A stretch of DNA of 64,000 nt. Source: Leptolyngbya sp. FACHB-261 (lineage in GTDB: Bacteria; Cyanobacteriota; Cyanobacteriia; FACHB-261). The stretch covers positions 62,001 through 126,000 of the forward strand of contig NZ_JACJPL010000018.1 of assembly GCF_014696065.1 (NCBI RefSeq), read 5' to 3'. Positions 1 through 64,000 of this stretch are shown here, piece by piece; positions within the stretch are counted from its first letter, which is position 1; every line of letters begins with the position of its first letter. The notes below the pieces were generated by a model. That model did not search any database, was not told the origin of the DNA, and saw only the letters and a program-made list of their open reading frames with translations. A program made the translations under genes and the position numbers.

Positions 1-357
1 CCAACCGATTCCTGCAATTAGCGTGCTACGGATGTTAACAGAGGCAAGTTCCTTGAGCCGATTGTAATATCTCTCACGGTTTAGGACCATGCCATCGCGG
101 ATATGCCGGATGCCTAGCTCTTGCAGCTGTGGCTTAATAATCGTCTCGTATCCCCGACCATAGGGAGTCTGATCATAAGTTAAGTGGACATTGACGCCAA
201 TAGAGTCAACAAAGGCATCTGCACTGCGAGCCCGCTCCGACTGGTTCTGTACTTTGGGCAGAAATAGACTAGCGCAGATCAGCAAGCTGGCTAGCAAGAA
301 ACCTGCTGTCAATTGAGCCAGCCGTAGATTACGACGCCTACCCCCGAAGACTCTCAT
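1..357 (-). CDS. Membrane-anchored glycosidase-like protein, N-terminal part (cut by left edge)
   Basis: Only the first 119 residues are in the window; the gene runs off the left edge. A basic N-terminus (MRVFGGRRRNLR) is followed by a hydrophobic segment at about residues 13 to 34, which reads as a signal anchor or signal peptide. Next comes FVDSIGVNVHLTYDQTPYG and then LRELGI-like text ending in HIRDG, which resembles the first strand and helix of a glycoside-hydrolase-type TIM barrel found in extracellular cyanobacterial proteins. Catalytic residues would lie outside the window, so substrate and activity cannot be stated. Its ATG overlaps the TGA of the upstream glycosyltransferase (ATGA), so it is probably the distal gene of the polysaccharide operon. 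A role in trimming or remodelling the exported glycan is inference. Confidence 0.6.
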   Translation of the reverse strand, partial: MRVFGGRRRNLRLAQLTAGFLLASLLICASLFLPKVQNQSERARSADAFVDSIGVNVHLTYDQTPYGRGYETIIKPQLQELGIRHIRDGMVLNRERYYNRLKELASVNIRSTLIAGIGW

Positions 358-1322
358 TGCGGTATCCCTGTGATTTGACGCGTCAGGGCTTGGGATGTCA
401 GGCTTAATGCCATCGCAGCACAGGAACGCAGGCTGAAATCGCCTCTCATTGCTCGCCATAAATAAAAACGTGCCCGTTCAATCTCTCCAGTTCGCAATAA
501 GGCGATGCCTAGAGTTGTGTTGGCATGAGCCCATTTTTTCTGGAAATAGGGCCTAAACTCTCTTAAGCGGGTATCCTCCATAAACCGTTCGTAGCAGAAG
601 ATGCCAGAGTTCGCCTTGCGGATCTTGGCTTGGGCATTGCGACTGCCACTAGTCATCGTTTCAGACTGTGGGTGAATGCGATAGAGGGTTAGCCGTTCGG
701 GGCAGTAATAAGCACCACGGCCTGAACGACAGGCTAAGTAGGTTAGATAGTAGTCCCAATAAACGCCTACCTCCCGCAGTTCTAGCAAATTAATCATTTC
801 ACGGCGAATGACAGCCGAGGAAGCTGGTGATACAGCCTGATGCACTAGCCCTAGGTCATAAAAGGGTTGATAGATGCCTTCTTTGAGCTGGTTCCGATAC
901 CACCGTTTGCTGTTTTGCTCAGTCTCTTGCTGATCAACATTGCCGTTCGCGTCAATAATATAGTGATCGCAAAAAGCCAGAGCCAATTCTGGCTGCTGGA
1001 CAAGAGGAAGCACTAGCTTCTCTAAGAAATTCTCATTCCATAAATCGTCATCATTTAAGCAGGCGATATACTCGCCTTGTGCCTGCTCAAAAGCATGAGC
1101 GACATTCAAAGCCACCCCGAGATTCTTTGAGTTGCGCCGCAAGCGAATGCGAGGATCATTCAAATCCTCAATCAAAGCCTGAGGACTTTCAGGGCTACAG
1201 TCATCAGAGACGATGACTTCAAAATTTTGATATGTCTGCCGAAGGACGCTCTTGAGCGCTTCTTTTAAATAAGCCAGACGATTGTAGGTTGGGATGATGA
1301 CACTAATTAAAGGCTGCTGCAA
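354..1322 (-). CDS. Family 2 glycosyltransferase
   Basis: A 322-residue GT-A fold glycosyltransferase of family GT2, expected to move a sugar from a nucleotide donor onto a growing glycan at the cytoplasmic face of the membrane. The N-terminus has the family opening ISVIIPTYNRLAYLKEAL, then VIVSDDCSPE around residue 40, and the metal-binding DxD-type motif LNDDDLW near residue 90. No membrane helix is visible. The start is TTG at 1322: an in-frame TAA lies 12 bases upstream, and an AAGG ribosome-binding element sits about six bases before the TTG. The stop overlaps the next gene by four bases, which indicates translational coupling. Donor and acceptor cannot be read from sequence. Confidence 0.88.
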   Translation of the reverse strand: MQQPLISVIIPTYNRLAYLKEALKSVLRQTYQNFEVIVSDDCSPESPQALIEDLNDPRIRLRRNSKNLGVALNVAHAFEQAQGEYIACLNDDDLWNENFLEKLVLPLVQQPELALAFCDHYIIDANGNVDQQETEQNSKRWYRNQLKEGIYQPFYDLGLVHQAVSPASSAVIRREMINLLELREVGVYWDYYLTYLACRSGRGAYYCPERLTLYRIHPQSETMTSGSRNAQAKIRKANSGIFCYERFMEDTRLREFRPYFQKKWAHANTTLGIALLRTGEIERARFYLWRAMRGDFSLRSCAAMALSLTSQALTRQITGIPQ

Positions 1323-1389
1323 TTTAGTACCTTAAGGTATTGTCTCAGTGCTTTACAGACTGTGCTCTACCTGGATGAGAAAATCCTGG

Positions 1390-2544
1390 TTAGGTAGTGC
1401 TCAGCAGTACTTTTTCAATTCCATCTACAGTCCCACTAAGGCTGAAATTGCGTAAGACATGATCACGGCTTCTCTCGCCTAGTTGAGGATCTGTGTTTTT
1501 CCAATCTATAGTTCGACTCAAAATTCTAAACAGGTCTTCTTCATCCCCAGGTAGAGAAAGAAAATGCTGAAATTCACTGGTCAAAATTTCAGGAATTCCT
1601 CCAACTTTACTAGCTACAACAGGTGTGCCACAAGCCATTGATTCAATAATCGTTCTCCCGAAGGGTTCCGACCAGAGGCTAGGCAAAACTGTAACGTCAC
1701 TGACCCGATAAAGAGAACTTGGATTTTGAACGTGACCAAGGAAAGTTACTTTTCGATCTATTCCTAACTCGATCGACAGCCGTTTTAATTCGCCTTCATA
1801 TTCTCCGTCCTGGAGTAAAGGTTTTCCAGCGATCAGCAAATGCTTGTCGCTCTGGCCTTCTTTCAGAAGCAATGAGAATGCTCTCATTAGAGTTTCAATT
1901 CCCTTGACTCTATCGAGTCTTCCCACATATAAAATGACCTTGGTATTTCTCAAGATACCAAGGTCATCTCTGCGAGCAGTCAGATTATCTGAGGGCTTGA
2001 AAGCTTCTAGATTAATTCCATTATGAACAATCTCAATTCTCTCCCTTTCAATACCGACATTACTCCAGTCGAGTTTTGTTTGATTAGAGACAGCAATAAA
2101 TTTTTTTACTTTCGTAAGCGCAATAGCTTGTTTAGCGCCTTTCAAGCCAGCTTGGCGTAACGGATAAATTTTCTCTTCAGGTGGTGGCAAGCGAAGATGG
2201 ACAACAAACGGAATATTTTTATATGAGGCGGCAGTGGAGCCGAAGAACACCTCATTGTAACCGTTGCTGTAAATGACACTATTCTGACTAGTTGGAACCT
2301 TAGATATGTCGGACAGAAAATTTAGAACAGATGAGGCGAGTGATTTGCGATTAAATCTATAGCCATGAATCCTAATAACCTGATCACAAAAGCTATAGTA
2401 GTCTTTAAGCAAGTCTCCCTCGTTGACGTAAAGCAGACTAATACGGTGCCCCCGCTTAGACAAGCTGTGACAAACATCGAACAGACTTAACTCAGACCCA
2501 CCACGGGTTGAAGACAGTTCGTTTCCTGTAACAATGATGTGCAT
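1390..2544 (-). CDS. Family 4 glycosyltransferase
   Basis: A 384-residue GT-B retaining glycosyltransferase (GT4). The N-terminal acceptor domain shows the glycine-rich loop of the family (GNELSSTRGGSELSLF). The C-terminal donor domain begins near residue 200 with ILYVGRLDRVKGIETLMRAF. It carries the E-x7-E element within EPFGRTIIESMACGTPVVAS around residue 292, where the two glutamates bind the nucleotide sugar. The protein looks cytoplasmic or membrane-peripheral. It lies 67 bases upstream of the GT2 gene and 42 bases downstream of the dehydratase-like gene, all on the same strand. Role in building the repeat unit is inferred from context; the sugar transferred is unknown. Confidence 0.88.
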   Translation of the reverse strand: MHIIVTGNELSSTRGGSELSLFDVCHSLSKRGHRISLLYVNEGDLLKDYYSFCDQVIRIHGYRFNRKSLASSVLNFLSDISKVPTSQNSVIYSNGYNEVFFGSTAASYKNIPFVVHLRLPPPEEKIYPLRQAGLKGAKQAIALTKVKKFIAVSNQTKLDWSNVGIERERIEIVHNGINLEAFKPSDNLTARRDDLGILRNTKVILYVGRLDRVKGIETLMRAFSLLLKEGQSDKHLLIAGKPLLQDGEYEGELKRLSIELGIDRKVTFLGHVQNPSSLYRVSDVTVLPSLWSEPFGRTIIESMACGTPVVASKVGGIPEILTSEFQHFLSLPGDEEDLFRILSRTIDWKNTDPQLGERSRDHVLRNFSLSGTVDGIEKVLLSTT

Positions 2545-2586
2545 GAATTATTTAACCTACCTGATTTCTGCAATCTCTATAGACTG

Positions 2587-3567
2587 TTACAGCCTGTCGC
2601 CTGAGAGAAGCCTAAGATCATTCTCAACCATCTCTTTAATGATGTCTTCTAACTTTCTCTCGCTTTTCCAGTTTAGTTCTTCTCGAATCTTATAGCTATT
2701 TCCGCATAGTGGCACTGTTTCACCCTCACGATAAAATCGCTGATCAAGTTCGACAAAGTCACGAAAATCAAGTCCTACACACCTAAAAGCACAGTCAACG
2801 AACTCTTGTACTGAATGATTAGTACCAGAAGCAATTACATAATCTTCGGGCGCTGAGCGTTGTAACATCAACCACATTGCATCAACGTAGTCTGGGGCAT
2901 AACCCCAATCGCGCAGAGCTTCTAGATTGCCCAAATAAAGTTTGTTTTCAAGCCCAAGTTTGATTTTAGCTGCAGTAGAAGTTACTTTGCGTGTCACAAA
3001 CTTGAAGTCTCGTCGAGGCGACTCATGATTGTAAAGAATTCCTGTACAGGCAAAGATTCCATATTGATTACGATAATTACGTACAAGATGATAACTCGCC
3101 AGCTTGGAAATGCCATAGACTGAGCGAGGATTAAAAGGAGTTAGTTCATTTTGAGGAGCGCTTAAAACTCGCCCGAACATTTCGCTAGAACCAGCAAAAA
3201 AGAAACGGCACTCGGGAATTATTTCCTTAATGGAAGCTAGCAGATAGTGTGTACCATTAAAGTTACTCGTTAAAATTGAGGATTCATCGTCGAATGAGTA
3301 ACTCACAAAGCTAGAAGCAGCTAGATGGTAGCATTCATCTGGCTGTACCTCACGAATTACTTTGTATAAGGATAAGTGGTTATCCAAAGAAGCAGTGTGC
3401 AGAACTACTCGATCTTTAATGGTTTCAAGGTTGAATAGTTGACGGGATGGATCCTCAACAGCCTGCCGCCTGACAACGCCATGCACTTCATAGCCTTTAG
3501 TAAGCAACAGCTCTGCCAAATAAGAGCCATCCTGCCCAGAGATACCAGTAATCAGTGCTTTCTTCAT
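2587..3567 (-). CDS. GDP-mannose 4,6-dehydratase-like SDR protein (divergent paralogue)
   Basis: A 326-residue extended short-chain dehydrogenase of the Gmd branch. The NAD(P)-binding glycine motif is [15 protein letters not shown] at residues 8 to 22. The catalytic Tyr and Lys sit in PRSVYGISKLASY near residue 150, with SSEMFG just before. The Gmd-type blocks HESPRRDFKFVTRKVT and LYLGNLEALRDWGYAPDYV are retained. It differs from the second Gmd in the window: the [12 protein letters not shown] stretch is replaced by an unrelated-looking segment (RRQAVEDPSRQLF) and it is about 33 residues shorter. Gmd converts GDP-D-mannose to GDP-4-dehydro-6-deoxy-D-mannose. This copy may do the same, or may act on a related nucleotide sugar. 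Sequence supports the fold and branch, not the substrate. Confidence 0.8.
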   Translation of the reverse strand: MKKALITGISGQDGSYLAELLLTKGYEVHGVVRRQAVEDPSRQLFNLETIKDRVVLHTASLDNHLSLYKVIREVQPDECYHLAASSFVSYSFDDESSILTSNFNGTHYLLASIKEIIPECRFFFAGSSEMFGRVLSAPQNELTPFNPRSVYGISKLASYHLVRNYRNQYGIFACTGILYNHESPRRDFKFVTRKVTSTAAKIKLGLENKLYLGNLEALRDWGYAPDYVDAMWLMLQRSAPEDYVIASGTNHSVQEFVDCAFRCVGLDFRDFVELDQRFYREGETVPLCGNSYKIREELNWKSERKLEDIIKEMVENDLRLLSGDRL

Positions 3568-3768
3568 GTGTTTTTAGGAACTTCTGGACTTACCTATGTT
3601 ACTAGACATTATGTAACAATCTCAGCTAGGTTCCAAGATTATCAGCGGTAGCTGGTTTAGAAACCAAAGGTCCCGTAGGTTCTATCCATTATGCTTGTGT
3701 CATACTCACCTGATCTGGCTATACCAGTAGACAGATAGCTCAAATGGCAGCAGAGGATGTAGAGCCAA

Positions 3769-4166
3769 TTACTTACCAATTTGACCTTGAGCTGCTACTA
3801 AAGGATATTCTAGTAACTCTTGGACGACAATATCGAGTTTGGAGGCATCATCAACCGTGGGTAAATATTTCCTAGGTTGCCACCACCATTTAGAATAATA
3901 GGGCAAGGTTTCAAATTGTCGATTGCTGCTTCCGAGAAGCTGTGTCTCCCTCCAGCATAGCTAATTCTAGCCTTGAAGGTATCCGTTAGGAACAATACTG
4001 CTCCGAGCCAGATCAAGTGATCTCCGATATTGTGATGACCAGGATAGTCAAGCAAAACACACTGATCAAACCTCTCTAGTTGTCTTAGAAATTCATGCAA
4101 AACCTCTTTGAGTTTTCTCGTTGTTGAAATTTTCGCGGAGTTAGTTTTTATGCCCATCAGTTTCAT
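3769..4166 (-). pseudogene. Polysaccharide pyruvyl transferase remnant, frameshifted and truncated
   Basis: The first reading frame (4166 to 3810) codes 118 residues. They match the N-terminal part of polysaccharide pyruvyl transferases of the EpsI/EpsO type: LDYPGHHNIGDHLIW, where a small sugar-phosphate site normally lies, then PIILNGGGNLGNIYPR. Directly after that block the frame runs into PNSILSSKSY and a stop. In another frame the DNA continues as DIVVQELLEYPLVAAQG up to a TAA at 3769 to 3771, which resembles the segment normally following the GGGN block. A frameshift near 3850 followed by loss of the C-terminal two thirds explains this. No further family motif was seen in 3568 to 3768. 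It sits between the two dehydratase paralogues and suggests loss of one pyruvate decoration. Confidence 0.7.
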
Positions 4167-4206
4167 ACCTTGCGATATTAGCTCTTATGGGATGTTCTAG
4201 CTCTAC

Positions 4207-5286
4207 TTATTCCTGAACACGGTTGCTAGAGGCAGTCTGACGAATGAAGGCTACATCACAGCCTCCGTTTCCATTTGAGCCCTCTAAACCTCCTAAAGCC
4301 TGAAGATCAGCGTTGACCATGATCTCGACTAACTCTTTGAAGGTTACTGACGGCTGCCAGCCTAGTTTCGTTCTGGCCTTGCTAGCATCACCTAACAGCA
4401 GTTCAACTTCTGCTGGTCTAAAGTAGCGCGGATCAATCTCAACATACTTCTGCCAATCCAGGTTAGCTATCCCAAAAGCAACATCGAGAAACTCCCGAAT
4501 TGAATGGGTTTCGCCTGTGGCAATCACATAGTCATCGGGTTCCTCTTGCTGCAGCATTAACCACATAGCTTGGACGTAGTCTTTGGCATAGCCCCAGTCT
4601 CGTTTGGCATCCAAGTTGCCCAAGTAGAGCTTTTTCTGTTGCCCAGCAACAATGCGTGCCAAGGCGCGAGTAATCTTACGAGTTACAAAGGTCTCACCAC
4701 GACGCGGACCTTCGTGGTTGAACAAAATGCCATTGCAGGCGAACAAGCTATAGGACTCGCGGTAATTGACGGTTTGCCAGTGTGCGTAAACTTTAGCGCA
4801 GGCATAGGGACTGCGGGGGTAGAAAGGTGTTGTCTCCTTTTGAGGAACAGCTTGTACCAGACCAAACATTTCTGAGGAACCAGCTTGATAAAAACGCACC
4901 TCACTGCCGGTCCGTTGTTGATAATCTCGGACTGCTTCAAGTAACCGCAGAGTGCCCATACCAGTCGCGTCTACTGTATACTCCGGCGTATCAAAGCTGA
5001 CGCGTACGTGGGACTGAGCGCCAAGATTATAGATTTCAATAGGCTGAACCTCTTCTATAATGCGTCGCAGTGTAGTACCGTCAGTTAAATCGCCATAGTG
5101 TAGAAATAGACGAGCATCTGAGGTATGAGGATCTTGGTAGATTCGGTCAATGCGATCAGTATTGAATGTAGAGGTCCGTCGAATAACACCATGAACTTGG
5201 TAACCTTTCTCCAGCAGTAGTTCTGCTAAATAAGAACCATCTTGGCCTGTAATGCCGGTAATCAGTGCTCGCTTAGGTTGAGTCAT
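4207..5286 (-). CDS. gmd: GDP-mannose 4,6-dehydratase
   Basis: A 359-residue extended SDR enzyme that makes GDP-4-dehydro-6-deoxy-D-mannose, the precursor of GDP-fucose, GDP-rhamnose and related 6-deoxy sugars. Seen: nucleotide-binding [15 protein letters not shown] near the N-terminus, the Gmd marker [15 protein letters not shown] near residue 37, SSEMFG and the catalytic Tyr/Lys in [12 protein letters not shown] near residue 155. Further in are [17 protein letters not shown] and [19 protein letters not shown]. Length is normal for the family. The last 25 residues ([12 protein letters not shown] onward) extend beyond the usual end. No GDP-fucose synthase or other downstream reductase lies in the window, so the final deoxy sugar is not defined here. 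It lies 29 bases upstream-side of the WcaL-like glycosyltransferase, in the same operon direction. Confidence 0.93.
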
Positions 5287-5315
5287 GGTTCCTAATAATT
5301 GAGTGAACGAATGGC

Positions 5316-6641
5316 TTAAAGGATTCTTGAAGATGGACTCGGGTCTAACACTTTAGAAACGCTGTTCTGAGTGGTCATGCCCACCGTTTCGGCTAGTAGT
5401 TGCTCATAAGTTTCTGCTAACTGATTATTAAGTTTGTGAATATCATAGTACTGTTCTACGTATTCTCGTCCAGACTTACCCATGCTCGCCCAAGCATCTG
5501 CATTGGCAATTAGTAGCTCTAGCTTATCAACCAAAGCATCCACGTCCCGTTCGGGAACCAAGAAGCCGGAATGTCCATGTTTAACCAATTCAGGGATACC
5601 GCTATGCTCAGTGCTGAGAACTGGTAGACCAAGAGCCATTGCCTCCATCAAAACAACAGGAATACCTTCTTGATCACCATCTCCACTTGTTACACTTGGT
5701 GCAAGCAAAATATCAGAGCCAGTGAGAATCTCGATAATTTCTGGCTGTTGTTTCCAACCAGGCAATTTGACAATGTGACTGACATCTAGTTTCTGGCTCA
5801 ATTGCTCTAAATCTTGTCGCAGGTCGCCGTCGCCCACAACAGTGTACTCAACAGAGTGTCCTCTTTTAGCAAGCTGAGCAACAGCACGAATACCATACTC
5901 AACACCTTTTTTCTCGACGAGCCGAGCAATTGTGACTAAACGTAGACAACCGTCGTCATGCATCTGTCGAGGTTTAAAGCTGAACCTACTGCAATCGATC
6001 CCCATATGATGTACGCCGATTTTCTTTTCGTTGCAGCCTAGCTCCACTAGCCGACGTCTCCAGTGTTCGCTAATAGGCAGGAAAAAGTCTCCTTTATCGA
6101 ATAGTTGATCATAAATATGGTTGCCGAATTTACGGAGGTTACCGCTGATGTCTACTCCGTGGAACGTTGTTACTAACTTACCTTGGATAGCTCCAATGTC
6201 CCTTAGCAGCATAGCTTTGACACCACATAAACCAAAGTGACACTGAATGATGTCGTACGATGGTCGTCTCTTAAAAAATGGCAATGATGCGTATAACAGT
6301 TTTAAAGATGCAGCTTTTTTTCCATATTTGAAGACATTCAGTGCTTTTGATGCAACCACCGGATCTAGAAAATAGTTAGAAAGCAGAAGTTTAAGACTGT
6401 ATAAAATTCGTAGAGCGCCGTTGTCCGGAACATCAGGTAAGTAATAAGTTCGCTCCAGCAATCTATATTTCTCTACGTCAGGGTGCATTTTAACTGTATT
6501 GCCTGCTGCATCCGCGTAAATATCAACTTCATGTCCCCGATCAATAAGTCCTGTGATTTGACTCAGGACAAAAGTTTGTGATAGCGAGGGAAATTCCCCG
6601 ACAAAGAACGCGATTTTCATGGGAGCGTTTTGCCTCGTCAC
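5316..6641 (-). CDS. Family 4 glycosyltransferase, WcaL/colanic-acid-type
   Basis: A 441-residue GT4 enzyme. The N-terminus reads [19 protein letters not shown], typical of the WcaL/AmsK group that adds sugars to exopolysaccharide repeat units. FHGVDIS lies near residue 170. The donor domain shows [15 protein letters not shown] around residue 245 and the diagnostic block [20 protein letters not shown] near residue 325, including the donor-binding glutamates. No transmembrane segment is seen. An ATG at 6620 (MKIAFFVG) is an alternative start seven codons in, which fits the usual family start. The last 20 residues are low-complexity. The gene is flanked by gmd and a GT2 gene on the same strand, consistent with assembly of the same polysaccharide. 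Confidence 0.88.
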
Positions 6642-6673
6642 TGATGTTTATATTCATCTCATCCACTCAACTA

Positions 6674-7660
6674 TCAGGAAGGAACAAGGGATGCGACTCT
6701 GCGGATCAGTCCCCGTAATCCAGGCCAAGATGTTAGCAGAATATCTAATTGAGCACCTAGATAATCCCGCCGTAGGCTACGCACTAGAGGATACTGCTTT
6801 AGTAATTGATGGGCGGTTTTAGAATCATCAGAGTTAATGCAACGCAACGCTGCAACTAGGGCGAGATACGCTAAGAATTGCTCTAGCAAAGTCCGGTACT
6901 CAGCGGGGCAATCTTTTCGCAGAGGCTCTGGGTCACTTAGCATAGGCCAAGGGGGCAAAATCTTGCGGCTGCTGTGGGCCGAAATCTCTGAGGCTTCTGT
7001 GTGCCACCAGAACAGCGGAGCAGGATCGCGGTAAATCTTGTAATTAAGGATGATCTGCACCCATAGATATACATCTTCACCGTAGTTGCAGCGATCCTTG
7101 GCATAGAAGCCTCCAAAGCGTTCAAGAACCTCGCGGCGACACACCACTGCTCCTGGATGAAAGAAGTCAATGGCTCGTTTCATCAGGCGGGCGTCCATTC
7201 GGGTTGGTAATCTCCAAGGCCCTCGTGTGATGCCAAAGCGTTGAGCCTCTAGCTCCCAGCTAGTACGCTCAGCTCCTAGATAACGACCTAAGACAGTTAG
7301 AGCACAATCCGGATGGTCTTGCAGATGCTGGATCGACCTTTCCAGAAGTTCTGGTGCCCATTCATCATCCGCATCTAAAAATGAAAGCAAAGGAGCAGTG
7401 CTTTCTGCAATCCCTCGATTACGCGCTGCTCCAGGACCAGCATTGGCTTGGTAGATTAATTTTACTCGGGGATCTGTATAGGAACTGACGATGCTTGGCC
7501 CTTGATCAGTAGAACCATCATCAACAACAATGATCTCGAAGTTTTTATAGGTTTGAGCCAAAATGGAGTTCAAGCCCCGAGCAATATATTTACCTTTGTT
7601 GTACAGAGGTATCACGATAGAAACAGCAGGGCTATTCTGCTCGTTTGGAGATGAGTCCAT
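6674..7660 (-). CDS. Family 2 glycosyltransferase
   Basis: A GT2 enzyme of about 328 residues from the ATG at 7660; a TTG at 7705 just after the upstream stop could add 15 residues. The family opening is VSIVIPLYNKGKYIARGLN, followed by IIVVDDGSTDQG and the metal-binding FLDADDEW near residue 95. A conserved tryptophan/aspartate block (NYGEDVYLWVQIIL) near residue 210 matches the acceptor-side motif of this family. The C-terminus is basic and has no clear membrane helix. Position between two GT4 genes on the same strand supports a role in repeat-unit synthesis. Sugar specificity is unknown. Confidence 0.87.
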   Translation of the reverse strand: MDSSPNEQNSPAVSIVIPLYNKGKYIARGLNSILAQTYKNFEIIVVDDGSTDQGPSIVSSYTDPRVKLIYQANAGPGAARNRGIAESTAPLLSFLDADDEWAPELLERSIQHLQDHPDCALTVLGRYLGAERTSWELEAQRFGITRGPWRLPTRMDARLMKRAIDFFHPGAVVCRREVLERFGGFYAKDRCNYGEDVYLWVQIILNYKIYRDPAPLFWWHTEASEISAHSSRKILPPWPMLSDPEPLRKDCPAEYRTLLEQFLAYLALVAALRCINSDDSKTAHQLLKQYPLVRSLRRDYLGAQLDILLTSWPGLRGLIRRVASLVPS

Positions 7661-7716
7661 AGTTTGCTCTCTAATCAAGGTGGAGTTTTGTTGTTTGCAC
7701 TGCAATAGTTAGAGTC

Positions 7717-8991
7717 CTAAAGCAGTTTTCCTATTGCTTGCTCTATGTGGCACTTGACCATTTCCCAAGAATACTCAGCTTTCACAAGCTGGTAGGCAGA
7801 ACTAGCTAGCAGTTTTCCTAGCTCTGGATTTGACCAAATCTTACAAATTTCAGAGGCAAGTTCTTCAGGGCTATCGCTAATAAGTAAGTGTTCTCCATTC
7901 TGTGCATTTAAACCCTCTGCCCCTTTTGAGGTGCTGACAACCACACGACCTGCAGCAAAAGCTTCTAGGATCTTTAGGCGGGTACCTCCACCCTGCAATA
8001 AAGGGACGACTACGATACTTGATGCTGCCAGATAAGGCAGCATATCTGGAACTTTACCCGTGACTATAATGTCTGAATCCTGTTGCGCAGCTTCTAACAT
8101 AACTGGGGTTGGATTTACACCTACTAACAGGAGCCTGCTCTCTGGATACGTTTTTTTGACGAGAGGAAAAACTTTCTCGAGCAGTAATTGTGCCCCCATT
8201 GCGTTAGGTTTGTACTGAAAAGAAGCAGGAAAAATGAGCGTCAAGGGTTGTGGCTTCAGACCATCTGGAAGATTAAATTTGCCCAATTGCAAGCTCTCGT
8301 AAGCTTCCAAGTTAATTCCGTTAGGAACAACATGAACCGTTTTAGTTAAGCCAGCAAGTTCACGAAGGAGAGTTGCATCTTGAGCACTACAAGCCCATAC
8401 TTGGTCAACTTGTCGAGCAAAATCACGTTCTATGGACTCAAGCTTGGCAAGCTGCTTTTTCTGTTTCAGTCTTACCTGCGAATCTTGATTTGCTTCTGCT
8501 CTGATTGATTCGTGGAGCATGGCAGTTTCTGCGTTATGAGCATCAAGAATAATTTGGCATTTATGCCGCTTAATTACTGGGAGATAAGCGTAAAGCCACA
8601 GCTCTTCAAACACGACAAGGTGAGGCTGAAATTCTGCCAGTATCTTATCCAGCTCTTGAGCAACACTTTCTATGTAGAAGTAGTGTTTAATATCTGTATA
8701 GGGATGGTCACGAGTGATCAGCCACTGTAGTTGCCTAAGCCGACGCCCTAACTTCTCACGAAAGGAGAGTAGACTATGGTTGACATAGTGTCTGCTTAAG
8801 AAAGAAACACCAGGAGGAGATTCTGCTGGAGAGTTTGCCTCCTCTACATTAGTAGAGATAAAAACAATGCCTACAGGACCAAACTTCATCATGGCATTAA
8901 TGTTTTGCCAATCCCGAAGTGGAGCACCGCCTACAGGCGGATACTGGAAGCTTCTAGTGATAAAGAGTGTGCGCATTTCTCTTGTGGTCAT
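7717..8991 (-). CDS. Family 4 glycosyltransferase, PslH-like (TIGR03087-type)
   Basis: A 424-residue GT4 protein. The opening LFITRSFQYPPVGGAPLRDW and the later TLIFPASFQYKPNAMGAQ and VVPLLQGGGTRLKILEAFAAG are hallmarks of the PslH/EpsH-associated sugar transferase group used in exopolysaccharide synthesis. The first Rossmann domain covers roughly residues 1 to 200, with a long helical insertion around residues 165 to 200. The donor domain follows. No export signal is seen, so it should work in the cytoplasm at the membrane. An internal ATG at 8976 is a second possible start. The gene ends 11 bases before the next possible start, suggesting a tightly packed operon. Donor sugar unknown. Confidence 0.86.
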   Translation of the reverse strand: MTTREMRTLFITRSFQYPPVGGAPLRDWQNINAMMKFGPVGIVFISTNVEEANSPAESPPGVSFLSRHYVNHSLLSFREKLGRRLRQLQWLITRDHPYTDIKHYFYIESVAQELDKILAEFQPHLVVFEELWLYAYLPVIKRHKCQIILDAHNAETAMLHESIRAEANQDSQVRLKQKKQLAKLESIERDFARQVDQVWACSAQDATLLRELAGLTKTVHVVPNGINLEAYESLQLGKFNLPDGLKPQPLTLIFPASFQYKPNAMGAQLLLEKVFPLVKKTYPESRLLLVGVNPTPVMLEAAQQDSDIIVTGKVPDMLPYLAASSIVVVPLLQGGGTRLKILEAFAAGRVVVSTSKGAEGLNAQNGEHLLISDSPEELASEICKIWSNPELGKLLASSAYQLVKAEYSWEMVKCHIEQAIGKLL

Positions 8992-9074
8992 AGCTACCAG
9001 CCTCTTGTTTTTAGCCCTTTTGTTATGAGGCGTATGTTTCTTCTGGGCGTTGCGAATTCTACCAATCGAGCTGT

Positions 9075-10316
9075 CTATTGACTCATCGACTGCATTTGCA
9101 TTGGAACTGAAGCGGAGCCGTTAAGGGCATCTTCGTAACATTTCAAATGTTTGTCAAAAATGACTGATATCGATAGCTTTTGCCGTAGCCTTGCGACTGC
9201 TGGAGCTTCACCTTCTTGGCAAGAAGACAAACAATGCTTGATGGCTTGAGCTAAAGCTTCCGACGTATAAGGTTCGAAGGTTTTGATAGCCCCAGGCTCC
9301 AACCTGTTGTATTCCTCAACTTGAGGAAGGTTAGAAGCCAGGATTGGACGGGCAATAGAGATCCAGGTAGCCAGGGAGCCTGAGGCTGAAGTGGTTGCAA
9401 AGGGACAAATCGCCAAGTCGGTTGCAATCAGATAACGTTCTAGATCTGCCTCAGACAAGTATCCAGTGACTCGGAGTCGATGGCCTAATCCTTGAGCTTC
9501 TGCATGAGTAATTAATTCCTCGACCAGTTTCTCAGAATTGGGGCTAGGACCTCCTGCAAAAATGACTTGGACATCCTCTGGTAGTTGTGGAAGAGCCTCA
9601 ATCAACAGTCGATGTCCCTTTCTACTATAGATAAATCCTTGGACTGCAACTGTTTTGCAACTCTCCAGTCCCAGAGCTTTTCGAGCCTCCGCCGGTGTAA
9701 TTTGAATGGCTCGATTTTCAACAAAGTGAGGTACTATCTTTAATTTGGAATCATAGATCAGATTGTCAAGCCGTTGTGCCTCTTGTTCTGTACAAACAAA
9801 CATCAGCTTCACCCGGCTAAATAGCAGAAGAAAGGCCAAAGTTTCAGGCAGATGTTTACGGCCTTGTCGAATAACACTTCTAAAACTCAACGTTTCAGGT
9901 GAGGAATAGTTTAGGTTGGATGCTATTTCCGTGTCTACTTGTGAAACTTTAGGCCGTCGATAAAGACAAATGAGTTTAGCTGCTAGTGCGTAATCGACAA
10001 AAACGTCATGAAGGGTAACAGTTAAGGGACGTGAGCAATGGCGAATAAAATTCCATAGATTAACGACTTGCGACCATCTATGGCCCCAAGTTCGATTGTT
10101 ATACTGAATATGTATGATGTCCGCGTCTGAAAGCTGTTGAGCAGCATTAGCTAACAACTTGTGGTTGTGTTTTAAATTCTCAGTTAGGGTGACTTCCACC
10201 TCGATAACCGTCAGTTCAGGCCGCCCATGTGCTTCAGCAGCTAGAAAACGTCCATAGCGACGCACCCCGCTTTCGTGGCTCTGCGGTACACCAATATGCA
10301 AGTAGCCAACTTTCAT
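9075..10316 (-). CDS. Family 4 glycosyltransferase
   Basis: A 413-residue GT-B glycosyltransferase. I prefer the ATG at 10316 (MKVGYLHIGVPQSHESGVRR) over a TTG four codons earlier because the first strand begins right after this methionine. The N-terminal domain contains IIHIQYNNRTWG and VTLHDVFVDY. The donor domain starts near residue 225 with TVAVQGFIYSRKGHRLLIEAL, and GYLSEADLERYL and CPFATTSASGSLATWISIARP follow around residue 330. The usual E-x7-E is not obvious: the serine-rich ASGSLA stretch lies where it would be expected. Catalytic details are therefore uncertain, although the fold is clear. It is co-directional with its neighbours in the polysaccharide locus. Confidence 0.82.
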   Translation of the reverse strand: MKVGYLHIGVPQSHESGVRRYGRFLAAEAHGRPELTVIEVEVTLTENLKHNHKLLANAAQQLSDADIIHIQYNNRTWGHRWSQVVNLWNFIRHCSRPLTVTLHDVFVDYALAAKLICLYRRPKVSQVDTEIASNLNYSSPETLSFRSVIRQGRKHLPETLAFLLLFSRVKLMFVCTEQEAQRLDNLIYDSKLKIVPHFVENRAIQITPAEARKALGLESCKTVAVQGFIYSRKGHRLLIEALPQLPEDVQVIFAGGPSPNSEKLVEELITHAEAQGLGHRLRVTGYLSEADLERYLIATDLAICPFATTSASGSLATWISIARPILASNLPQVEEYNRLEPGAIKTFEPYTSEALAQAIKHCLSSCQEGEAPAVARLRQKLSISVIFDKHLKCYEDALNGSASVPMQMQSMSQ

Positions 10317-10338
10317 TACATTCACCAAGTAGTTTGGG

Positions 10339-11574
10339 TTAGTCGAGACTAGAGCTTACCTTCTGCCAGAGATCTAGTGTTTCTCGAATCATTCTTGCCT
10401 CGGAGAACTCTTGAGATCGTAATTTGGCTTTCCAGCCCATTTCCTGCATCTGTTCTAAATGGCTGAGTGCCCAACGCAGGTTTTCCATCAAATCACAGCT
10501 GTCAGCTACGCGGAACAGTAAACCATGAACTCCATGCTCAATCACTTCTGGAATGCCGCTAGCCTTCGAGGTTACGATTGGCAGGGCATATGCCATAGCC
10601 TCTGCTAGTGCAAAGGATTGACCACCTTCAAAGCGTGTTGGGAAGACAAAGAGATCGGCAGTTGTCAGCAAACGACCTATGTCAGAACGGTAGCCCAGAA
10701 AACAAACGTGTTCTGTGATTCCATATTCTTGGACTGAGTCAACCAACCTCTCTCGCAACTCACCCTCACCAACCCAGATAAACTTCAAATCTGGAAATTC
10801 TTTGACAACATGAGGAATTACTGGGATTAAATCTTGATACCCCTTCTGAAAATCGAGACGTCCAACTGTGAGAGCAATCTTGCTATCAGTGGCTATTCCT
10901 AGTTCTTGGCACATCTCCGCCCGTAGGGTTTGCCGATCCGTCTCTAGCTTTTCAGAGTCAAGAGATATTCTTGAGCCGTTATAAATTCGAGATACCGTAT
11001 CTTCAGAGGCATCAAAAGATTTGCAGACTAGTTGCCGATTGTTCTCCGAGATAGCAAGCCACCGCTGATTTCGAGCTCTTGCCCAGGCGTAAGCTTTGAG
11101 CTTAACATTGCTAAATGATATTTGACGATGAACAAGACCGAAGCGAACGACGGTTGGTATTTTTAGAAAACCACAAGCTAGAATACTTCCTAGGCAATGC
11201 TCAGGATTAGGGAGAACGATTTGCACAACATTAGGCTTGAGTTTCTGGAGCAGAAAAACAGTCCGCACAAAGTACGGTAGGTATTTTCTGACTGTCGCTA
11301 GTTTACCAGCGGTGTATTCTGGAATTTCTAGCTGATGGTACTGCACACCGTTAGCAAGTAAATCCTTAACTAGAGACACAGTCCCCTCTGCTTTAGGAAA
11401 TGCTACATGAACTTCTAGTCCCTCACGGACAGCAGCAGAAGTCATGGTCAAAGTGTATTCTTCCACACCACCGCGAGCTGTTGAGGGGATGATAAATAGT
11501 AGCCTCATAGGTTCAGCCTCATAAGCTAAAGAGTCCAACTTGCTGACGCCTATTGTGGAAACAGGGTTGTTCAT
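10339..11574 (-). CDS. Family 4 glycosyltransferase
   Basis: A 411-residue GT4 enzyme with a short N-terminal tail before MRLLFIIPSTARGGVEEYTL, the glycine-rich acceptor-domain loop. The donor domain begins near residue 230 (IALTVGRLDFQKGYQDLIPV). The donor-binding region reads PTRFEGGQSFALAEAMAYAL near residue 315; the first glutamate and the one in LAEAMA are the E-x7-E pair. IPEVIEHGVHGLLF completes the family signature. No membrane segment. It ends 22 bases before the next start and follows the upstream GT4 gene by 20 bases, so it belongs to the same transcript by spacing. Specificity is not readable. Confidence 0.88.
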   Translation of the reverse strand: MNNPVSTIGVSKLDSLAYEAEPMRLLFIIPSTARGGVEEYTLTMTSAAVREGLEVHVAFPKAEGTVSLVKDLLANGVQYHQLEIPEYTAGKLATVRKYLPYFVRTVFLLQKLKPNVVQIVLPNPEHCLGSILACGFLKIPTVVRFGLVHRQISFSNVKLKAYAWARARNQRWLAISENNRQLVCKSFDASEDTVSRIYNGSRISLDSEKLETDRQTLRAEMCQELGIATDSKIALTVGRLDFQKGYQDLIPVIPHVVKEFPDLKFIWVGEGELRERLVDSVQEYGITEHVCFLGYRSDIGRLLTTADLFVFPTRFEGGQSFALAEAMAYALPIVTSKASGIPEVIEHGVHGLLFRVADSCDLMENLRWALSHLEQMQEMGWKAKLRSQEFSEARMIRETLDLWQKVSSSLD

Positions 11575-11594
11575 CAGTTACAGGAGTAAGACCT

Positions 11595-12773
11595 CTAAGC
11601 TGATTGACGATAAGCTTCTAAGCAGCGTTTAGCCACGCTGTCCCAGGTAAACTTCTCAATGACTCGTTCTCGTGCCCTTTGGCCCATCTGTAGGGCAGCC
11701 TCAGGATTATTAACTAGCCAGTTAATCCGCTCTCTCAGTGCTGTTGGGTCGTTAGGTGGTACGACAAAGCCAGTGACTCCATCCTCTACAATCTCTGGCA
11801 TACCGCCAACATCTGTACAAATCACAGGGGTTCCACAGGCCATGCTCTCTAGAAGAACTAAACCTAGTAATTCTGGGGCAACATGTTGGTTTGAGTTAAC
11901 ATCTACGTATACTGATGGCAATATTGTTACAAGCGCGCCTTGATAAGTCTCTACAATTTCACTGTCATTTGCGCTAGTGACAAACTTAACTTTCTTCCCT
12001 TTAGATAGTTCCTGTAGTAAAGCAAAGTATTGTTCATCATAAGCTCTGCCAACGATGTCCAACTGGACGTTCTCATCAATTGCCTCAATCAGGTAGTTGA
12101 CGCCTTTGTGTGGGAGTAACCGTCCGACAAACAGTATTCTTTTATCTTTTTCTCGATATGTCTCTTCGGCAATGAATTTGTTGCTAACTCCTCCATAAAT
12201 AACTTTGGATGTTTTTGTAGAAGGTAAGGATTTTGCAGAGAAATCAGAGACCAGAAGAAAACCATTGAGCAGCTTAGACAAAGGTATTGCATCCGAGATT
12301 TTGCTACCCCCACCCCCATGATCAGTCACGAAGACAGGCTTTCTTAACGCTGCACTAGTAGCAATAGCTAGATTTGTGACACTCTTTCTATACTGGTGGC
12401 AATGAACCAGATCAACATTGATTAGTTCTTGAAGAAACCCGTATGAGGTGGGATTAGTCACTGCTCCAGAAGCAGGATAAACTTCAAGCCTGAGCTTTCC
12501 TTGCTTGAGACTTTTTCGCGTTGGTCCAAAGCTAATTAGGACAGTGTCAACATAATTGGCCATCGCCTCTGCAAGGCTCGTAACATATCTTTCACCACCA
12601 CCAATTTGAGAATAGTCGCTGAAGTAGGTAGAAGATATATGTGCAACAGAATGAAGAGAACGACTGCTGCTAACAGAGCCAAGCTTTTGAGAGATTTTTG
12701 CTAGTTGATACAGAGAGAAAACTGCACCCTTCAAAAATCGTTGACTAGACAATTGGTGACGCATCGTATTCAT
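11595..12773 (-). CDS. Family 4 glycosyltransferase
   Basis: A 392-residue GT4 enzyme with about 45 extra residues before the first strand (VAHISSTYFSDYSQIGGGER). HCHQYRKSVTN and VTDHGGGGSKIS are in the acceptor half. The donor half has RILFVGRLLPHKGVNYLIEA near residue 215, ELLGLVLLESMACGTPVICT near residue 300 and GMPEIVEDGVTGFVVP after it. A slight insertion (YVDVNSNQHVAPE) sits just before the donor glutamates. The gene starts two bases after the stop of the acyltransferase gene, which implies coupled translation. Probable role is polymer assembly at the cytoplasmic membrane face; the sugar is unknown. Confidence 0.88.
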   Translation of the reverse strand: MNTMRHQLSSQRFLKGAVFSLYQLAKISQKLGSVSSSRSLHSVAHISSTYFSDYSQIGGGERYVTSLAEAMANYVDTVLISFGPTRKSLKQGKLRLEVYPASGAVTNPTSYGFLQELINVDLVHCHQYRKSVTNLAIATSAALRKPVFVTDHGGGGSKISDAIPLSKLLNGFLLVSDFSAKSLPSTKTSKVIYGGVSNKFIAEETYREKDKRILFVGRLLPHKGVNYLIEAIDENVQLDIVGRAYDEQYFALLQELSKGKKVKFVTSANDSEIVETYQGALVTILPSVYVDVNSNQHVAPELLGLVLLESMACGTPVICTDVGGMPEIVEDGVTGFVVPPNDPTALRERINWLVNNPEAALQMGQRARERVIEKFTWDSVAKRCLEAYRQSA

Positions 12774-12775
12774 CT

Positions 12776-13534
12776 CTAGTTGATAGGGAGACTGATAGCC
12801 GTCTCAGGCTCATCGTGTGAGGTAACAGCCTCCCTGTATATTTTCTCTCTGGCCCAAGTTACTCCAGTTCTCAAAACACGAGCAGGTACACCTGCTACGA
12901 TACTGTTTGGAGGAACGTCCTTCGTGACGACTGAGCCAGTACCAATCACACTATTCTCTCCAATGGTGACACCCTTTAAAACCTGCGCATTTCTTGCAAT
13001 CCATACGTGGCTTCCGATATGCACGTCCTTAGGAAAATTGATCCGTTGATTAGAGCTCAGATCAATAATCGAATGAGAATCTCCACATCTAATATCAATC
13101 CCGTGAGCAAACATACAGTCATTACCAATAGTGACTTTTGAATATGGCTCAGAGACTCCGATAGTTGCTCCTCCGATAGTCGTTCCCTTACCAATGAACA
13201 TCTGACAATCATGATCCTCTATCCACAGAGAACTAGTGCTCAGATGGCCGATATTACACCCTTCTCCGATAACTAGCTTGTTACGAGAGCCAGAGATAGT
13301 AATCCTTGTGTTGGAAATACGTGCCCCTTTTTCTATGACTACAGTGTTTTCATTACCTGTTATTTTGAAAGATACGTTCTTTAAGGTAAGAGAGAGAGCT
13401 TGCTGATCTACTAGGAGCAGGTTATTGCTACCACGTACGTTTCGACGACTTCCATTAAACAAGTAGTACCAAAACAGAGCTAACTCGTTCAAATGTGAAA
13501 ACGCTCTACGATAGTTAGATGAGCAGATCTTCAT
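12776..13534 (-). CDS. Left-handed beta-helix (hexapeptide) acyltransferase
   Basis: A 252-residue protein built largely of hexapeptide repeats ([LIV]-G-x4) from about residue 55 to 225, the fold of sugar O- or N-acetyltransferases of the WcaF/CysE class. Readable coils include IGEGCNIGHLS, IGKGTTIGGATIGV, IGSHVWIARNAQVLKGVTIG and the terminal ENSVIGTGSVVTKDVPPNS, which ends IVAGVPARVLR as in many sugar acetyltransferases. HSIIDLSSNQRINFPKD lies between coils, where the active-site loop is often found. The likely role is acetylation of a polysaccharide building block using acetyl-CoA. It lies directly upstream of a GT4 gene (two-base gap) and 44 bases downstream of a GT2 gene. Confidence 0.85.
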   Translation of the reverse strand: MKICSSNYRRAFSHLNELALFWYYLFNGSRRNVRGSNNLLLVDQQALSLTLKNVSFKITGNENTVVIEKGARISNTRITISGSRNKLVIGEGCNIGHLSTSSLWIEDHDCQMFIGKGTTIGGATIGVSEPYSKVTIGNDCMFAHGIDIRCGDSHSIIDLSSNQRINFPKDVHIGSHVWIARNAQVLKGVTIGENSVIGTGSVVTKDVPPNSIVAGVPARVLRTGVTWAREKIYREAVTSHDEPETAISLPIN

Positions 13535-13578
13535 AGCTACAACATCCTGGCCTTAGCCTGACTTTCAGACGACGAGCA

Positions 13579-14505
13579 TTACTTAACTACCCCGAGCATG
13601 CCAGCAATATAGCCAACCTCCTGAAGAGCCATACACTTTAAGGCAAAACGCTCCGAGTTGTCAGCTGGAAGCGACATACGAGCCAATTTCTTAGGTGATT
13701 TCAGCAGATTTCGGGTCGCACGTACCCCCAGCTTCAACCGTATAGTATTTGAGAGAGACTCCCGCTGAGTTTTAGCAATTGCAGCAGAAATTCCCTCCCA
13801 ATAGAGCCTACGAGACATCCATTCTTGAGTTAATCGTGAGGCTGGTATGTGATGATTGACAGCAATTTCAGGATGATAGTAGCAATGGTATCCTCGCTTC
13901 CTAATTTCTTCCTGAAGTAAGTTCTCCTCCATTGACAACAGCTTTTTGCCAGTTCTGCCAAGACCAGTCTGGAATTCACCGATAGCTTCTAGAAGATGCC
14001 TAGGGAAAGAGATGTTAGCTCCAGCAATCCATTGATTAGAGTTTAAAGTAATGGGTTTCTCAGAATAATCGACGATAGTGAAAAACTTTAATAGGCTGTC
14101 AGGCATCCAAGCTGGCCTCGGAGCCTCCCAGATAGGCGAGACCTTACCCCCCACACAGCCGGGCTGAGGCTTGACTGTGTCAAAAGCCTCGACAATTTTC
14201 TCCAACCATTGAGGGTAAGCAACTGCATCATCATCCAAGTAGGCAATGTACTCGCCCGAGGCGTTGCGCCATCCGGTATTCCTAGCTCGAGATAGCCCTT
14301 TTATTGGCTCATAGAGGTACCGTAAATTTGTAAGAGATTGGAATTCTTGAACCACAGCCTTCGTATTATCTGTTGAGCCATTGTCAACGACAATGATCTC
14401 GTACTTCTCCTGTGGCAGGGTTTGCTGCGATAGGCTATGAATCGCCTTACGCAAGTATTCAGCGCGATTGAGAGTGCAGATGACAGCAGAGATCCGTGAG
14501 GTCAT
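13579..14505 (-). CDS. Family 2 glycosyltransferase
   Basis: A 308-residue GT2 enzyme. Opening motif ISAVICTLNRAEYLRKAIHS, then IIVVDNGSTDNTK, and the DxD region IAYLDDDAVAYPQW near residue 92. WIAGANISFPRHLLEAIGEF near residue 165 is the usual block around the acceptor site, with EENLLQEEIRKRG after it supplying the family ED-type acidic pair. The C-terminal 60 residues are basic and may contact the membrane, but no clear helix crosses it. The gene is 58 bases downstream of the intact pyruvyl transferase and co-directional. Specific sugar not assigned. Confidence 0.87.
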   Translation of the reverse strand: MTSRISAVICTLNRAEYLRKAIHSLSQQTLPQEKYEIIVVDNGSTDNTKAVVQEFQSLTNLRYLYEPIKGLSRARNTGWRNASGEYIAYLDDDAVAYPQWLEKIVEAFDTVKPQPGCVGGKVSPIWEAPRPAWMPDSLLKFFTIVDYSEKPITLNSNQWIAGANISFPRHLLEAIGEFQTGLGRTGKKLLSMEENLLQEEIRKRGYHCYYHPEIAVNHHIPASRLTQEWMSRRLYWEGISAAIAKTQRESLSNTIRLKLGVRATRNLLKSPKKLARMSLPADNSERFALKCMALQEVGYIAGMLGVVK

Positions 14506-14563
14506 TGTTGGAAATTAATAGCTCTACACAGACAACTTGAAGTAACGGGTCTCACGCGAGAGC

Positions 14564-15844
14564 CTATGAGCGACGGGATTCAATCAACTCATGAACTCGC
14601 TTATAAGCAGAGTGACCTAAGTTAATTTGTCGTTTTGCAGCTGCTAAAAGTTGAGGTCTAACTTCATCGGCAGTACACCATGCCCTATTGATGCTAGCTG
14701 TCAATTTCTGTTGCAGTTGCTCATCGTCCAGTAGAACCACTTCGCAACCAATCCCAAATTGATCTGCTAAGCCCAAGAATTTGTCCTTGTAATAAGCAGA
14801 TTTAGCTAAACCAATAATAGGAATTCCCTGAGATAGTGAGAAAACTCCAGCGTGATAACTTCCTGTAACTACGACGCGGCACCGGCCAGCTTGCTGGATC
14901 ACCTTAAGGGGAGTATTGAGGCTTTGCCCTCCGTCAGAGGCATTATCGTAGCCGGCTAAAAGCTTCTGAATAGTTTCGACATCAGAGTCAGGAGGGCGTA
15001 GCTCTATAGGCACTGGAAGCAGAGGAACGTTCTTCTGAATTGCAAACTCTTGCAACGCCAAACGAATAGCCTCGACAACCCCTGTGTTCACTCCTGAATA
15101 TTCAGCAACTCTTAAATTAATCCCAATTCCGCCGCCTATTTCTTCGGATCGAGCCTCATAAGCCATCTCAATGGCATCGTCTCCTGTAACAACAACATGA
15201 GATTGTGGAACATTGAGTGAATTAAGAAGTTGAATTCCTGCCCGCTTCTCTCGAAGGGAAATTAGATCCACAGAGGAAAGCACTGCTTTGGCCTTGTGAC
15301 GTAACTCCGGCTTCTGCAACGGACCTAAGCCATGTCCCAACATTACAGTTGGCTTACCCAAGCGCTTTGCCAATCCCAAAATGCTTAAGGTTATTCTAGT
15401 CTTCTGCTCAAAAGTGTCTGTGATATATCCTCCTCCAGCGGCAACAACCAAGTCAGCTTTTTCAACGGCTTCTAAGAACAATTCAAAATCTTTTAAGTCA
15501 TCTTGGCTAGAGTTTTTCTTAAGCCTCTTCTGGATTAGAAGCTTAGTTACAGAGGGCCAGTTGCAACGAAACCACCACTCCAATTCTGATAAATGTACCC
15601 CAAGGAATTTAGGCGACCTCTTGTAGAGGCCCTTTGAAATCGGAGCAAGCCAGATTTTTTGACCTTTTGTTAAAACTGGGTTCGCCTGTGGACAAGATCG
15701 GGTGAGTAGTTCGGGTGAGATTGTCAACACTTCGATTAAGGCATTAGGCCATAAGCTCTTCAGCCTTGACACAGCAACTTGAAGCATTGCTAGATCCCCC
15801 ATGTTTAGTAGAGGATAACCGCTCTGTTCAACAAAAATTCTCAT
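14564..15844 (-). CDS. Polysaccharide pyruvyl transferase family protein
   Basis: A 426-residue protein of the polysaccharide pyruvyl transferase/CsaB superfamily, which moves pyruvate from phosphoenolpyruvate onto a sugar to form a ketal. The N-terminus reads SGYPLLNMGDLAMLQVAVSR, matching the family GDxA/xxLxxAV block. VVAAGGGYITD near residue 135 is the conserved glycine-rich loop. LGHGLGPLQKPELR, ISLREKRAGIQLL and VVTGDDAIEMAY follow in the usual order. VVVTGSYHAGVFSLSQGIPI near residue 330 is the C-terminal family motif with its histidine. Length is at the upper end of the family. This appears to be the functional counterpart of the broken remnant at 3769 to 4166. Acidic pyruvate groups on the exported glycan are the likely outcome. 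Confidence 0.88.
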   Translation of the reverse strand: MRIFVEQSGYPLLNMGDLAMLQVAVSRLKSLWPNALIEVLTISPELLTRSCPQANPVLTKGQKIWLAPISKGLYKRSPKFLGVHLSELEWWFRCNWPSVTKLLIQKRLKKNSSQDDLKDFELFLEAVEKADLVVAAGGGYITDTFEQKTRITLSILGLAKRLGKPTVMLGHGLGPLQKPELRHKAKAVLSSVDLISLREKRAGIQLLNSLNVPQSHVVVTGDDAIEMAYEARSEEIGGGIGINLRVAEYSGVNTGVVEAIRLALQEFAIQKNVPLLPVPIELRPPDSDVETIQKLLAGYDNASDGGQSLNTPLKVIQQAGRCRVVVTGSYHAGVFSLSQGIPIIGLAKSAYYKDKFLGLADQFGIGCEVVLLDDEQLQQKLTASINRAWCTADEVRPQLLAAAKRQINLGHSAYKRVHELIESRRS

Positions 15845-15920
15845 CGAGATAATTCAACTCGGCAGTTTACGTCAGCTTGGCAGAACTGAGAGAAGATTAA
15901 ATTCAGGTTTCAGGAAGAAT

Positions 15921-17204
15921 TTATTCAGCAACTACTTTCCACTCTCGTGGCTGATAGAACAGCCCCCTACCTACACTCTCCTCACCTTCAACCGTAAATA
16001 CAAAGGCTTCAACTTCGTCAAGAGCATATAGCCCGTTCTCTTTGAGAAATATATCTAGGGTATAGGCCCCTAGCTTTAAGCCGAGATAAGGCATCTGAAC
16101 CTGAATTTCGTGATCTCCAGGCAAAAAATTCATCACTTGCTTATCGCCAAGGCTATTCATGAGCAGAACTGCTTCACCGCCTTCACCAAGTCCCTTAATT
16201 ACAAGCGAAGCCCCGACATTCTCAAGCTTACGTCGGGCTTTGCAGCTGATACCGATATAGGCAGGCTCTCCACTGACTGGCGCTTCAACGATTTCACCTT
16301 GTCCGTTTCGGAAGACAACACCGGTGATATCTAAACCAGTACTCTCACTCTCAGGTTTCTCAGCGAAGAATTTGGGGCCAACACCTTTCTCTACACCATC
16401 GAAGAAAAGGTCCTTCTCGTACTGGTTCACCACGGCTGGCGTTTCGCCAGCAGTTATCATTGCGCCTTTCTTCAAGTAGATGGCGGACTCACATACCGTT
16501 AGGATGGTATGAGCGTTGTGACTAACCAGGATAAAAGCAGTCTGTTTCTGTCTTAGCTCGTGGAGCTTGCGCAGACACTTAGCCCGGAACCGGCTGTCAC
16601 CGACTGCCAAAACTTCGTCAATTAGCAGAATATCGGGCTCGGTATGGATAGCGCAGGAGAAGCCGAGACGAGCAGCCATCCCAGAGCTATAACTTTGCAC
16701 AGGTGCATCGATAGCATGACCAATCTCAGCAAACTCCACAACTGCATCAAATCTTTCGTTGATTTCGCGGTTAGCTAAGCCCAAGATTGACATGTTGGCG
16801 TAGATATTCTCCCGCCCTGTTAGAACAGGGTTAAACCCGGCCCCCAGAGCAATTAGAGGTGCTAATCGACCATTCACCTCTACTAGTCCTACATCCGGTC
16901 GGATCAAACCACTGAGGACGCGCAGAAGCGTTGATTTACCTGCACCGTTTGAACCAACCAGTCCTAGAGTTTCACCTCGACGAAGTTGAAAACTGACATT
17001 ACTCAGCGACCAAAACTCTCCTTTACGCAGGGTATCGCTCTTTCTACGTCCGCCTACTAACTCAGTAAGCATGTCTTTGGTTCCGTAGAACAAGGACTTA
17101 CTTAAATCTCGACAGAACTTTTTGGAGATGTTCTGCACCGAGAGAACGACTTCCTGGTCTTGAGTCTTGGTAACCGTTTCTGTAGCAATCATTCCGCTAG
17201 ACAT
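15921..17204 (-). CDS. wzt: Polysaccharide ABC exporter ATPase with C-terminal Wzt-like glycan-binding domain
   Basis: A 427-residue ATPase of the Wzt/KpsT/TagH class that powers glycan export with the adjacent permease. Seen in order: VQNISKKFCRDLSKSLFYG, Walker A GSNGAGKST near residue 88, signature YSSGMAARLGFS near residue 168, Walker B ILLIDEVLAVGD, and the switch histidine in ILVSHNAHTI. The nucleotide-binding part ends near residue 265. The remaining 150 residues form a beta-rich domain that resembles the Wzt C-terminal domain, which recognises the finished O-polysaccharide end. Its ATG overlaps the permease stop by one base (TAATG), so the two are translated together. Presence of the C-terminal domain suggests chain-end recognition before export, as in O9a-type systems; that is inference. 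Confidence 0.9.
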   Translation of the reverse strand: MSSGMIATETVTKTQDQEVVLSVQNISKKFCRDLSKSLFYGTKDMLTELVGGRRKSDTLRKGEFWSLSNVSFQLRRGETLGLVGSNGAGKSTLLRVLSGLIRPDVGLVEVNGRLAPLIALGAGFNPVLTGRENIYANMSILGLANREINERFDAVVEFAEIGHAIDAPVQSYSSGMAARLGFSCAIHTEPDILLIDEVLAVGDSRFRAKCLRKLHELRQKQTAFILVSHNAHTILTVCESAIYLKKGAMITAGETPAVVNQYEKDLFFDGVEKGVGPKFFAEKPESESTGLDITGVVFRNGQGEIVEAPVSGEPAYIGISCKARRKLENVGASLVIKGLGEGGEAVLLMNSLGDKQVMNFLPGDHEIQVQMPYLGLKLGAYTLDIFLKENGLYALDEVEAFVFTVEGEESVGRGLFYQPREWKVVAE

Positions 17205-18076
17205 TAGGAACTAATCCGTTCAATGACAAAGGGCATCGATAGACGGTAGACAAGCCATGCCAGCAACAAGCCGAAGAAGGCAAGAGCACTCGAAATCCAG
17301 AATCCTTGGGGATTAGAGATTATTCCAGTAGTTGCTAACTCGCGAGTCGTAATCAGTAGGGGCGTCACAGGATTGTATTTCACAACCTCAGCAAACGTCC
17401 CAGTAAAAGGTTTAGCGTAAAGCACTGGAGTTGCAAACATCCAGACCGTCGAAGCTAGGGTGATCCCTTTGTTGAAATCCTGGTACAAACCACCCATTGG
17501 AGCGATCAACAAGCCTACAGCAGTCCCCAGCATAACCATATGGATTAAACCCACTGGAGCCAGCAAGGCTGACCAACCAACAGGAATCCGAAACACCAGA
17601 AAGATCAGGACGATCAGGATCAACTTGATCGAGAAGTTAAACAACACCTCACCCAGCTTCGCTAAGATGATCGCTTCTCTCGGAAAGTTAATCTTAGCCA
17701 TCATGCCCTTTGAGGAGGCAACAGCCATTGATGGCCCCTGTAGCGCCTCGACAAAGGTCTGCCATAGCGTCATACTGAAGGCCACGTAAGCTGGATAGGG
17801 CAAATCTGTTGTGCCCAAATTCACGACTTTGGCACTGCTTGCCGCTGTAAAAATCGCTGCGGTCAAAACGGCTGGTAGTACTGCCCAGGCTACGCCTAGA
17901 ATTGACTGTCGGTACTGAGCACTGATGTTACGTACCATCAAACGCCAAGCTAGTTCGCGGCTCGCTAGCAAGTCGCGTCCCATTTGCCTAAACAATCCGA
18001 TGGGATCCTTCAACTGATTATCTGGCGTGTAGCGGACTCTGGGAGTCACTCGATTAGGACGATGAACTGGTTTCAA
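17204..18076 (-). CDS. wzm: Polysaccharide ABC exporter permease, Wzm/KpsM-type
   Basis: A 290-residue ABC-2 type membrane permease. After a cytoplasmic N-terminus containing DLLASRELAWRLMVRNISAQ, the usual amphipathic entry helix of the family, six hydrophobic segments are visible: SILGVAWAVLPAVLTAAIF, then YVAFSMTLWQTF, FNFSIKLILIVLIFLVF, LIHMVMLGTAVGLLIAP, GITLASTVWMFATPVLY and the terminal WISSALAFFGLLLAWLVY. The protein should sit in the cytoplasmic membrane and export lipid-linked glycan with the Wzt ATPase. The start is TTG at 18076, with AGGA seven bases upstream; no ATG is available in frame before the entry helix. The 278-base gap upstream is AT-rich and may hold the promoter of this pair. 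Confidence 0.9.
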   Translation of the reverse strand: MKPVHRPNRVTPRVRYTPDNQLKDPIGLFRQMGRDLLASRELAWRLMVRNISAQYRQSILGVAWAVLPAVLTAAIFTAASSAKVVNLGTTDLPYPAYVAFSMTLWQTFVEALQGPSMAVASSKGMMAKINFPREAIILAKLGEVLFNFSIKLILIVLIFLVFRIPVGWSALLAPVGLIHMVMLGTAVGLLIAPMGGLYQDFNKGITLASTVWMFATPVLYAKPFTGTFAEVVKYNPVTPLLITTRELATTGIISNPQGFWISSALAFFGLLLAWLVYRLSMPFVIERISS

Positions 18077-18354
18077 CCCTGCATCCTCACAGAATGGCTG
18101 TCAAGAATCAACTAAAGGCTCAATTAGTATCGGTTTAGTAAAACTCGAACGAAGATAATTGCTTTAACTTTCTACTTCCCAATTCACAAAATTCTACATC
18201 TGAACCGGAAATAACTCGAAAACAGCATCGAAATGCAATTCCCAGCCGTTTGAATAAATTTTTTGTAAATTTAGGAAGCTGACAGAATAAAGCTTGTGCA
18301 CTCAACGATCAATGAATCTCTAGGGTTTTTAGGAAGAAGCAATAGATTTTCGAT
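18077..18354. other. AT-rich gap between the HepA-like exporter gene and the wzm-wzt pair
   Basis: No open frame of note on either strand. The stretch is richer in A and T than its surroundings, with a run ATAAATTTTTTGTAAATTT near 18256. Since the genes on both sides are on the minus strand, it would lie upstream of wzm and is the best place in the locus for a second, internal promoter. No clear -35/-10 pair with normal spacing could be fixed by eye. Confidence 0.4.
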
Positions 18355-20205
18355 TCAGCCTACAGGACCAATTCCATACTGCATCTGGTGATACTTCCAG
18401 AGCTCGCCACGCTTCGCTAATAACTCCTGATAACCTCCCTGCTCAACAATGCGGCCCTGCTCCATGACCACTACCCTATTAGCCTGAGAGATCGTGGATA
18501 AGCGATGGGCAATGGCAAGCACCGTACGACCAACAGAGAGCTTCTCTATCGATTCCTGAATTAGCCGCTCTGAAACAGAATCCAGTGCACTGGTTGCTTC
18601 GTCCAAAATCAGAATTTCAGGATTCCGTAGTAGGGCACGAGCTATCGCAATGCGTTGGCGTTGCCCCCCTGATAGCCGGACCCCTCTGTCTCCCAGTTGT
18701 GTATCAAGGCCTTCTGACATCTCCTGGATAAACTCCAGAGCATTGGCCTGACGAGCCGCTTCCCAGATTGCAGCCTCATCCGCCCCTTCAATGCCGTAAG
18801 CAATATTGTTGCGAACTGACGTATTGAAGATAAAGGTATCTTGGCTAACAACTGCCAATTTACGGCGCATCGTGTTGATTTTGAAGTCACGCAGATCCAC
18901 CCCGTCAATCAGAACCATGCCTAGAGCGGGATCGTAGAAGCGAGGAATTAGATCGGCCAAAGTTGTTTTACCCGCTCCTGAGGCACCAATCAGAGCTGTC
19001 ATCTCCCCCCGATTGATAGTTAGTGTCACATTTTGAAGGACAAGCTGTTCTGGGCTGTAGCCAAAGTCCACTGACACTAATTCAATCGCTCGCCTCAAAC
19101 CAGAAAAGGCAATATGTCCGTCAATCAGATAGGGTTTATCATCAGTTCTCAGTAGTTCCCTGACATTTGCTAGAGCCCCTTGAAAATTGCTGATTTGTGC
19201 TCGCGCACCATTCATCTGCCGCATGATTGGCATGATGCGAAACAGGACAAACAGAAAGGTCAGCAGCGAAGCTGTTCCTAGTTGTCCCTTTGGAATTAGA
19301 ATTGTGAATGCCAAAACCAGCATGCCAATCAAAATGCTGGTTGCCGCTCCCTCAGAGAGGGGTTCTACTAGAGCATTAACAGAAACTGATTTTTCAACAG
19401 ACTTAACAATATCTAGACTGGCATCATGAAACCGTTTACGCTCAAATTCATGGGTAGCAAAAGCCTGTACTGTGCGAATACCACTTACAAACTCCATTAC
19501 TACACCAATAAACCGATTGCTAGCTCGGGTTCGTTCAAAACTGGCCTCGCGCACCTGCCCCAATAGGGTTGAAATGCCCGCAGTTAGTAGACTGAACAGT
19601 ATGAGCGACAAAACTGTTAGCTGCCAGGAGAGTAGAGCCATCGACACTACATAGGCCAACAAAATCGAGCCTTTGTTGATGTAGAAAGAAACCACACCGA
19701 ACGCTTGCTGAAGCTGATAGACCTCAGAGGTGATGCTGTTAATTAGCTCAGAGGAGCGCTTTTTAGCAAAAAAGCTCAGATTTAGAGACTGCAATTGCTC
19801 AAAGATTTGCTTTCGGATTCGGTCCGATAGATTAATCTGAGCTAGCTCACTGTAGACTCTACTCCAGTAGGTGAAGGCTGAGCGTAGCCAAGTGGTTAGT
19901 AGAATCAGCGCAGAAACACGATAGAGCCTTTCTGCAATAGGCGCATCAACTCCCAAAATCCAGATATCAACCCAATTAATTCCTGTTTGGATAGGCTGAG
20001 CTTCAGGGTTAGTTAGATTTTGCAAAAAAGACAAAATAAAGCCAACCCCAAAGCCCTCAAATGCCGCAGCCAAAAAGGAAAACACCAGCGCCAGAATCGC
20101 AATCCGAGGAAAGTGCCTAAATTCTCGTAGAATAAAGCCGTTTTTCTGCCAGAAGTCAGTGGCTATCAGCAGATTGCGAACGGGTAGAGGCAGCTTGAGG
20201 TGCAT
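18355..20205 (-). CDS. HepA-like ABC exporter (permease-ATPase fusion)
   Basis: A half-transporter of about 616 residues from the ATG at 20205; a TTG at 20244 would overlap the upstream gene by 14 bases. The N-terminal half has six membrane helices, starting with IAILALVFSFLAAAFEGFGV. The C-terminal half is the ATPase: Walker A GASGAGKTTL near residue 415, signature VRLSGGQRQRIAIARALL and Walker B ILILDEATSALD near residue 540, and switch histidine in LAIAHRLSTI. The N-terminal stretch with LPLPVRNLLIATDFWQKNGF matches the pattern of cyanobacterial HepA, needed for the heterocyst envelope polysaccharide in Nostoc, and more broadly the MsbA lipid flippases. No evidence here says this organism makes heterocysts. 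It probably flips or exports a glycolipid of this locus. Confidence 0.87.
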   Translation of the reverse strand: MHLKLPLPVRNLLIATDFWQKNGFILREFRHFPRIAILALVFSFLAAAFEGFGVGFILSFLQNLTNPEAQPIQTGINWVDIWILGVDAPIAERLYRVSALILLTTWLRSAFTYWSRVYSELAQINLSDRIRKQIFEQLQSLNLSFFAKKRSSELINSITSEVYQLQQAFGVVSFYINKGSILLAYVVSMALLSWQLTVLSLILFSLLTAGISTLLGQVREASFERTRASNRFIGVVMEFVSGIRTVQAFATHEFERKRFHDASLDIVKSVEKSVSVNALVEPLSEGAATSILIGMLVLAFTILIPKGQLGTASLLTFLFVLFRIMPIMRQMNGARAQISNFQGALANVRELLRTDDKPYLIDGHIAFSGLRRAIELVSVDFGYSPEQLVLQNVTLTINRGEMTALIGASGAGKTTLADLIPRFYDPALGMVLIDGVDLRDFKINTMRRKLAVVSQDTFIFNTSVRNNIAYGIEGADEAAIWEAARQANALEFIQEMSEGLDTQLGDRGVRLSGGQRQRIAIARALLRNPEILILDEATSALDSVSERLIQESIEKLSVGRTVLAIAHRLSTISQANRVVVMEQGRIVEQGGYQELLAKRGELWKYHQMQYGIGPVG

Positions 20206-20230
20206 GGATGTATTGGATCCTCGTGATGGG

Positions 20231-21157
20231 CTAGTAAGCGCCAAAGCCTGAGAGAACTTTAGGAATCGTCAGCAGCAGAATTTTTAAGTCTCGCCACAAT
20301 GACCAGTTGTAGAGATATTCCAAATCACAGCGGTTGACAGCGTCCAAATCTAGAAGGGTGGAACGGGCTCCCACTTGCCAGGCGCCAGTCATACCTGGTG
20401 TTGCGTTCAGCCGTTGTCTTCCTGGCAAGCTGATGCGAACTGCATCGTATAGAGCCCAAGGCCGAGGCCCTACTAAGCTCATTTCGCCACGCAATACATT
20501 GAACAGTTGAGGGAGTTCATCCAGGCTATATTTGCGCAACCATCGGCCCAGGGGTGTGATGCGGGGATCATCCTCCCGCTTGTGTAGACCGGTCTGACCG
20601 CCCATCACTTGATGGTGCAACCGATCTGCCCCAACAACCATCGTGCGAAACTTGAGAACTTGAAACAGCCGTCCCCGCTCTCCTACACGCCACTGTCGGA
20701 ACAGAATTGGTCCTGGTGTCTGGCTGTAAATCAGCAGTGCCAAAGTCAGCATGAGTGGACTGAGCAGCAGCAACAGCACGGCCGCTCCAGTCCGATCCAC
20801 CAACCGCTTGAGCTGCCAACCCAGAGGGCTGCTCTGGCTGGGTAACCCTACAGCAGGTGGCACTTGCAAAAACACTGTCTTCTGGGCTTGGGCACAGGCA
20901 TCAGCCCATAGCTTTAGCTTGGCTTCCTCTAAATCTGGGTCCAACCGAACTAGCCGGACCGGTGAATGTTTTAGACACTCGACCAGCAAAACCTCACTTT
21001 CTAAAGCGGGCATATAGGGCTGTCGCAACTTCTCGGAGCGCCTTACCAACAGCTGCCCTTGTCGCCAAATGAGGATACAGCCCGGTGAACTGTAGTTTTT
21101 CGGTCTGGAGCTAAGAGGAGCATACTCACGCAGAGTTGGACTGGTGGAGATTGTCAT
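20231..21157 (-). CDS. Undecaprenyl-phosphate sugar-1-phosphate transferase (priming, WbaP/bacterial sugar transferase family)
   Basis: A 308-residue monotopic phosphoglycosyl transferase that loads the first sugar-1-phosphate onto the lipid carrier. A variable N-terminal part of about 120 residues precedes the membrane-reentrant helix AVLLLLLSPLMLTLALLIYS. The core follows: GPILFRQWRVGERGRLF, VLKFRTMVVGAD, the Asp-Glu catalytic neighbourhood LRKYSLDELPQLFNVLRG near residue 215, MSLVGPRPWALYD, and PGMTGAWQVGARS. The N-terminal region lacks the four-helix bundle of full-length WbaP, so the family name refers only to the catalytic domain. It lies 55 bases downstream of the Wzc-type gene. Its presence means the glycan is assembled on a polyprenyl carrier. 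Confidence 0.92.
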   Translation of the reverse strand: MTISTSPTLREYAPLSSRPKNYSSPGCILIWRQGQLLVRRSEKLRQPYMPALESEVLLVECLKHSPVRLVRLDPDLEEAKLKLWADACAQAQKTVFLQVPPAVGLPSQSSPLGWQLKRLVDRTGAAVLLLLLSPLMLTLALLIYSQTPGPILFRQWRVGERGRLFQVLKFRTMVVGADRLHHQVMGGQTGLHKREDDPRITPLGRWLRKYSLDELPQLFNVLRGEMSLVGPRPWALYDAVRISLPGRQRLNATPGMTGAWQVGARSTLLDLDAVNRCDLEYLYNWSLWRDLKILLLTIPKVLSGFGAY

Positions 21158-21212
21158 GCGTATTCACCTGAATCAGTTGGCAGTGGTAGAGCCCTGATCA
21201 GGAACGCGGAAT

Positions 21213-23414
21213 CTATCCGGCGACCGCTGTCGACTCGCGGTTCGTTCTTCCGTATGACGAGTAGCTGTTCGTGGAGTTGGTCGCGCCATTGGCAACCACA
21301 CCAATCACGTTCAACTTATTCAGCATGGCGGTGGCTTCAGCAACCTCACTGCGGGTCACTCGGCCAATTCGCCCGACCATCACGACACCGCTACAGAAGG
21401 AGGCGGCCAGAATGGCATCAACCATGCCCAGCACCGGTGGTGCATCCAGCAACACCAGGTCATAGTTCTGCTCAAACATTGCCATCAATTCCGCCATCCG
21501 TCGTGAACTCAACAGCTTGGCTGGATCTGTCGGTGTTGGTCCAGAAGTCAGGATGTCAATGTAGGAGCCTGAAGGGTGAATTCCTCCCTGGCTGGGCATG
21601 GCTGTATCGCTTGCTAAGAGCGTTGATAGCCCCTGATGGTTGGGTAGATTCAGCAGCTTGTGCAGGCTGGGGCGACGCAGGTCAGCGTCGATGAGCAAGA
21701 CCCTCTGATGCAAGCGCGCAGCACTGACAGCCAATCCTAAAGCCAGAGTTGACTTGCCTTCTCCAGCCAGAGCTGAAGTAATGACCAGGGAGTTGAAGGG
21801 AAAGGCTGAACTTAGCAGCTGAATGTTCTTGTAAATCAGGTCCAGCGATTCGCGGAAAGGCGGCCAGTAAACAACCTGAGTGGTTGAGGGGGCAAGGGCC
21901 TCCTGTCTACGGAACGGCAGATTAATGCCTGGTTCGCTGATCTCTTGGCCCACCAGTGCAGGAGTTATACCCAGCAGGGGCAGGGAGACTTGCTTCTTGA
22001 GGTCGTCCGAGCTATGGACTGCATCATCCATCAGCTCTCGTCCAAAGGCAGCTAGACCACCCAGCATCAGCCCAGCGATTGCCCCTAGCATCAGAGTCTG
22101 CCCTGTAGTTGATGCTGCTGATGCACCCAAACGCGGGCTCTCAACCACTTGCCAATCGAAACCGCCGCGGGCAATCTCTAAGCCCAGTTCCTGCTTGGCC
22201 TTAAGCAGTTGCTGTAAGGTCCCCCGGTTGAGGTCTACTTCCGGTTGTAGACGGTCATACTCTGCAAGTAAGCCAGGAAAACGGTTGAGTTCTGTCCGGA
22301 GTTGTTGTTGCACCTGCGCTAAGCTCTGATCTCGCGCCCGCATTGCAATCAGTGCTGTTTGCGTATCAATCAGTTGACTGGTCAGCCCCTGGTCACCACT
22401 GCCGTATTGCCCCTCGGTGAGCAGGCGATCGCCTACATCAGGCACTTGGCTGGAATCACTCTCGCCCAAGACCCGCGCTGCTTCAGCTTGTAAGAGTGCC
22501 AGTTGGCTTTTACGCTGGTCTAACAGCTTTTGCACTGGGGGCCAGCTATCTGCGAAACGTAACCGTTCTTGGGCCAGTGCGAGTTCGGTCTTTTGAATTT
22601 CATTGAGCAACGCCTGATAGCGAGGCGATTGGCTCAAGCGTGAAGCGAGGAGAGCGTCCTGGGGTGAACGGGAGAGCTGCTCTTGAAGGGTTTTATAACG
22701 AGCTTGAGACTCCTGATACTGAACACTAATCACTCGGCGCTCTTGCTCAATCGCGTTGAGAGCAGTGGCAATAGCAGCGGACTGTTGACCTGGGTCAATC
22801 AGGTTCTGGTTTTTACGGAATTTCTCAAGGTTGCTCTCAGCTTTAATCACACTTCTGCGTACTGTAGGCAGCTGATCGTTAATGAAGCTCAGACCTCTTT
22901 CTAAGCGCTGTTTTTGCTGCTCCTGATTGTAGTCCTTATAAACTTTCTGCATTGCTTGCAGAACTTTTTGGGCTTTAACAGGATCGCTATCGGTGTAGGT
23001 TGCCTGAAAAATATTAGTACTGGTTTTACCCTCTGACACCTGGTTCAGGAGCAAAGCGCTCTTGATTTCGGCAATACTAATCGTTGGGTATTCTGGTCGC
23101 AGTAGGTCCACCGCTCGTTGGATGAGCTGGGAGCTTCGCATGAGATTGAGTTGGGTTGCGTAGTCAATCTGAACTGTTGTGTCAGCAAATTGGCTCTCTG
23201 CACCTCCTCCCTCTTTCTTACCTTGGTAGTTAGGCTCAACCAGAAGCTGCATGTAGCTTTTATAGGAGGGTTCAGCGGTAAGAGCAATGAAAACGGCAAT
23301 AGCGAGGACACTAAAGAATCCACCAATCAACCAAAATTTACGACGCAGTAGAACTGCAACGATCTGTCCATAGTCAATAGATGTTTCGGTACCCGCGTCC
23401 ATGTTCATTGTCAT
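21213..23414 (-). CDS. Polysaccharide copolymerase/autokinase (Wzc-type BY-kinase)
   Basis: A 733-residue chain-length regulator fused to a bacterial tyrosine kinase. Seen: Wzz domain with a first membrane helix at about residues 30 to 50 (FWLIGGFFSVLAIAVFIALT), and a long periplasmic coiled-coil region to about residue 440. A second helix is at LMLGAIAGLMLGGLAAFG. The kinase has Walker A LAGEGKSTLALGLA near residue 555, Walker A' VLLIDADLRRPSLH and Walker B LVLLDAPPVLGMVD. The C-terminal tail, where Wzc has a tyrosine cluster, holds only two tyrosines (SYSSYGRTN). The protein normally controls polymer length in Wzy-dependent systems, although no Wzy or Wzx is in the window. It is the second gene of the locus. 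Confidence 0.92.
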   Translation of the reverse strand: MTMNMDAGTETSIDYGQIVAVLLRRKFWLIGGFFSVLAIAVFIALTAEPSYKSYMQLLVEPNYQGKKEGGGAESQFADTTVQIDYATQLNLMRSSQLIQRAVDLLRPEYPTISIAEIKSALLLNQVSEGKTSTNIFQATYTDSDPVKAQKVLQAMQKVYKDYNQEQQKQRLERGLSFINDQLPTVRRSVIKAESNLEKFRKNQNLIDPGQQSAAIATALNAIEQERRVISVQYQESQARYKTLQEQLSRSPQDALLASRLSQSPRYQALLNEIQKTELALAQERLRFADSWPPVQKLLDQRKSQLALLQAEAARVLGESDSSQVPDVGDRLLTEGQYGSGDQGLTSQLIDTQTALIAMRARDQSLAQVQQQLRTELNRFPGLLAEYDRLQPEVDLNRGTLQQLLKAKQELGLEIARGGFDWQVVESPRLGASAASTTGQTLMLGAIAGLMLGGLAAFGRELMDDAVHSSDDLKKQVSLPLLGITPALVGQEISEPGINLPFRRQEALAPSTTQVVYWPPFRESLDLIYKNIQLLSSAFPFNSLVITSALAGEGKSTLALGLAVSAARLHQRVLLIDADLRRPSLHKLLNLPNHQGLSTLLASDTAMPSQGGIHPSGSYIDILTSGPTPTDPAKLLSSRRMAELMAMFEQNYDLVLLDAPPVLGMVDAILAASFCSGVVMVGRIGRVTRSEVAEATAMLNKLNVIGVVANGATNSTNSYSSYGRTNRESTAVAG
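22424..22433. repeat. HIP1 palindrome
   Basis: The ten-base palindrome GGCGATCGCC, the highly iterated palindrome of many cyanobacteria, lies inside the copolymerase gene. Only this full copy was noticed by eye in 64 kb, so the genome seems HIP1-poor; the scan was not exhaustive. Confidence 0.6.
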
Positions 23415-23447
23415 CGCGCATCTCTCCAGGTTAAAATTTTCGCCACC

Positions 23448-24548
23448 TCAGATTCTTAACTGGTGCAGACCACAGGTTTCTTCAATGATTCTTTCAATCT
23501 TGCTGAAGAAAACATCCTCTGAGAACTGGTTAAGAGCATGATGACGAATTTGGTCGTAGTCCCATTGGATTTCGCTTGCATTTAGCAGAGCAACTTGCAA
23601 GGCATCAGGGGTTTGCCGATTGAAAAAGACGCCTGTCTTCCCAGGTATCTGGGTATCTAGAACACCGCCTGCCCCATATGCAATCACTGGTGTGCCGCTT
23701 ACATTGGCTTCCACTGGGACCAATCCGTAGTCCTCTAGGGCGGCGACAATCACTGAGTGGGCACGCGCCAGCAAGTTCGCCCGTTCTGTATCACTGACGT
23801 GACCGAGAAAGCGAATGTTTCTCAATGCTTTAGCTTCTAGCCGTTCCCGCTCAGGCCCTTCGCCCATAATCACGAGCGGCCAGCCTAGCCAGTTAAAGGC
23901 TTCGACAATCACGTCGATGCGTTTGTAGCTGATCAAGCGGGCCGAAGCCAGATAAAAATCATCCTTCTCCTCTGAAAATACGAACCTCCTATCATTGATG
24001 GGATAGTGAACTAAGAGTGCTTTTTTATTGTATGTTTGGCGAATTCTTCTAACGACCGTGCTAGAGTTAGCCACATAGAGATCTGGCTCCTGGGAATAGG
24101 CCAAATCTGCTTTGCGCATCATTTGAAAAACCCTTTCAAGCAAAGGGTAGAAGTATCTGTAGTCTCCGTACTCGCGCAGATAGGTCTGCGTGTCCCAAAG
24201 AAAACGAGTAACGTTGTGGCAGAAACAAATATGTTTGGCCCCAGGTCTTTTGCGAACTGCTTTAGCAAAACTGGTGCTGCTGCTAACGATCAGATCATAG
24301 TCTTGCAAATCCAAAGATCGAAAGGCTGGGAAGTAGAAGGGAGCCATTAACCTAAAGTATTTGGCTGCGCCTGGAATATTCTGCAGGAAGGTTGTACGAA
24401 CTAGACGTTCATTCAAGTCAATGGTCTGTTCTGGATCATACAAAGAGGTAAAGACATCTGCCTCGGGATAGCGCTTACAAAGCAGTTCGAAAACACGCTC
24501 TGCTCCACCTCGTTGGGTTAAGTAATCATGGACTAGCGCAATCTTCAT
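23448..24548 (-). CDS. Family 4 glycosyltransferase, WbaZ-like
   Basis: A 366-residue GT4 enzyme. The N-terminus KIALVHDYLTQRGGAERVFE and the block CFCHNVTRFLWDT near residue 132 are typical of the WbaZ/mannosyltransferase group used early in repeat-unit assembly. The donor domain is short: ASARLISYKRIDVIVEAFNW near residue 205, GEGPERERLEAKALRNIRFL, and AALEDYGLVPVEANVSGTPV near residue 270. It is the first gene of the long minus-strand locus, 33 bases before the copolymerase gene, with a 1.1 kb gene-free stretch upstream that probably holds the main promoter. With gmd present, a GDP-mannose donor is plausible but unproven. Confidence 0.88.
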   Translation of the reverse strand: MKIALVHDYLTQRGGAERVFELLCKRYPEADVFTSLYDPEQTIDLNERLVRTTFLQNIPGAAKYFRLMAPFYFPAFRSLDLQDYDLIVSSSTSFAKAVRKRPGAKHICFCHNVTRFLWDTQTYLREYGDYRYFYPLLERVFQMMRKADLAYSQEPDLYVANSSTVVRRIRQTYNKKALLVHYPINDRRFVFSEEKDDFYLASARLISYKRIDVIVEAFNWLGWPLVIMGEGPERERLEAKALRNIRFLGHVSDTERANLLARAHSVIVAALEDYGLVPVEANVSGTPVIAYGAGGVLDTQIPGKTGVFFNRQTPDALQVALLNASEIQWDYDQIRHHALNQFSEDVFFSKIERIIEETCGLHQLRI

Positions 24549-24616
24549 AGTTCAACACAAGTGTACTAGGGCTACACGGACAGCCAATACAAGTTGAAGG
24601 CCAACAGTAATATCAG

Positions 24617-24664
24617 CTATCCAGATCTACCTAGTTCGCTCTAAGCGTCTGTCTAAGCAGATGG
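24617..24664. repeat. Direct repeat, copy 1
   Basis: Shares with copy 2 (188 bases downstream) the core AGTTCGCTCTARGCGTCTGT followed by CTAAGCAGATGG, and before it CCAGATCYAC. Only a few positions differ over about 45 bases. Inside the core, CTAAGCGTCTGTCTAAGCAGATGG also has partly self-similar halves (TCTAAGC twice). Confidence 0.8.
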
Positions 24665-24802
24665 AAGGTATGCCTCAGCAATCCCCATCCAGCTCGGGAT
24701 CGGGTAGCACAGGTTGTACCTAACTCTAGAGGTCCGGTTGGGAAGCTCCCCCGGTTTGCAATCGCTAGAGGAACAAGATTGAGTAACATCAATAGCTGCA
24801 GC

Positions 24803-24852
24803 GGCTACCCAGATCCACTCAGTTCGCTCTAGGCGTCTGTCTAAGCAGATGG
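24803..24852. repeat. Direct repeat, copy 2
   Basis: Second copy of the element at 24617 to 24664, same orientation, offset 188 bases. A reduced third match, CATCTAAGCGTCTG, begins at about 25060. Confidence 0.8.
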
Positions 24853-25141
24853 GAAAATCTTTGGCAACTTCAACTGAACAGCGGCAACGGCTGCCTCTGA
24901 AAAATTAAGTTACGGTTGGCCTTGAATTTTATTCATTTCCGGGTAATATTTGATGGAGTTATGCTCTGAAAAGATAAAGTCAGAGTTACCATCGGCTAAA
25001 GCTAGACTCAGAGATAGTCGCTAGACCTAGGGAAAGCTGTTTGAGCATCATCAGGATATTCATCTAAGCGTCTGCGAGATTGCCTGGAAGAATGGTAGAT
25101 AGCCCTAAACGGTTGACTGTGCGCCTTTTCAAGATTTGGAG

Positions 25142-25164
25142 AATCAGTTCAGAGGGAACTGATT
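25142..25164. other. Hairpin with 9-bp perfect stem
   Basis: AATCAGTTC (25142 to 25150), loop AGAGG, then GAACTGATT (25156 to 25164). No T-run follows on either strand, so it is not a standard terminator. It could be a protein-binding site or an RNA structure in the leader of the polysaccharide locus. Confidence 0.5.
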
Positions 25165-25290
25165 AACCTATTGCGTCAACTTGGTAGATGGCTCGGCACG
25201 TCTCACCCTGACGTACTTTGCTTCCATGTATCGCATGGTACTTTACCCGTAGTTTTCCTGAGTCATTCTCAATCGCCTCCTACACAGTCT

Positions 25291-25527
25291 TCATAGAGCT
25301 GCGCGTTTTTCCGGATGGCCCCTTAGAAAATCTTCACAGATTTTTCCAATTTCTGTCAGTGATTTCGCATCCGGAATTGTACTTAGTTTTTTCTTCGTCT
25401 CCTTCCTAATCTTCATTAGACCTGCGCACATTTCCGGATGCATCTTTGGATAGCCTCTGGTGATTAATGCTTTATGAACTGTGGTTGCTACCCTGCTCTG
25501 ATGTACTAGCAGTGCCCTGCTTACCAT
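25291..25527 (-). CDS. Possible small hypothetical protein with duplicated segment
   Basis: A 78-codon frame starting at ATG 25527; I do not recognise the protein. It is lysine-rich in the middle (MKIRKETKKKLST), has two cysteines, and carries the segment HPEMCAGLMK once near residue 30 and HPEKRAAL at its end. The underlying DNA (CATCCGGAAA...GCGCAG.TCTA) is duplicated 123 bases apart and the similarity continues past the stop codon. That pattern fits a decayed tandem duplication better than a settled gene. A plus-strand frame overlaps it. No ribosome-binding site is clear. Confidence 0.25.
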   Translation of the reverse strand: MVSRALLVHQSRVATTVHKALITRGYPKMHPEMCAGLMKIRKETKKKLSTIPDAKSLTEIGKICEDFLRGHPEKRAAL

Positions 25528-25674
25528 GCTTTCATGCGTCTATAAGAGCGGCTCTTATGCAAAACTATGTCTGAGTTACTTGACAAATTACTGCTGCTTT
25601 ACCCCTTGTTAATCGTCTACCTCAGGGAGTGCCTTCAGTAACTGTTGAGGATGTCTGCTATTTAGGTAGAGCCT

Positions 25675-26538
25675 TTAGCGCTTGGCGCGACGCTTAAAAA
25701 TTCTTTGGCAGAGACGCTTTATCCAGTTGGTTGGTTTAGAGCGCTGAGAACTGCTACGCGACCCGCCGGAAGGAGCACCCGTGTAATTAGGCCGAACTCT
25801 CGAAGCTGATCTAGCCACAGGAGCTGGTTCTACCGCCGGATCAACATCTACAGCTGCAATTGGAATTGGGGATAAGGTCACTGGCAGTGGCTCCGGTGAG
25901 CTGTCCCAGGGATCGGGAAGCACTTCTGGTTCTCCCAAAGCGGTTGGCTTGGGTAACACTGACGCTGGTGTAGTCGGATCTGATATGGCCGGACTTGATG
26001 CCACTGGTTCTAATCCAGCTAGATCCGGCTCAAGCGGCTCCAAGCCAGTTGCCTCACCACCAGAGGAAAGCAATGGGGCAGAAGTGGAGGTTATTGGGGC
26101 TAGAGTAAGCCTTTGAGTTCGAAAGCCATGGCTTCCAAAGGTCAAAAGCAGCAAGGTCCTAGCACCTTGCTGTCGAGCCTGAGCGCTCAGCGCTTGCACT
26201 GCCTGCCTAGAAGCGGGTTGGCCGAGGCAGTAGACCGAGAGCGCGACCGACTCTAGCCAAAAGCTACTTGGACTGCTCCGACGGACTTTTAGACCTCGAC
26301 GGCTCAGGCTACTGCTCAAGATCTGACTGGCAGTAATTTCTCTGCGATCAGGTTGGTCTCGGTACTGAGGCTGACTCTCAAAGCGGCGAGTTTGGTGCTG
26401 AGGTCGTTGAGGGCGGCTGTAACCAGGACGGCTCCACCGACTCGAGGATGACTGTTTCACCAGACGGTGATGGATTTGCTGAGCTAGGGCTTGTACCTGC
26501 TCGAGGACGTGCTCAATAGCATCCAAGTCGGACTTCAC
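25675..26538 (-). CDS. Hypothetical proline/serine-rich protein
   Basis: A 287-residue protein I cannot assign. The start is GTG at 26538. Residues 1 to 28 form a helix likely to coil (DLDAIEHVLEQVQALAQQIH), followed by a basic, Q/R/S-rich linker to about residue 68. A compact hydrophobic segment at about 70 to 150 (SFWLESVALSVYCLGQ, GARTLLLLTFGSHGFR) is the only part that looks folded. A long acidic, Pro/Ser/Thr-rich stretch runs to about 265, and a strongly basic tail (WIKRLCQRIFKRRAKR) ends the protein. No signal peptide. It lies 56 bases downstream of the phycobiliprotein lyase gene on the same strand, so co-transcription is likely. Tail and linker composition suggest contact with nucleic acid or membrane phospholipid, which is speculation. 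Confidence 0.65.
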   Translation of the reverse strand: MKSDLDAIEHVLEQVQALAQQIHHRLVKQSSSSRWSRPGYSRPQRPQHQTRRFESQPQYRDQPDRREITASQILSSSLSRRGLKVRRSSPSSFWLESVALSVYCLGQPASRQAVQALSAQARQQGARTLLLLTFGSHGFRTQRLTLAPITSTSAPLLSSGGEATGLEPLEPDLAGLEPVASSPAISDPTTPASVLPKPTALGEPEVLPDPWDSSPEPLPVTLSPIPIAAVDVDPAVEPAPVARSASRVRPNYTGAPSGGSRSSSQRSKPTNWIKRLCQRIFKRRAKR

Positions 26539-26594
26539 GGGGTTCGATTCCTGCCTGAGACGAATAATCTACGTTTCCAGGCTATTATCCTCGC

Positions 26595-27185
26595 TTAAGC
26601 CGCCTGCTTACGCTCCACCCCAAAGCCTACTAGTTGAACAAGGGAGGGCAGCTGCCCCTCAGGCGGACGTTCATAAGTAATAATCGTGCGCAAGCGCAGA
26701 TCAGGACGCACAAAACGCATTTGGTCTACTGATATCGAGCGGCTATAGGCCGTTGTCATCTCCAAGGCTTGGCGCTCTGGTCGATAGTAAAACTGGCCAA
26801 TAATTGCACCTGTTTCGCTGTATCCTTTGTCCCGCAAGTATTCACCCCGGATTTCCTGACCTGGAATTGGGTCAGTAGCTGGCAAAAAAAGCGCTCGTAA
26901 TTGCATAGATACCTCTTCTCCTTTCTCCGAACGCGTTTCGAAAGAAATGGCAAAGCCAGGGGCGTCATCAAACTTGTGTAGTGCTGAGCCTTGTGCAGCA
27001 CTGGCTGATGGATCTGATGTGTGAGCTGTTGCCTGCAGAATTTGCTGTTTTTGCTCAAGAGCTAGGGGATCAGCGCGGAACTCAGTGTAGGAGCGCTCAA
27101 CCTCACCTGTAGTCAGGTAGTGATAAGTACGCTCCGTAGTCCAAACACCGGAGCAGGCAACAAAAAACTCCTCAAAGCTCAGCAT
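26595..27185 (-). CDS. cpcS: CpcS/CpeS-type phycobiliprotein chromophore lyase
   Basis: A 196-residue member of the CpcS/CpeS lyase family, lipocalin-like ten-stranded barrels that attach phycocyanobilin (or phycoerythrobilin) to a conserved cysteine of phycobiliproteins. The opening FEEFFVACSGVWTTERTYHY, followed by TGEVERSYTEFRAD, is the family hallmark. VSMQLRALFLPATD, GEYLRDKGYSE and the late MRFVRPDLRLRTIITYERP follow in family order. Length is normal. It acts in the cytoplasm during phycobilisome assembly. No phycobiliprotein structural gene is nearby, apart from the two phycobiliprotein-fold paralogues near 45 to 46 kb. Which CpcS subclass and which target cannot be decided by eye. Confidence 0.88.
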   Translation of the reverse strand: MLSFEEFFVACSGVWTTERTYHYLTTGEVERSYTEFRADPLALEQKQQILQATAHTSDPSASAAQGSALHKFDDAPGFAISFETRSEKGEEVSMQLRALFLPATDPIPGQEIRGEYLRDKGYSETGAIIGQFYYRPERQALEMTTAYSRSISVDQMRFVRPDLRLRTIITYERPPEGQLPSLVQLVGFGVERKQAA

Positions 27186-27454
27186 TTCCCGTCAAAGTGA
27201 TGGTCAACGCAATTTTAACTCTCTCGTTCACTTTAATCTTTGGTAACCACAGAGCTTTTTTTAGAGGCTCTGCAACTTCAAAATTGGAATTAAACAAGTT
27301 CTTTGGCAAATCCACCCTCCTTAAGGGCAGCTGTTTTATGAGTGAAAATGATAATTTTCACAACCCACCGTTATCAAAAGTTAAATGATTCAGAAATGCA
27401 CCATATTTTGAGGCAGGATTCACTAGGATAAAAAGCAAGGTTGAGTGGCTCTTA

Positions 27455-27841
27455 ATGGATATTCTCAAGAAGCAAGTAGCAGCCCTGAGTAGCAAAATCG
27501 ATGCGCTTCAGGCTGTCATTGATCGTCTGCCAGAGCGAATTGCAGAGGCAGTGCAAATCCAGCTCGAAGCTCAGTCCCCGGATGAGCCAGAAATTACAGA
27601 TTCCCTGGAGAGTCAGGTGCTAGCTTTCCGTGCTCGGCAGCAGGCAGGCCCGATGCAAGCGGCCCTGGAGCATAAGGATGTGTTGGTAGATGACAGCCCG
27701 TCAGGGCGCTACAGCACGGGCGGCGAACGGGAATTGGCACCCGAGATTCAGTTGCAGCGCCTCACCGCTCAGCTTACCGCTGCCTACAATCGCATTGCTG
27801 CGCTTGAGGAACAGCTACTCTCCCATCGAATCCCCCAGTGA
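27455..27841 (+). CDS. Small coiled-coil hypothetical protein
   Basis: A 128-residue soluble protein of unknown function. A coiled coil covers about residues 1 to 40 (KKQVAALSSKIDALQAVIDR), a second covers about 98 to 124 (QLQRLTAQLTAAYNRIAALE), and the acidic middle is probably disordered. No signal peptide or membrane segment. It starts with ATG at 27455. The coding end is also the left arm of a hairpin that may terminate transcription. Nothing in the surroundings fixes a role; coiled coils suggest self-assembly or a partner protein. Confidence 0.7.
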   Translation: MDILKKQVAALSSKIDALQAVIDRLPERIAEAVQIQLEAQSPDEPEITDSLESQVLAFRARQQAGPMQAALEHKDVLVDDSPSGRYSTGGERELAPEIQLQRLTAQLTAAYNRIAALEEQLLSHRIPQ

Positions 27842-27858
27842 ATTCCTTAATTGGGGGA
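27831..27858 (+). terminator. Possible terminator hairpin overlapping the stop codon
   Basis: TCCCCCA at 27831 to 27837 pairs with TGGGGGA at 27852 to 27858; the TGA stop of the coiled-coil gene (27839 to 27841) lies in the loop. The bases that follow are AATTCTT, a weak T-tract, so termination efficiency is uncertain. Confidence 0.45.
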
Positions 27859-28003
27859 ATTCTTAGCGGGTATCTCTAAGGGCTGCATTATTTGAGGGTT
27901 GTTTGAAGGATTGTCACTAGCCTCAAAGCACCCGGACGTGCGAGGCGGAGCTGGAATAGTTAGCTAACCTCAGCTCTCACGACTCAGTCGCAGGACGATC
28001 CGT

Positions 28004-28312
28004 ATGTTCAACCCTAAGTATGCTGTCGCCATTATCGTGCTGCCAGCCCTGAACAAGCTGCGCATTCATTTTGCTCGAATTCCCGATGTGGCGGCGCTAC
28101 AGGCATTGCTCAAGCTCAACAGTGATCCGGCTGTTTCTCGTATTGAGCAGAGTGATGATGTCACCGTCAACCTTTCGTTCAACTTGACCTACGATGCCTC
28201 AGGTTGCGCGCCCATTTTCGCGGGTTGGCTGCTGCGTCAAGGTTTTGAGTCGGTGCTCGTGCGGGATCCTCGCAGTTCAGAACCCGAGCGCCTGTTCACC
28301 CGTAAAGCTTGA
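28004..28312 (+). CDS. Small conserved-looking hypothetical protein
   Basis: A 102-residue protein without a recognised domain. It looks compact: beta-strand-like VAIIVLPALNKLRIHFARI, a helix (VAALQALLKLNSD), strand-rich VTVNLSFNLTYD, then a helix with WLLRQGFESVLVRDP. The alternating pattern suggests a small alpha/beta fold. No signal peptide or membrane helix. The start ATG at 28004 is preceded by AGGA about eight bases upstream. It is 96 bases upstream of the Tab2 homologue on the same strand and may be co-expressed with it. Confidence 0.7.
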   Translation: MFNPKYAVAIIVLPALNKLRIHFARIPDVAALQALLKLNSDPAVSRIEQSDDVTVNLSFNLTYDASGCAPIFAGWLLRQGFESVLVRDPRSSEPERLFTRKA

Positions 28313-28370
28313 GAGTTAAGGCTCAGGGTCAGCACTGCCCTCGGGCTCTGAAACTTCGCTGCACACATCC

Positions 28371-28376
28371 TAGAAT
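28371..28376 (+). promoter_or_regulatory. Candidate -10 element for the Tab2 gene
   Basis: TAGAAT lies 33 bases before the preferred GTG start. No good -35 hexamer is visible at the normal distance, so this is a weak call. Confidence 0.3.
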
Positions 28377-28408
28377 TGAGCGGTTCAGTCTCAGTTGGGA
28401 AGGGTGTG

Positions 28409-29245
28409 GTGAGCTTCTGGAGCGTTGACTTTTATCGCCGTCCCTGCCGTGATCCTAGGGGTCAACCTCAATGGGAACTCCTAATTTGGAGTGAATCATT
28501 GCGCTATGTGGCCTGGTGCAGTCAGTCAGAGGCAACAGCTGCTTGGCTGACACAGCAGTTAACCCAGGCCCTTGCAGAGTCGTCGAATCAGAAGCCTGAG
28601 TACTTAGGTGCATTTAGACCACAAACCTTAAACCTACTAGAAGCAGCGGCTCGCTCTCTGGACTTGCCAGTTCGGCCAGACCGGCGCAGTTCGGATCTGA
28701 AAGCCTGGCTCCAGGAGCGTGCTCGCACGGTGTATCCCCATATGGAGGGATATACTCAAGAGCCTTACGCTCCGCTAGAGCTACAAAAACCACCGCCTGA
28801 GCCCTTGCCCGAGAAGCTTTGGGGGGAGAGCTGGCAGTTCGCAGCCTTGAGCACTGCTGCGATTGAAGCTTTTCGGGAGAGACCGATTCCGTTTTTAAGT
28901 TTGCCTAACCCGCTGACTCTAAATCCTGCTGCGCAGATCCCGGGTGTCGTGATTTACGCAGGCCGGCAGTCCTTAAACCTGGCTCGCTGGCTTGCTGAAG
29001 CCTCTCCAGTCTCGCTGCAATACAAAACGGGTGAGCCGGATGGGCTGCTTCTAGAAGCCGGGTTAGTCGAGCGCTGGGTGCTGGCAACTTTTGAAGATTC
29101 AGAAGTGAGCACAGCAGGACAGCGATTTGAGGAGCGCAAGGCCTCTACGCAGGGACTGCATTTCCTCAGCATTCTGCCCGATGACTCAGGCATGACCTGC
29201 ACCGGCTTTTGGCTGCTCCAAGCTGAGCTACCAGGTCAAGCCTAA
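28409..29245 (+). CDS. Tab2/Atab2 family RNA-binding protein
   Basis: A protein of about 278 residues of the Tab2 family. In algae and plants Tab2/Atab2 binds A/U-rich RNA and is needed for translation of photosystem I psaB mRNA (photosystem II too in plants); cyanobacterial homologues are conserved but less studied. Family blocks seen: FWSVDFYRRPCRDPRGQPQW then ELLIW near the start, FRPQTLNLLEAAARSL near residue 75, and LPDDSGMTCTGFWLL near the C-terminus. I chose GTG at 28409 because family members start directly before this FWxVDFYRRP block and GGGAAGG precedes it. A TTG at 28376 overlaps a TAGAAT box that looks like a -10 element. Cytoplasmic. Confidence 0.85.
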   Translation: MSFWSVDFYRRPCRDPRGQPQWELLIWSESLRYVAWCSQSEATAAWLTQQLTQALAESSNQKPEYLGAFRPQTLNLLEAAARSLDLPVRPDRRSSDLKAWLQERARTVYPHMEGYTQEPYAPLELQKPPPEPLPEKLWGESWQFAALSTAAIEAFRERPIPFLSLPNPLTLNPAAQIPGVVIYAGRQSLNLARWLAEASPVSLQYKTGEPDGLLLEAGLVERWVLATFEDSEVSTAGQRFEERKASTQGLHFLSILPDDSGMTCTGFWLLQAELPGQA

Positions 29246-29324
29246 AGGAGTCTCCACTAAGAGGAGAGTTCTGCTAGGATAGGACACTGGTTGTCTGGCA
29301 GAACTTCGCAGTGAGCAGAACACC

Positions 29325-30584
29325 GTGCTAGACCTGTTGCTGGTCACCGCCCTAGGCTTTTTGGGAAGCTTTGGACATTGTGCAGGCATGTGCGGTCCCC
29401 TAGCCGTAGCCTTTTCTCTGTCTCAAGATCAGCAGAACAGGCTAAACCAGACACCCAACCTTAGACCGAGCTGGCAACAGCAGCTCTACTTTCATGGTCT
29501 CCTCAACTTGGGGCGAATCCTAAGCTATGTCCTGATCGGTGCCGCAATTGGGGCGCTCAGTTCGGTATTGGTAGCCGGAGGCCAGGGTGCGGGTATTGAT
29601 AGCAGCGTACGTCGGGCCATTGCAATTCTGACTGGAGGGATGCTGATCTGGTTTGGGCTGGGGCAGGTAGCACCTACGCTAATTCCTCGGCTTCCTCTGC
29701 TGCATCGATTAACCTACGGCGGCCTGCATACTCGGCTGAGTTCGCTCATGGCTAAGCTTTCTAGTCAACAATCCTGGTGGACGCCAGCATTGCTGGGTGT
29801 TGCCTGGGGATTGATGCCCTGTGGCTTTTTATACGCAGCTCAGATTAAGGCAGCTGAAACCAGTAGTATCTGGGCGGGCGGAGCAACCCTATTCGCGTTT
29901 GGGTTGGGGACGCTGCCGGTCATGTTAGGGGTCGGGGTTTCCAGTGCTCTTGTCAGTGCCAATCGGCGTAGCCAGTTATTTCGTCTGGGTGGCTGGGTCA
30001 CGATCAGCATTGGTGTTTTAACCCTACTGCGCACAGGCGATCCCATGACCGACTACACCGGCCATGCTGCCCTGTTGTGCCTGTTAGCAGCACTGGTTGC
30101 CCGTCCTATTAGCAAGCTCTGGCCGCAGCCTCTACGGTATCGCCGGGCTTTAGGGGTGGGCGGGTTTGTGCTGGCGTTGGCTCACAGCGCTCACATGATA
30201 GATCACGTTCTGGGTTGGAATTTCAGAGCTCTATCTTTTATGCTGCCCTGGCATCGCTTGGGCATGGGGGCCGGTTTTTTGGCTCTGCTCCTGCTCATAC
30301 CAGCGGCCTTGACTAGTTTTGACAGCTGGATGAAACGCCTCGGAGTGCAATGGCGACAAATCCATTTGTTGAGTTTGCCAGCACTAATTTTGGCTGTCCT
30401 GCATACCGGTTTGCTCGGCTCACACTATTTGGGCAGCTTCGAGGCAACCATTGCTACCCAAGTCCGCTTAGTGGTGCTGATCGGCGTCACTCTTTTAGCT
30501 TTACTGGTCCGCTGTTCCTGGTTTTGGTCACTCTTCTCTCTGGGCAAACTTTATGCGGCACCTTCGCCTCCCTCGATCAAGTAA
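29325..30584 (+). CDS. TauE/SafE (UreH-like) membrane protein fused to a ferric-reductase-like domain
   Basis: A 419-residue polytopic protein starting with GTG at 29325. Residues 1 to about 235 are a six-helix UreH-like/TauE-SafE domain with the paired-cysteine entry motif GSFGHCAGMCGPLAVAFS near residue 16 and the mirrored WGLMPCGFLYAA near residue 162. Such proteins are linked to metal or thiol/sulfite traffic and to oxidase copper loading. Residues about 245 to 410 look like a ferric-reductase/YedZ membrane domain: YTGHAALLCLLAALVARP, a histidine-rich helix LAHSAHMIDHVL near residue 288, a loop ending ALTSFD, and QIHLLSLPALILAVLHTGLL near residue 345, giving histidines spaced for heme ligation. 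It overlaps the next gene by 32 bases. Redox-linked metal handling at the membrane is inference. Confidence 0.8.
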   Translation: MLDLLLVTALGFLGSFGHCAGMCGPLAVAFSLSQDQQNRLNQTPNLRPSWQQQLYFHGLLNLGRILSYVLIGAAIGALSSVLVAGGQGAGIDSSVRRAIAILTGGMLIWFGLGQVAPTLIPRLPLLHRLTYGGLHTRLSSLMAKLSSQQSWWTPALLGVAWGLMPCGFLYAAQIKAAETSSIWAGGATLFAFGLGTLPVMLGVGVSSALVSANRRSQLFRLGGWVTISIGVLTLLRTGDPMTDYTGHAALLCLLAALVARPISKLWPQPLRYRRALGVGGFVLALAHSAHMIDHVLGWNFRALSFMLPWHRLGMGAGFLALLLLIPAALTSFDSWMKRLGVQWRQIHLLSLPALILAVLHTGLLGSHYLGSFEATIATQVRLVVLIGVTLLALLVRCSWFWSLFSLGKLYAAPSPPSIK

Positions 30585-31227
30585 TCCTGTCTGGATCCAA
30601 AGGCTGATTGGCGCTTCGCTGCTCGTCTTGTTGGCAACCCCAAGCCAGGCTCACGAAGTCAAAACCTCTATAGACGTTGGTGGCACCCTGCACGTTGAGC
30701 CGAATGACAACCCTCAAGCGGGCAAGTCTACGCTGGCCTGGGTGGCGCTAACTCGATCGGGCGGTCAAATTCTGCCGTTGGCACAGTGCGATTGCAAGCT
30801 GAAGGTTTACGCTAAGTCTCAATCTGAGGGCAAACCCTTGCTGGAACCTAGCCTGCGCGCTGTGACCGTTGGTCAGTATCAGGGCATTCCAGGGGCAGAC
30901 ATTATATTTCCAGAGGCAGGAGCTTATGAGCTGGAGATTAGCGGTACCCCAGCAGCTGGAGCCTCGTTTGCTCCCTTTGAGCTGGACTTTGCAGTAACGG
31001 TCAGGGCTGGAGCAGCTACAGTACCCAGTTCTCAAGCTGGAGCCACGGCCCAAGCAGTTGAACCGGCGGCCACAGCAGCGCGAGAGACTAGGGCCAACTC
31101 TACTCTGCCAATTTGGATGGGTTTGGCAGTTGTATTGGGGCTAGGGATACTGGGCTTTGGTTTCAGTCGGGTTAGATCTAAACAACCAACTCCCGACTCG
31201 CCAGATTCCGAATCAGGGTCGCAGTAG
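30553..31227 (+). CDS. Exported protein with C-terminal membrane anchor, partner of the TauE/SafE fusion
   Basis: A 224-residue protein with a signal peptide (about residues 1 to 34, cut after TPSQA), an extracytoplasmic beta-rich domain (about 35 to 155) and one C-terminal helix (PIWMGLAVVLGLGILGFGF) before a short acidic tail. The mature protein begins with HEVKTSIDVGGTLHVEPND; the N-terminal histidine and the CDC pair near residue 75 are possible metal ligands. The domain pattern recalls small Ig-like FixH/YtkA or CopC-type metal-handling proteins, without a firm match. The gene overlaps the TauE/SafE fusion by 32 bases, which points to coupled translation. Its end overlaps the convergent chelatase gene by 50 bases. 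Confidence 0.75.
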   Translation: MRHLRLPRSSNPVWIQRLIGASLLVLLATPSQAHEVKTSIDVGGTLHVEPNDNPQAGKSTLAWVALTRSGGQILPLAQCDCKLKVYAKSQSEGKPLLEPSLRAVTVGQYQGIPGADIIFPEAGAYELEISGTPAAGASFAPFELDFAVTVRAGAATVPSSQAGATAQAVEPAATAARETRANSTLPIWMGLAVVLGLGILGFGFSRVRSKQPTPDSPDSESGSQ

Positions 31228-31876
31228 GGTATAGGGGCTCAGTCATGACTACATCAGTAGGCAGCTGTGACTGAATTGTGTCGGTGATTGTGCCTGGGAA
31301 CAGAAAATAAGTCAGCACACCCAAATGCTGTGATTGCGCTGATTGAGATAGATGTGCGAGAACGCTGCCGAAGAGCGGTGGCACAGACCAGTAGGCAGGA
31401 GTTGCACCCAACTGTTGAGCCAGAATCTCAACGGGCTGGTTAGCACTTGGCCGTCGGCTACCGTGAGAGAGCAAAATCCAACGGTCAACCGCTCGCGTTG
31501 CCGTCGCCTGCTGCATAGCTTGCTGAACCAGTGGCAGCATCTCGGGGCTACTGCCCAGATGGGGTGAGATTGAGAACTGCATCTCTGGTAACAGTTGTTG
31601 AGCTTCGGCTACCGCAGCTGGAATATCCTCCTGCACATGTACCCCAGGCAGCAGAAACAGCGGCAGAATTCGCACTTGCCGCAGCTCTAAAGTCAGTGCT
31701 CGTTGACCAAATATCACTAATTGCTCAGCAAGAGAGAGCGGCTGACATTCCAGCGCGCCGCCGCCACAAAAGGCAAAATCTGCCCTATGCCGTTCAATCA
31801 AAGTGTCTAGAGCTGCCTGTGGACGGGGATCAGGGCTTCCGTGAATCACTAGGAAGCAGGCAAACTCAGAAGCCAT
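31178..31876 (-). CDS. CbiX/SirB-type sirohydrochlorin chelatase
   Basis: A protein of about 232 residues of the CbiX family, which inserts Fe2+ (siroheme branch) or Co2+ (cobalamin branch) into sirohydrochlorin. I start at ATG 31876 because the family begins at the strand carrying the metal-binding histidine (CFLVIHGSPDPRPQ). An ATG at 31924 would add 16 residues. The second half has the matching WILLSHGSRRPSANQP near residue 140, and the paired histidines face the active site. VRILPLFLLPGVHVQEDIP is the conserved metal-proximal block with another histidine. It is a single protein with two chelatase half-domains. No poly-histidine tail. It overlaps the exported-protein gene tail to tail by 50 bases. 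Confidence 0.85.
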   Translation of the reverse strand: MASEFACFLVIHGSPDPRPQAALDTLIERHRADFAFCGGGALECQPLSLAEQLVIFGQRALTLELRQVRILPLFLLPGVHVQEDIPAAVAEAQQLLPEMQFSISPHLGSSPEMLPLVQQAMQQATATRAVDRWILLSHGSRRPSANQPVEILAQQLGATPAYWSVPPLFGSVLAHLSQSAQSQHLGVLTYFLFPGTITDTIQSQLPTDVVMTEPLYPTATLIRNLASRELVV

Positions 31877-32216
31877 AGAAAAGTCATTAGAAAGAGACAG
31901 CTTGCCTTGCCCATTTTGCGACAAATTAGTGGGTCAGCTGAGGGTCAGTTGGTGTGAGACTGACCAGCGAGCAAGCAGTTCAAAGGGACCAGCCTGACCA
32001 AGGCAGTTAGGGTTGCCTGGGTAGAACTGGGGCTGTAGAGTCTGAAGGACTGAGTATTTACTACCCCCAATCTTTTGCCTCAATCTCCGCTGACCTGAGG
32101 TATTTGCCAAATGAGTCTTATATATTCCAGGCACGGTTTTAATAGCGAGGCGCTTCAGCAGCACCGTGACACCTGGGCTTTTAGGTCAGAGGCTTGAGGG
32201 AAGAGCAACGCTCCAA

Positions 32217-32245
32217 CCGACACTGCGTGAACGAGTCGGTATAAT
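32217..32245 (+). promoter_or_regulatory. Sigma-70-type promoter of rpaA
   Basis: CCGACA at 32217 to 32222 and TATAAT at 32240 to 32245, separated by exactly 17 bases. The -10 is perfect consensus; the -35 matches TTGACA at four of six positions. The initiating purine would lie near 32252, giving a leader of roughly 65 bases before the rpaA start. Confidence 0.6.
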
Positions 32246-32316
32246 CTTACTTAGAAACACCTGCAGTTTTCATACGTTTCTTTGCTTTACTGGTACCCAC
32301 TTCTTAAACAAACTTG

Positions 32317-33045
32317 ATGATGCCTCGGATCCTCGTCATTGATGACGACCCTTCGATTCTGGAACTAGTGGCTGTCAACCTGGAGATGGCCGGCTATGAC
32401 GTTTCTCAGGCGGATGATGGCATCAAAGGACAAGCGCTTGCGCTGCAACTGGTGCCAGACTTGATCATCCTGGACCTGATGCTGCCTCGGGTTGATGGTT
32501 TTACAGTTTGTCAACGGTTACGTCGGGATGAGCGCACTGCTGATATCCCCGTGGTGATGCTGACGGCTCTGTCACAAACTCAGGACAAAGTCGAAGGCTT
32601 TAATGCAGGTGCCGATGACTACCTCACCAAACCCTTTGAGGTTGAGGAAATGTTGGCTCGGGTCCGGGCTCTGCTACGGCGCACCGACCGCATTCCGCAG
32701 GCAGCCAAGCATAGTGAGATTCTTAACTACGGGCCTCTAACTCTGGTGCCCGAACGCTTCGAGGCGGTTTGGTTTGATAAAACAGTCAAGCTGACCCATC
32801 TAGAGTTTGAGCTACTGCACTGTCTACTGCAACGCCACGGCCAGACAGTCTCACCCAGCGAAATCCTGAAGGAAGTTTGGGGCTACGATCCGGACGACGA
32901 CATTGAAACCATTCGGGTCCATATCCGGCATTTGCGCACCAAACTGGAGCCGGATCCCCGCCACCCCCGCTACATCAAAACAGTCTATGGGGCTGGCTAC
33001 TGTCTAGAACTGCCCAGTGTCTCAGCTGAGGTTGCTGCTCAGTAG
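32317..33045 (+). CDS. rpaA: OmpR-family response regulator RpaA
   Basis: A 242-residue receiver plus winged-helix regulator. The receiver has the acidic pair in [20 protein letters not shown], the phosphoacceptor Asp in [14 protein letters not shown], the conserved Thr in [17 protein letters not shown] and Lys in [14 protein letters not shown]. The DNA-binding half includes [17 protein letters not shown] and [20 protein letters not shown]. From memory the whole is nearly the same as RpaA of Synechococcus elongatus, the output regulator of the KaiABC clock (phosphorylated by SasA) also tied to phycobilisome energy transfer. Two adjacent ATGs (32317, 32320) and a TTG at 32314 are possible starts. 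It has its own promoter and lies divergent from the chelatase gene. Confidence 0.93.
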
Positions 33046-33144
33046 GCATTCAGTAGCTGTTGAATAGAGAATTCTTAAGCAGGGTTCTAGCAGCAATTCG
33101 TTACATTAGAGGGAACCGGCGAACATGCACTCCGGGAGGTTCCC

Positions 33145-34167
33145 TTGACACTTTATGCCGATCTTCACCGCCACTTAGGGGGGTCTGTAGTTCCCCGGAT
33201 TTTGTGGCGCTACTTCCACCGCAGCGGACATACCCTAGCCCAGCGGTTCCCGGAGTATGAGAGTTTTGAGGAGTTTTACACTCGGCCTCGCAACACTTTG
33301 GATGAGTATCTAGAGCTCCACACGGTTGTTGAGCAGGTGCAAACGGCTGAGGCCCTCCCCTATTTCATCTACCGGCTGATTCGGGGAGCTTACATTTTCG
33401 AGAACTTGGCCTATCTGGAATTACGCTACACGCCCTACTTGCGCACCGATGAGCGCCTGAGCCAGCACGAGCGTATTGATCAGATGGCACAAATTGTGGA
33501 TATCGTTGGTGCGGCCAGCAGTCAGCACGAGTATCCGATTGTGACCAGTCAGATCCTCTGCATGCATTCCCGGCTGCCCTACGAAGTCAACCGAGCAATT
33601 GTTGATTTAGCTGCGGCAAAACGCGAGTATGTCTGCGCCGTTGATCTAGCGGGTGGTGATGCTCACTATGCAGAGCGGTTGGATGAGTTCGTGCAGCTAT
33701 ACCGCTACGCTCGTGAACTAGGCATCAAGACCACTGGGCATCTATACGAAACACCAGATGGCTGCTATCCTGAGCTACTGCCTTATCTGATGCGTATCGG
33801 TCATGGCATTCAGATTCCGCTACGTCATCCAGAACTGCTGCCTCAGGTTGCCCGAGCTGGCCAGTGCTTAGAGATTTGTCCGACCACCTACGTCAAAACA
33901 GGCACCCTCTCAAACCTTCAGGAACTCAAGAGCGTGTTCGATCGCTGCTTTGAAGCAGGGGTTGATATTGCCATTTGTACCGATAATGCCGGTCTGCACA
34001 ATGTCCGGCTGCAATTTGAGTATGAAAATCTGCTGACCCTAGACGTGATTGGCTTCGAGGAGTTGAAGACCTGTCAGGATGCGGCTTTCCGCCATGCCTT
34101 TGCCTGGCCCCACACCCAAAGACCAGAGCGGCTGCTAACTGGCTTGCTGGATGTTGCTGCTCAGTAA
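33145..34167 (+). CDS. Adenosine-deaminase-like amidohydrolase
   Basis: A 340-residue TIM-barrel metal hydrolase of the adenosine/AMP deaminase superfamily. The start is TTG at 33145, with GGGAGGT five bases upstream. Zinc ligand motif HxH is present in ADLHRHLGGS at residues 7 to 9 onward. KTTGHLYETPDG near residue 199 corresponds to the catalytic His-x-x-Glu region (HAGE in classic enzymes). IGHGIQIPLRHPEL, LEICPTTYVKTG and AICTDNAGLHN follow in family order. The last differs from the canonical TDDP: the second aspartate, which contacts substrate, is Asn. So deamination of adenosine is possible but not assured. It follows rpaA by 99 bases on the same strand. Confidence 0.8.
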   Translation: MTLYADLHRHLGGSVVPRILWRYFHRSGHTLAQRFPEYESFEEFYTRPRNTLDEYLELHTVVEQVQTAEALPYFIYRLIRGAYIFENLAYLELRYTPYLRTDERLSQHERIDQMAQIVDIVGAASSQHEYPIVTSQILCMHSRLPYEVNRAIVDLAAAKREYVCAVDLAGGDAHYAERLDEFVQLYRYARELGIKTTGHLYETPDGCYPELLPYLMRIGHGIQIPLRHPELLPQVARAGQCLEICPTTYVKTGTLSNLQELKSVFDRCFEAGVDIAICTDNAGLHNVRLQFEYENLLTLDVIGFEELKTCQDAAFRHAFAWPHTQRPERLLTGLLDVAAQ

Positions 34168-34592
34168 CTTAGCTAAGCTGTCTGATTTGCAGCAATATCG
34201 CACAGAGTAACGAAAAGTATAGAGCCCATAGGATCTCACCTACAGGTTCTTGGAAGTTGACCAGCAGTTGTAGTCATTTTGGGTTTCTTCAAACATGACA
34301 GCCCTCTACCTTCCTAGATCTAGCTCCAGATCTAGGAAGGTAGAGGGGTACACTTTAGCAGGTGGCAAGCCGCTGAGCTAAGTTTTGCAGCACAGCCTTA
34401 CTTGTTGACTTCTTTTGCCAACTAGCAGTGGAGCGTCAGCAACTCAGACTAGTCAAATCAGAAGTTTTAATCGCGCAAAGCGGCTCTCTTCCAGGATTTT
34501 CTGACTTTTTTCATAAGTCCAAAGATCATGCTGTTCAATCTTCAGAGTGAGGCTCTACCTATCAAACCTTAGGGTCAAACCTCAGATCGGAG
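34168..34592. other. Intergenic region with a long perfect hairpin
   Basis: Between two convergent genes (the deaminase-like gene and the DUF1825 gene). Apart from the 20-bp inverted repeat at 34302 to 34347 I see no gene, promoter or other repeat. The right part has the direct-repeat-like CAAACCTTAGGGTCAAACCTCAG next to the DUF1825 stop. Confidence 0.5.
34302..34347. repeat. Perfect 20-bp inverted repeat with 6-base loop
   Basis: CCCTCTACCTTCCTAGATCT at 34302 to 34321, loop AGCTCC, then its exact complement at 34328 to 34347. Only a weak T-run follows on either strand (ACACTTTAG on plus), so it is not a classical intrinsic terminator, although an exceptionally stable stem between convergent genes could still stop or protect both transcripts. 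It also fits a small mobile palindromic element. Confidence 0.85.
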
Positions 34593-34916
34593 CTAAGCCT
34601 GAGCCTCAAGCTCAGACCTCATACGCTCTAACGTTGTGTGCATTTGGTCAAACATCTGCTGAGGCGTAATGCCAAAGCTGTTGAGCTGAGTTTGCAGCTG
34701 GTTGACCGTCATCTGAGCCATGAAATCATCGGAAAGCTCAAACCGCTTCATAAAGATGCGGTAGCGCTCCATCATGGTTTCCATTTGCTCGATGTAGAGC
34801 TTCTTGCCCTCACGGTCAAACTTGCCGTAGCTACCGCCAAGCTGCATCAACGACTGGTAGTCTTGAAACAACTGCTTGGCTTCCTGCTGAACGATTTCAG
34901 AATCAAAGAATCCCAT
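34593..34916 (-). CDS. DUF1825 family cyanobacterial protein
   Basis: A 107-residue all-helical protein of the DUF1825 family, conserved in cyanobacteria and without known function. Typical text: MGFFDSEIVQQEAKQLFQDY at the start, LMQLGGSYGKFDREGKKLYI near residue 24, MERYRIFMKRFELSDDF and LNSFGITPQQMFDQMHTTLE toward the end. No signal peptide, cysteine or membrane segment, so probably cytoplasmic. Full length. It is divergent from the FGGY kinase gene, with about 39 bases between starts, so the two promoters must overlap or share sites. Confidence 0.88.
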   Translation of the reverse strand: MGFFDSEIVQQEAKQLFQDYQSLMQLGGSYGKFDREGKKLYIEQMETMMERYRIFMKRFELSDDFMAQMTVNQLQTQLNSFGITPQQMFDQMHTTLERMRSELEAQA

Positions 34917-34955
34917 CGTTTTGGCGGTATACGTTGATTTTCCTTGGGTTCTTTC

Positions 34956-36284
34956 ATGCTAACCCAGTCCAATGCCTTCGTAGGGATTGACCTCGGAACT
35001 TCAGGCCTCAGAGGGGTGGTGCTCAACACGACCGGTGCTGTTGTGGCGCAAGCCCAACAGACCTGGACGAGCGACCAAAATCGTCCCGAAATTTGGAAGT
35101 CAGGCCTTGATCAAATCTTGCATGAGCTGAAGGTCTCATCTCAGGACTATGCAATTCGCGCCCTCTCGGTGTGCAGCACCTCTGGGAGCATCATCCCGGT
35201 TGACCAGAGTGGCCAAGCTTTGGGACCGGCTTTGTTGTATTGCGACCCAGCAGGCCGAGAGCAGGCTCAGCGCTTGGGCATTCCCACAAGTTGGGGCCTG
35301 GCCAAGTGGCTTTGGTGGCAAGAAACTTATCCCGACCTGTATCCTCAGAGCTTTCTAGCTCATCCCAGCGATTTCTTGCTGGTGCATTTGGGTGCAGAAT
35401 CCGGTTTCACTGACCACAACTGTGCGCTTAAAAGTGGTTTTGACCCTGCCCAATATGACTGGTCAGCGACAGCTGCACACAATGCTGACATGGCTAAGTT
35501 CCCCAAAGTGATTGCTCCAGGGACAGTAATTGGACAACAGGGCAACCTGCTGCTAGTCGCAGGCACAACCGATGGTTGTGCTGGACAGCTGGCTACGGGA
35601 GCCGTTGCCCCAGGGCAGGTCTGCACTTCTCTAGGAACTACTTTGATTTTCAAAGGGGTCAGTCTTAACCAGATCAGCACTGCAGATGGCACTGTCTATT
35701 CACACTTACACCCAGACAGAAATAGCTGGCTACCCGGAGCGGCCTCATCCTGTGGGGGTGTTGTACTAGGACATTTTTTCCCTGACCAGAATTTTGCCCT
35801 TCTGGACGAGCAAGCTCAGATTCCCAGCGGCCAAGTCTGTTATCCGCTGGCTGAACCAGGAGAGCGATTTCCGATCTTGGACCCTGAATTCGCTGGCTTT
35901 CTGCCCAAACCACTGTCCTACGCCGCCCTGCTGGAAGGAGTCGCCTTCGTTGAACGGCTGGGGTTGGAGCGTTTAGCGGAGCTGGGGGTGCAGCAAACCG
36001 GACCCGTGTACACGACGGGAGGGGGTTGCCGGAGTCCTCGCTGGTTGAAGATTCGAGCCAGCGTCCTCAACCGTAGCCTGGTCCTACCCGCACGGCCCGA
36101 ACCTGCCATGGGGGCAGCCGTGTTAGCTGCAGCGGGTTACTGGAAATGCTCTGTACAGAAGGCAACCGAGCGCTTGATTCAGCCCGGCCTCGAGGTCAAG
36201 CCGGAAAGCGATTGGGTAGCATGGTATGCCAAAGCTTACCAGAAGTTCAAACAGGCAGTTGGCCTTCCTGAGGTTGCAAGCTGA
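34956..36284 (+). CDS. FGGY-family pentulose kinase (D-ribulose/xylulose kinase-like, SePSK-type)
   Basis: A sugar kinase of about 442 residues with the ASKHA fold. FVGIDLGTSGLRGVVLNTTG near the N-terminus is the phosphate-1 loop; VAGTTDGCAGQLATGAVAPG near residue 208 holds the catalytic Asp; PVYTTGGGCRSPRWLKIRAS near residue 350 is the adenosine loop. It is shorter than classical xylulokinase (about 490) and fits the cyanobacterial/plant XK-1 group. The Synechococcus elongatus member (SePSK) has been described as a D-ribulose kinase. The start is taken at ATG 34956; TTG at 34944 is the alternative. It would feed free pentulose into the pentose phosphate or Calvin cycle; exact substrate is inferred from family. 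Confidence 0.85.
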   Translation: MLTQSNAFVGIDLGTSGLRGVVLNTTGAVVAQAQQTWTSDQNRPEIWKSGLDQILHELKVSSQDYAIRALSVCSTSGSIIPVDQSGQALGPALLYCDPAGREQAQRLGIPTSWGLAKWLWWQETYPDLYPQSFLAHPSDFLLVHLGAESGFTDHNCALKSGFDPAQYDWSATAAHNADMAKFPKVIAPGTVIGQQGNLLLVAGTTDGCAGQLATGAVAPGQVCTSLGTTLIFKGVSLNQISTADGTVYSHLHPDRNSWLPGAASSCGGVVLGHFFPDQNFALLDEQAQIPSGQVCYPLAEPGERFPILDPEFAGFLPKPLSYAALLEGVAFVERLGLERLAELGVQQTGPVYTTGGGCRSPRWLKIRASVLNRSLVLPARPEPAMGAAVLAAAGYWKCSVQKATERLIQPGLEVKPESDWVAWYAKAYQKFKQAVGLPEVAS

Positions 36285-36318
36285 AGGTGAGATATTGAAT
36301 GGAACCGCACCGAAATCA

Positions 36319-37326
36319 ATGTTCAAAACCATGCAGTTGAATCGGCTTATTGCCCTAGCCTTACTCTTTGTCTGCTTCATCGCGGCAGCCTTGGGCATTC
36401 AACGCCGCCAGGCTCAAGAAGCCGCCATTGATTTGTCGGCCTTGCAGAATACCAATCGCGATCGGCTAGAGCTGCTGGAGCTAGAAGGACAGATTAGCGG
36501 TGGCAGCTTTGGCCCCAATAGCGCTTTAGGAATTCGGGACCGAGCCTTGAAACTGCTTGATGAGGAGCGGGTCAAAGGCGTCTTGCTAACGGTTAATTCG
36601 CCCGGTGGCACAGTAGCGGTTAGTCAGGAGCTGTATCATGCCCTGCTCAAGCTGCGGGAGAAAAAGCCAGTTGTGGTCAGCATGTTAGACACAGCAGCAA
36701 GCGGCGGCTACTACATAGCGAGTGCAGCTAATAAAATCTATGCCAATGCTGGCACGCTAACTGGCAGTATTGGCGTGATCCTCAGCAGCTACAACGTACA
36801 GGAATTGCTCAATCGGGTTGGCGTTCAGCCACAAACATTTAAAACTGGCCCCTACAAAGATATTCTCTCGCCCAATCGTTCGGTATCAGAAGCAGAGCGG
36901 ACTCTCTTGCAGAATTTGCTTAGCGATACCTATGGGCAATTTGTGCGGGATGTTGCTCAGGCACGCAACTTACCAGAGGATAAGGTCCGGGCTCTGGCCG
37001 ACGGGCGGATCTATACTGGCACTCAAGCTAAAGCTAACGGTCTGGTTGATGAAATCGGCACGCTTGACGACGCCACTGAAGCTCTACGAACATTGGCTAA
37101 GAACAAAGACTTGCCGCTTGTGAAGAGCCGACCCGGTTTTCAAGATCTCTTTGGCGGTCTGCTAAGTCAGAGTTCTAGCAATCTAGGTCTTGGGCCTTCA
37201 AAGGTGCTAGAGCAACTATTCGGGTTGTTCTTGAAGGGTCAGGGGTTGGTTTCCCAACCAGAGTTGCCCCTTTGGCAAAGTAATTTTCCGCAACCTCTTC
37301 TACTGCCAGCGCCCCTGTCGGAGTAG
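36319..37326 (+). CDS. sppA: Signal peptide peptidase SppA (36K type)
   Basis: A membrane-anchored serine protease of about 335 residues that cleaves leftover signal peptides and, in some bacteria, helps in stress or light acclimation. The start is ATG 36319, directly before the N-terminal helix (LIALALLFVCFIAAALG); a TTG at 36295 with AAGGTGAG before it is an alternative. Seen: VLLTVNSPGGTVAVSQEL near residue 93, the nucleophilic serine in DTAASGGYYIASAANKI near residue 135, LTGSIGVIL, and the catalytic lysine in KTGPYKDILSP near residue 180. Single-domain, single catalytic Ser-Lys dyad, as in the short SppA class. A 35-base gap separates it from the kinase gene, and a strong terminator follows. 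Confidence 0.9.
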   Translation: MFKTMQLNRLIALALLFVCFIAAALGIQRRQAQEAAIDLSALQNTNRDRLELLELEGQISGGSFGPNSALGIRDRALKLLDEERVKGVLLTVNSPGGTVAVSQELYHALLKLREKKPVVVSMLDTAASGGYYIASAANKIYANAGTLTGSIGVILSSYNVQELLNRVGVQPQTFKTGPYKDILSPNRSVSEAERTLLQNLLSDTYGQFVRDVAQARNLPEDKVRALADGRIYTGTQAKANGLVDEIGTLDDATEALRTLAKNKDLPLVKSRPGFQDLFGGLLSQSSSNLGLGPSKVLEQLFGLFLKGQGLVSQPELPLWQSNFPQPLLLPAPLSE

Positions 37327-37405
37327 CCCTAGAGTACCCACTGTGTACTGCTAATTGTATTGACGCGATCAATTTGATGTTGTAAGCAGGCGTTGTGAAG
37401 ACGTC

Positions 37406-37437
37406 AAAAGCCCCTTCCTATTCAGGAAGGGGCTTTT
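37406..37437. terminator. Strong bidirectional rho-independent terminator
   Basis: AAAAGCCCCTTCCT (37406 to 37419), loop ATTC, then AGGAAGGGGCTTTT (37424 to 37437). The 14-bp perfect stem includes A and T runs on both sides, so it works in both directions for the convergent sppA and ndhD. Confidence 0.92.
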
Positions 37438-37475
37438 GTTAGCCGGATGAATTCAACCAAGCGACCGGCTTAGTC

Positions 37476-39101
37476 TCACTCCAGACTGCTAATTTGGGGA
37501 GCCGTTAATTTGTTAGTAGCGTAAGAGCTGCTGTAAGCTCCTCTTAAAGCAGGGGGTAGCTGTGCCGTTAGAGGGGCTGCTTCACGCAGTTGAGCGACCA
37601 ATTTTTGAGTGGTTGCGTCGTAGACCTGGGTGATCATCTTGGGATAGAAGCCAATGCCAATAATGGGAATCAGCAGGCAGGCAATGATGAATACTTCACG
37701 GGGTTCTGCATCTACCAAGACCTCGTGTTCTACCAATGCCTTGTTCTCAGGCCCGTAGAAGATCTCTCGCAGCATGGCCAGCAGGTAGATCGGCGTCAGA
37801 ATCACACCCACCGCAGCCAGTAGGATGATCACCAACTTGAAGGGGTTACTGTAGGCGTCACTGGTGGCAAAGCCTACAAAGACCATGACCTCGGCAACGA
37901 AGCCACTCATGCCCGGTAATGCTAGCGAAGCCATTGAGCAGGCGGTGAACATCGCGAAGACCTTAGGCATCTTCTTCGCAACACCACCCATCTCACTCAG
38001 GATCAGGGTATGCGTGCGGTCATAGGTAGCGCCCACTAGGAAGAACAGCGACGCCCCGATCAGCCCGTGAGAGATCATTTGCAGCATGGCACCGCTGGTC
38101 CCCAGATCGCTAAACGAGCCCATGCCAATCAGCACGAAGCCCATGTGCGAAATCGAGGAGTAGGCGATCTTTCGCTTCAAATTCCGCTGCGCCCAGGAAG
38201 TTAACGCCGCATAGATGATGTTCACTACCCCCAAAATCACCAGAACCGGAGCGAAATAAACATGAGCTTCTGGCAACATGCCAACGTTCATGCGCAGCAA
38301 GGCATAGCCACCCATCTTCAGCAGAATGCCTGCCAGTAGCATGTGCACTGGCGCCGTGGCTTCACCGTGAGCATCCGGCAGCCAGGTGTGTAGGGGAAAG
38401 ATTGGCAGCTTTACAGCGTAGGCAATCAGAAAACCAGCATAGGCCAGCAACTGGAAGGTCATCGGGTAGTCTTTGCCCGCCAGTGTGGTCATATCAAAGC
38501 TGACGGTATCGCCATAAAAGGCCATAGCCAGAGCAGCGACCAGGATGAACAGCGAGCCGCCTGCGGTGTACAGGATGAACTTGGTTGCTGCGTAGAGGCG
38601 CTTCTTCCCTCCCCAAATTGACAGGAGAAGATACACCGGAATCAGCTCCAGTTCCCACATCAGGAAGAACAGGAGCATATCCTGCACGGCAAAGACGCCA
38701 ATCTGGCCGCCGTACATTGCCAACATCAGAAAGTAGAACAGACGCGGCTTCAACGTAACCGGCCAGGATGCCAGGATCGCCAAGGTGGTGATGAAACCGG
38801 TCAGCAAGATCAACGGCATTGATAGGCCATCAGCGCCCACCGACCACTTCAAGCCCAGTTGAGGCACCCAGGAGTAACTCTCCCACAGTTGCAAACCTGG
38901 CTCTGAGAAGTCGTATTCCGTGTAGAAGGCATAGACCAGCAGGGCAAAGTCGATCAGACCAACCACTAGCGCATACCAGCGAATGGTTCGCCCATCCCCC
39001 TTATCTGGAACTAGAGGAATGAAAAGAGAGGCGACCACAGGCAACAAAATTGATGTGGTCAGCCAGGGAAAGTTTGAAAATTCAGGCAGGTTGAGATCCA
39101 T
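37476..39101 (-). CDS. ndhD: NAD(P)H-quinone oxidoreductase chain 4 (NdhD1-type)
   Basis: A 541-residue proton-pumping antiporter-like subunit of thylakoid NDH-1, which takes electrons from ferredoxin and reduces plastoquinone in respiration and cyclic flow. About 14 membrane helices are visible. Family blocks: [20 protein letters not shown] near residue 86, the conserved Glu in [17 protein letters not shown] near residue 145, [20 protein letters not shown]-like text ([20 protein letters not shown]) near residue 225, and the Lys/His pair in [18 protein letters not shown] near residue 310. The C-terminal extension is polar. Cyanobacterial ndhD1 pairs with ndhF1, and the neighbour is ndhF, so this is probably the NDH-1L form. 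It lies 14 bases after ndhF, clearly in one transcript. Confidence 0.94.
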
Positions 39102-39115
39102 ACAAAACGTTGTTC

Positions 39116-41170
39116 CTAACCGGAAATTCCAGAGGCAATCACTAAACCCAACACCGCCACAAAAATGACTAAGGCATAGAACTGAGCACGGCCATTTTCG
39201 AAGTATTTAAGGGCTTCACCTGTTACCAGAGTCACGAACCCAGCCAGGTTCACAACGCCATCCACAATTTTCTGGTCCACTTCCAAGACTCCGCGCGCCG
39301 TGCGTCGCGAACCCTGAACGAACAGAAAATCGTAAACCTCATCGAAGTACCACTTGTGCTTCGAGAGCTGGTAGAGCGGCTCAATCGATTTGGCAATCTT
39401 GGCCGGGTCGATCTTGCCCTGTAGGTACATCAGAGTTGCCAGGGAGATCCCCAACAGAGAGATGCCTACCGAGCTGCCTGCTAGAACTGCAAACTCACTG
39501 AGCGATTCCCCATGTTCGGCTAGTTCCTCGCCAGGAGCATGAATAAACGCCTCGAAGTAGTTGCCAAAGGGAGTTCCCAGCAAACCGATGGCAATTGAGG
39601 GAACTGCCAGAATCGCCAGGGGCAAGGTCATTGTCCAGGGAGATTCATGAGGTTCACTGGCATGATGACCGTCGTGCGCATCATGCGCATCGTGCTCTAG
39701 CTCTTTGGGATCCATAGCACCCGGTCCAAAGGCAGGCGCCAAGACGCTAGAGTTCTGCAACTTGACATCGTGCACCAGGTTTGGCTCTGTCCCTCTGAAC
39801 GGCCCCTCAAAGGTCATGAAGTACATGCGGAACATGTAGAACGCCGTGATCCCAGCAGTCAGATAAGCAATGCCCCAAAGAACAGGGTTAGCAGCAAAGG
39901 CTGCGCCCAAAACGGCATCCTTAGACCAGAAACCTGCAAATGGTGGGATACCAGAGATCGCCAGCGTACCGATCAAAAAGGTGGTTGCCGTAACCGGCAT
40001 GTATTTGCGGAGGCCACCCATCACGCGCATGTCTTGGGCGACATCTGGATCGTGGCCAACTACCGACTCCATACCATGAATCACAGAGCCAGAGCCCAAA
40101 AACAGCATGGCTTTGAAGTAAGCATGGGTCATCAGGTGGAAGAGGCCGGCACCATAGGCACCTACACCCATCGCCATCACCATGTAACCCAGCTGCGAAA
40201 CCGTGGAGTAAGCCAGTCCTTTCTTGATGTCGTTTTGGGTAATTGCAATGCTGGCGCCTAAAAAGGCAGTGGCTGCTCCCGTCCAAGCGATGACGTCCAT
40301 TGCCCCTGGTACCACTTCAAACACAGGGAACATGCGGGCAATTAGAAACACGCCCGCAGCTACCATCGTGGCCGCGTGGATCAGCGCCGAGATCGGCGTC
40401 GGGCCTGCCATAGCGTCAGGCAACCACACATGTAGAGGGAATTGCGCTGACTTAGCAGCTGGACCCATAAACACCAGAATGGCAAACAGGGTAGCCAGTC
40501 CTAAGCTCAATGAGCCTGACTCAACCGCAGCCCGTAGCCCTTCACCCATCCCCTCAAATTCGAAGCTGCCAGTCGTCCAGTAAAGGCTCAGTAAGCCCAG
40601 CAGCAAACCAAAGTCGCCGACTCGGTTCACCACAAACGCCTTTTGGCAAGCATCCGCTGCTTCTGGACGGTCAAACCAGAAACCGATGAGCAGGTAGGAA
40701 CACATGCCCACCAGTTCCCAGAAGATATAGACCTGAACCAGATTGGGACTAATCACCAGCCCCAGCATCGAAGAACTAAATAGGCTTAAGTAGGCATAAA
40801 AGCGGACATAGCTCGGGTCGTGAGCCATGTAGCCATCGGTGTAAAGCATCACCAGAAAAGCCACCGTGGTCACGATCACCAGCATTAAGCTGCTGAGATG
40901 GTCGATGATGAAACCCATCCGCAGGTGGAAATCTCCAGCCGATGCCCATTCGAATGTCCATTCGTAGGGGGGATGCCCAGAAAACTGGCTGTACAAGATG
41001 GCAAAGGACAGCCCCATGGCTGCCCCGATTGAGCTAATCGCTAACGTTGCGTTGGCTTGTCGCAGGCCATTGGTCACGCGGTTAAACGAGATCAGCCCAA
41101 GCCCAATTACAAAGGCACTCGCCAAGGGCAGGACCGGGACAAGCCAGGCGTACTGGTATATCAATTCCAT
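39116..41170 (-). CDS. ndhF: NAD(P)H-quinone oxidoreductase chain 5 (NdhF1-type)
   Basis: A 684-residue NDH-1 subunit with about 16 membrane helices and the long lateral helix at its C-terminal side. Seen: [20 protein letters not shown] near residue 87, [20 protein letters not shown] near residue 147 with the pump glutamate, the [20 protein letters not shown] block near residue 250 (here continuing [17 protein letters not shown]), and [20 protein letters not shown] near residue 325. A His-rich loop [18 protein letters not shown] near residue 490 sits before the C-terminal helices. The ndhF-ndhD pair shares one direction and a 14-base gap. The NDH-1L role (respiration and cyclic electron flow, rather than CO2 uptake) follows from similarity to F1/D1 types. 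Confidence 0.94.
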
Positions 41171-41491
41171 TGCTCGCGCCTACAAACTTTCACTTGCACA
41201 ATTTAGAAACTAAGCAGAAGGGGTTAGGGAGGAGATAGTAGCTACGCCACAATACCTAGGCAAAGCCCTCATCATTCTAAACTCAGTCTAGTAGTGCTCC
41301 TAGGAACCCTTTCTTCTTTCTTCCGGAAGAATACCTATCTGTACCGGAGACCACATTCATGATGAAAACGACAGCAAATTCATTGCTGTACGCTCATCCT
41401 GGCTGAGTTTGATGGGCACAATCCCCTGGGACTGGACTGAACTCAGGTCATCTAATCTGAACTCAAGCCAGCCAAACTTAGAGATTTGACA
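41171..41491. other. Gap upstream of ndhF
   Basis: About 320 bases between the start of ndhF and the end of the thioredoxin gene, both minus strand, so it must hold the ndhFD promoter and the end of the upstream transcript. I see no gene or strong hairpin. CTGAACTCAGGTCATCTAAT is followed by a second CTGAACTCA about 20 bases on (near 41437 and 41458), a small direct repeat of nine bases. Confidence 0.4.
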
Positions 41492-41839
41492 TCAATAGAT
41501 TTTAATTGGAACTGGCTTGGCTGCCACCAATTCCTCCAACGCAATCCGCAGATCTTCGCGGTCACTAAATCCCGACAGACGATGAACTAGCTTGCCTTCT
41601 GCAAATAGCATCAGCGCTGGAATCGTCTTCAGGCGGTATTCATTAGCCAGCCGGAAATTTTCATCAGCGTTGATACGAACCAGCTTGAGCTGATCCCCCC
41701 ACTCGCTCTCAAATCGAGTCAATAGCGGATTGCTCATCCGACATAGACCACACCAGGGCGCCCAGAAGTAAACAAGGACCGGCAGGTCGGCTGCTAAAAC
41801 TTCCTGTACAAACGTTTCATCGCTGACCGGCAGAAACAT
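41492..41839 (-). CDS. Thioredoxin with CGLC active site
   Basis: A 115-residue single-domain thioredoxin fold protein. The active site reads WAPWCGLCRMSNPLL near residue 30: the usual WCGPC proline is replaced by leucine, which in this fold normally shifts redox potential and partner choice. YRLKTIPALMLFAEGKLVHR near residue 70 holds the cis-proline (TIP). No signal peptide or membrane anchor, so a cytoplasmic reductant, probably served by ferredoxin- or NADPH-thioredoxin reductase. Full length. It is about 45 bases downstream of the NnrU/Z-ISO-type gene, same strand, so co-transcription is possible. Confidence 0.9.
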   Translation of the reverse strand: MFLPVSDETFVQEVLAADLPVLVYFWAPWCGLCRMSNPLLTRFESEWGDQLKLVRINADENFRLANEYRLKTIPALMLFAEGKLVHRLSGFSDREDLRIALEELVAAKPVPIKIY

Positions 41840-41884
41840 ACCGCTCTATGCTAAACCCGCTTTAAATCCGTCTTTGGGATCATG

Positions 41885-42598
41885 CTACCAGTGAACTCCG
41901 GTTGCTGCACGGATTAGTAGCGGATGTAACCAATAAAGTCCTATGACAAAAATGAGAACGCCTAGATAAGCAGGCTTGAGAAACTCCTGCCACTGCAAAA
42001 CTTGGTCTCCTCGCAACACTGCAGCCATCGGTACAACAGAAGTTCTGGCCTTCACTGCCATAAACGCTTCGCCATAACGCAGCTGTAAGCGACGATCCCC
42101 ATGCCAAACCCCAAATAGATGGTGTGCAATCAACCCTACTGAGGTCAGCACCATGAAGGAAGACCCCACCCAGAGTGTATGAGCTAGGCACCAGATAACC
42201 TGTCCGACCATCTGAGGATGGCGGCTCACACGAATGATCCCAGTCTCATATAGGTGGACTTGCGGCTTCTCGATCGCGGCGATCTCCAAAAGATTAAAGG
42301 TCGCCGGATACAGAAACAGAAACGATATTGCTGACAGCGCCAGCACCAGCGCGTGCACACCAGGCACGCCCTGCACCTGCCAAAGTTGCAGGCCATCGTA
42401 GCGATGATTAAAGAAGTAGATCAGCAGCACCAATGCCAGACTTATACTCACTAAGGCAAACAGCACTCGGTATAACCTGGGCCCGGTGTGCTTCTCAACC
42501 CGTAGACGCAGCGCCGCTAGACCACTGTGCACCATCGCAAACGCTAGCAGCAGCCCTGCCATCACCAGGTGAGACCGCAGATCAGGGAAGTCGAGCAT
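41885..42598 (-). CDS. NnrU/15-cis-zeta-carotene isomerase (Z-ISO) family membrane protein
   Basis: A protein of about 237 residues with six or more membrane helices in the NnrU superfamily. The plant member Z-ISO isomerises the 15-cis bond of zeta-carotene using a redox-gated heme b, and a cyanobacterial counterpart has been reported. Family histidines are seen in AMVHSGLAALR near residue 26, IIRVSRHPQMVGQVIWCLAH near residue 125 and VGLIAHHLFGVWHGDRRLQ near residue 160. The size fits the Z-ISO branch, but the denitrification-associated NnrU branch cannot be ruled out by eye. Start at ATG 42598; TTG 42610 would add four residues. If Z-ISO, it acts in carotenoid synthesis in the membrane, notably in the dark. 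Confidence 0.78.
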   Translation of the reverse strand: MLDFPDLRSHLVMAGLLLAFAMVHSGLAALRLRVEKHTGPRLYRVLFALVSISLALVLLIYFFNHRYDGLQLWQVQGVPGVHALVLALSAISFLFLYPATFNLLEIAAIEKPQVHLYETGIIRVSRHPQMVGQVIWCLAHTLWVGSSFMVLTSVGLIAHHLFGVWHGDRRLQLRYGEAFMAVKARTSVVPMAAVLRGDQVLQWQEFLKPAYLGVLIFVIGLYWLHPLLIRAATGVHW

Positions 42599-42652
42599 GA
42601 GAGTAACCAACGCACCGGCGAAAACCAGATCCAGCGTAGAGGATACCTAGGC

Positions 42653-44542
42653 TCAAAAAAGCAGCTCTAGCTCCAGTCGCGAGAGATCCAGGTAATACAG
42701 CCTACCCTGAGTGCCAGCCCAAGTCGCAACTAGCAGATGATGGGGTCCATGAGCAATGACTGCTGTAGGTTGTCCTGCTAGGGTCAGGTTGCCAACAATT
42801 TGTCCTACAGGGTCTAGCAAGGTCAGTGTCTGACGAGCTCCAGCAGCAATGTAACCCCAGGGTGTGCTCTGGAGCAAAGTGGGTAGGTAGCCTAAAAATA
42901 GACGGCGAACCTGAAATGCTTTTAAGTCAATCAGCAACAGAGTTTTGGGCTCTCGGGGACTCGCAGCTAGAAGATGGTACGGAACACGACCGGTCACAGC
43001 TTGAGTGATAGGCATGGGTAGGTCAAACTTCTCCATGCAATTACCCCGTCGGGAAAGCACTTGGATTTGCGACTGTTCCCCACCACAGACTATTGCTAAG
43101 TGGTGCCGATCCAGAACATTCAAGGAGGGCAAGTAGGTTGATTCTGGCAAACTCAACTGGCGAATCAGGCGACCGCTCAGGGGGGAAAGTAAGGTGAGCA
43201 CCTGGCGCGAAGCGACTGCCAACCAGCGTCCATCTGGGTCAAGGGCGCCAACCAGGTCCTGCTGCTTTTCGATCAAAGGACGACAAGCAGCCCATGGCTG
43301 TACTTGATACACGCCTTCCTGGGTGGTGGCATAGCAGCCCTGGGAGCTCAAGTGGAGCGAGCGAACCTCAGCGTGAAGGTCCACCACCGGAATTCGTTCT
43401 AGACTGGATTCAGTTTTTGATGAATCCGGCTGCTCTGTAAGCTGAGAGCAACTGAATGCTGGTTCAAACTCAAATAAAGAAGTTAGAGATCGCCAGCCGA
43501 CCTGAGTTTTAGCAGCCCAGCAGAGCAGCGGTGTATCGCTTGCTGGAGCTATCACTTGCAGGGCAGTCAACGGCAGGCGCAAGGGCTGCTGCTGCCATTG
43601 CTCAGCTCGACTAGACGTTAGGTCCAAAGGGGCCAACAATTGACGCGGCACCAAAGGTACGCCTGTCTCCAATTGAGGTAGGGCAGCTTGTTTAAGCCTG
43701 ACAGTACACTCTCGCAATGCCACCAGCATTTGCTCTGCTGACTTGAAGCGACGAGCTGGTAGCTTTTGCAGAGCCGTGTGCAGAACTTCTCGCAACGGCT
43801 CATCCAAGCTCAGGGGCAGTTCCACTGGCTGGTTGAGATGCGCACTCATCAACTCAGCTGGCATCCCCGAAAAAGGTCGTCGTCCCAGTAGCATTTCGTA
43901 GAGCATAATCCCGACTGCATACAAATCGGAGCAGACGGAAAACTCGCCATAAAAACGCTCAGGAGCCATGTAGGCGGGAGAGCCCGTGTTGCCTTGACTG
44001 CTATCTTCAACCGTTCTGCTCCGGCCGACTCCCGACCGAGTTGCTGCCTCTAGTTCTTGTCCTAAACGAGCAATACCAAAATCCGAGATTCGAGCGGTCC
44101 AGCTAGTCGGACTCAGATTGAGCAGAATATTCTCAGGCTTAATATCACAGTGAATAATCCCCTGTTGGTGGGCCTGTTTCAAACCAACCAACACCTCACA
44201 GGTCAAGTTCAGAACAACGGGCAAAGAGAGCCGAACATCTTCTTGCACCAACGCCCGCAGTGTACCGCCTTCGCAGTAGTCCATCACTAGATAGCGGCCT
44301 GTTCGGGTGTGCTCCAGCGCCTCGCAAGCCACGATATTGGGATGGCGGAGTGACAACAGGAAGCGTAGTTCCCGCAAGAACTTATTGGTTGGAAAGCGGA
44401 TTTGATCCAATTCCTTCAGCGCCACCAGACGTCCGCTCACACGATGCCGCGCTACATACACCCGACCAAATTGGCCCCGCCCAACCAAGCAGAGGATGCG
44501 GTAGCGAGAGGCCGGAAGCTGCATGTCAGAACGCTGGGCCAC
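42653..44542 (-). CDS. Serine/threonine protein kinase with C-terminal beta-propeller-like region (SpkG-like position)
   Basis: A 629-residue protein. The kinase domain is at about residues 12 to 275: glycine loop LVGRGQFGRVYVARH, catalytic lysine in LVALKELDQIRF, catalytic loop GIIHCDIKPENILLN near residue 133, DFG in ARISDFGIARLG and APE in AYMAPERFYGEFS. The residue before the catalytic Asp is Cys (HCD) instead of Arg (HRD), marking a non-RD kinase. The rest, about 340 to 629, shows repeated strands with Trp/Leu spacing (WLAVASRQVLTLLSP, LLIDLKAFQVRRLFLGY) like a WD/YVTN-type propeller. No clear membrane helix. Start is GTG at 44542; ATG 44524 is possible. It is the last gene of the PAP-like cluster, as spkG (slr0152) is in Synechocystis. 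Confidence 0.87.
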   Translation of the reverse strand: MAQRSDMQLPASRYRILCLVGRGQFGRVYVARHRVSGRLVALKELDQIRFPTNKFLRELRFLLSLRHPNIVACEALEHTRTGRYLVMDYCEGGTLRALVQEDVRLSLPVVLNLTCEVLVGLKQAHQQGIIHCDIKPENILLNLSPTSWTARISDFGIARLGQELEAATRSGVGRSRTVEDSSQGNTGSPAYMAPERFYGEFSVCSDLYAVGIMLYEMLLGRRPFSGMPAELMSAHLNQPVELPLSLDEPLREVLHTALQKLPARRFKSAEQMLVALRECTVRLKQAALPQLETGVPLVPRQLLAPLDLTSSRAEQWQQQPLRLPLTALQVIAPASDTPLLCWAAKTQVGWRSLTSLFEFEPAFSCSQLTEQPDSSKTESSLERIPVVDLHAEVRSLHLSSQGCYATTQEGVYQVQPWAACRPLIEKQQDLVGALDPDGRWLAVASRQVLTLLSPLSGRLIRQLSLPESTYLPSLNVLDRHHLAIVCGGEQSQIQVLSRRGNCMEKFDLPMPITQAVTGRVPYHLLAASPREPKTLLLIDLKAFQVRRLFLGYLPTLLQSTPWGYIAAGARQTLTLLDPVGQIVGNLTLAGQPTAVIAHGPHHLLVATWAGTQGRLYYLDLSRLELELLF

Positions 44543-44625
44543 GGGAAATTAGCAGAGAGCGCTAGGGTAGATGATGAAGCATCAGAGGAGCTCAGCGTCC
44601 AATTCCAGCCTTGAAGATTGAGAAG

Positions 44626-45282
44626 TTATGGACAAAGCCGCGCCATGATACTAGCGTGGTCTAGCCCTTCTCCCAAGAACGCTTCTACTGGAGCTAGCCT
44701 TTCTTTGAGGCCCACTACAAAGTGGTTAGTGGGAGCGCCGATCGACTCACAACTCGTCTGTACACAGTGCAAGCTGCGACCTGTGAGCTGTGAGAAGAAG
44801 GAACTCAAAATACCTGCTTCCAGCGCACAGGACATTCGGGTACTGTTCTGCATCTGCTCAGCGAAGGGCGAGCCCGTAGTCGTCAGAACCAAGAAACCTC
44901 GCTGCTCGTAGCTGCGTTCGAAGTCCAGCTTGCCCCAGCCATGGGCCACCCAGCATTCCCGCAGACATTGCAAGAACAGAGCCATCTCCATTTCGTTGAG
45001 GCTCACGCCATAGTAGTCACTCACTTCCTCAGAAAAACGAGCGAAGAAGTTTTTGCCCCACCAGCGCCCACAATTAAAGAGCACTAGACGAGAAGCCTGC
45101 CCTGTTTCCCGCTCCAAGCCCACGTAAATCGAGCGGACCAGAGTTTCAGGTAGGGCTAGCAGCCGGTCTCCTCGGCGATTTTCGAGAATGCCCAGCTCCA
45201 AATCGCCTCGAATATAGCTAGCAGGAGCGAAATAGTTGCCCGGAGCCCGGTTGTCCTTTAGTAAATCAGCGACGGAAATCAT
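44626..45282 (-). CDS. V4R-domain protein (Slr0144-like)
   Basis: A 218-residue protein with a C-terminal V4R (4-vinyl reductase) domain, a small-molecule-binding fold. ILENRRGDRLLALPETLVRS is near residue 32; VLFNCGRWWGKNFFARFSEE near residue 68 is the conserved helix. TSCESIGAPTNHFVVGLKER near residue 180 is the Cys-containing V4R core. In Synechocystis the V4R proteins Slr0144 and Slr0147 of the PAP operon are linked to photosystem II assembly or stability. The start at ATG 45282 has GAGG upstream and lies 11 bases after the stop of the preceding gene. Ligand (bilin, chlorophyll precursor or other) is unknown. Confidence 0.82.
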   Translation of the reverse strand: MISVADLLKDNRAPGNYFAPASYIRGDLELGILENRRGDRLLALPETLVRSIYVGLERETGQASRLVLFNCGRWWGKNFFARFSEEVSDYYGVSLNEMEMALFLQCLRECWVAHGWGKLDFERSYEQRGFLVLTTTGSPFAEQMQNSTRMSCALEAGILSSFFSQLTGRSLHCVQTSCESIGAPTNHFVVGLKERLAPVEAFLGEGLDHASIMARLCP

Positions 45283-45293
45283 AGTAGAAAACC

Positions 45294-45761
45294 TCAACAG
45301 GGTTGGGCAACAACAGCAGCTTGGGCAATCGCAATATAGGGACGGAGCAGCTCCCATTGGGGAACTGAGAGTTCCTGTTTCAAACCCTGGTTGAGCAAAC
45401 GGTAAAGAGCTTCATTGATAGCTTGCAACTCAAAAGCTCGATTAATCTCTTCCAACCAGTGCAGCAGACGTTCCCTGAGAAAGGTTTCATCATTGAGCAG
45501 CATGGCCATCGCACAATACCGCAATGACACCAGTAAGTTTTTAATCCCTCGCTCCAAATCTTCAACCTCGGCGCTAGGCAGGCTTACCTGAATCTGATCC
45601 GCAACCTGCTGCACCATATCCAGCTCACGATCGCGCAAACGCTTGTAGGCTTCAATTCGCTCAGGCAAAGAGCCGACATAGCCCGCGAGGGACTTTAGTT
45701 CCTCAAGCTTGAGGTACCGCCCCTCAGCTTGATCAAAAATCACTTCCAGTTCTGAGTTCAT
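45294..45761 (-). CDS. Phycobiliprotein-fold protein without chromophore cysteine
   Basis: A 155-residue all-helical protein in the phycobiliprotein (globin-like) superfamily. It has the N-terminal helix pair GRYLKLEELKSLAGYVGSLP and the core helix DLERGIKNLLVSLRYCAMAM near residue 68. Then comes LNDETFLRERLLHWLEEINR, which matches the helix pattern of allophycocyanin-like proteins. The site aligned to the bilin-binding cysteine is Gly (ERGIKN), so covalent bilin attachment at the usual place is unlikely. It forms a tandem pair with the next upstream gene, 14 bases away. In Synechocystis, Slr0145/Slr0146 of the PAP operon are relatives. A scaffold or bilin-free partner in PSII assembly is inference. 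Confidence 0.8.
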   Translation of the reverse strand: MNSELEVIFDQAEGRYLKLEELKSLAGYVGSLPERIEAYKRLRDRELDMVQQVADQIQVSLPSAEVEDLERGIKNLLVSLRYCAMAMLLNDETFLRERLLHWLEEINRAFELQAINEALYRLLNQGLKQELSVPQWELLRPYIAIAQAAVVAQPC

Positions 45762-45775
45762 ACTTCTAACGACCT

Positions 45776-46261
45776 TTAGCTAGGGCTACCCAGCATCTCA
45801 TGGGCAATCGATATGTATTGATTAGCTAGACGAGCTGAGTCCGCTGGCAGGGTTTCAGTAATCACTTCTTGCAGCAAACCATAGGCTAGGTTGCAGGTAT
45901 CTTGCTTCTCCAAGGCCCGCATGATCGTCTGGAGCCAGAACAACAGATTCTCTCTTAGATACTCTTCGTCATTGCGCAGCAAAGCCACAGCGCTATAACG
46001 TAACACCTCGGTCATGTCCTGGATGCACTTCTCCCCGGCACCCGCACCGAAGCGAGCATCAAGTTTAGGATCCTGCCGCAAGTAGCGAGCCATGACGCGC
46101 TCGACAATCAGAGACTCCTGCTCTTGGAGCAACTGATGAGTTTGCATCCGCAAGGCAAAAGAGGACAGATAAGCTTCTAGAGACACTAACTCATCGGCAT
46201 TGAGATAGCGACCATCTGCCCCTTGAATCGTGGTCTTAAATTCCTTAGTAAATACAGACAT
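45776..46261 (-). CDS. Phycobiliprotein-fold protein retaining the bilin-site cysteine
   Basis: A 161-residue phycobiliprotein-like protein. QGADGRYLNADELVSLEAYL near residue 13 is the N-terminal helix pair. GEKCIQDMTEVLRYSAVALL near residue 78 keeps the Lys-Cys-x-x-Asp arrangement that in phycocyanin and allophycocyanin holds the bilin-linking Cys84 and the Asp that contacts its pyrrole nitrogens. NDEEYLRENLLFWLQTIMRA follows. It is therefore the member of the tandem pair that could carry a bilin; its paralogue lost the cysteine. The CpcS lyase at 26.6 kb is a candidate enzyme for loading. Same operon direction as its neighbours, 14 and 8 bases apart. Confidence 0.82.
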   Translation of the reverse strand: MSVFTKEFKTTIQGADGRYLNADELVSLEAYLSSFALRMQTHQLLQEQESLIVERVMARYLRQDPKLDARFGAGAGEKCIQDMTEVLRYSAVALLRNDEEYLRENLLFWLQTIMRALEKQDTCNLAYGLLQEVITETLPADSARLANQYISIAHEMLGSPS

Positions 46262-46269
46262 AAGTGCTC

Positions 46270-46620
46270 CTAAAAGCCGTCAGAGAAATCATCAAGTGTG
46301 AAGTCTTCTGCCGACCGGGCCACCGGCAGGTTGGGGGTAGCAGGAATCACCAGAGGCAGTTGAGCAGAAGGTCCTCCCTGCCAGGGAATTGCCTCAAAAA
46401 ACTGACCGACTTTTAGGCGCAGGCTGAGAGGAAGGCCAGAGGTATTGGCCTCTTGAACCAATACCTGCACGGCTGGAGGTCGATCCTCCCAATTAACGCC
46501 CTGCAGGAATACGCCAACTTTCTGGCTTAACCAGGCTGTACTGTTCTGAGGTTTAGAAGAGTCAGAGGCCATGGAGACTTGACGGTGAAACCCGTTTTGA
46601 GACAAGGTTGCTGTGCTCAT
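46270..46620 (-). CDS. Small protein with two KVGxF...W repeats, PAP-like cluster
   Basis: A 116-residue protein without a known domain. A disordered N-terminus leads into LSQKVGVFLQGVNWEDRPPA near residue 31 and a second similar unit RLKVGQFFEAIPWQGGPSA near residue 68: both read K-V-G-x-F-x5-W-x3-P. The tail is proline-rich and ends in an acidic-aromatic stretch (DFTLDDFSDGF). The start ATG at 46620 overlaps the stop of the V4R gene (ATGA), so translation is coupled. Tryptophan-centred repeats suggest a docking site for other cluster proteins. Whether it equals one of the small slr0145/slr0149-type genes could not be decided. Confidence 0.7.
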   Translation of the reverse strand: MSTATLSQNGFHRQVSMASDSSKPQNSTAWLSQKVGVFLQGVNWEDRPPAVQVLVQEANTSGLPLSLRLKVGQFFEAIPWQGGPSAQLPLVIPATPNLPVARSAEDFTLDDFSDGF

Positions 46621-47315
46621 GAGAGCCGCTCTCCATCTCTGAGACGCTTCTCGACGTCACGGGCTGTCGCTCCCTCGTTTTGCCAAAAAGAAACTGCGTC
46701 AATCCGGTCCTGACGTCCAAGTAGAAACTTGCAATAGGTTTCACCCATTGAATAGCACTGAATCTCAATGCAGCTCAGTTGCTTACGAACTAAAGCAGTG
46801 AAGAAGCCAGAGAACAGACCCGCATAGAGATGGCATACAGGTTTGCCAACGTCCCCCAATGTTCGGGCTACGGCTGAGTCGAATAGGCTAATAAACATGA
46901 AGCCTTGCTTACGGTCGCTGACATCAACTTCCCAACGCCCCCAACCTTGGGATGTGAACGGCCACCACCAGGTTTCTAATAAAAACAATAGGTTTGTTTG
47001 CCGCATTGGTCGGTTGAATTCTCGTTCGAACCAAGATTCAAAAAACTCAGCGTCACTACGGCCCCACTCGCAGCCCATCGTGTACATGATGGCGGCAGAG
47101 GCATCTCCTACTTCTTCTTCAAGGCCCTCTAACAAACCGATAATAAAATCTTCACTGGTCAGTAAATTACGGCTACCGTTCCAGTCGGTGATTCGACCAG
47201 CTTCAGGGCTGAACTGGAAGAAGTCTTTGAAACTGTAATGGTTGTGTTTTTTGGGCTTGATGCCGTTAGGACGGTTGGTGGAGCCGCCGTCTAGGCTAGT
47301 GATAATTGCAGTCAC
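46617..47315 (-). CDS. V4R-domain protein (Slr0147-like)
   Basis: A 232-residue protein with a V4R domain. After a basic N-terminal tail, TSEDFIIGLLEGLEEEVGDA near residue 52 begins the fold; AAIMYTMGCEWGRSDAEFFE near residue 73 matches the conserved helix with GxxWG. LYAGLFSGFFTALVRKQLSC near residue 160 then CYSMGETYCKFLLGRQDRID near residue 185 form the cysteine-containing V4R core. The start is GTG at 47315. In Synechocystis the similar Slr0147 is part of the photosystem II assembly (PAP) set. It overlaps the next gene by four bases. V4R domains bind small hydrophobic ligands; the ligand is unknown here. Confidence 0.83.
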   Translation of the reverse strand: MTAIITSLDGGSTNRPNGIKPKKHNHYSFKDFFQFSPEAGRITDWNGSRNLLTSEDFIIGLLEGLEEEVGDASAAIMYTMGCEWGRSDAEFFESWFEREFNRPMRQTNLLFLLETWWWPFTSQGWGRWEVDVSDRKQGFMFISLFDSAVARTLGDVGKPVCHLYAGLFSGFFTALVRKQLSCIEIQCYSMGETYCKFLLGRQDRIDAVSFWQNEGATARDVEKRLRDGERLS

Positions 47316-47582
47316 GGGTTTCCTCTTGTATTACTCACTGGATACTTCGCCAACCGTTAGGTGCAGCAGAGGCAGATGACTGAGAAGCAAAGGCGGGGGC
47401 CAAGGTCGAAGGCTGAGCGAGCATCTGAATCGGTAGACGACTGCTGACTCCAGTTGCTGAGCTTCAATTTCCTGGATTTAATTTGCCACAGCAATCTATT
47501 TTCTTAACTATCCCTATAGGAACGCAAATCTAAAGGCTCCTTAAAAAATCTTAGACATTGGCTTTGGTCAACTAGCCGCTAG

Positions 47583-48065
47583 TTAAGCCTGATGGGTATG
47601 CTGCCAGTGCTCACCAACTCGAAAGTCGGTATTTGCGAGCTGGCTCATCATCGAACGTGTAATGAGCTTGCCAGCTTCCACTAGCACCTGACCTGTAATC
47701 GGGTGCAGTAGATCCTGGTCTGTCCGCCGACCAATCAGGGCTTCGATATCCTGTAAGGAGTTAACATACATGCCTGGCGGCAACTCCAGGATTACACCAT
47801 TGCCAACCACCCGAGATTGGCAGGCCAGTCGAGAATTTTGTTTACAACTAGTAATGACCTCCAGAGTGCGCTGCTCACGACGAGACATTGGTGAGAGGGC
47901 GTCCATACCATTTCTGACGTAAACGTGGCAGGTTGCACAGAGGCCACGCCCCCCACATTCTTTAAGAACATCAAGGTCTTCAGAAATCAGGACCGAGAGT
48001 AGATTGCCATTCGTTGCAACTTCAGTTTCTTGAGCAATGGGCTCAAGCCTCACCAATTTAGACAT
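47583..48065 (-). CDS. 2Fe-2S ferredoxin with C-terminal extension (Slr0148-like)
   Basis: A 160-residue protein. Residues 1 to about 105 are a 2Fe-2S ferredoxin domain with ligand cysteines in VLKECGGRGLCATCHVYVRN (C-x5-C-x2-C, near residues 37, 43 and 46) and the fourth in SRLACQSRVVG near residue 82. The C-x5-C-x2-C spacing is that of adrenodoxin-like ferredoxins, unlike plant-type PetF (C-x4-C-x2-C). A tail of about 50 residues (HPITGQVLVEAGKLITRSMM) follows, with no cysteine. Slr0148 in the Synechocystis PAP operon is a similar ferredoxin. Role: electron transfer or redox sensing during photosystem II assembly, by context. Confidence 0.87.
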   Translation of the reverse strand: MSKLVRLEPIAQETEVATNGNLLSVLISEDLDVLKECGGRGLCATCHVYVRNGMDALSPMSRREQRTLEVITSCKQNSRLACQSRVVGNGVILELPPGMYVNSLQDIEALIGRRTDQDLLHPITGQVLVEAGKLITRSMMSQLANTDFRVGEHWQHTHQA

Positions 48066-48167
48066 GGACGGGTTCCTCTAATATGACGAAGGGTCAAACA
48101 AGAAAGCCTTAGGTTCCAATCTCGAATATTCGTATATAAGCCAGCGTTCCCACTTTGAACCGGGCGA

Positions 48168-49148
48168 TCAATCCCGCTCTTGCCCCAATTTGTCGAGTAG
48201 GATCTGCTTCTGCTGCTCGTTTAGTCCGTCTTGCTCTAGCATCTGGGGAAAGTCGCGTAACACTTGGGCACAACGGCGAATGAAGGATTTCACCCATTGC
48301 CGCACCTGTTGGTGATGAGCAGGCAAAAATCGAGAGGCGTCTCCAGTAAAGGTCATACGGCCTGTGCGGTCGATGTTAAATTGCGTCAGCCAGTCTGAGT
48401 CCGGACGGCTGCTCTTCCAGTAGTTCACGATCACCGCTGTGCCCAAATAACGAGTGGTGAATTTGCTCAGATGGTTTAGAGCGGCAACAACATCCTCCAA
48501 GCTTACGGGCGGTTGATTAGCAGCAGGCACAGTTTTCTCAGGTTCCGGCACTGCCACTGGCGCAGACCAGGTTTGAGGAACGGTTCGGAGCCGGGATGGC
48601 GCTGGCCTAGCGGCTGGATTGGATGTTGGCTTGGGGGATGCCGTTGGGGCTGGCATGGCTATTGAGCTGCCATTTCGCTCCTCTAGCAGAATGGGCAGTG
48701 GCTCATCTAGAGCAGGTTCCGAAACCACTGGGGCTGAGCCCACAACGGGAACTTGATAGCTACGATTGGATTGGACTAAGCTGCCCGCCAAAAGTTTGAA
48801 AGTAGCAATGGCATTTTGGATATCTTCCTGAAAAGTTTTGCGTAGCAGACTAACTACCTGAAGGTAGCTGGGACGAGTCAGGCTATTGTCAGCTAAGACC
48901 AGGAGTACAATGCCGCGTGAGAGCTTGTAGATAAAAACTTGGTGGTTGGCGAATTGAAACTCAAAGGACTCAAATCCTTCTGGAGTTGTCTCCACCACTT
49001 GAAGAATGCCCTGAGCCAGCGCTTCCCGTTGGCGTGAGTTGAGAGCTTGATCCAAACCGTAGAAATAGGGGCGAGCATGGCCATCCATGAGGGCAACCCC
49101 TGCGATTCCTGGTAAATTCAGAAAATCCTGGACAACCTCCCGTTTCAT
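48168..49148 (-). CDS. Roadblock/LC7-like protein with C-terminal helical-beta domain
   Basis: A 326-residue soluble protein, unassigned beyond fold. Residues 1 to about 120 resemble a roadblock/LC7 fold: FLNLPGIAGVALMDGHARPY, QVFIYKLSRGIVLLVLADNS, and the long helix SYLQVVSLLRKTFQEDIQNA. A Pro/Ala-rich linker runs from about 135 to 210. The C-terminal part (about 215 to 326) starts with VSLEDVVAALNHLSKFTTRY and includes WLTQFNIDRTGRMTFTGDAS. It is the first gene of the minus-strand run that leads into the PAP-like cluster, with 102 bases before the ferredoxin gene. Roadblock domains often regulate small GTPases or act as dimer scaffolds; no such partner is seen nearby. Confidence 0.7.
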   Translation of the reverse strand: MKREVVQDFLNLPGIAGVALMDGHARPYFYGLDQALNSRQREALAQGILQVVETTPEGFESFEFQFANHQVFIYKLSRGIVLLVLADNSLTRPSYLQVVSLLRKTFQEDIQNAIATFKLLAGSLVQSNRSYQVPVVGSAPVVSEPALDEPLPILLEERNGSSIAMPAPTASPKPTSNPAARPAPSRLRTVPQTWSAPVAVPEPEKTVPAANQPPVSLEDVVAALNHLSKFTTRYLGTAVIVNYWKSSRPDSDWLTQFNIDRTGRMTFTGDASRFLPAHHQQVRQWVKSFIRRCAQVLRDFPQMLEQDGLNEQQKQILLDKLGQERD

Positions 49149-49494
49149 CTCAAGCTATCTCACAACTAGCTGACAGCAATAAATTCTTAGGCCAAGGGGT
49201 CTTAAGCTGATAGGTTTTTGATAGGAGAGTCTCACCGCAGGGTGTGGATTCAACTACTCACCCAGTGCAAAGCCATCGAAACCCGCGCTAACCATAGACC
49301 AGCCGCACAGCAGGACCCTGTCAGGAGGCAGAATTGATACAAAAGTTAGCGACCTTTCTGTCATTTTTCTGGCCTCCTAAGAACCTTCGGTTACTCTGTG
49401 GTGCCCCCCTTGTGGCCTTTGCTGCAAACCCTTATCAAACGGGTGCTGACGTTTTCGACCGACTACCTGCTATCTTTCTGCCAGGTTGAGCTGT
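49149..49494. other. Divergent promoter region between the roadblock-like gene and rbcR
   Basis: About 345 bases that must carry promoters for both divergent genes. CCTGTCAGGAGGCAG near 49317 and a T/C-rich stretch near 49360 stand out, but no -35/-10 pair or LysR-type T-N11-A palindrome could be set with confidence. No open frame of note. Confidence 0.4.
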
Positions 49495-50529
49495 ATGACC
49501 GACCTTCCTTTTACTTTGGACCAGCTTCGCATTCTCAAGGCCATTGCCAGTGAGGGAAGCTTTAAGCGTGCGGCAGACAGTCTGTATGTCTCCCAACCCG
49601 CCGTGAGCCTCCAGGTGCAGAACCTTGAGCGACAGTTGGACGTGCCGCTGTTCGACCGGGGTGGGCGAAGGGCACAACTGACGGAGGCTGGACATCTGCT
49701 GCTGAGCTACGGTGACCGCATTTTGAGCCTTTGTCAGGAGACTTGCAGAGCGATTGAGGATCTGCAGAACCTGCAAGGCGGCACACTGATCGTAGGGGCT
49801 AGTCAGACTACGGGCACCTATTTGATGCCTCGGCTGATTGGCCAATTTCGACAGAAGTATCCGGAAGTAGGTGTCCAACTCCACGTTCATTCTACCCGGA
49901 GGACCTCCTGGAGCGTAGCTAACGGCCAAGTGGACTTGGCGATCATTGGTGGCGAGGTTCCTCCTGAACTACACGACTCTTTAGAGATTGTTCCCTATGC
50001 GGAAGATGAGTTTGCGCTAATTGTGCCAACCTCTTACACCTTTACTCAAGGTGAGGTTATTTCCCGGGAGGACCTGTACCGGCTGCAGTTTATTGTGCTG
50101 GACTCTCAGTCGACGATTCGCAAAGTCATTGACCAAATCCTTACCCGTAATGGCATTGATACGCGCCGTCTCAGAGTAGAGATGGAACTCAATTCGATCG
50201 AGGCAATTAAGAACGCGGTCCAGTCGGGTCTGGGCGCTGCTTTTGTCTCTGTGACGGCAATTGAAAAAGAACTGCAGCTCGGAGCCCTTCAACAGATTCA
50301 CCTCGATGACATCGTTATCCGGCGAACGCTCTCACTGATCACTAACCCCAATCGCTACCGTTCTAAGGCGGCAGAAGTATTTTCGCGAGAGATCTTGCCT
50401 CAGTTTGCGGGCTTAATCAGTCATCTGGAGACGGTGGCTCCATCCCTGAACGGCAGTCGGGACCATAACAGTAACCTTGGGACTATACCGAATGGTCAAT
50501 CTGGCAATTTGGAGGTTCAACCTACTTAG
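49495..50529 (+). CDS. rbcR: LysR-type regulator RbcR (Ycf30)
   Basis: A 344-residue LysR-type transcription factor. The winged-helix N-terminus reads [20 protein letters not shown] then [20 protein letters not shown], matching cyanobacterial RbcR/Ycf30 almost without change, followed by [20 protein letters not shown]. The effector domain includes [20 protein letters not shown] and [20 protein letters not shown]. RbcR controls the rbcLXS operon and other Calvin-cycle/carbon genes in response to metabolites such as RuBP, 2-phosphoglycolate or NADPH. Starting at ATG 49495 (MTDLPF) fits the family; TTG 49486 is less likely. The C-terminal 35 residues are variable. rbc genes themselves are not in the window. 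Confidence 0.93.
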
Positions 50530-50632
50530 TCAGCACACCCACCTCCTGAATTCCAAACAGTCCTGCTCAGTCCGGATCTCCTTGCAAGGTAAGATTTAGA
50601 GACTCAAACCGGTGTAGGGGAAGTCTGTCCAG

Positions 50633-51364
50633 GTGGACAAATTGTACGAAGGCAAAGCCAAGATTCTCTATACCACGGACAATCCGGGAGTTTTGCTATC
50701 TCACTTTAAGGACGATGCAACGGCCTTCAATGCGCGAAAGCGGGGCACGATTGTCGGTAAAGGCCAGATTAACTGCTCGGTATCAGCTCATCTATTCAGG
50801 CTTCTAGAAGGTGCAGGAGTCGCGACTCACTTTATTGACCAAACTGCACCAGATGAAATGCAAGTCAAAACTGCGCGGATTTTGCCTTTGGAAGTGGTAG
50901 TGCGCAATATCGCCGCAGGCAGTCTGACCCAAAGGACCGGTTTACAATCTGGCACTGTTCTGAAACATCCGCTCGTAGAATTCTTCTATAAAAATGACGA
51001 GCTAGGTGATCCGCTGGTTACTACAGACCATATTGAGCTGTTGGAGTTAGCGACGCCCAGCCAAATTCAGCAGCTCCGCGAGCTGTCTCTGCGAGTCAAT
51101 TCGCTGCTACAGCGTTTTTTTGAGCAATGTGGCATTACGCTGGTGGATTTCAAATTGGAGTTTGGCATTGATCAAACTCCAGGTTCTAGTGGTGGAATTC
51201 TACTTGCGGATGAAATCAGCCCAGATACCTGTCGGCTTTGGGATAGCAACAGCTCTGACCCCCAAGCTCGGGTTCTGGATAAGGACCGCTTTCGTTTGGA
51301 CCTTGGTGGTATTGAGGGAGCCTATCAAACGGTCATGGAGCGAATTTTGGCCCAGCCTGTTTAG
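50633..51364 (+). CDS. purC: Phosphoribosylaminoimidazole-succinocarboxamide synthase
   Basis: A 243-residue SAICAR synthetase, step seven of purine synthesis: CAIR plus aspartate plus ATP gives SAICAR. Start is GTG at 50633 (MDKLYEGKAKILY). Seen: LYEGKAKILYTTDNPGVLLS, the ATP-binding FKDDATAFNARKRG near residue 26, VRNIAAGSLTQRTGLQSG near residue 88, LVDFKLEFGIDQ near residue 175 and LADEISPDTCRLWD near residue 192, the signature. Normal length, no signal. It is separated from rbcR by 103 bases, same strand. No other purine gene is near, as is common in cyanobacteria. Confidence 0.95.
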   Translation: MDKLYEGKAKILYTTDNPGVLLSHFKDDATAFNARKRGTIVGKGQINCSVSAHLFRLLEGAGVATHFIDQTAPDEMQVKTARILPLEVVVRNIAAGSLTQRTGLQSGTVLKHPLVEFFYKNDELGDPLVTTDHIELLELATPSQIQQLRELSLRVNSLLQRFFEQCGITLVDFKLEFGIDQTPGSSGGILLADEISPDTCRLWDSNSSDPQARVLDKDRFRLDLGGIEGAYQTVMERILAQPV

Positions 51365-51492
51365 ATTCAGATTCTTCAGCCCAAGTCCAATGGCGGAGAG
51401 GGCCTGCCCCGTCAACAAGAGTCCAAAGGGGTGAACTAGAGCCGGCTATGCCCTCGTAAACCGACTCGTTAGTGAAGTCAGGGACTCGTTGA

Positions 51493-51508
51493 ACACCAAT
51501 CTTGGTGT
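51493..51508. promoter_or_regulatory. Palindrome upstream of the Omp85 gene
   Basis: ACACCAA-TC-TTGGTGT, a perfect 7-bp inverted repeat with a two-base centre, between purC and the Omp85 gene. Symmetry suits a dimeric repressor site; no matching regulator is known to me. A TACAAT box at 51558 to 51563 may be the -10 of the downstream promoter. Confidence 0.4.
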
Positions 51509-51613
51509 AAGGCAATCATAATTGATGGCCTTTTATTTAAGCGGTGATTCTGTAAACTACAATGTGACCCGATCTGGGTTGCGTTTGATATGTGGTGTGT
51601 GGATGAGTAGTGT

Positions 51614-54007
51614 ATGCGCGTATCTTCTGTCCTGCTGGCAACCCTGGCAGCTTCGACGTCCTTAGCGCCGATTTTATTGTGGCCGCAGACTGTTCGGGCT
51701 CAGAATATCTCAGCGCCAACTCTTGCGCAGCAACCATCTAGTTCTAGTGCTGCCCATCGCCTCCTATCGGGTCAGGCTTTAAGTCCAACATCTAGCTCGA
51801 CGCAGATTGCTCAGGTTCCATCAGCTCCGGCAGGAGATTCTCAGGCCCAACCTGCGCCGACGCCTGCTCCACCTTCACCTGCCCCCACTGCCACTCCATC
51901 TGCAACACCGGCTGCAACCCCGGACGCAGCAACGCAAGAGGCTGCACCAAACCAGAGTGCACCTACCCCTAATCAAGACCAAACTGCTCCAGTGGAGCAA
52001 GCGCCTGCGTCTAATCAAGACCAGGCTGCCCCAGTAGATCAAACGCCGCCTGCGCCTGGACAAGACCAAGCTGCTCCTGAGCAGGGTTCACCCAGCGAGC
52101 AAGGCTCGCCCAGCCCAATACCAGGCCAGCCTGCGCCCAGCCCTGGTCCACCAGCTGCGCAGCAAGAGGAAGAGCCTCAAGTTTTGGTCGCTGAGGTTGT
52201 GGTTGTTGGAGCAACAGGTGCCCTGGAGGATGAGGTTTACCGGGTAATTCGAACCCAAGCTGGCAGAACTGCCACGCGTAGCCAGTTGCAGCAGGACATT
52301 AATTCGGTCTTTGCTACGGGCTACTTTGCTAACGTACAAGCGGTTCCCGAGGATACCCCGTTGGGGGTACGGGTAAGCTTTGTGGTCACCCCAAACCCTG
52401 TGCTGCAGGCAGTTCAGATTCAGGTACCAGGGCAAGAGGCCCGGGTGTTGCCCGAGCCTGTTGTCGACAACATCTTCCGACCTCAGTACGGCTCAACTCT
52501 GAACTTTCAGCAGCTCCAGCAGGGCGTGCGGGACCTGGAGCGCTGGTATCAGGACAACGGCTACGCTCTGGCTCAGGTTGTCAATGTGCAGTCTAGCCCT
52601 GAAGGGGTTGTGACGCTAACCGTAGCCGAGGGGCAAATCGAAGACATTCAAGTCCGTTTCCTCAACGACGAAGGTCAGGGAACTAACGCCGATGGACAGC
52701 CTGTAGGCGGGCGCACACGGAACTTTATTGTTACGCGTGAACTGAGCTTGAGGCCGGGAGATATTTTCAACGGCAATACAATTCGCACTGATCTACAGCG
52801 GGTATTTAACTTAGGGCTGTTTGACGACGTGCAGCTGTCGCTCAACCCTGGTCAGGATCCGCGCCGAGTCATTGTAACTATCAATGTCAACGAGCGTCGC
52901 TCCGGCACCCTAGCGGCAGGGGCTGGTTTAAGTTCGGCTAGTGGTCTGTTTGGAACGGTCAGCTACACCGAACAAAATTTTGGCGGTAATAACCAGAAGC
53001 TGTCTGCTGAAGTGCAGGCAGGCCAAAATAACTTGCTGCTGTTCGACCTTAGCTTCACCGACCCCTGGATTGCAGGGGATCCGTTCCGAACTTCCTACAC
53101 GCTCAATCTGTTCAATCGCCGCTCCTTCAGCTTTGCTTTCTCTGAAGGTGAGGAGGACGTTAATCTACCACCTGACTTGAGCGACGATGAGGATGACGGC
53201 GACACACCTCGGGTGAACCGGTTGGGCGGAGGCATTAGCTTTAGCCGACCGCTAAACGGTAATCCTTTAGATCCTCGCCCTGAGTGGAGCGCTTCCCTAG
53301 GCCTCAACTATCAACGAGTCAGCATCCGGAACGCAGATAACGATGTCGTGCCCCGGGACGAGGCAGGCAACTTGCTTAGCGTCAGTGACAACGGCAGAGA
53401 CGACCTGACGATTTTGCAGTTGGCGGCAGTACAGGATTTACGCAACGACGTGACTCGCCCAACGCGAGGCTCGCTACTGCGCTTCTCCACCGAGCAATCT
53501 ATCCCCGTCGGGTCAGGTAGTATTTTCCTAAACCGGTTGCGGGCTAGCTACAGTTATTACCTGCCGATTCGCTTTATTAATTTCGCTACGGGCTGCCGTG
53601 AGCCGAACGCCACACCAGCCCAATGTCCTCAGGCATTGGCCTTCAATTTGCAGGCTGGCACGGTTTTGGGCGACTTGCCTCCCTATGAATCGTTTACGCT
53701 GGGCGGTAGCGCATCTATTCGGGGCTTCCGAGATGGACAGGTGACTACCAGCCGGAGTTTTGCCCTTGCCTCAGCTGAATATCGCTTCCCCATCTTTAAC
53801 ATTGTTGGTGGAGTGTTGTTCGCAGATTACGGTACCTCTCTCGGCAGTCAAACCAGAATCGGCGATGTTCGTGAGAAACCGGGCGACGGTTTTGGCTACG
53901 GCTTCGGTTTGCGCATTCAGTCGCCTTTAGGATCGATTCGGGTGGACTATGGCTTTGCTAATAATGGCGAGAGCCGCTTCCACTTCGGCATTGGGGAGAA
54001 GTTCTAA
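51614..54007 (+). CDS. bamA: Omp85/BamA outer-membrane assembly protein with proline-rich N-terminal spacer
   Basis: A 797-residue outer-membrane beta-barrel. A signal peptide ([19 protein letters not shown]) ends near residue 30 (VRAQN). Residues about 65 to 190 are low-complexity Pro/Ala/Gln with an imperfect repeat NQDQ[TA]APV[ED]Q. POTRA domains follow to about residue 445, starting near [20 protein letters not shown] and including [20 protein letters not shown]. The barrel begins at [40 protein letters not shown] near residue 695 has the L6-loop RGF motif of the family. The protein inserts outer-membrane proteins. Cyanobacterial Omp85 is the relative of Toc75. It is the first gene of a five-gene outer-membrane run. 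Confidence 0.93.
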
Positions 54008-54008
54008 C

Positions 54009-54953
54009 ATGCACCCAGTTGCCTCTGCCCAACACACATTAGCAAGCAGCTTTGAGCTCAGCGGCATTGGCCTGCACAGTGGTGCTGAGGCGCGAGTGCG
54101 GGTGGGGCCAGCAGCACCTGGTGCAGGGCGATTTTTTGTGCGGCTAGACCAGCCTGAAGCTTCGGTCATTCCGGCCCAAGTTGATTCGGTTCACCAAACA
54201 GTTTTATCGACCGAGCTACGTTTAGGTGAGGCCAGTGTGCGCACAGTTGAGCATCTGTTAGCCGCTCTGGCTGGTCTAGGCGTCGATAATGCTCGGATCG
54301 AGCTGGATGGGCCAGAGTTACCGATTTTGGATGGGTCAGCCTTACCTTGGGCAGAAGCGATTGCCGCAGTGGGTTTAGCCACTCAGGACCAACCACGTCC
54401 AGCCTACGTGTTGACAGAGCCAATTTGGTGTCACTCAGGAGATGCTTTTGTAGCAGCGCTACCGGCTCCCCAGTTGCGTTTCAGCTATGGCATTGAGTTT
54501 GAACTACCGGCCATTGGACAGCAGTGGTGGACTTGGACACCTGATTCACAGTCCTTTCTACAAGAAGTCGCTCCCGCTCGTACCTTTGCCTTAGAACACC
54601 AGGTTGAAGCGTTGCGGGGAGCAGGCTTGATCAAGGGTGGGAGTCTAGAGAACGCCTTGGTGTGTGGAACTCAAGGCTGGCTGAACCCACCGCTGCGTTT
54701 TCCGAATGAACCAGTACGTCATAAGCTTTTAGACTTAGTAGGGGACTTCAGCCTGCTCGGTATCCGCCACGCTCTGGGGTTACAGGCTCACATCCTGGCC
54801 TACAAAGCAAGCCATGACCTACACACTCGCCTTGTCCGGCTCCTTGCGGAGCGCTGGCAGGCGGCGACACGAGGGTCGGCAGCCCCTGAGGCAGAGATGG
54901 CCGAAGTCCTTAATCCTGCCATTTCCTGGAGCTCCCATGCCCATTCTGACTGA
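54009..54953 (+). CDS. lpxC: UDP-3-O-acyl-N-acetylglucosamine deacetylase
   Basis: A 314-residue zinc hydrolase, the committed step of lipid A synthesis. I start at ATG 54009, one base after the Omp85 stop; family members begin just before the [19 protein letters not shown] block seen near residue 16. The zinc ligands are in [13 protein letters not shown] (His, near residue 81) and [18 protein letters not shown] (His and Asp, near residue 240). [11 protein letters not shown] supplies the general acid histidine near residue 267. [12 protein letters not shown] and [12 protein letters not shown] are further family blocks. The C-terminus overlaps fabZ by 17 bases. Lipid A in this lineage lacks the Kdo core known from enterics; lpxD is not in the window. 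Confidence 0.94.
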
Positions 54954-55461
54954 CGAGCCTCACGTTCCCCAATCTGCTGGGGGTGCGGGCGAAGCGCAAG
55001 TGACACCAACAGCCACGCGCTCAAACAACCCTGTTTTGACGATCGAGGACATCCAAAAACTCCTGCCCCATCGCTTTCCGTTCTTGCTGGTCGATCGGGT
55101 AATCGAATACGTTCCTGCTAAGCGGGCGGTGGGCATTAAGAATGTGACTGCTACAGAGCCCCATTTTCAGGGCCATTTTCCTGGAAGACCAATTATGCCA
55201 GGCGTGCTGATCGTTGAGGCCATGGCTCAAGTCTGTGGCATTGTGCTGATGCAGCTGCCAGAGGCGCAAAATCGTCTCTCGTTGTTTGCAGGTATCGACA
55301 AAGTGCGCTTTCGTCGCCAGGTGGTGCCCGGTGACCAACTGATCATTACAGCGGAACTGCTTTGTGTGAAGCAGCGTCGCTTTGGCAAGATGTTCGCCCG
55401 CGCTGAAGTGGATGGACAACTCGCCTCTGAAGGTGAGCTGATGTTTTCCTTAGTTGATTAA
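54937..55461 (+). CDS. fabZ: 3-hydroxyacyl-ACP dehydratase FabZ
   Basis: A 174-residue hot-dog fold enzyme that dehydrates beta-hydroxyacyl-ACP in fatty acid synthesis, competing with LpxA for hydroxyacyl-ACP. A roughly 35-residue polar N-terminal tail precedes [20 protein letters not shown]. The catalytic helix is [20 protein letters not shown], with His in GHFPG and Glu in [27 protein letters not shown] follows. ATG 54937 lies within the lpxC end, with GGAG just upstream, so translation is coupled. Position between lpxC and lpxA is standard in Gram-negatives. Confidence 0.94.
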
Positions 55462-55476
55462 GGTTAAGTGAGGGGT

Positions 55477-56355
55477 ATGGATCACGGGACGCTCGCCACA
55501 ACGGATACGCACTCATTCCCAAATGGTAAAAGCGCGCTTGCTCAGGAGCCAAGCAACCGCGTTCCCTCGGCTCCCCTGATCCATCCCACTGCTGTGGTGC
55601 ATCCGGCCGCCCAGATTCACTCAACAGTGAAGATTGGCCCTTATGCCGTGATTGGGGAGCGAGTGAGTATTGGAGCCCACACGCAGATTGGCCCGCATGT
55701 CATCATCGACGGTTGGACCGAGATCGGGGAGCGCAATCAGATTTTTGCAGGCGCTGCGATCGGGATGGAACCCCAGGATCTCAAGTACAACGGTGCTGAG
55801 AGCCTAGTTTCGATTGGCAATGACAATCGCATCCGTGAGTACGTCACAATCAACCGCGCCACTCATGTAGGAGAAGCGACTCGGCTAGGCAATGGCAATC
55901 TCCTGATGGCCTATGTGCACATTGCCCACAATTGCCTGTTAGAGGACCAAATTATCATTACTAACAGCGTCTCCTTGGCTGGCCATGTCCAGATTGAGGC
56001 GCAGGCTAGGATTGGTGGCCTTTTAGGAATTCACCAGTTCGTGCGCATTGGACGGCTGGCGATGGTGGGCGGCATGAGCCGGATCGATCGGGATGTCCCT
56101 CCCTACACGCTGGTGGAGGGCAACCCCTCGCGGGTGCGATCGTTGAACCGGGTGGGATTGGAGCGCTCTGGTGTCGATTCAACCAGCCTGAAAAAGGCGT
56201 TTCGCACCCTCTATCGCTCTGGGTTAAACCTGGTCGAAGCGCTCGATCAGTTAGAAGCCTGGATCGATGACCCTCAAGTTCAGCATCTGACTCAATTTTT
56301 GCGAGCGTCTCAGCAAACAGGCCGACGAGGACCGATCCCAGGTCGCCGTGCCTAA
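55477..56355 (+). CDS. lpxA: Acyl-ACP:UDP-N-acetylglucosamine O-acyltransferase
   Basis: About 292 residues of left-handed beta-helix with a C-terminal helical part; adds the first hydroxyacyl chain to UDP-GlcNAc. ATG 55477 is preferred; GTG 55468 is an alternative. A polar extension of about 30 residues precedes PLIHPTAVVHPAAQIHSTVK. Hexapeptide coils run to about residue 215. YVHIAHNCLLEDQIIITNSV near residue 150 contains the catalytic His (HIAHNC), and GGLLGIHQFVRIGRLAMVGG follows. YTLVEGNPSRVRSLNRVGLE marks the helix end, and TLYRSGLNLVEALDQL the C-terminal bundle. Gap to fabZ is 15 bases; to lpxB, 16. Confidence 0.94.
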   Translation: MDHGTLATTDTHSFPNGKSALAQEPSNRVPSAPLIHPTAVVHPAAQIHSTVKIGPYAVIGERVSIGAHTQIGPHVIIDGWTEIGERNQIFAGAAIGMEPQDLKYNGAESLVSIGNDNRIREYVTINRATHVGEATRLGNGNLLMAYVHIAHNCLLEDQIIITNSVSLAGHVQIEAQARIGGLLGIHQFVRIGRLAMVGGMSRIDRDVPPYTLVEGNPSRVRSLNRVGLERSGVDSTSLKKAFRTLYRSGLNLVEALDQLEAWIDDPQVQHLTQFLRASQQTGRRGPIPGRRA

Positions 56356-56371
56356 CGGTATGGTTTAGGAC

Positions 56372-57544
56372 ATGGCACGTATTCTCATCAGTACGGGTGA
56401 GGTTTCGGGCGATTTGCACGGAGCCGCACTAATTTATGCATTGCAGCGGCTGGCACCGGAGTTTGGCTTGGATGTGGAGATCCAAGCAGTAGGTGGCAAC
56501 CGCATGGCAGCGACGGGGGTGAAGTTCCTCGGCAACACTGGCGGTATCGGCTCAGTGGGCTTGCTGGAAGCCCTGCCCTTTATCGTGCCAGCCTTGCGTC
56601 TACAGTTCAGGGTGCGAGAGCAGTTGCGGCGCACTCCACCGGACGTGGTGGTGTTGATTGACTACGTGGGCTTCAATTTCAGCCTGGGGCAGTTTGCTAA
56701 ACAGCACCTGCATTCCCGCATTGTCTATTACATTGCTCCTCAGTCCTGGGTCTGGGCTGGCACTGCTAAAACTGAACAGATCGCCAAGCTGTGCGATCGT
56801 ATCCTGGCAATTTTTGCAGATGAGGCCCGTCACTACACTGCCTATGGTGCGCAAGCTCGCTGGGTCGGTCACCCGTTGATCGATCTGCTGCGTGATGTGC
56901 CTGGACGTACAGCGGCCCGCGCTCAATTGGGCATCCCTCCTCACGAGAAGGCTGTGGTTTTGCTGCCAGCCTCCCGCCATCAAGAAATTCGAGCTTTGAT
57001 GCCCGTGATGTTTGCCGCAGCGCGCCGAGTTCAGGCGCGAATGCCAGATGTCCGCTTCTGGGTGCCTTTATCCCTGAGCCAATTTCGGCCTCAAATTGAA
57101 CAAGCTATTGCTAAACACCGGTTGCGGGCCAGTGTGATCAATGGTCAGGCACATGTAGCTATTGCCGCTGCGGATCTAGTCATTGCCAAATCTGGGACTG
57201 TCAATCTGGAAACTGCATTACTGAACGTGCCGCAGGTAGTGATGTATCGGGTTAACCCTGTGACTGCCTGGATCGCACGGCGCCTGCTGGGCTTTAAGAT
57301 TCCGTTTATGTCACCACCAAATTTGGTGCAGATGCAGCCTATTGTGCCTGAGTTTTTGCAGGAACAAGCGACTCCTGAAAAAATTTCCCGAGCAGCACTC
57401 GATTTATTAATCGATCCCGAACTTCGACAGCAGATGCAAGATGGCTATGCTCAAGTAAGAGCTGCTTTGCTTCCTAATCATTTGGGACAAGAGAAGGTTC
57501 TGGATCGGGTTGCGCGGGAAATTTTAAGTTTACTAACTCAGTAA
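56372..57544 (+). CDS. lpxB: Lipid-A-disaccharide synthase
   Basis: A 390-residue GT-B (GT19) enzyme that joins UDP-diacylglucosamine and lipid X into the lipid A disaccharide at the membrane. Seen: RILISTGEVSGDLHGAALIY at the N-terminus, VGGNRMAATGVKF near residue 41, VVLIDYVGFNFSLGQFA near residue 92, YYIAPQSWVWAG near residue 118, LPASRHQEIRALMPVMFAAA near residue 192, and AAADLVIAKSGTVNLETALL near residue 265, the donor-binding signature. No membrane helix is needed; it is peripheral. Last gene of the omp85-lpxC-fabZ-lpxA-lpxB run; no clear terminator is visible after it. Confidence 0.95.
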   Translation: MARILISTGEVSGDLHGAALIYALQRLAPEFGLDVEIQAVGGNRMAATGVKFLGNTGGIGSVGLLEALPFIVPALRLQFRVREQLRRTPPDVVVLIDYVGFNFSLGQFAKQHLHSRIVYYIAPQSWVWAGTAKTEQIAKLCDRILAIFADEARHYTAYGAQARWVGHPLIDLLRDVPGRTAARAQLGIPPHEKAVVLLPASRHQEIRALMPVMFAAARRVQARMPDVRFWVPLSLSQFRPQIEQAIAKHRLRASVINGQAHVAIAAADLVIAKSGTVNLETALLNVPQVVMYRVNPVTAWIARRLLGFKIPFMSPPNLVQMQPIVPEFLQEQATPEKISRAALDLLIDPELRQQMQDGYAQVRAALLPNHLGQEKVLDRVAREILSLLTQ

Positions 57545-57890
57545 TTGCTTGTGAGATTAGCTGCGGCGTGCAGTGATTTTAACTACACCTTAATGTACTT
57601 TTTTTAGTTCCTTCAACACTGTTAACAGGAATACAAATTTTTTTAGCCGCTAAGGGCTACTCTGTCTCTATTCACTGGTCGGGCGGACATCCGCACATCT
57701 TTGTCATCGTTACCTGACAGTTTGCCTGCTAGGCAGAGATAGGCTGAGTAATGGCAAACTTACCTATTGATTTTTGAGGAACTTTGTTAGAGTTGGAGGC
57801 AAGTTTTTTTGCCTTTGAATTGCTCAGGTGGTTTAACCCCTGAGCTAACCTTTGTTCTTTGAATAGAAGAAACCAGTCGGGCCCCTCAAC
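57545..57890. other. Leader region of the sigma factor gene
   Basis: About 345 bases without a gene. It has T-runs (near 57600 and 57641). A short hairpin AGGCAA-GTTTTT-TTGCCT lies at 57797 to 57814, about 75 bases before the start codon, and GCCTGCTAGGC is near 57724. No consensus promoter could be fixed. Such a long leader with structure suggests regulated expression of the sigma factor. Confidence 0.45.
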
Positions 57891-58862
57891 ATGAACTCCG
57901 AATTCAATGCCTCCGCTGAGATCGAACGCGATTCAGAGGACCTTGAGGATTCTCTGCTTCGAATCAATTTTTCTGAAACTTTGCTAAATGATGGGCACCA
58001 GCGAAAGACCTTCTCCCGCAGTAGCAGTTCTGATGATTCTGTGGGAGTTTTCTTACGGGAAATGTCACGCTATCCGCTCCTAACGCAAGAACAGGAAATT
58101 GAGTTGGCGCGTGAGATTGTAAAGGGGGGCGTTCGAGCTGAACGAGCTAAGCGTCGCTTAGTCCGCTCGAACCTCAGGTTAGTGGTCTCGATTGCTAAAA
58201 AATACTTAAACCGTGGTGTGCCTTTTCTTGATCTAATTCAAGAAGGCTCAATCGGGTTAATGCGGGCTGCAGAGAAATTCGACTATGAGCGGGGCTATAA
58301 ATTCTCGACCTACGCGTACTGGTGGATTCGTCAGGGCATCACCCGCGCCATCGCCTCTCAGTCGCGAACGGTGCGATTGCCTGTGCATATGGTCGAAAAG
58401 CTTAACCAAGTGAAGAAAACCCGCCGAGTGTTGGCGCAGGAACTCAGCCGTAAGCCGACCAAGGCCGAAGTTGCAGCGGCTCTGGAGCTAGACGAAGACA
58501 AGCTAGACCAGATTCTCGATGCCGGTCGTCACACGCTATCGCTGCACATCCGAGTAGGTCGAGAAGAAGATACCGAACTGTTGCAGCTGATTGAGGATGC
58601 TGACAATGTCGCACCGGCAGAACGGATGGATCAGCGCCTACTCTCTGACCAAGTTGACACCGTGCTTGACTACCTAACCGAGCGGGAGCGAGAGGTCATT
58701 AAGCTTCGTTACGGCCTCGCCGATGGTCATAACTACACTCTGGCTGAGATTGGCGACCTCTATCACCTCTCCCGTGAGCGAGTACGACAGATCCAGGCTA
58801 AAGCGATGCGTAAACTACGCCATCCTCGCCGTCAGGCACTGCTACGCGATTGGATGAACTAG
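57891..58862 (+). CDS. Group 2 sigma-70 factor
   Basis: A 323-residue RpoD-like sigma factor, shorter than the primary one and lacking its long N-terminal region. Region 1.2 is in [20 protein letters not shown] near residue 47; region 2 includes [40 protein letters not shown] and [20 protein letters not shown], the -10 recognition helix. Region 3 spans [20 protein letters not shown] onward. Region 4 has [15 protein letters not shown] and the -35 helix [20 protein letters not shown]. Cyanobacteria carry several such alternates (SigB to SigE) used for nutrient, light or stress states. I cannot say which one this is by eye. Start ATG 57891. Confidence 0.93.
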
Positions 58863-59000
58863 TCCAGGTCATGGGTTCACATTGACTCAGCGTTTGCTCT
58901 TAAATGCCTGAGAGAGCGAGCGGTCAGACCCCAGGCAGATGGCTAAGGGGCAGGGTTTGCTTAGGCTGGAAGCTAAGAAGTATCTGAAGTTAGACCTTCC

Positions 59001-59402
59001 ATGCCTTCGTCCCGTCCTTCCGCTCTCCGTGTCCTGGTGGTGGATGACCATGAGCTAATCCGCCTGGGCTTAACCCTAGCTCTTAATAATCAAGAAGACC
59101 TGGAGCTAGTGGGTACTGCCAGCAATGGCGCTGAAGCCCTGACGCTGGTAGAAGACCACCATCCAGATGTCGTGGTTTTGGACTTGCAGATGCCGGTCAT
59201 GGACGGCTTAAGTGCGGCTCAGCAGATCAAGGCCCGACATCCCAACACGCAAATCATTGCCTATTCCTCGCTTGAGGATCCTCAAGCAGAAGTCATGGCT
59301 CAAGCCGCCAAGGTTGATGTTTTCTGCGAAAAAGGCACTGGTACTGGCAATCTGATCAATTTGATCCGTCAGCTTGGCAACCAGCAACCCAAGCAAGTTT
59401 AG
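59001..59402 (+). CDS. Stand-alone receiver-domain response regulator
   Basis: A 133-residue protein with only a receiver domain of the NarL/FixJ subtype. VLVVDDHELIRLGLTLALNN has the acidic pair; VVLDLQMPVMDGLSAAQQI holds the phosphoacceptor Asp near residue 62. IIAYSSLEDPQAEVM has Ser at the Thr/Ser switch position, and DVFCEKGTGTGNL the conserved Lys. There is no DNA-binding domain, so output must be through a partner protein. No histidine kinase is beside it. It lies 138 bases downstream of the sigma factor gene on the same strand. The stem-loop after it may end the transcript. Confidence 0.87.
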   Translation: MPSSRPSALRVLVVDDHELIRLGLTLALNNQEDLELVGTASNGAEALTLVEDHHPDVVVLDLQMPVMDGLSAAQQIKARHPNTQIIAYSSLEDPQAEVMAQAAKVDVFCEKGTGTGNLINLIRQLGNQQPKQV

Positions 59403-59437
59403 GGGGCAAATCTAGCGGCAAGTGAGCTTAAAGGGTT

Positions 59438-59462
59438 CAGCTCCATAACTGTGCAGGAGCTG
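59438..59462. terminator. Weak hairpin after the receiver gene
   Basis: CAGCTCC at 59438 to 59444 pairs with GGAGCTG at 59456 to 59462, with an 11-base loop. A proper T-run is absent, so its terminator function is doubtful. Confidence 0.35.
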
Positions 59463-59641
59463 TATAAACCTGTCTCCCGGCCTAGTTGCTAGCCAGTTTC
59501 CCCACAGATGTAATGCTGTATCTTTGGGGGTAGGTCTTCTGTGCTGTTCTTGCGTCAGGCTTTATAGGCTATGTCCTTACGGTTCGGTGAACCTAGCGCG
59601 CTAGGCTAGAGGCATCACCCTTACTTAGAAGTTGCATAGCC

Positions 59642-59839
59642 GTGGCCTTTATCCGTCAATATGTGATGCCGCTGTTAGTGGTCCTGACCTTTGTCTTTGC
59701 CCTAGTGGTGGTTAGTGCTCGGATCTTCCTGCCCAGTGATTTGGCAGCCCCAGCTCCAGTTACGGAAGTAGCGCCCAGCCCACCCCAGGCTGTTTTGCCT
59801 CCTGCCCTCGACCAGTTGGTCTCTGGACCAACTTCCTGA
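59642..59839 (+). CDS. Small single-helix membrane protein
   Basis: A 65-residue protein starting with GTG at 59642. One membrane helix (VMPLLVVLTFVFALVVVSAR, about residues 8 to 27) follows a short basic N-terminus, so the Pro/Ala-rich tail (PAPVTEVAPSPPQAVLPPAL) should face the lumen or periplasm. No known family. It resembles the size and layout of accessory subunits of photosynthetic or respiratory complexes, but nothing links it to one. Its stop (59837 to 59839) lies one base before the TTG of the acetyltransferase gene, so they are probably coupled. Confidence 0.65.
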   Translation: MAFIRQYVMPLLVVLTFVFALVVVSARIFLPSDLAAPAPVTEVAPSPPQAVLPPALDQLVSGPTS

Positions 59840-59840
59840 A

Positions 59841-60368
59841 TTGCTTCCGGGTTACCGCTTACGGCTGGGGACGGGCCTTGACCGCGCCCTCTTGCTGAAG
59901 TTTCTGCAACGCAGCTATCAGGAGTTGCTACAGCAGCGGGGTATCTCTGAATTTAATTTGGGCCACCTGGCTAAGACTGTAGACACTCACTTTGCCAAAG
60001 ACACTCCCCTTTGGCTTGTAGAGCAGCTAGAGCCGCAGCGTGCAATCGGTTGCCTGTGGCTGGGCACTGGTATTGACCAAGTCTATGGCGACCGCGTTGC
60101 CTACGTTTTTCTGATCTACGTCGAACCTGAACACCGCCGTCAGGGCATTGCTACAGCCCTGATCAAGACTGGGGAGGCCTGGGCGCAAACCCAAGCCTAC
60201 CGGCAAGTGTCGCTGCAAGTGTTTGCTGATAATCCTGCGGCGTTGAGCCTCTATGAGCGGCTGGGCTATCAGCCTCTCTCCCTGATGCTGCAAAAACCCT
60301 TGCGGCAAGAACCCTTAAAGGGAGAGGCTGACCAAGTTCAGGATTTGGGGCAGGATTTAGGGATCTAG
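59841..60368 (+). CDS. GNAT family N-acetyltransferase
   Basis: A 175-residue acetyltransferase of the GNAT fold. VAYVFLIYVEPEHRRQGIAT near residue 88 is motif A, with the R/Q-x-x-G-x-A acetyl-CoA loop. VSLQVFADNPAALSLYERLG near residue 122 is motif B, with the typical N-x-x-A-x-x-x-Y. Start is TTG at 59841, directly after the upstream stop; no ATG is available before the first strand. The N-terminal half is variable and its target (protein N-terminus, amine, small molecule) cannot be told. The last 20 residues are acidic and low-complexity. Confidence 0.83.
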   Translation: MLPGYRLRLGTGLDRALLLKFLQRSYQELLQQRGISEFNLGHLAKTVDTHFAKDTPLWLVEQLEPQRAIGCLWLGTGIDQVYGDRVAYVFLIYVEPEHRRQGIATALIKTGEAWAQTQAYRQVSLQVFADNPAALSLYERLGYQPLSLMLQKPLRQEPLKGEADQVQDLGQDLGI

Positions 60369-60377
60369 GCAGAGGGC

Positions 60378-60965
60378 TTAAGGGTTTAGAGCCTGACGAC
60401 CACGACGGCCAAGCTTGACAGTGGTGAAGTAAACCAGGCAGGCCACATAAAACACTAGACCAACGATGCCCCAGAAACCTAAAGTGCCAGGATCAGTACC
60501 AGCATGGAAAATCCCTTTGAACGCTAGGGGCGGCTCAAACCAGACACGGCAGCGGTCAGAAACGGGAGAACCAAAGGCGCAATCGAGAAATAGCAAACCC
60601 AACAGAGTGCCGAGGACGCAGTAGCCTGTGAGTGCCCAGCGCCAAGCGCTGACTGCAAACTTCAGAGCGCCCATTTCCTCGTTTAGCTCATCGTTAATGT
60701 CCTGCCAGTACCAAAGAGAAATCGGAATCAGCACTCGAGCAGCCAGTCCGGTTAGAAAGCTGATCGGGAAACCAGCAATCGTCAGGTACACGGTAATCGC
60801 CAGCAGACTGGAGACACGCCAGTAGATCGTGAGCAGCTTGATAATTGCCGTTGAGTTTTGAATCAATGCCCAAACTAATAACACCAACGGCAAAATGACG
60901 GTGAACAGCACTGCCAATCGGTAATCAGTCCACACGAGCGGACGAAACCAGAAGTCATTATTCAT
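60378..60965 (-). CDS. DUF3177 family membrane protein
   Basis: A 195-residue protein with about five membrane helices: [80 protein letters not shown] and [20 protein letters not shown]. The opening [16 protein letters not shown] fits the cyanobacterial DUF3177 family, whose function is unknown. It is transcribed against its neighbours, divergent from trmFO and ending ten bases from the acetyltransferase stop. ATG at 60965. Confidence 0.8.
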
Positions 60966-61079
60966 CAGATTAAGTGGCCTCCCCTATGCGCCCTTGTTGT
61001 GCCAGTCTGTTGCCCCGTCGCTTGCGCTACTGTGGACAATGCAACAGAGCAGCCCGCCAGTATGACGCAAGTGGTGACT

Positions 61080-62426
61080 ATGAGCAACCCAAATTATCCC
61101 ATTCAAGTTATTGGCGGTGGACTGGCTGGTACTGAAGCAGCATGGCAGATTGCGCAGGCAGGGGTTCCCGTGGTTCTGCACGAGATGCGGCCCACCCGGC
61201 TGAGCCCAGCTCACCACAGCGAACATCTGGCGGAACTCGTTTGCAGCAATTCATTTGGTGCCAAAGCCACTGATCGGGCTACTGGGCTCTTGCATGAGGA
61301 ACTGCGGCGCTTGGGTTCGGTGGTGATTGCCAAAGCGGACGAGCACGAAGTCCCAGCAGGTGGTGCCTTGGCGGTAGATCGGGCCTTATTTAGCCGTGAC
61401 TTAACCGAAACCCTCGAACGACATCCGCTGATTGAACTGCGGCGAGACGAACTGCCAGAAATTCCTCGCGATGGCATTACGGTCTTGGCAACGGGACCGC
61501 TCACTAGCCCAGCCCTAGCGGCGGACTTGCAACGCCTAACGGGGATGGAGTACCTGAGCTTCTTCGATGCGGCTAGTCCGATTGTGACCGGGGAGTCATT
61601 AAACCAGGAGATTGTGTTTCTGGCCTCGCGTTACGACAAAGGGGAAGCGGCTTACCTGAACTGCCCCATGAATCGGGAACAGTATCTGCAGTTCTGGAAG
61701 GAACTGACCCAAGCCGAGCAAGCCGAATTAAAAGACTTTGAGCGGGAAGAGGCAAAATTTTTCGAGGGCTGCCTCCCGATTGAGGAAATGGCTCGCCGAG
61801 GCGAAGACACCATGCGCTACGGCCCGCTCAAACCGGTGGGTCTAACCGATGAGCGGACCGGTCAGCGCCCCTACGCCGTGGTGCAATTGCGCCAGGAAGA
61901 TCGGGCTGGACAGCTTTGGAATATGGTTGGTTTTCAAACCAATTTGCGTTGGGGTGAGCAGCAGCGGGTCTTCCGGCTGATTCCAGGCCTGGCAGATGCC
62001 GAGTTTGTGCGTATGGGCGTGATGCACCGCAATACCTTTATTAATTCGCCCCAGCTACTCAAGCCCAGCCTGCAATTTCATCAACAGCCGACGTTGTTAG
62101 CAGCAGGCCAACTGATTGGCACTGAGGGCTACACGGCGGCGGCGGCAGGGGGCTGGCTGGCTGGCACGAACGCGGTCAGAGTGCTGCGGGGTCTAGAACT
62201 GCTCACGTTGCCTGAAGTCACCATGATGGGTGCGTTATTTGCATTTATTAGCTCGGCTTCTCCCAAGCACTTTCAGCCAATGCCCCCCAATTTTGCCATC
62301 CTGCCGGAAATTCAACCCAAGATCCGCAACAAGCGTGATCGCTACGGGGCCTATCGGGATAGGGCATTAGCGGCATTAGCAACAGTGCTAACAGCGGCAG
62401 ATCTGGAGCCTTCGCTTTCGAGCTAA
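61080..62426 (+). CDS. trmFO: Methylenetetrahydrofolate-tRNA-(uracil-5-)-methyltransferase
   Basis: A folate/FAD-dependent enzyme of about 448 residues that makes 5-methyluridine at position 54 of t[23 protein letters not shown] at the N-terminus is the FAD dinucleotide fold. [20 protein letters not shown] near residue 45 is the TrmFO signature with its cysteine, and [20 protein letters not shown] near residue 230 the central block. [20 protein letters not shown] and [20 protein letters not shown] follow in family order. ATG 61080 (MSNPNYP) is preferred; ATG 61062 and an earlier start at 60999 are possible but would add a tail unlike the family. Cytoplasmic. Confidence 0.93.
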
Positions 62427-62537
62427 AGCTTCAGCCATCAAGCTAGACAGCTTAGACCAGACAAGCCAGCCAATTTTTCAAAAGCACTAGCAAAAGCACT
62501 AGGTAATTCCTGACGAGGCCAACCGCAAAGACTAACG

Positions 62538-63638
62538 ATGAGCCAAATTGTGATTGTCGGCTGTGGTGTCGTAGGCGCAATGATCGCTTATGAACTCAGC
62601 CGAATTTCGGGATTAGCGATTACAGTGGTAGACCGTCAACCGCCAGCACAGGCTGCTACAGGCGCAGCTCTAGGGGTGTTGATGGGTGTGATCAGCCAGA
62701 AGATAAAAGGTCGTGCCTGGCAGATGCGCTTAGATAGCATTCAGCGCTACAACACGCTTATTCCAGAATTGCAAAAGTTGACCAGTCGAGAAGTTCCCTT
62801 TAACCAACAGGGAATTCTGCTGCTTTGCGATGCTGATGAAAACCTAGACCAGTGGAAAACCCTCGCAAATGTTAGAGCTGCTCAGGACTTGCAGCTAGAA
62901 ATTTTAGATCTAGAGCAAGTACGAGCTAGCTACCCACAAATTTGCACGGACCCATTCTCTGCTGCCATTTATTCCCCCCAAGACCGACAAGTCGAACCCA
63001 CTGCTCTGACCCTCGCTCTCGTTGACGCAGCTAGTCGTAATGGGGTTGCTTTTGAATTTGGTGTTGAAGCAGAGGTTATTCCTGCTTCAAATTCAGATGG
63101 CAACAATCTGCACTCAGTTTCTCAAGTTCAAACCAATTTTGGCACCTTAGATTGTGACTGGCTGATTATTGCTGCTGGACTAGGCTCCACGCCTCTAACT
63201 ACTGCCCTCGCTCAGCCGCTTGAGATTAAGCCTGTCTTAGGACAAGCCTTAGAGGTTCAACTAGAACAACCCCTGGGATTAGTGCAACCTGTCATTACGG
63301 CACACGATGTTCATGTTGTACCTGTAGGCCAGAGCAATTACTGGATAGGAGCTACGGTTGAATTTCTAGGGGATGCGCCTGAGCCGATCGCTGATGCAAC
63401 TAGGCTGCAAGCGGTGATGCGACAAGCTGTAGCGTTTTGTCCAGGGCTAGTTAAGGCTGAGATCTTGCGGAGTTGGTCAGGTTTACGTCCTCGCCCCGAA
63501 GGTCGACCAGCCCCCGTGATTGGTAGCTTACCGGGCTACTCTAATGTGCTTTTAGCAACTGGGCATTATCGCAATGGTGTCTTGCTTGCTCCGGCAACAG
63601 CTCAAGCGATTTGCAGCACGATTGTTCAAGATTATTAA
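62538..63638 (+). CDS. FAD-dependent DAO-family oxidoreductase
   Basis: A 366-residue D-amino-acid-oxidase fold protein. The FAD motif is QIVIVGCGVVGAMIAYELSR at the start, then VDRQPPAQAATGAALGVLMG. IAAGLGSTPL near residue 215 and LRSWSGLRPRPEGRPAPVIG near residue 315 plus VLLATGHYRNGVLLAPATAQ at the end are typical for glycine/sarcosine oxidases of the ThiO type. It might feed thiamine synthesis (glycine oxidase) or oxidise another amine; no thi gene is near, so I do not name it. Soluble, cytoplasmic, normal length. It is 111 bases downstream of trmFO on the same strand. Confidence 0.87.
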   Translation: MSQIVIVGCGVVGAMIAYELSRISGLAITVVDRQPPAQAATGAALGVLMGVISQKIKGRAWQMRLDSIQRYNTLIPELQKLTSREVPFNQQGILLLCDADENLDQWKTLANVRAAQDLQLEILDLEQVRASYPQICTDPFSAAIYSPQDRQVEPTALTLALVDAASRNGVAFEFGVEAEVIPASNSDGNNLHSVSQVQTNFGTLDCDWLIIAAGLGSTPLTTALAQPLEIKPVLGQALEVQLEQPLGLVQPVITAHDVHVVPVGQSNYWIGATVEFLGDAPEPIADATRLQAVMRQAVAFCPGLVKAEILRSWSGLRPRPEGRPAPVIGSLPGYSNVLLATGHYRNGVLLAPATAQAICSTIVQDY

Positions 63639-63840
63639 TATCTTCAATCATTACCGAACGGAGCAACCTATATTAAGAAACATTGCCTAGCGCATAAGAG
63701 ACACTCTCTTGTCCGCTAGCTCGGCTTAGTTCTAAAGACAGAGCATCATAAATTTTATATAGGACTAAAGGCAGTAGCTATTAGGCAACAAGAAAGCTTA
63801 GTCTAAGTCATCTTAAATTTGCTGTTTGGAGATTCCGCAC

Positions 63841-64000
63841 ATGAATGATAAGACAGTTGACGCTAAAGATACAAGCCGCAATCAAGGCGATGCCAGCACA
63901 GGCCAGTACGATCGAGGTATTGTTCCTGCTGAAGTCGCAGCACGCCAAGAAAGAGAAGGGGCTTCGTTTAAGCAGACTCCTAGTTTGAAGAGCGAGGAAA
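63841..64000 (+). CDS. Hypothetical protein, N-terminal part (cut by right edge)
   Basis: The first 53 codons are in the window. The start ATG 63841 has GGAG nine bases upstream. The visible protein is very polar and likely disordered (MNDKTVDAKDTSRNQGDAST and AAEVAARQEREG-like text, here PAEVAARQEREGASFKQTP). No signal peptide. Not recognised; composition resembles small stress- or desiccation-related proteins, which is only an impression. A 200-base AT-rich gap before it, with TATATA near 63754, could hold its promoter. Confidence 0.5.
   Translation, partial: MNDKTVDAKDTSRNQGDASTGQYDRGIVPAEVAARQEREGASFKQTPSLKSEE

Follow-up and report, generated by a model that had tools for sequence, protein, structure and literature searches.

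Within a 64,000-nucleotide stretch of the Leptolyngbya sp. FACHB-261 genome (the window), eight open reading frames (ORFs), all on the minus strand, extend from position 49148 to position 42653. In the direction of reading, the genes of this run are as follows.

RB, 48168..49148, minus strand: roadblock fold predicted for amino acids 1-123, a disordered linker, and a conserved, all-but-helical C-terminal domain (amino acids 217-317)
FD, 47583..48065, minus strand: adrenodoxin/ISC-type [2Fe-2S] protein with a conserved C-terminal extension; counterpart of Slr0148 (Fd5)
V4Ra, 46617..47315, minus strand: V4R-domain protein (V4R, 2.4e-20); counterpart of Slr0144
SML, 46270..46620, minus strand: small protein with two V--FF----W-G repeats, in the slr0145 position
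BB1, 45776..46261, minus strand: divergent phycobiliprotein-fold protein of BBAG type with a CIQD chromophore-site motif (Phycobilisome, 2e-18)
BB2, 45294..45761, minus strand: slr0146-type phycobiliprotein-fold protein, chromophore site without Cys (Phycobilisome, 2e-12)
V4Rb, 44626..45282, minus strand: V4R-domain protein (V4R, 5e-14); counterpart of Slr0147
STK, 42653..44542, minus strand: Ser/Thr kinase with a C-terminal extension (Pkinase, 1e-45); SpkG counterpart

The eight-gene, same-strand run described in a previous reading of the sequence alone (the sequence-only reading) was confirmed by the Pfam domains and by the ORF listing, in which the genes lie where that reading had placed them. 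The start of V4Rb is likely at 45282 rather than at 45357 as in the ORF listing, as homologs align only from residue 26 of the longer ORF onwards. Pfam matches within the run comprised two V4R (2e-20 and 5e-14), two Phycobilisome (2e-18 and 2e-12), one Fer2 (1e-8) and one Pkinase (1e-45), substantiating the two V4R proteins, two phycobiliprotein-fold proteins and Ser/Thr kinase that had been proposed. The C-x5-C-x2-C ferredoxin was likewise verified, the motif reading C37-x5-C43-x2-C46 in FD, and SML carries two copies of the V--FF----W-G type motif, as expected of the small repeat protein. The short gaps and overlaps, among them a 4-bp overlap of the SML start with the V4Ra stop, are compatible with a single transcript; between FD and V4Ra the gap is 267 bp. 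Scans of the run for consensus promoters and terminators gave nothing above shuffled sequences. At the other cyanobacterial loci examined (129), the cluster genes again occur together, and the only two V4R proteins of the genome both lie in the run; chance grouping is therefore excluded.

We compared the run with loci of Synechocystis type, defined by the nine-gene order V4R, small protein, BB, V4R, Fd, BB, petF, TPR, kinase, as in loci L113 and L116. The assignment to the slr0144-slr0152 (Pap) type was upheld. In each of five Synechocystis-type genomes a single protein matched the window kinase at E ≤ 1e-20, and this was the cluster kinase where checked; in the reverse search with a Synechocystis-type cluster kinase, STK scored 357 bits versus 87 bits for the next kinase. 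A Synechocystis-type cluster ferredoxin matched FD with 61% identity and 210 bits, the next protein of this genome scoring 28 bits. V4Ra, SML, BB2 and V4Rb paired one-to-one with genes 1, 2, 3 and 4 of the Synechocystis-type cluster: V4Ra is 63% identical to the first gene and 26% to the other V4R, SML matches the second gene with 30 to 34% identity across its repeats, and V4Rb is 48 to 51% identical to Slr0147-position genes. The best-match comparison with the slr0144-slr0152 set was thus reciprocal for the kinase and a strong one-way match for FD. BB1 falls outside the slr0149 clade. The nearest solved relatives of FD are of putidaredoxin/adrenodoxin type. FD has Thr at both T18 and T72, the positions that we take to be the phosphorylation sites of Fd5.

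The window cluster therefore has the V4R pair, the V4Ra-SML-BB2-V4Rb order, the Fd5-type ferredoxin and the SpkG-type kinase of the Pap type, and like the Synechocystis operon it also has an slr0145-type small protein and an slr0146-type BB2. It differs in that no slr0149-type subunit, petF or TPR protein lies in the cluster. The absence of petF and the slr0151-type TPR gene had been noted from the sequence and was borne out by ORFs and Pfam: no petF (slr0150) frame occurs in the run, and a genome-wide search for an slr0151-type protein gave only TPR-repeat-level matches. Two of slr0150-slr0152 are absent from the window cluster. A further likeness is to the cyanobacterial BBAG clusters derived from pre-PcyA clusters (PMC10151467), as an Fe-S protein, a V4R pair and BBAG genes are adjacent in the window with no heme oxygenase (HO) or bilin reductase (FDBR). 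The main-text core of those clusters does not include RB, SML or the kinase, and BB1 has CXQD where most Cys-bearing cyanobacterial BBAGs have CXRD. The cluster itself is already known, both as the Pap operon and among BBAG clusters.

The sequence-only reading had taken the internal order to be reversed relative to the kinase. This was not the case. V4Ra-SML-BB2-V4Rb has one constant order across loci, nearly always with the same polarity towards the kinase, and runs towards it in the window and in Synechocystis types alike, with BB1 as an insertion ahead of BB2 in the window. The sole difference in placement concerns the FD block: Leptolyngbya types have RB-FD upstream of the V4R core, whereas Synechocystis types have FD-BB1 downstream and carry a pentapeptide version of RB elsewhere. 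The set RB FD BB1 V4Ra SML BB2 V4Rb STK was found at 17 loci and is the standard placement in Leptolyngbya-type genomes. The roadblock gene heads the run and is no peculiarity of this window. The missing petF and TPR genes and the position of FD on the opposite side of the V4R core could suggest that a Synechocystis-like operon was rearranged in this genome and pared down to a minimum, with a block inverted with respect to the kinase. However, the core has the same direction in both types, and RB FD (BB1) V4Ra SML BB2 V4Rb STK is the arrangement that relatives commonly show. The FD-first order also occurs beside heme oxygenase in a deep-branching, probably non-photosynthetic cluster (L152), and because of this it is the Synechocystis order that looks derived. 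Rearrangement in this genome is accordingly extremely improbable. A case for a minimal module, to which the sequence-only reading thought the run could point for photosystem II (PSII) assembly, had already been made in Rockwell et al. 2023 (PMC10151467).

In our trees BB2 lies within the slr0146 clade (support 100/95). BB1 lies outside both the slr0149 and slr0146 clades, and the slr0149 clade, which excludes it with 100/99.7 support, holds two further proteins encoded by this genome (L191 and L192) that are unlinked to the cluster and nested among Leptolyngbya forms. Motif alignment showed that BB1 keeps the chromophore-type Cys (CIQD), which BB2 and both unlinked slr0149-type copies lack. 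No BB1 ortholog above 46% identity was found in 390 genomes of the class, and no remnant of an slr0149-type gene was found in the FD-V4Ra gap. An origin of BB1 by tandem duplication of BB2 was rejected (AU p=0.0003), as was membership of the unlinked CKYD/CQYD family (including G000 L190), which forms its own clade without BB1. Is BB1 a fast-evolving slr0149 ortholog relocated beside BB2? Its best BLAST match in the Synechocystis-type cluster is the slr0149-position protein (35 to 37%), and a placement as sister to the entire slr0149 clade was not rejected (AU p=0.40). Nevertheless, the exclusion of BB1 from a well-supported clade that already includes two proteins of this genome renders such an origin improbable. 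These observations suggest that in this genome the role of the slr0149-type subunit is probably filled by BB1, which is divergent and Cys-bearing, both slr0149-type copies having moved away from the cluster and lost their Cys.

The label "roadblock-like" given to RB fell short by sequence and held by fold. RB matched Pfam Robl_LC7 at E=0.075 and 13.2 bits, below the gathering cut-off of 23, but when an AlphaFold model of residues 1-123 was compared with the PDB by Foldseek, it matched experimental structures of Roadblock/LC7 proteins and of MglB (best E 1e-4; target TM of about 0.5 to 0.68), indicating that the N-terminus is predicted to have a roadblock fold. In this it resembles MglB, Ragulator subunits and archaeal roadblocks; unlike them, RB is fused to a separate helical domain, and no MglA-type small GTPase gene was noted in the window run. 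The C-terminal domain (amino acids 217-317) gave a conserved alignment and a confident predicted model (pLDDT 92, pTM 0.84). It had no match in Pfam, NCBIfam or the PDB, and no fold relative in PDB below E=2, weak H-NOX matches not being counted.

This C-terminal domain tracks V4R closely. V4R was present in 227 of 228 domain carriers among 390 class genomes and in 36 of 36 among 292 phylum genomes, both counts being uncorrected for shared ancestry, and the two genes lay within 5 kb of each other in 60 of the 90 genome pairs listed. Some lineages keep V4R genes without the domain (21/248), so RB is not strictly required. The module N-terminal to the domain varies among roadblock, receiver (a receiver-like match at E about 1e-3, under the cut-off) and pentapeptide, and where a roadblock-type RB lies away from the V4R core it still adjoins FD in four of five cases (four genomes). 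Matches of 386 amino acids in the f11 genomes were rejected as pentapeptide-only. The families in which RB domain and V4R are found are largely the same, and with uncorrected counts the link could reflect merely the shared ancestry of the sampled genomes. We consider this highly improbable: V4R is present in all but one of the carriers, the domain persists even where it lies away from the V4R genes and is joined to different N-terminal modules, and the two were lost jointly in at least two families, with same-genus pairs in which one genome has both and the other neither (G289 and G185; G058 and G083). We found no literature on roadblock together with V4R, nor any describing the tie of the RB C-terminal domain to V4R, the persistence of roadblock-type RB beside FD, or the placement of BB1. 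We tentatively propose, at somewhat short of even odds, that in thylakoid-bearing cyanobacteria the RB C-terminal domain defines an unrecognized, near-obligate partner of the V4R/BBAG/Fd5 complex. This partner would act as an adaptor, with N-terminal modules (roadblock, receiver, pentapeptide or other) exchanged between lineages so that different inputs feed into one shared machinery of photosystem biogenesis.

Published work on this operon comes from Synechocystis. The operon is tied to PSII (PMC9145668; PMC4853703); an initial report, described in PMC4853703, linked it to PSI. A Slr0149-GFP pull-down validated the Slr0144-Slr0149 interactions, on thylakoids (PMC9880817); Fd5 phosphorylation is lost without SpkG, a putative kinase (PMC11863333). 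BBAG-1 and BBAG-3 bind bilins, and PSII function may rest on slr0150-slr0152 (PMC10151467). Taking complex formation, thylakoid location, PSII phenotype and loss of Fd5 phosphorylation from these papers, and gene identity, order, co-occurrence, domain swap and BB1 phylogeny from this analysis, we put a probability of roughly 60% on the following reading. The locus would be a cluster of slr0144-slr0149 plus spkG type in the usual Leptolyngbya-type order, most likely making a complex, associated with thylakoids, for the handling of tetrapyrroles and electrons in the assembly or repair of photosystems. We infer that the ligands of the V4R pair and the BBAG proteins are small hydrophobic molecules or bilins, that the adrenodoxin-type FD may supply or sense electrons, and that STK, by analogy with SpkG, may phosphorylate FD. 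RB would serve in regulation or as a scaffold, docking on the module through its conserved C-terminal domain while the exchangeable N-terminal part brings input, and BB1 would stand in for the slr0149-type subunit in this genome.

The same parts could instead form a bilin/tetrapyrrole sensing and signalling unit, with ligand binding by V4R/BBAG, a redox FD, kinase output and roadblock/receiver input, that affects photosystems only indirectly. Kinase, roadblock and below-cut-off receiver-like modules in or beside the cluster fit this, as does a relative of the cluster in a genome that probably lacks a phycobilisome, since its just two phycobilisome-type proteins are both BBAG-like. However, Synechocystis operon mutants have a PSII phenotype (PMC9145668), the proteins are on thylakoids (PMC9880817), and the kinase is the only output gene conserved with the cluster. 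A sensing role is thus unlikely, although it deserves serious consideration beside the assembly or repair complex.

The RB-domain family, almost confined to V4R genomes and at an unlinked locus in Synechocystis types, would offer a single new gene through which the function of the complex may be probed by deletion or tagging. Dividing the cluster into an invariant V4R core, an RB-FD block and the kinase indicates which components belong together in a reconstitution, and the swap of the Cys-bearing phycobiliprotein-fold subunit makes a requirement for bound bilin testable.

The sequence-only reading described a run of eight genes, and all eight were located on the minus strand as described:

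49148-48168, minus strand: RB, roadblock-type protein
48065-47583, minus strand: FD, adrenodoxin-type [2Fe-2S] protein, counterpart of Slr0148 (Fd5)
47315-46617, minus strand: V4Ra, V4R-domain protein
46620-46270, minus strand: SML, small repeat protein
46261-45776, minus strand: BB1, phycobiliprotein-fold (BBAG-type) protein
45761-45294, minus strand: BB2, phycobiliprotein-fold protein of slr0146 type
45282-44626, minus strand: V4Rb, V4R-domain protein
44542-42653, minus strand: kinase, SpkG counterpart

Pfam supported every family in the run except roadblock, which scored under its cut-off; the roadblock-like call was nonetheless borne out by the RB model (mean pLDDT 77), which shows the fold at residues 1-123. 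No V4R proteins beyond V4Ra and V4Rb were found in the genome. Beyond the kinase lie an NnrU-type gene, then thioredoxin, ndhF and ndhD (window 37476-42610), as in many relatives, and a divergent LysR-type regulator gene (window 49486-50529) heads the RB gene, again in a conserved neighbourhood. Loci compared for these flanks include L005, L006, L018, L019, L027, L044, L046 and L121.

The assignment to the slr0144-slr0152 (Pap) type was upheld. In each of five Synechocystis-type genomes the window kinase had a single match at E<=1e-20, confirmed as the cluster kinase where checked, and the reverse search returned the window kinase at 357 bits versus 87 for the next kinase, so the match is reciprocal. 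A Synechocystis-type FD used as query retrieved the window FD (61% identity), and V4Ra, V4Rb, BB2 and SML each matched their counterpart in the Synechocystis-type cluster. The reported absence of the slr0151-like TPR gene also held, as no full-length slr0151-type protein was found in the genome.

Gene order was compared across 80 loci from named genomes and about 45 others, with adjacencies counted over 129 loci. The core V4Ra-SML-BB2-V4Rb is nearly invariant (successive adjacencies in 118, 116 and 116 loci), and the kinase follows V4Rb in 71. The mobile part is the FD-containing block. Leptolyngbya types have it upstream, together with RB, and Synechocystis types downstream; in Oscillatoria and f11-family genomes it is inverted and lies between V4Rb and the kinase. 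The idea of a reversed internal order was therefore mistaken, only the FD block being placed differently, and the window is not rearranged relative to its own relatives; it is an ordinary example of a known cluster. Genomes L113-L116, all of one genus, carry nine genes in the order V4R, small, BB, V4R, Fd, BB, petF, TPR and kinase, the order published for Synechocystis. Because a locus from another class of the phylum (L152) reads FD-V4Ra-SML-BB-V4Rb-heme oxygenase, the FD-first arrangement is probably the older one and that of Synechocystis derived, as judged from few deep lineages. That genome encodes two phycobilisome-type proteins in all, both BBAG-like. The FD of the window and of L152 share a conserved C-terminal extension of ~60 aa (IGRR...HP-TG-VLVE-GKLITRS; window 47583-47770). 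Genome G193 holds three V4R clusters of two kinds (L137, L138, L139), the second kind comprising FD, receiver-type RB, FD, V4Ra, an unassigned protein of 130-215 aa, a Cys-bearing BB and V4Rb. In f11 genomes the place between V4Rb and an inverted BB1-FD pair is occupied by a pentapeptide-repeat protein of 386-388 aa that lacks the C-terminal domain of RB (L143, L153, L155, L156, L162).

The last ~100 residues of RB form a conserved domain (alignment A1), modelled at high confidence (pLDDT 92, pTM 0.84); neither sequence nor fold searches of Pfam, NCBIfam and the PDB gave a match. Among 292 genomes of the phylum it occurs in 36, all 36 with V4R; among 390 of the class, a partly overlapping sample, it occurs in 228, of which 227 have V4R, the sole exception being a 1230-contig draft (G321), and 141 have neither. 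Fisher values for this association, which ignore shared ancestry, were 2e-33 and 6e-82. In 60 of 90 listed genomes the domain lies <=5 kb from a V4R gene; in Synechocystis-type genomes its gene is unlinked. Leptolyngbya types have a roadblock N-terminal part; families f13, f21 and f6 (Synechocystis-type genomes included) have pentapeptide repeats there, and L138, L139, L149 and L151 a receiver-like part (Pfam 7e-4 to 9e-4 in the two that were scanned, under cut-off). In others this part has no family assignment. In these sequence comparisons RB is a recurring partner of the cluster. As far as the literature was searched, a domain family almost never found without V4R and bearing an exchangeable N-terminus is new. 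In four of the five cases where a roadblock-type RB lies away from the V4R core, it adjoins FD (G011, G170, G215 and G286; not G177), so the cluster behaves as three units: the V4R core, which is fixed, a block of RB-FD(-BB1), and the kinase.

In relatives, an slr0149-type gene sits between FD and V4Ra; neither such a gene nor a remnant was found there in the window. BB1 falls outside the slr0149 clade (support 100/99.7) and the slr0146 clade (AU p=0.014), while a position as sister to the whole slr0149 clade is compatible with the data (AU p=0.40). An origin as a duplicate of BB2 was rejected (AU p=0.0003). BB1 carries the motif CIQD, which fits the CXQD pattern reported for photoglobins by Rockwell et al. 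(PMC10151467); BB2 has no Cys. The slr0149-type proteins of this genome, L191 and L192, are both unlinked and carry W at the chromophore Cys position, like those of most Leptolyngbya types. No relative of BB1 above 46% identity was found among 390 genomes. The simplest reading is that, in this one genome, a divergent Cys-bearing BBAG may have taken over the slr0149-type place; this odd BB1 had no precedent in the literature searched. Another group of unlinked phycobiliprotein-fold proteins, marked by a CKYD/CQYD-type motif, makes up a separate clade that spans several families (L190 of this genome; L257, L259, L260, L263, L269, L271, L275, L277, L278). Five proteins of 345-444 aa in this genome (including L193, L194, L195, L196) match the Phycobilisome profile weakly over ~110-130 residues.

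Rockwell et al. 2023 (PMC10151467) reported clusters in cyanobacteria that combine BBAGs with an Fe-S protein and a pair of V4R proteins, and traced their origin to pre-PcyA clusters. They observed that slr0150-slr0152 are frequently missing and demonstrated that BBAG-1 and BBAG-3 bind bilin; a V4R phylogeny is also published (PMC13326532). In Synechocystis, where others have shown complex formation and a PSII link, pull-down with GFP-tagged Slr0149 validated Slr0144-Slr0149 interactions and a thylakoid location (PMC9880817), the operon has been linked to the assembly and repair of PSII (PMC9145668, PMC4853703), and in the absence of SpkG Fd5 is no longer phosphorylated (PMC11863333). The main rival reading is a signalling unit that affects photosystems indirectly. 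Most likely, the cluster encodes a thylakoid-associated complex that aids photosystem assembly or repair. Such a complex would handle electrons and, putatively, tetrapyrrole ligands; the kinase would regulate it through FD, and RB may be a further regulator.
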